Source: Sphaerochaeta sp. (GTDB lineage: Bacteria; Spirochaetota; Spirochaetia; Sphaerochaetales; Sphaerochaetaceae). Taken from it: a stretch of 12,941 bases of DNA. A program made the position numbers and the translations under genes. The number at the start of each line of letters is the position of its first letter. Positions within the stretch are counted from its first letter, which is position 1. Positions 1-12,941 of the stretch are shown piece by piece. The stretch covers positions 1 through 12,941 of the forward strand of contig DMOO01000120.1 of the NCBI GenBank assembly GCA_003456855.1. The letters are read 5' to 3'. Under the pieces are notes generated by a model, which was not told where the DNA came from, did no database searches, and was given only the letters and a program-made list of their open reading frames with translations.

Positions 1-858
1 CGCTGCATTTTTTTGCTCGCAGTCGTGGAGTTCCGCAAGGGAGAGCATGACAGCAGCACACGGCGTTCCTGTGGTAATCAGCAAGGTGATCTTGAAGGTG
101 CTGTCGAACCAAGGCATGAAGTACACAATCGCATAGGCAAGAAGAGGGAAGGCTATCAGCTTCAGTGCACTGCCAAGATAGGCAATCGGCTGGCCGAAGA
201 CATCCTTGAGATCCATTGATGCAAGCCTTACTCCAAGCACGAACATGCATATAGGCGCGGACATTTCTCTCAGGGTCAACATGATGCTCTGGATTCCGCT
301 TGGGAGCTTGATTCTTAGTAGATAAAGTGGAATAGCGACCATCACAGCCAGTATTGTTGGATTTATGAAGGCTCTTTTGATGGTGATGTATTTCCGGTCA
401 CGGGAGATCATGAACTCCCCGATTGTGAATATCAGAAGGTTCATGCTTGTGGCGAACATCATGCTGTAGCAGGCTACTATTGGCTGATCAGGAAACAAGG
501 CCTCTACAAGTGGACGTCCAAAGAAGCCTACGTTTCCCATGAAGGACCCGATTGTAAGGATTCTGAATTTGCCTTCCTCCAGTCTTTTGCCAAGTATCAG
601 AACCATTGCTCCATACATGATCAGCTGAACAGCCAGGCTGGCAAGGAAGAACAGAAGTAACTTCTTTCCAACCTCAGGAGTGAAGCACATGGTCTGGAAG
701 GAGCTTATTATCATTCCAGGTGTCGCACAGTAGACAAGGAAGGCAGACAAGGTCCTGCTGTGCTCGACCTTTGCAAGCTTCGCCTTTGCCATGGCATAGC
801 CCATGGCCATGAAGGCCATCATTGACAATACGCATCCAAGAACAATAGTGAATCCCAT
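1..858 (-). CDS. AEC (auxin efflux carrier)-family permease, C-terminus off the left edge
   Basis: The minus strand is open from an ATG at 858 to the window edge, giving 286 codons with no stop. The protein begins MGFTIVLGCVLSMMAFMAMGY and is a run of hydrophobic segments separated by short charged loops (for example KAKLAKVEHSR, GKRLEEGKFR, MISRDRKY). It contains TPGMIISSF, GNVGFFGRPLVEALFP and TTGTPCAAVMLSLAE, the pattern of AEC/PIN-like carriers with two five-helix bundles and a Gly/Pro crossover. Family members are usually about 300-320 residues, so only the last helix end should be missing. Family members export or import organic acids such as malate, or amphipathic compounds; the substrate here cannot be read. 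The start is firmly placed because an in-frame TAA lies four codons upstream. No Shine-Dalgarno sequence is present, so a leaderless mRNA is likely. It is divergent from the cupin gene. Confidence 0.85.
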   Translation of the reverse strand, partial: MGFTIVLGCVLSMMAFMAMGYAMAKAKLAKVEHSRTLSAFLVYCATPGMIISSFQTMCFTPEVGKKLLLFFLASLAVQLIMYGAMVLILGKRLEEGKFRILTIGSFMGNVGFFGRPLVEALFPDQPIVACYSMMFATSMNLLIFTIGEFMISRDRKYITIKRAFINPTILAVMVAIPLYLLRIKLPSGIQSIMLTLREMSAPICMFVLGVRLASMDLKDVFGQPIAYLGSALKLIAFPLLAYAIVYFMPWFDSTFKITLLITTGTPCAAVMLSLAELHDCEQKNAA

Positions 859-864
859 ATGGAG

Positions 865-893
865 AAATTAAATCATGTAAGTTTTCTTGTAAA
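865..893 (-). promoter_or_regulatory. Candidate promoter giving a leaderless mRNA for the AEC permease
   Basis: On the minus strand, TTTACA (893-888) is followed after 17 nt by TAATTT (870-865), and then by six bases before the ATG at 858. Transcription would start at or next to the A of the ATG. The -35 box matches five of six consensus bases and the -10 box only three of six. The same geometry occurs at nfeD, which supports the reading. The cupin promoter must lie in the same 80-nt gap on the other strand; a TAGAAT box at 899-904 is a possible -10 for it, without a convincing -35. Confidence 0.4.
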
Positions 894-938
894 TAGTGTA
901 GAATGACGAAAAGAAAACTTTCACCCGGGAGAGGAAAC

Positions 939-1286
939 ATGGTAATTCAGAACAAGGATATGGCAATAGAGGATGTCGTGAACATGAGAGGCGGCGATGG
1001 AGTTGTCATCAAGCAGACGATCGCACCTGCAGAGCCAAGCGTACACGTCAGGCTTTTCGCGAAGTTCACAATCAGAAAGGGCTGCAGCATTGGAAAGCAC
1101 CAGCACCTTGGAGAGGTCGAGTACTATTACATCCTCTCTGGAGAGGGAATCGTCACAGAGAATGAGGGTGAAAAGCTCGTAGGACCTGGTGATGTCGTCA
1201 TCACCGGTTGGGGACAGAGCCACTCGATCAGAAACGAGAAGGACGAGGACCTTGTCTTTGTTGCCGTGATCCCTACAGAGAAATAA
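939..1286 (+). CDS. Small single-domain cupin protein
   Basis: This is a 115-residue cytosolic protein with a complete cupin fold signature. Motif 1 is GCSIGKHQHLGEVEYYYIL, with two His and the Glu as metal ligands. Motif 2 is GPGDVVITGWGQSHSIRN, with the third His. The N-terminal NMRGGDGVV segment is typical of stand-alone cupins in gut anaerobes. Members of this group are often annotated as mannose-6-phosphate isomerase-like or sugar-binding cupins, but no reaction is established, so none is assigned. ATG 939 is chosen over the in-frame ATG at 903 because GGGAGAGGA sits just before it, and because the 12 extra residues are not cupin-like. It is followed by a strong intrinsic terminator and faces the PHP phosphatase gene. 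Confidence 0.88.
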   Translation: MVIQNKDMAIEDVVNMRGGDGVVIKQTIAPAEPSVHVRLFAKFTIRKGCSIGKHQHLGEVEYYYILSGEGIVTENEGEKLVGPGDVVITGWGQSHSIRNEKDEDLVFVAVIPTEK

Positions 1287-1306
1287 GAGTTAAGAAGTTT
1301 AAACGC

Positions 1307-1341
1307 AGGCTTCAGGCGTTCACAACCCTGAAGCCTTTTTT
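1307..1341 (+). terminator. Intrinsic terminator of the cupin gene, overlapping the end of the convergent phosphatase gene
   Basis: A perfect 10-bp stem, AGGCTTCAGG (1307-1316) with CCTGAAGCCT (1327-1336), encloses a 10-nt loop and runs into T1336-1341. The T-tract is on the plus strand, so it ends the cupin transcript. On the minus strand the hairpin is followed by GCGTTTAAACTTCTT, a poorer tract, so termination of the phosphatase transcript here is less certain. The downstream arm and T-tract lie inside the last codons of the phosphatase gene. Confidence 0.85.
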
Positions 1342-2127
1342 CTTGAGAGTGTCGACAGCCTCGTCGAAGAGCTTGCGGTCCATCCTCTCAGGCATGTGTG
1401 CATCGAAGCCGACGAACACGTCAATGTCATAGTCCATGGCGATGTCCCAGAACTGTTCGCAGGGATATCCAAGTCCTTTGATCTTTCCGTCTATGCGCTT
1501 GTAGTAACCTGACACATTGTATTCCAAAGGCATCCTGTACTCCTGGGCAATGGAGCATATGTCCTTTGAGAGACTCTCGCAGTTGGCATCGAATTCAGGG
1601 TAGTTGCTGAAAGGAAGATCTGGATGAGCCATGTACATAAAGAGGCCTGTTTCGATGGCTTTACGTGAAGTTTCAACATAATACTTCATTTTTGGAACAT
1701 CGCATATGACTTTTCCGTAGTAGCCGTCAAACTCGGTCTGACCGGCGTAGTGGTTACCCAGGATGAGGTATTCGATACCGTTCTCCCTGACCATGTCCTG
1801 AAGCCAGTTGAAGTACTGGAAGAAGGGTTCGACCTCAAGTCCGAGATGGACATCGATCTTGTCCGCGAACTGGTCACGCAAGGAGTTGATGGAGGAGACG
1901 TAATCACCCAGTTCACCCTCAAGCATCCTGATGTTTCCCTTTGTCTTGAATGGCTCCTTGAATGGGGTGTGGTCTGAAAAGCCCAGAACGGAGAAACCTC
2001 CCTCAATTGCCTTTGTGACGTAGTCAATGTCCTTCCCCTTGGCGTGGCGGCATCTGTATGTATGCGTATGGTATGTGGCCAGACCCTTCCCGAGCCCCGG
2101 TGCCTTTGCTGCGTATGACTTCTCCAT
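1312..2127 (-). CDS. PHP-domain phosphatase, HisJ/histidinol-phosphatase type
   Basis: This is a 271-residue protein with the metal-binding set of the PHP (polymerase and histidinol phosphatase) family. Visible motifs are YHTHTYRCRH at 19-28, FSDHTP at 50-55, GLEVEP at 96-101, LGNHY at 123-127, MAHPD at 166-170 and FDAHMP at 241-246. The length fits monofunctional HisJ enzymes (about 260-280 residues), which hydrolyse L-histidinol phosphate in histidine synthesis. No other his gene is near, and many PHP paralogues act on other phosphoesters, so the substrate is open. The PHP core begins only at residue 17. The N-terminal MEKSYAAKAPGLGKG extension is unusual, and no Shine-Dalgarno sequence precedes the ATG, but a -10-like box at the leaderless distance supports this start. 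It is convergent with the cupin and divergent from the flavin reductase. Confidence 0.85.
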   Translation of the reverse strand: MEKSYAAKAPGLGKGLATYHTHTYRCRHAKGKDIDYVTKAIEGGFSVLGFSDHTPFKEPFKTKGNIRMLEGELGDYVSSINSLRDQFADKIDVHLGLEVEPFFQYFNWLQDMVRENGIEYLILGNHYAGQTEFDGYYGKVICDVPKMKYYVETSRKAIETGLFMYMAHPDLPFSNYPEFDANCESLSKDICSIAQEYRMPLEYNVSGYYKRIDGKIKGLGYPCEQFWDIAMDYDIDVFVGFDAHMPERMDRKLFDEAVDTLKKKGFRVVNA

Positions 2128-2134
2128 GTCTTGG

Positions 2135-2163
2135 AGATTAACACAAACAGGTTGATTTGACCA
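2135..2163 (-). promoter_or_regulatory. Candidate promoter for a (near-)leaderless phosphatase mRNA
   Basis: On the minus strand, TGGTCA (2163-2158) and a TG-extended -10 box TGTTAATCT (2143-2135) are 17 nt apart. The -10 box ends 7 nt before the ATG. The expected transcript start is therefore zero or one base upstream of the start codon, which explains the missing Shine-Dalgarno sequence. Both boxes are imperfect. Confidence 0.35.
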
Positions 2164-2194
2164 TCAGGTCTTTGTTTCCGATACGGCTTTCCTG

Positions 2195-2203
2195 TGCTAT
2201 CTT
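2195..2203 (+). promoter_or_regulatory. Candidate extended -10 element for the flavin reductase gene
   Basis: TGCTATCTT fits the TGnTATnnT extended -10 form and lies 28 nt before the start codon, leaving a leader of roughly 20 nt that holds the Shine-Dalgarno sequence. No good -35 is at 17 nt. A TTGACC at 2157-2162 is an alternative -35 but pairs only with a weak GATACG. The gap is shared with the divergent phosphatase promoter. Confidence 0.3.
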
Positions 2204-2231
2204 TAAGGCATCAAAAACATCGGAGGATTCC

Positions 2232-2795
2232 ATGAGAAAGGATTTCGGAGCAAAACCATATTCATATCCGCAGGCGGTGTACATCGTCTCTACATACAAT
2301 GAGGACGGAAGTGCTAATGCAATGAACGCAGCCTGGGGTGGAGTGAGCAACGACCATGAGTTCACGCTGTGCCTGAGCGCAAACCACAAGACAGTGAAGA
2401 ATCTTCAGAGAACCAACGCCTTCACCGTCAGCATGGGAGATGCGAAGCATGTCGTGGAGTGCGACTATCTTGGACTTGCTACAGGAAACAAGAAGGCTGA
2501 CAAGCTTCAGAAGGCCGGTTTCACCGTTTCAAAGAGCGATTATGTCAATGCACCTGTCATAAATGAGCTTGCAGTCTGCGTGGAGTGCAACGTGATAAGC
2601 TATGACCCAAGCACCTGTGTGCTGGTGGGTGACATCGTCAACGTTTCAGTTGATGAGAGCGCAATGACTGATGGAAAAGTGGATGTCTCGAAGGTTCAGC
2701 CTATAGTCTTCGACCCATTCAACAACGATTACCTCAAGATCGGGGAGAAGGTCGGCGATGCCTTCAATGATGGCACCGCATTGATGAAGGACTGA
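2232..2795 (+). CDS. Flavin reductase-like, flavoredoxin-type FMN protein
   Basis: This is a 187-residue protein of the flavin-reductase-like, FMN-binding split-barrel family (flavoredoxin/RutF-related). Supporting segments are the N-terminal PYSYPQAVYIVSTYNEDGSANAMNAAWG, read as strand then the FMN-contacting NAMNAAW turn; CLSANHKTVKN around residues 53-63, where this family contacts the FMN phosphate; and the C-terminal VLVGDIVNVSVDE strand. In anaerobes such proteins pass electrons from NAD(P)H or ferredoxin partners to small acceptors; no partner gene is adjacent. The start is at ATG 2232 because GGAGG at 2222-2226 precedes it by 5 nt and the protein aligns from there. A longer TTG-initiated reading upstream is not needed. 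It stands alone between its own promoter region and its own terminator. Confidence 0.87.
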   Translation: MRKDFGAKPYSYPQAVYIVSTYNEDGSANAMNAAWGGVSNDHEFTLCLSANHKTVKNLQRTNAFTVSMGDAKHVVECDYLGLATGNKKADKLQKAGFTVSKSDYVNAPVINELAVCVECNVISYDPSTCVLVGDIVNVSVDESAMTDGKVDVSKVQPIVFDPFNNDYLKIGEKVGDAFNDGTALMKD

Positions 2796-2822
2796 TTCAA
2801 GTGCTATTTTCTTTGAGTATAA

Positions 2823-2858
2823 GGCTATGGTTTATCAAACCATGGCCCTTCTTTTTAT
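2823..2858 (+). terminator. Intrinsic terminator of the flavin reductase gene
   Basis: GGCTATGGTTT (2823-2833) pairs with AAACCATGGCC (2837-2847) around a tight ATC loop, with one G-U wobble among 11 pairs. It is followed by CTTCTTTTTAT, which carries the T-tract. Confidence 0.85.
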
Positions 2859-2859
2859 C

Positions 2860-2888
2860 TTGCCTTAGATTGAACCTCAATGTATCAT
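2860..2888 (+). promoter_or_regulatory. Promoter of the exported barrel-like protein gene
   Basis: TTGCCT (2860-2865) and TATCAT (2883-2888) are exactly 17 nt apart, matching four and five of six consensus bases. It begins immediately after the preceding terminator. The expected start point near 2895 leaves a short leader carrying a GGTGAGG ribosome site. Confidence 0.6.
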
Positions 2889-2917
2889 TTCTTGAAACCC
2901 AAGGGTGAGGTGTTTCT

Positions 2918-3604
2918 ATGAAGAGGTTTTTGATTGCATTGTTGCTTGTTGTATTGGTTATCCCATGTGTCTTTGCAGATGAGACTTCCAAGTCCGAGAT
3001 CAACTGGGATATCATTGATTCCGTTGGCGTAAACGCTGCATTGGACCATATCTCCATGAGGGGCAAGTTCAACACCTCTGGTGTTGTCACAAACAAGATG
3101 ACAGGCTTTGGAGTAGGTCTTCTGGTTGAAGCTGATCTCTCCGAGATCCCACATTTCCTGAAACCGGGCTGGTATGGATACTTTGACCTTGGGTTAGCAT
3201 TCTCGAAGAAGATAATGTTCGCCGACAATGAATACACCAACGAGACTGTAGACAGCATCCTAGGAATAAAAAGCCATCTCTGTGTCATGAAGGCTCTGGA
3301 TCTAAAGCTTCCGTTCGAGGTGCGTGTGGGTGGTGGATTCGCCTTCAACAGAATATCAGCCACAAGTGACACCAACCTGAGGATGAATGCCAGGGCCTTC
3401 GGCATTGCAGTGGTTGGAGAGGGGCTTCTCAAGATCGGAGACCACTTTGGAATCTCTCTGGTTGCCAATGCGGACATGAGCCTTGCAACCAAGATATACA
3501 GTCGTGAGAAGTCTGGCAGCGGCCTTGTCACAATCCAGAAGAGAAGTTCATTTGGTCTTGGCCTTGATGTTGCTGTAAGGCTTGGAGCCAAGTACATAAT
3601 CTGA
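2918..3604 (+). CDS. Exported, probably outer-membrane beta-barrel-like protein of unknown function
   Basis: This is a 228-residue protein. MKRFLIALLLVVLVIPCVFA is a clear Sec signal peptide with likely signal peptidase I cleavage after VFA and before DET (about residue 20/21). A Cys sits at 17, but the residue before it is Pro, so it is not a good lipoprotein site. The mature part alternates hydrophobic and polar or glycine residues in strands such as FGVGLLVEADL, YGYFDLGLAFSKK, FEVRVGGGFAFN, FGISLVANADMSL and FGLGLDVAVRLGAKYII, as in small outer-membrane barrels of spirochaetes. The terminal residue is Ile rather than the usual aromatic of the BAM signal, so barrel assembly is an inference. 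The gene has its own promoter. No hairpin terminator separates it from fakA, so some read-through into the fatty-acid run is possible. Confidence 0.7.
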   Translation: MKRFLIALLLVVLVIPCVFADETSKSEINWDIIDSVGVNAALDHISMRGKFNTSGVVTNKMTGFGVGLLVEADLSEIPHFLKPGWYGYFDLGLAFSKKIMFADNEYTNETVDSILGIKSHLCVMKALDLKLPFEVRVGGGFAFNRISATSDTNLRMNARAFGIAVVGEGLLKIGDHFGISLVANADMSLATKIYSREKSGSGLVTIQKRSSFGLGLDVAVRLGAKYII

Positions 3605-3627
3605 TTCCGACAGTTTTGTAAAATATG

Positions 3628-3656
3628 TTGATTTCCTCAATATGATTTGTTATTCT
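3628..3656 (+). promoter_or_regulatory. Candidate promoter of the fatty-acid kinase run
   Basis: TTGATT (3628-3633) and TATTCT (3651-3656) are 17 nt apart, each matching four of six consensus bases, and lie 43 nt before the fakA start. An alternative pairing, TTGTAA at 3615-3620 with TATGAT at 3641-3646, has a better -10 but a spacing of 20 nt. The region is strongly AT-rich. No operator palindrome is evident. Confidence 0.4.
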
Positions 3657-3698
3657 CCTATTTGAACCTAAGGATACAGTATTTATTTAGGAGTTTTT

Positions 3699-5333
3699 AT
3701 GGAAACCAAAAGGCTTGACGGACGCACTTTTGTCCGCATGCTTGCAGGTGGAGCAGGCAACATAGGTGCACACAGCACTGAGATAGACGAGTTGAACGTC
3801 TTTCCTGTTCCAGATGGTGATACAGGCAGCAACATGACCAGCACCATGGCAAAGGGAGCCGGCAATTTCTCGAAACTTTCAGACGCTCCATCCCTCAATG
3901 ATGTAGCCCATAGATTCGCTTCGGGTACGGTTCTAGGTGCAAGAGGCAATTCCGGCGTCATCCTTTCCCAGATCTTCATGGGAATTGACATGGGCCTCGT
4001 CACTTGCAAGGATGCCTCGGCACTTGAGCTTGCAAAGGCATACCAGCAGGGGGTCAAGAGATCCTATGCCGCAGTGGCGAATCCTACAGAGGGCACTATT
4101 CTGACTGTTTTCAGAGAGGCCACTGAGTATGCTGCCTCCAAGGTCACCGAGGATTCAAGCGTGGAGGATTTCTACCGATACCACATAGAGCAGGCCAAGG
4201 AGACCCTTTCCAGAACAAAGGAGATGCTTCCTGTTCTGGCAGAGGCCGATGTCATAGACAGCGGAGGAGCAGGCTATGTGGCGATAGCCGAGGGCATGTA
4301 CCGTGCCCTTGTGGATGATGATTATGTACCTGAGAAGGTGGAACCTGTCAAATACGGGGTCAAGGACATAGACCTTGATGCCTTCACAAGGGACAGTGTC
4401 CTTGAGTTCGGCTACTGTACAGAGCTTCTCATCAGATTGCAGACCAGCAAGGTCGATATTGAGAGCTTTGACACCAAGGTGATCCTTGATTTCCTTGAGA
4501 GCCACGGAGGGGACTCCATCGTGTGCTTCAAGGAGGGGGATGTGGTGAAGCTCCATGTCCACACCGTGAATCCTGGCGAAGTCCTTACCGAGTGCCGCAA
4601 GTACGGCGAATACCTTGCAGTGAAGATCGAGAACATGTCACTTCAGCATGACGAGATTCTGGTCAAGCAGAAGAGAAGGCATCTTGCCGTCATAGCAATG
4701 GCACCTGGCGATGGCATTGCAGAGACCTTCAAGGGCCTTGGTGCCGATGCCACGGTTGGAGACAACCCCTCAACAGGAGACTTTGTCGAGGCCCTGCACA
4801 GCATACCCGCAGACAACTACATTCTCCTGCCGAATGACAAGAACGTCATAATGGCTGCAAACCAGGCAGCTCAGATGGTTGAGGGTTCCAAGGTCTATGT
4901 CGTACCAACCAGAACGGTGCAGGAGGGCCATGGAGTTCTGAGCATCCTGACTCCTGATGTCCCTGATGTAGAGGCTCTGGTGGAGGACCTGAAGGCCGAG
5001 GCGGAGAATATAACAAGCGCATCTGTGGCCCTTGCCACAAGGGATGCAGACATCTCTGGCCAGCATGTGCACAAGGGTGACTTCATTGCCTTGTTCAGCA
5101 AGGACAATATAGTTTCTGACGAGAAAGACAAGGTTCAGGCCCTCATTGATCTTCTTGGGGACATTGAGGGAATGGACAATATGGAGATAGGTACCATCTT
5201 CTGCGGCAAGGATGTCACAGAGGATGAGGAGAGAGATGCAAGGGAGGCCGTCGAAGCCAGATGGCCTGACCTTCAGGTTGAATTCATAAGAGGTGGTCAG
5301 GAAATCTACTGCTTCCTGGTCGGATTGGAGTGA
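3699..5333 (+). CDS. fakA: Fatty acid kinase catalytic subunit FakA (DAK2/YloV family)
   Basis: FakA phosphorylates a fatty acid held by a FakB protein, using ATP, to give acyl-phosphate for phospholipid synthesis. At 544 residues it matches the usual 540-560. The N-terminal DhaL/DAK2 nucleotide domain (about 1-205) carries VFPVPDGDTGSNM at 34-46, whose Asp residues bind magnesium-ATP, plus GARGNSG at 80-86 and DSGGAGY at 187-193. The middle FakA-type domain has FGYCTELL at 237-244 and LHVHT at 285-289, the Cys/His set of that domain. The C-terminal EDD/DegV-like domain begins near 328 and holds LLPNDKNVIMAANQAA at 376-391. AGGAG at 3689-3693 precedes the ATG by 5 nt. It is the first gene of a run with plsX and fakB, and the adjacency of all three makes the assignment strong. 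Confidence 0.93.
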   Translation: METKRLDGRTFVRMLAGGAGNIGAHSTEIDELNVFPVPDGDTGSNMTSTMAKGAGNFSKLSDAPSLNDVAHRFASGTVLGARGNSGVILSQIFMGIDMGLVTCKDASALELAKAYQQGVKRSYAAVANPTEGTILTVFREATEYAASKVTEDSSVEDFYRYHIEQAKETLSRTKEMLPVLAEADVIDSGGAGYVAIAEGMYRALVDDDYVPEKVEPVKYGVKDIDLDAFTRDSVLEFGYCTELLIRLQTSKVDIESFDTKVILDFLESHGGDSIVCFKEGDVVKLHVHTVNPGEVLTECRKYGEYLAVKIENMSLQHDEILVKQKRRHLAVIAMAPGDGIAETFKGLGADATVGDNPSTGDFVEALHSIPADNYILLPNDKNVIMAANQAAQMVEGSKVYVVPTRTVQEGHGVLSILTPDVPDVEALVEDLKAEAENITSASVALATRDADISGQHVHKGDFIALFSKDNIVSDEKDKVQALIDLLGDIEGMDNMEIGTIFCGKDVTEDEERDAREAVEARWPDLQVEFIRGGQEIYCFLVGLE

Positions 5334-5336
5334 TAT

Positions 5337-6326
5337 ATGGACAACAACAGAATAATGATTGCAGTCGATACACAGGGCAGCGACAAGGGCCCTGCGACAA
5401 TAGTCAAGGGTGCCTGCCAGGCACTTCAGGACAACGGTAATCTGATTGTCTGCCTGGTCGGTGACCAGACAGTCATAGATGAGGCTCTCAAGGGGAACAA
5501 CGCCCCTATGGACAGAGTCAGGATAATCCATGCCCCCGACACGATCACGAACTACGACCATCCAGTCCAGGCCCTTCAGAGGAAGCCTGATTCATCATTG
5601 GTCAAGGCTCTTGCCGAGCTAAGAGACGATCCATCATGTGCAGGACTCATCAATGCGGGCAGCACAGGCGCCCTCCTGGTGGGTTCCATGATGTACCTCT
5701 CAAAGCCGGGTGAAAGGGTCAGACCCGCCTTGGCTGCCATCCTTCCTTCCGAGAACGGTGGATTCACCGCAGTTGTCGATACAGGCGCGAACATAGACTG
5801 CATGCCTTCGATGCTGGTCCAGTTCGCCCACCAGGGCACACAGCTCATGAAGGACATGTACAAGATCGAGTCCCCAAGAGTCGGCCTTCTGTCAAATGGA
5901 GCGGAGGAGTCCAAGGGCAACAAGCTGGTCAAGGAGACCCATGAGATGCTCAAGAAAGAGGAGGGGATCAACTTCGTCGGCAACATTGAGGGAACAAATG
6001 CCCTTTCAGGTGACTGCGATGTTCTGGTCTGTGATGGCTTTGCAGGAAACATGGTTCTGAAGACATCCGAGGGAATGGCCAGACGCCTGATCAAGGACAT
6101 AGTCAAATACGCAAAGAAGAGCGGGAAGATGGAGTACATGGAGGTTGTCAATCACCTGATGGCCGTCTATGACTTCAATTCCCTTGGCGGTGCAATCGTA
6201 CTTGGTGTCTCGAAGCCTGTCATCAAGGCCCATGGAGCGGCCAATGAGGCTTCAATCCGCAACACCATCAAAATGCTTATGAACATGGCGGAGAACAAGA
6301 AGGTCTTCGTCAGAGAGGATAATTAA
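5337..6326 (+). CDS. plsX: Phosphate acyltransferase PlsX
   Basis: PlsX interconverts acyl-ACP and acyl-phosphate, the donor for PlsY in the first acylation of glycerol-3-phosphate; it is a peripheral membrane enzyme. At 329 residues it is of family length. Recognisable blocks are INAGSTGALLVG at 105-116, RPALAAILP at 129-137, VVDTGANIDCMP at 146-157, VGLLSNGAEESKGN at 182-195, FVGNIEGTNAL at 213-223 and CDGFAGNMVLKTSEG at 232-246. The first block is divergent: VDTQGSDKGP (10-19) replaces the usual DAMGGD-x-x-P, and GSTGALL replaces GNTGALL. The start is 3 nt after the fakA stop, with GGAG of that gene's end as ribosome site, so translation is likely coupled. plsX is usually found with rpmF, fab genes and acpP. 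Here it is tied to the fatty-acid kinase instead. Confidence 0.93.
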   Translation: MDNNRIMIAVDTQGSDKGPATIVKGACQALQDNGNLIVCLVGDQTVIDEALKGNNAPMDRVRIIHAPDTITNYDHPVQALQRKPDSSLVKALAELRDDPSCAGLINAGSTGALLVGSMMYLSKPGERVRPALAAILPSENGGFTAVVDTGANIDCMPSMLVQFAHQGTQLMKDMYKIESPRVGLLSNGAEESKGNKLVKETHEMLKKEEGINFVGNIEGTNALSGDCDVLVCDGFAGNMVLKTSEGMARRLIKDIVKYAKKSGKMEYMEVVNHLMAVYDFNSLGGAIVLGVSKPVIKAHGAANEASIRNTIKMLMNMAENKKVFVREDN

Positions 6327-6338
6327 AGGAACTTAAAG

Positions 6339-7238
6339 ATGTCTAAGCGCTTTGTCATGTGCACATCAACCGGATGCATCGAGTATGCGCCGGAGAGATA
6401 CCGTGAACTCGGTATAGGAATCATTAGAATCCACGTTCTCTTCCAGGGCAAGGAGTATCTTGAAGGTCTGGATCTGGACCCTGTGGATTTCTATCAGCAG
6501 CTGGAGAAGCTGGAGAATCCGAAGGACCACCTTCCGAAGACTGCCATGCCTACCACCGAAGCCATAAGGAAGGCTTTCGATGATGCCTATGCAGCTGGCT
6601 ATGATGAGGGTATTGTGATTGTCCTCAGCTCCTACCTGGGTGGCACCTACAACCTGATCCGTCTGGTTGCAGAGGACTATAAGGACAAGATGAACATCCA
6701 TGTCATCGACTCGAAGATCACATGTTTCGGTGAAGGTCTTCTGGCCGTAAAGGCTGCAGAGATGATCAAGAATGATGTCCCGACAGAGACGATTCTCAAA
6801 GAAATCAACTGGATGATAAAGAGACAGGAGTTCCTTGGCATCGATGCCAAACTTGACTACCTGATCTATAACGGCCGTCTGAAGGGTGGTAAGGCCTTCA
6901 TGGGAAAGATGCTCAGCATCTGCCCTGTGGTCCACTTCACACATGAGGGTGAGCTGACATCCCTGACCACTGTAAGGACTCCGAAGAAGGCCCTCGCAAA
7001 GACCTGTGAGATCCTCAAGGACATAATCGGAGACAGGAAGAGCGAGGACTACATCCTGTTCCACATCTACACCGGACCTTCCATCCTTCCTCAGCTTGAG
7101 GAGATAGAGAAGGGATACGGGATCCAGTGCAACCACGAGGCTGTGATAATGTCTCCGGTGAGCGGCTGCCACAATGGTCCATGGCTTGCCGCCTACGGTT
7201 ATCTTCCTCTGAGAAGAGCCGACGAACCGTTGGATTGA
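6339..7238 (+). CDS. fakB: DegV/EDD-family fatty-acid-binding protein (FakB)
   Basis: FakB binds a free fatty acid, screens it from water and presents its carboxylate to FakA. The 299-residue protein has the two-domain DegV fold. N-terminal CTSTGCIEY at 8-16 corresponds to the usual DSTADL block. FQGKEYLEGLDLDPVDFY at 35-52 is the family's gate segment. PTTEAIRKAF follows at 71-80, LSSYLGGTYN at 96-105 holds the carboxylate-contacting serine block, and the C-terminal SGCHNGP (His 278) corresponds to the family GTHxGPG loop. The N-terminal and C-terminal signature blocks are both non-canonical, so the lipid could be unusual. AAAGGAAC precedes the ATG, 12 nt after plsX. Placement beside fakA and plsX supports FakB rather than an orphan DegV protein. 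The acyl specificity cannot be read. Confidence 0.87.
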   Translation: MSKRFVMCTSTGCIEYAPERYRELGIGIIRIHVLFQGKEYLEGLDLDPVDFYQQLEKLENPKDHLPKTAMPTTEAIRKAFDDAYAAGYDEGIVIVLSSYLGGTYNLIRLVAEDYKDKMNIHVIDSKITCFGEGLLAVKAAEMIKNDVPTETILKEINWMIKRQEFLGIDAKLDYLIYNGRLKGGKAFMGKMLSICPVVHFTHEGELTSLTTVRTPKKALAKTCEILKDIIGDRKSEDYILFHIYTGPSILPQLEEIEKGYGIQCNHEAVIMSPVSGCHNGPWLAAYGYLPLRRADEPLD

Positions 7239-7248
7239 GGAGGTTCCC

Positions 7249-8373
7249 ATGGTCGAGATAATCAAGGTTGAGAACCAGAGACAGAGAAAGGAGTTCGTCA
7301 ACTTCCCGCTCAGGCTCTACAAGGGGAATCCATACTATGCACCAGGGCTCTATGGCGATGAGATGAAGGTCTTCACCGACAAGAACGTCTACCATGACAC
7401 CTGTGACGATGTATTCTTCCTTGCCAGAAAAGACGGAAAGACCGTCGGACGCATCCAGGGGATAATCCAGAAGCAGTTCAACGAGCTCCACAAGGAGAGC
7501 CGTGTACGTTTCACAAGATTCCACTGCATAGACGATCAGGAGGTCGCCACAGCCCTCTTCAAGGCCGTCGAGGACTGGGCAAAGGCCCAGGGCATGAACA
7601 AGTTCTGCGGACCACTTGGATACAGCGACCTGGAGAGAGAGGGACTTCTCATAAGCGGATTCGAGGAGCTTTCCACCTTCGAGGAGGAGTACAACTACCC
7701 GTACTACCAGAAGCTTGTCGAGGGAGCAGGGTTCGAGAAGGAGGTCGACTGGGTGGAGTTCCAGCTCCGTGCCCCGAAGACCCCTAATCCCATGATCCCG
7801 AAGGTTGCGAAGCGCGCCCTTGAGCTGAACCATCTCCATGTGGTTGACCCGAGCACGATGAGCAAGAGGGAGTACATCAGCAGGTACAAGGACGGAGTCT
7901 TCGACTGCATAGACGAGTGCTACGCCAAGCTCTACGGCACTGTGCCTTTCACTGAGAAGATGAAGAAGCAGCTGATTGACCAGTTCCTGATGATCGTCAA
8001 CAAGAACTACCTCGTCATCGTCTGTGATGACAACGACAAGGTCCAGTCCTTCGGGCTCTGCTTCCCGTCAATCTCCAAGGCTCTGCAGAAGAGCGGCGGA
8101 AGACTTACACCTCCTGCGCTTCTGAGGCTGATGAAGGCCATCAAGGATCCTAGGATCATTGACCTGGGCCTTGTTGCAGTCATGCCTGAACTGCAGGCAA
8201 GGGGCGTCAATGCTGTCATGATAGAGTCCATGATCAAGATGCTCAACTCATCAAATGTGGAATACTGCGAGACGAACCTCAATCTCGAGGACAATCTTGC
8301 AGTCCAGTCCATGTGGAAGTATCTTGACGCAAAGAACCATAAGAGAAGAAGATCATTCATAAAGACCATCTGA
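7249..8373 (+). CDS. GNAT-superfamily acyltransferase, YghO-like, unassigned substrate
   Basis: This 374-residue protein belongs to a conserved but uncharacterised GNAT group resembling E. coli YghO. The N-terminal part has FPLRLYKGNPYYAP at 19-32, VGRIQGIIQ at 67-75 and GPLGYSDLEREG at 121-132, followed by NYPYYQKLVEGAGF at 149-162. The C-terminal part has a classical acyl-CoA-binding motif A, LGLVAVMPELQARGVNA at 306-322, so two GNAT-like halves are likely. No signal peptide or membrane segment is seen. The ribosome site GAGGAGG overlaps the fakB stop codon, so the gene is translationally coupled inside the fatty-acid run. An ACP gene follows 12 nt downstream. From this context I infer that it transfers a long acyl chain from acyl-ACP or acyl-CoA to an amine or hydroxyl acceptor. 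An ordinary acetyltransferase role cannot be excluded. Confidence 0.75.
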   Translation: MVEIIKVENQRQRKEFVNFPLRLYKGNPYYAPGLYGDEMKVFTDKNVYHDTCDDVFFLARKDGKTVGRIQGIIQKQFNELHKESRVRFTRFHCIDDQEVATALFKAVEDWAKAQGMNKFCGPLGYSDLEREGLLISGFEELSTFEEEYNYPYYQKLVEGAGFEKEVDWVEFQLRAPKTPNPMIPKVAKRALELNHLHVVDPSTMSKREYISRYKDGVFDCIDECYAKLYGTVPFTEKMKKQLIDQFLMIVNKNYLVIVCDDNDKVQSFGLCFPSISKALQKSGGRLTPPALLRLMKAIKDPRIIDLGLVAVMPELQARGVNAVMIESMIKMLNSSNVEYCETNLNLEDNLAVQSMWKYLDAKNHKRRRSFIKTI

Positions 8374-8385
8374 GGAGGTAACAAC

Positions 8386-8619
8386 ATGATCATAGATAAA
8401 CTTAAGGAAATCCTTCACAAGGTTTCACCAGACTACGACGTTTCAACCGTCACCGAGAACACCAACCTGCGCGAGGACCTTGGAATGGACTCACTTGCCA
8501 TGATGCTTGTCTCCATGGAGGTCGAGGATGCTTTCAACTTCCATTTCGACGAGCCTGTGGACTTCAAGACCGTGGGAGATGTCATAACCTTCCTCAAAGG
8601 CCGTGGAATCGAAGGCTGA
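8386..8619 (+). CDS. Acyl carrier protein
   Basis: This is a 77-residue acidic protein of the ACP family. The phosphopantetheine attachment motif GMDSLA places the modified serine at residue 36. Helix I (IIDKLKEILHKV), the loop TENTNLREDLG and helix II/III (MMLVSMEVEDAFNFHFDEP) fit the four-helix fold. Residues after DSL are hydrophobic (AMMLV) rather than the acidic DTVEL of FASII AcpP, so it may be a specialised carrier. A strong AGGAGGT overlaps the stop of the GNAT gene. It closes the fakA-plsX-fakB-GNAT run and is followed by a hairpin. It could accept acyl chains from PlsX running in reverse. Whether it also serves general fatty-acid synthesis cannot be judged, as no fab gene is in view. 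The symbol acpP is therefore not given. Confidence 0.9.
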   Translation: MIIDKLKEILHKVSPDYDVSTVTENTNLREDLGMDSLAMMLVSMEVEDAFNFHFDEPVDFKTVGDVITFLKGRGIEG

Positions 8620-8642
8620 GAAGAAACATTGCACAAGTTCAC

Positions 8643-8671
8643 TTGACCCCTCGCTTGAGGGGTCTTATATT
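8643..8671 (+). promoter_or_regulatory. Promoter of nfeD, superimposed on the upstream terminator hairpin
   Basis: TTGACC (8643-8648) and TATATT (8666-8671) are exactly 17 nt apart and match five of six consensus bases each. The perfect hairpin of the preceding terminator (8645-8664) fills the -35 end and the whole spacer. Six bases separate the -10 from ATG 8678, so transcription should start at the A of the start codon. Confidence 0.6.
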
Positions 8672-8674
8672 TTA
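8645..8674 (+). terminator. Hairpin terminator of the fatty-acid run
   Basis: GACCCCTC (8645-8652) pairs perfectly with GAGGGGTC (8657-8664) around a GCTT tetraloop, followed by TTATATTTTA. It lies 25 nt after the ACP stop. The T-tract is interrupted by As, so termination may be incomplete. The same palindrome could also act as a protein-binding site, because it sits between the -35 and -10 boxes of nfeD. Confidence 0.7.
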
Positions 8675-8677
8675 GGT

Positions 8678-9130
8678 ATGGGAAACATCATTTCAATCAT
8701 GCCATGGATTTGGCTTGGGCTTTTTGTGGTTCTCGTCATAATCGAGGCTGCAACTCAGGGACTCACCACCATATGGGGTGCAATCAGCGCCTTGGTGATG
8801 GTTGGACTATCTTTTGTGGATGGCTTTTCAATCGGTTGGCAGATACTGACCTTCCTTGTCCTTACATTCGTTCTCCTGGTGACAACGCGTCCTGTCTTGA
8901 TGAAGAAGTTCAAGATCGGCAAGTATGCGACGAACGTCGACTTCCTGCTTGGTCAGGAGGTGGTCGTGGTGAAGACCATAGAGAAGTTCCAGAAGGGTGA
9001 GGCCAAGTCCAAGAACGGCGTCATCTGGGCAGCCACCTCGGAGGATGGGTCCAGGATAGAAACAGACTCTGTCTGCGAGGTCGCAGGTGTTGATGGGAAC
9101 ACCCTCAGACTCAGAGTCATCGAGAAATAA
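8678..9130 (+). CDS. nfeD: NfeD-family membrane protein (short form, OB-fold)
   Basis: This is a 150-residue protein with three hydrophobic segments (about 9-26, 31-49 and 52-70). After RPVLMKKF comes a soluble C-terminal half of about 75 residues (GQEVVVVKTIEKF to NTLRLRVIEK), the NfeD OB-fold. Short NfeD proteins partner with SPFH/stomatin proteins in the membrane, and such a gene follows 26 nt downstream. ATG 8678 is chosen because the protein begins with the first membrane segment, and because the promoter places the transcript start on this ATG. No Shine-Dalgarno sequence lies at a proper distance. A second in-frame ATG at 8699 (MPWIW) is possible but also lacks a ribosome site. An upstream GTG at 8603 would read through the terminator hairpin and is rejected. 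Confidence 0.85.
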   Translation: MGNIISIMPWIWLGLFVVLVIIEAATQGLTTIWGAISALVMVGLSFVDGFSIGWQILTFLVLTFVLLVTTRPVLMKKFKIGKYATNVDFLLGQEVVVVKTIEKFQKGEAKSKNGVIWAATSEDGSRIETDSVCEVAGVDGNTLRLRVIEK

Positions 9131-9156
9131 GTGAAATACAGGGAAGGGGAGTAATT

Positions 9157-10074
9157 ATGCTTTACATTTTCATTGCACTTCTAATTGTGATTCTTCTGAT
9201 AATCGTAGCGAATGTCAGAATCGTGCCGCAGTCACAGGCCTTCGTAATCGAGCGCCTTGGTGCCTATGCAACGACCTGGAACACCGGTCTCCACGTGAAG
9301 ATACCTTTCATTGACAGGATTGCCAAGAAGGTCTCCCTGAAGGAGAAGGTAATGGACTTCGTGCCTCAGCCTGTCATCACTAAGGATAACGTCACCATGA
9401 TGATCGACACGGTCGTCTACTTCCAGATCACCGACCCTAAGCTCAATGCCTATGGAGTCGAGAACCCGATCAGCGCACTCGAGAACCTCTCGGCCACAAC
9501 CCTGAGAAACATCATAGGTGAGCTTGAGCTGGACCAGACCCTTACAAGCCGTGACGTCATCAACAGCAAGATGAGAAGCATACTTGACGAGGCCACCGAT
9601 CCTTGGGGAATCAAGGTCAACCGTGTCGAGGTCAAGAACATCATGCCACCTGATGCAATCAAGGAGGCCATGGAGAAACAGATGCGTGCAGAGCGTGAGC
9701 GCCGTGAGTCGATCCTCATTGCCGAAGGTCAGAAGCAGAGTGCAATTCTGGTGGCCGAAGGAAAGAAGCAGTCCACGATTCTTGAGGCAGAAGCATCAAA
9801 GCAGGCCATGATTCTGAAGGCAGAGGCAGAGAAGGAAGCTGCAATCCAGAAGGCTCTTGGTGAGGCCAGGGCCATCCTTGAGGTCCAGAAGGCAAAGGCC
9901 GATGGTATCAAGATGATCCGTGAGGCAGAGGCCGATGACACCGTCATCAAGCTCCGCAGCCTTGAGGCTCTGGAGAAGGCCGCCGACGGTCAGGCGACCA
10001 AGATCATCATCCCGTCAGACCTGCAGAGCATGGCTGGTGTGGTCACATCAGTTGCCGAGATTGCCAAGAAGTAA
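9157..10074 (+). CDS. SPFH/Band 7 (stomatin-like, QmcA-type) membrane scaffold protein
   Basis: This 305-residue protein forms membrane scaffolds that organise lipid microdomains and partner proteases or NfeD. One N-terminal membrane segment spans residues 1-20. The SPFH domain runs from about 21 to 180, with VPQSQAFVIERLGAY at 23-37, GLHVKIPF at 44-51, VITKDNVTMMIDTVVYFQI at 73-91 and LRNIIGELELDQTLTSR at 116-132. From 184 to 260 there are seven consecutive 11-residue units built on I-L-x-A-E-x-x-K-Q, a hendecad coiled coil used for ring assembly in this family. The C-terminal KIIIPSDLQSMAGVV is typical of stomatin-like proteins. GGGGA at 9146-9150 precedes the ATG by 6 nt. It is transcribed with nfeD, and the pair is a well known bacterial arrangement. 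Confidence 0.92.
   Translation: MLYIFIALLIVILLIIVANVRIVPQSQAFVIERLGAYATTWNTGLHVKIPFIDRIAKKVSLKEKVMDFVPQPVITKDNVTMMIDTVVYFQITDPKLNAYGVENPISALENLSATTLRNIIGELELDQTLTSRDVINSKMRSILDEATDPWGIKVNRVEVKNIMPPDAIKEAMEKQMRAERERRESILIAEGQKQSAILVAEGKKQSTILEAEASKQAMILKAEAEKEAAIQKALGEARAILEVQKAKADGIKMIREAEADDTVIKLRSLEALEKAADGQATKIIIPSDLQSMAGVVTSVAEIAKK
9706..9936 (+). repeat. Seven imperfect 33-nt units encoding the hendecad coiled coil
   Basis: Seven in-frame 33-nt units encode ESILIAEGQKQ, SAILVAEGKKQ, STILEAEASKQ, AMILKAEAEKE, AAIQKALGEAR, AILEVQKAKAD and GIKMIREAEAD. The first four are clearly related; the last three are degenerate. The DNA units differ at many third positions, so the repeat is old and kept at protein level rather than a recent tandem expansion. 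Confidence 0.7.
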
Positions 10075-10096
10075 TACAGAGAAATCCGCAGACAAG

Positions 10097-10133
10097 GGCA
10101 TTGGAGACCAGATGGAATCCAATGCCTTTTTTT
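10097..10133 (+). terminator. Terminator of the nfeD-SPFH pair; first copy of a duplicated hairpin
   Basis: GGCATTGGA (10097-10105) pairs perfectly with TCCAATGCC (10118-10126) around a 12-nt loop, then seven T. The unit is repeated at 12384-12419 with only two adjacent differences over 36 nt (AG here, GA there), including the loop. Confidence 0.9.
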
Positions 10134-10135
10134 AT

Positions 10136-10163
10136 TTGACAGCAAGTTTGATAAAATTATAAT
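10136..10163 (+). promoter_or_regulatory. Perfect-consensus promoter of the large lipoprotein gene
   Basis: TTGACA (10136-10141) and TATAAT (10158-10163) are full housekeeping-sigma consensus boxes separated by 16 nt. The promoter starts right after the preceding terminator. The expected start point near 10170 leaves a leader of about 24 nt with AGGAG at 10183-10187. Confidence 0.8.
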
Positions 10164-10193
10164 ACTAGTTAGATCATTGTTTAGGAGATAGGA

Positions 10194-12362
10194 ATGAAGG
10201 GGAAATCTTTTGCTATCTTTCTGCTTTTTATGTCTTTTCTTTTGGCCTTCAGCTCATGCAGCAATGAAGTTACTATTGGGAGAGAAGGAACTCTAGTGGT
10301 TAATTTTGGAGGATCTGAATCGAGAGGAATCCTTCCAACCATATCTATGGTCACAGCAAGCTATACCATAACTATTAAAGATTCTGCAGGAACGAATGTC
10401 ATTGATCCTACAACTATTGGTTCGAATGCTACTTCTGCAACTTTTAGGCTTCCTGCTGGAAATTATACTGTCAATGTTGATGCTAAAAACACTGATGGTA
10501 CTGTTATAGGAGGTGGTTCGCAGAGTGTTTCTGTGACTGCTGGTGGAGAGAACTCTGTTACAGTCAATATCTCTGAGTGTGAAGGTGATGGAGTATTTGC
10601 AATTTCTATACAGGCCAACAGCGGTTATTCACTTAAGCTCAACATATATAACAATCTAAACGAGGTCAAGTACTCAAAGGATCTGATATACAGTGAGGGG
10701 TCCTACATTACAGATAGTACAGTATCTCTTTCCAATGGATTTTATAGATTTGAGATTGTGAGAAGCGATACAGGAAAAGCAATAAAAAATGATTCCGTAA
10801 GAGTTGTGAAAGGGGTAACCTCTACTTATTCCGCGACCTTCACATTCGCTTCAGATGGAAGTGTCACTATTGTAAATGAAATGATAAATATTCCTGCAAT
10901 TGAAATCACCTTGCAAAAGGAGACTTTCAGTGTAACAGAAACACTAACAGCAACTGCATCTATTTCAGGTATTTCGGACTTTACCTCTTGTTGGTATATG
11001 GATGGAGTTGCGATAGGTTCCTATTCGGATTATTCGGATCTCAGTTACAGCCTTGAAAACTGTGAGGCCGGAGATCATGAGATTGCTCTGTTTGTTAAGA
11101 ATAGTCAGGTCATGTGGTCCGAGTCTGTGTCCTTCTCTGTTGAGAATCAGGCTTTCTATATGCTTGGTTTTACCAATCTTACAACTGGAGATGGTTCAAG
11201 GGGAATGACCAAATTCCCAGATGGTGTGCCATTCCTTGAGATGGATACCGGCATTGAAGGGTATGGCCTTTGGCTTTCCTGTAATGCAATGAGCGCTCTT
11301 CCTGTAATTCCATCATTCAAAAAAGTTGTCTCGAATCCTGCAAATTACATCAAATCTGTACTTACAAACGACTTTTCAGGCTATGGTTTTCCTATGAAGA
11401 TAGTTAAATATAAAGTCAATCCTGATGGCCTATTCCTCCGCTATGTGTTGTATGAGGATGAGAAAACCATCGGCATGATAGACTATTACTACTCATGGCT
11501 TAACCAGACATTCTCCTACAGGGAAATTGTCACTCCTTTCCTTCAGAATACTTCAGAGCTTGGAGACAACATTCTTTATTTCCAAATGTACAATGTTCCT
11601 ATCTATGAAGATTTGGATGGAGTCCATTTTTCCGCGGGGTTGAATTCAGATGGTACTCTTAACAGTGATACCGATTTGCAATTGACTAAGGTCCAGTCTA
11701 ACGGCACTGGATGGGAATCATACGCAGATTACTCATTTAACATAAGGGTCTATGATCTTATCATGGATATGGATGGTGGCGAAGTAAATGCAACCGGATA
11801 TCATGGTAGTGACAGTTATGCAGATGTCTCTGATTATTCCGGAATGGAGACTTTCTTGCTGGACGAAGAAGTAATTGATAAGTATGAAGTAAGTTATAAT
11901 TCTGAAACAAAGAGGATTGTTGTCAATGATGACAAATGTAATCTTGACTATGCTTATGACATGCTGTCATTCCTTTGTAGTTCTTCGATTGATGATTATA
12001 AGGCTGCTGATGATATATGCTGCATAGAAGACTTTAATGACTTGAGACTGGAATTAAATTCGACATCTAGACAAAATGCCACTGACGACAACGACTTGTC
12101 TTTCTGTACAAAGTATGATTTTGACAAGAAAATAGCTGCAACGTTAGGTCCTGATAGGGAGCGCCTTACTTACTGCACAGAGGAATTTGGATTGGCTCTT
12201 TCAGATGCTCTAAAAAGCTTTTGCCTAGTATATCCTGAAATATATGGGTCAGAGGTAACAACATCTCGAGATTTTGCAAGGAAACACCTGATGGAATGTG
12301 GTCTCTCAGAATCAACAGTAAATGCGATGCTGGAGAATTATACATGGGTGGATGACAATTAA
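10194..12362 (+). CDS. Large secreted lipoprotein with beta-sandwich/PKD-like domains, unknown function
   Basis: This is a 722-residue protein. MKGKSFAIFLLFMSFLLAFSSC is a signal peptide with a relaxed lipobox (F-S-S-C), placing the lipidated Cys at 22, followed by SNEV. Residues about 31-127 form a first beta-sandwich (GTLVVNFGG to ENSVTVNIS), with a RLPAGNYTV strand pair. About 133-225 repeats that plan (FAISIQANSG to FYRFEIVRSD). About 235-317 looks PKD/Ig-like, with CWYMDGVAIGSY at 266-277 and CEAGDHEIALFV at 290-301. The remaining 400 residues are not recognised; they are rich in Asp, Tyr and Ser and hold many Cys, unusual for an exported protein. AGGAG precedes the ATG by 6 nt. Codon use is clearly more AT-rich than in all neighbours. 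A surface binding or adhesive role is possible but unproven. No catalytic motif is seen. Confidence 0.75.
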   Translation: MKGKSFAIFLLFMSFLLAFSSCSNEVTIGREGTLVVNFGGSESRGILPTISMVTASYTITIKDSAGTNVIDPTTIGSNATSATFRLPAGNYTVNVDAKNTDGTVIGGGSQSVSVTAGGENSVTVNISECEGDGVFAISIQANSGYSLKLNIYNNLNEVKYSKDLIYSEGSYITDSTVSLSNGFYRFEIVRSDTGKAIKNDSVRVVKGVTSTYSATFTFASDGSVTIVNEMINIPAIEITLQKETFSVTETLTATASISGISDFTSCWYMDGVAIGSYSDYSDLSYSLENCEAGDHEIALFVKNSQVMWSESVSFSVENQAFYMLGFTNLTTGDGSRGMTKFPDGVPFLEMDTGIEGYGLWLSCNAMSALPVIPSFKKVVSNPANYIKSVLTNDFSGYGFPMKIVKYKVNPDGLFLRYVLYEDEKTIGMIDYYYSWLNQTFSYREIVTPFLQNTSELGDNILYFQMYNVPIYEDLDGVHFSAGLNSDGTLNSDTDLQLTKVQSNGTGWESYADYSFNIRVYDLIMDMDGGEVNATGYHGSDSYADVSDYSGMETFLLDEEVIDKYEVSYNSETKRIVVNDDKCNLDYAYDMLSFLCSSSIDDYKAADDICCIEDFNDLRLELNSTSRQNATDDNDLSFCTKYDFDKKIAATLGPDRERLTYCTEEFGLALSDALKSFCLVYPEIYGSEVTTSRDFARKHLMECGLSESTVNAMLENYTWVDDN

Positions 12363-12383
12363 TTGACTGATACATAATAAAAA

Positions 12384-12419
12384 GGCATTGGAGACCGAAT
12401 GGAATCCAATGCCTTTTTT
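12384..12419 (+). terminator. Terminator of the lipoprotein gene; second copy of the duplicated hairpin
   Basis: GGCATTGGA (12384-12392) pairs with TCCAATGCC (12405-12413) around a 12-nt loop, followed by six T. It is 34/36 identical to the terminator at 10097-10132. The insertion sequence begins two bases after its T-tract. Confidence 0.9.
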
Positions 12420-12421
12420 CT

Positions 12422-12441
12422 GGCTCTTCACGTTTTCTTCG
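12422..12441. repeat. Terminal inverted repeat end of the ISL3-type element (one copy visible)
   Basis: The sequence starting GGCTCTTC at 12422 has the conserved tip of ISL3-family ends. The inner limit is not known, because the partner repeat is outside the window; about 20 nt is marked as a guess. Confidence 0.5.
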
Positions 12442-12941
12442 GGGATTGAGTTCTGACAGCAGGGATTGACATGTACCTGATGAGGGTGAAGAAATAGCCC
12501 TCATTCCTGTAGCCGTAGCCGATTCTCTTGGCTACTTTGATCTTGTTGTTGAACCCTTCAAGTCTGCCGGTGCTGATGTTGTGCCTGGCATGTGCGACCA
12601 GACCGTCAAGACGTTTCTCCTTGAGCTCTGCGAACCTGACAAGTGCGGGGATGCCGCTTGCCTTTGCCCCCTCGAACCACTGCGTCCATCTCCTTCTTGC
12701 CTCATCAGGATTCCTGAGTTCGAACAGGCTGCACATCTCCTCCTTCATGGCGTAGCACAGGGCAAGGTCACTGTGGCTGTCCAGGATTGCCTTCAGGCCC
12801 TCCGCCTTCTCCGGAGAGAGGTTGTCCGAGTTTGAGAGCAGTGTCCATCTGGAGCTCTTGAGCGTGGAGTACAGATGGATCTCCTTCCTTGCCTCGGCCT
12901 GGAGATGTCTCCGTTCCTCAGCGCTTTCCTCATGCCTTGAG
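12428..12941 (-). CDS. ISL3-family transposase, C-terminal part (N-terminus off the right edge)
   Basis: The minus strand is open from the right edge to TGA at 12428, giving about 170 codons. The visible part is the end of a DDE transposase: an alpha-helical linker (EERRHLQAEARKE, LKSSRWTLLSN, then NLSPEKAEGLKAILDSHSDLALCYAMKEE), then RRRWTQWFEGAKASGIPALVRFAEL. It ends with GRLEGFNNKIKVAKRIGYGY, which carries the catalytic Glu, and FTLIRYMSIP. ISL3 transposases are usually 400-450 residues, so the N-terminal zinc/HTH region and both catalytic Asp residues lie beyond the window. An internal ATG at 12748 is not the true start. No frameshift is seen in the visible part, so the copy may be intact. 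Confidence 0.88.
   Translation of the reverse strand, partial: SRHEESAEERRHLQAEARKEIHLYSTLKSSRWTLLSNSDNLSPEKAEGLKAILDSHSDLALCYAMKEEMCSLFELRNPDEARRRWTQWFEGAKASGIPALVRFAELKEKRLDGLVAHARHNISTGRLEGFNNKIKVAKRIGYGYRNEGYFFTLIRYMSIPAVRTQSPKKT

Follow-up and report, generated by a model that had tools for sequence, protein, structure and literature searches.

Introduction

FakAB makes acyl-phosphate, and PlsX interconverts acyl-phosphate and acyl-ACP. The published account of the FakAB-PlsX salvage route gives acyl-phosphate and acyl-ACP as its intermediates (PMC10146087). A second described system relevant here is that of the bacterial N-acyltransferases of ceramide synthesis: in one part of PMC9386255, yghO and Caulobacter CC_1154 are listed as aca, the acyl-CoA N-acyltransferase for dihydroceramide, the assignment of yghO resting on homology. 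A review, PMC10191378, describes gut-bacterial N-acyl amines and sphingolipids as signals to the host.

Here, we report an analysis of a five-gene run in which genes of fatty acid salvage adjoin a relative of YghO and an acyl carrier protein. The run lies in a stretch of 12,941 nucleotides from Sphaerochaeta sp. (contig DMOO01000120.1; hereafter, the window), the host being probably a rumen spirochaete. The run combines known parts, and among the titles of open-licence PMC papers listed none was on it.

A five-gene run of fatty acid salvage genes with a GNAT gene

The features of the run are as follows.

3699-5333, + strand: fakA, FakA-type fatty-acid kinase catalytic subunit, 544 aa (Dak2, FakA-like_M and FakA-like_C)
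5337-6326, + strand: plsX, PlsX acyl-ACP:phosphate acyltransferase, 329 aa (PF02504, 278 bits)
6339-7238, + strand: fakB, FakB-type fatty-acid-binding protein of the DegV family, 299 aa (PF02645, 180 bits)
7249-8373, + strand: tandem-GNAT acyltransferase of the YghO/bCerS superfamily, predicted N-acyltransferase, 374 aa (PF00583)
8386-8619, + strand: acp, acyl carrier protein with a GMDSL motif, Ser36, 77 aa (PF00550)
8645-8664, + strand: terminator-like hairpin 3' of acp, 8-bp stem with 6 G-C pairs, T-rich tail

By ORF coordinates, the successive gaps from fakA to acp are 3, 12, 10 and 12 nt, in agreement with the preliminary description of a tightly spaced run that ends in a hairpin. Of terminator-like sites, the scanned stretch contains 8 and its shuffled versions 5.0 on average; the hairpin on its own is therefore weak evidence.

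All three FakA domains score above the Pfam cut-offs and the protein reaches 480 bits with TIGR03599 (cut-off 396); with the strict equivalog model NF038248 it scores 387 bits, under the cut-off of 975. PlsX is assigned at the equivalog level (TIGR00182, 280.7 bits; cut-off 243.4). The fakB product, with 194 bits for TIGR00762 (cut-off 99.7) and a place in the same run as FakA, belongs to the DegV/FakB family, and its 103 bits for the FakB1 equivalog NF038249 are under the cut-off of 350. The small protein scores 33 bits with PF00550 (cut-off 20.8) and has the DSL serine, which identifies it as an acyl carrier; it gives 36 bits with the acyl_carrier model TIGR00517, under the cut-off of 70. 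For the GNAT protein, the generic domain PF00583 is the sole Pfam match (24.6 bits; cut-off 20.7).

The GNAT protein is a distant homolog of YghO

The resemblance of the GNAT protein to YghO, proposed in the preliminary description, extends over the whole length: residues 1-374 align with E. coli YghO at about 27% identity (26.5-27%) and 128 bits. This comparison places the protein in the YghO/bCerS superfamily; at this level of identity, the acceptor may differ. In an alignment of 118 rows, 15 residues are at least 95% identical in both sequence sets (F16, A59, R68, L103, G115, G121, P122, G161, K164, D167, G284, E347, N349, K365 and R368). For the tree, the five-gene set was reduced to 26 sequences, which gave 95 rows in all; the GNATs of loci L001 and L077 (in-frame stop) enter neither alignment nor tree. 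The window's GNAT falls into a separate, well supported clade, and midpoint rooting puts this clade and the YghO branch on opposite sides.

The protein search yielded 5,994 relatives. Of these, 120 were listed, and every name shown for them is either 'GNAT superfamily N-acetyltransferase' or 'hypothetical protein'. A sequence search of the PDB gave nothing at E up to 1, and a search of viral contigs gave no match. In the PDB, the AF2 model best matches tandem-GNAT folds; most of these are acetyltransferases, and they are uninformative on chain length.

In an E. coli record (L082), yghO occurs with a serine palmitoyltransferase (SPT; SerpalmtaseBetaP, over the cut-off), an ACP, an epimerase and a fatty acyl-AMP ligase. 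In Streptomyces and Rubrobacter, the relative, a class I/II aminotransferase-type gene and a reductase gene make up a triplet, and in Sphingomonas the relative lies 6 kb from an ACP and a gene of the same aminotransferase type; on our reading of the annotation, these aminotransferase-type genes are SPTs.

The run is conserved in gut Clostridia and Spirochaetales

Of the 80 closest loci reached through the GNAT, 44 have the same five genes in the same order and contig ends cut 5 more; their hosts are Spirochaetales and Clostridia MAGs. The neighbourhood is thus not confined to one strain. The layout had been thought unusual; it is instead frequent within a single clade of gut Clostridia and Spirochaetales, though a minority within even samples of either group, in which genomes G003 and G008 are present by construction, as centres. 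Measured between tblastn match ends, 152 of the 176 intergenic gaps in the 44 complete runs are shorter than 50 nt.

Fak genes stand beside the GNAT at 63 of the 80 loci, and a FakB-family gene is upstream of it within the run at 62 of those 63. A second arrangement, FakB-GNAT with PlsX-ACP downstream, was found at L050, L059, L060, L063 and L077; its FakB proteins are only 22-24% identical, and their family membership was checked. In 7 of the 12 five-gene Clostridia examined, the run contributes a second plsX copy, and the spirochaete genomes G002-G005 each have two ACP-like genes, the run's own and one other. The genes that recur near the run in Clostridia, named by eye from sequence, are a TetR-like regulator, a two-component pair and a RuvC-like gene, together with others of seemingly housekeeping function, and no recurrent acceptor pathway was seen among them.

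Hosts of the GNAT are probable fatty acid auxotrophs

A ketoacyl-synthase was detected in 5 of 77 GNAT host genomes, compared with 13 of 20 GNAT-less Clostridia (those listed, of 279). The hosts mostly lack this enzyme and are therefore probable fatty acid auxotrophs. PlsY is absent from G002-G005, that is, from 4 of the 5 five-gene spirochaete relatives, which makes PlsY-only use of acyl-phosphate unlikely there. It is also absent from G015 and G020 and is present in 16 of the 22 genomes examined, all 22 of which have PlsC-family genes; these counts make it less likely that PlsY or PlsC is replaced by the GNAT.

SPT-like genes in the host genomes

The search for SPT covered 72 of the 80 locus genomes, 8 GNAT-alone loci being left out, and matches of 504 bits or more were considered strong. 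Matches of any strength were found in 18 of the 72 genomes and strong ones in 11: 4 of the 6 spirochaetes versus 7 of the 66 Bacillota carrying this GNAT. Counting cut runs together with complete ones, the five-gene run is present in 49 genomes, of which 7 have a strong SPT-like gene and 42 do not, so the notion that every five-gene genome carries SPT was rejected. By the counts for five-gene genomes and Bacillota, ceramide cannot be the general product, unless long-chain bases are imported. An SPT was found neither in the window nor in the genome of the closest relative (G001, GNAT 90% identical), nor in G005.

The SPT-like proteins of L087, L088, L089 and L137 match SerpalmtaseCFB best, at 506-518 bits, with non-SPT models at 380 bits or less; that of L087, the only one compared to the PDB, gives 398 bits for 3a2b (SPT) against 243 for KBL. 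By these scores, SPT is a nearer relation of the four than KBL, BioF or HemA, and because 506-518 bits is under the curated SPT equivalog cut-off of 640, we call them SPT-like. The KdsR-like proteins are also under their curated cut-off (204-230 against 400 bits). Downstream of FakB-GNAT-ACP-NfeD-SPFH in L002 lies an SPT gene (4346-5539). In G016, some 11 kb separate SPT from the run, and a KdsR-like gene follows SPT; both G016 and G019 have SPT together with a second GNAT, which could be the ceramide synthase there.

Across 296 Spirochaetota genomes, an SPT-like gene of at least 330 bits is present in 11 of the 14 with a GNAT of at least 331 bits and in 34 of the 282 others (p = 8e-8, uncorrected for kinship, with thresholds set after the lists were seen and G100, which has two SPT fragments, counted as without SPT). 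In the same sample, the GNAT occurs without a strong SPT-like gene in 44 genomes and the reverse holds in 8.

Proposed pathway and alternatives

We infer that the five genes form one line. FakA with FakB would convert scavenged fatty acid to acyl-phosphate, PlsX would transfer the acyl group to the run's own ACP, and the GNAT, as a predicted N-acyltransferase, would pass the chain from acyl-ACP to an amine, giving an amide. In the spirochaete lineage, the likeliest acceptor would be a long-chain base made by an SPT encoded elsewhere, with (dihydro)ceramide as the product; in Clostridia that have the run and in which no SPT was found, it would be a different compound or a base taken up from outside. 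We regard the chances of this scheme as a whole as evenly balanced. The preliminary description had also joined salvage to an acyl-consuming enzyme beyond PlsY, which accords with the conserved unit, the published N-acyltransferase role of the superfamily, the spirochaetes without PlsY and the second plsX copy of Clostridia. Its unassigned GNAT and suggested lipoamino acid product fare less well, the nearest relatives with a published role being tied to ceramide.

The GNAT might instead N-acylate another amine, such as an amino acid, a biogenic amine or an aminophospholipid, yielding fatty acid amides or lipoamino acids, with the spirochaete SPT a coincidence. The 42 five-gene genomes without a strong SPT-like gene would fit this, as would the N-acyl amines of gut Clostridia such as Eubacterium rectale that are mentioned in a portion of PMC10191378, whose references name Chang et al. 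We nevertheless hold it to be rather unlikely, given the E. coli relative beside SPT, the three other named relatives with SPT-like annotations, the strong SPT-like genes in 4 of 6 spirochaetes and the SPT-like genes in 11 of the 14 Spirochaetota whose GNAT scores high; moreover, no amine-supplying enzyme was noticed among the recurring neighbour families, named mostly by eye.

Two further explanations involve no amide lipid. The run could serve ordinary phospholipid synthesis, supplying acyl-ACP to PlsC-type enzymes while the GNAT O-acylates glycerol-3-phosphate or a lysolipid where PlsY is missing. Hosts without ketoacyl-synthase need an entry point for fatty acids, and six genomes (G002-G005, G015 and G020) lack PlsY, but known acyltransferases remain in most genomes and the role published for the superfamily, in the part of PMC9386255 cited above, is N-acylation; we consider this improbable. 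That the GNAT is an acetyltransferase merely travelling with salvage genes strikes us as similarly improbable: the generic Pfam domain, the predominance of acetyltransferases among the AF2-model matches and the 17 of 80 loci at which no Fak genes adjoin the GNAT speak for it, and the Fak linkage at the other loci, the short gaps and the recurrence of FakB-GNAT in the second arrangement, with PlsX-ACP downstream, speak against it.

Should the salvage-to-amide scheme hold, bacteria seemingly without fatty acid synthesis would devote a conserved five-gene run to amide lipids made from scavenged fatty acid, and a large GNAT family would gain a function. Since N-acyl amines and sphingolipids of gut bacteria are described as host signals (PMC10191378), diet-derived fatty acids would then be linked directly to microbial signalling lipids. 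A further reading, which we take to be less likely than not, is that FASII-less gut and rumen bacteria of the Spirochaetales and Clostridia use fatty acid of the host or its diet for ceramide-type lipids, made on a Fak/PlsX-fed line as a salvage-driven sphingolipid pathway, and that a sister branch in SPT-less Clostridia makes another amide lipid from salvaged acyl-ACP.

Comparison with known systems

With the YghO/Aca/bCerS system (yghO of E. coli BL21, CC_1154 of Caulobacter), the locus shares full-length homology to YghO, including the 15 conserved residues, SPT in several host genomes and, as in E. coli, a nearby ACP. It differs in that the acyl supply would be FakAB-PlsX rather than an acyl-AMP ligase, the GNAT belongs to a separate clade, and SPT forms no part of the run and, in Bacillota carrying this GNAT, was mostly not found. 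The three salvage enzymes are those of Gram-positive FakAB-PlsX salvage in S. aureus and E. faecalis, here gathered with a GNAT and an ACP into one run, with PlsY absent from 4 of the 5 five-gene spirochaete relatives. The AcpR-AasR-SPT loci of Rhodobacteria, as outlined in part of PMC9386255, likewise tie a specialised ACP and a loading enzyme to sphingolipid genes; SPT is inside the cluster there and elsewhere here, and the loading performed by AasR there would fall here to FakAB and PlsX.

The five-gene run and its conservation

The five genes occupy the positions, all on the forward strand, at which the preliminary description had placed them, and their families were confirmed by Pfam and NCBIfam:

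3699-5333, +, fakA
5337-6326, +, plsX
6339-7238, +, fakB
7249-8373, +, GNAT (predicted N-acyltransferase of the YghO/bCerS superfamily)
8386-8619, +, acp

Gaps within the run are 3, 12, 10 and 12 nt, and the hairpin reported at its end is indeed present (8645-8664, with a T-rich tail). The window proteins score below the NCBIfam cut-offs of the strict equivalogs for FakA, FakB1 and ACP. Downstream lie an NfeD gene (probable start 8678) and an SPFH gene; this NfeD-like and SPFH/band-7 pair (8678-10074), directly following the run, also occurs in locus L002, there with a serine palmitoyltransferase (SPT) gene next to it. Further along, a perfect sigma-70 consensus (10136-10163) precedes the gene for a 722-aa lipoprotein-like protein (10194-12362; named by eye), which lies in a low-GC stretch and has no Pfam family over cut-off, and the C-terminal part of an ISL3-family transposase (12431-12748, minus strand; DDE_Tnp_ISL3, 69 bits) is found close to the window end.

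Genome contigs were scanned with a 20-row GNAT alignment, and the best 80 of 222 confirmed places were taken, a set of nearest relatives rather than a random sample. The closest loci belong to Spirochaetales MAGs of ruminant origin, the best being L001 from roe deer rumen (GNAT identity 90%), and the window is therefore probably derived from a rumen spirochaete. FakA, PlsX, FakB, GNAT and ACP are encoded in this order on one strand in 44 of the best 80 loci (43 identified by script and, in addition, L032, whose string was interrupted by a weak extra FakB match; the order was rechecked), with 152 of the 176 gaps shorter than 50 nt, and five more loci (L001, L002, L033, L037 and L061) are cut by contig ends yet fit the order. 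The rest of the 80 comprise six FakA/FakB-GNAT loci without PlsX and ACP, two without PlsX, one without FakB, five with the arrangement FakB-GNAT-PlsX-ACP, in which FakB is only 22-24% identical to that of the window, and 17 in which GNAT has no adjoining Fak genes. GNATs of 500 bits or more were found in 4/341 genomes of an even sample of the class to which G008, a five-gene clostridial genome, belongs, and in 2/296 Spirochaetota genomes (centre genome counted in both); the GNAT clade of the window thus spans two phyla and is a minority of each. The GNAT frames of L001 (3925-5046) and L077 carry an in-frame stop in the MAG contigs, which may reflect assembly errors.

In 10 Clostridia loci (L006-L014 and L079), fakA is preceded at a distance of 16-31 nt by a co-directional gene named by eye as TetR-like, and the run may therefore comprise six genes in these loci, as if it were switched by a ligand. 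Of 20 loci with a histidine-kinase-like gene, also named by eye (L018, L025, L053 and further Clostridia), 16 have it less than 1 kb upstream of fakA, and its response regulator is found within some 2 kb in 12 of 16.

Identity of the GNAT

Along its length, the window GNAT shares 27% identity with Escherichia coli YghO. The neighbours of yghO in the E. coli record (L082) encode an SPT (over the NCBIfam cut-off), an ACP, a fatty acyl-AMP ligase and an epimerase. We take Caulobacter CC_1154 and bCerS to be one gene. In passages of PMC9386255, yghO (ECD_02850) and CC_1154 are entered under 'aca', the acyl-CoA N-acyltransferase of dihydroceramide synthesis, and ECD_02850 is said to be possibly an N-acyltransferase; a passage of PMC11087976 names the Caulobacter acyltransferase bCerS and describes it as a cytoplasmic peripheral membrane protein. 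Streptomyces and Rubrobacter relatives have a PLP-dependent class I/II-type gene on one side and a reductase on the other, neighbourhoods that we read as putative SPT-like/GNAT/CerR-like triplets.

In both alignment sets, the window with its loci and the other relatives, 15 residues reach 95% identity or more. In a 95-row tree (quick method, SH-aLRT support, midpoint root), a single starred clade holds all 57 window-clade rows (26 five-gene, 14 other Fak-linked, 17 GNAT-alone); the enclosing starred branch also takes in sequences from Bacteroides and Spirochaetota at about 40% identity, and the branch of the window GNAT lies opposite that of YghO. The AF2 model (mean pLDDT 80.5) has tandem GNATs as its best structural matches.

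Lipid genes of the host genomes

Host genomes were defined by an A1 score of 439 bits or more or by possession of one of the 80 loci. Ketoacyl-synthase (PF02801) was detected in 5/77 of these (1/22 + 4/55), all five among the 49 five-gene genomes, versus 13/20 GNAT-less Clostridia (Fisher p = 9e-8, for related MAGs that are not independent and are of unstated completeness), and in 4/5 Clostridia with a GNAT of the 40% class. Hosts of the window-type GNAT are thus mostly without ketoacyl-synthase. PlsY was not found in four of the five five-gene spirochaetes (G002-G005), and G001 has a partial PlsY at a contig end; each of the five has a single PlsX (partial in G002). PlsX occurs twice in seven of the 12 five-gene Clostridia (G006-G017), where the copy in the run is thus an additional one. 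PlsC-type genes are present in 22/22 genomes.

Association with serine palmitoyltransferase

A first SPT query of 17 genomes detected an alpha-oxoamine synthase in G002, G003, G004 and G016, nearest SPT by NCBIfam though below the curated cut-off; for the L087 synthase, SPT was also closest by PDB sequence comparison. With a second query, 18/72 genomes gave any match and 11/72 a strong one (at least 504 bits), the latter comprising 4/6 spirochaetes (G002, G003, G004, G020) and 7/66 Bacillota (G016, G019, G031, G046, G051, G054, G061) or, by arrangement, 7/49 five-gene, 3/5 FakB-GNAT-PlsX-ACP, 1/9 GNAT-alone and 0/9 other genomes. Among 296 Spirochaetota, 37 have both a family GNAT (any score) and a strong SPT-like gene, 44 only the GNAT, eight only the SPT and 207 neither (p = 4e-17, with thresholds set after seeing the lists and kinship not corrected).

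In L002, 105 bases containing a terminator-like sequence (by eye) separate the SPFH stop from the SPT gene (4346-5539), which is therefore probably a separate unit within the same locus; in G016, SPT is on the opposite strand to the run, at a distance of about 11 kb. A short-chain dehydrogenase adjoins SPT in 3 of the 11 strong-SPT genomes (G016, G020, G051), with 3-ketodihydrosphingosine reductase as the best NCBIfam model (224, 204 and 230 bits; cut-off 400); no such KdsR-like gene was seen beside SPT in the other eight, where some SPTs are near contig ends. In G016, a MarR-like gene (L135 7586-8017; named by eye) directly precedes the SPT/KdsR-like pair, which suggests a regulated sphinganine unit. 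In G003, an AMP-binding acyl synthetase gene (L133 11149-12879, minus strand) is directly upstream of SPT, and AasR-like tblastn matches lie near SPT in L002, L134 and L135.

Each of G002, G003, G004, G020 and G311 has just one GNAT of the YghO/bCerS-type family, which leaves no further family member to act as ceramide synthase there; G016 and G019 have a second.

Proposed pathway and comparison with known systems

For these protein families it is established (PMC10146087, PMC9136124) that FakB binds a fatty acid, that FakA phosphorylates it, and that PlsX interconverts acyl-phosphate and acyl-ACP. From acyl-ACP onward, we infer that the encoded ACP would deliver the acyl group to the GNAT for transfer onto an amine. 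The acceptor in SPT-bearing spirochaetes would most likely be a sphingoid base; in SPT-less Clostridia, it could be an imported base or another amine. The parts of the run are already known; neither the five-gene run nor its tie to hosts without ketoacyl-synthase was found in searches of open-licence literature.
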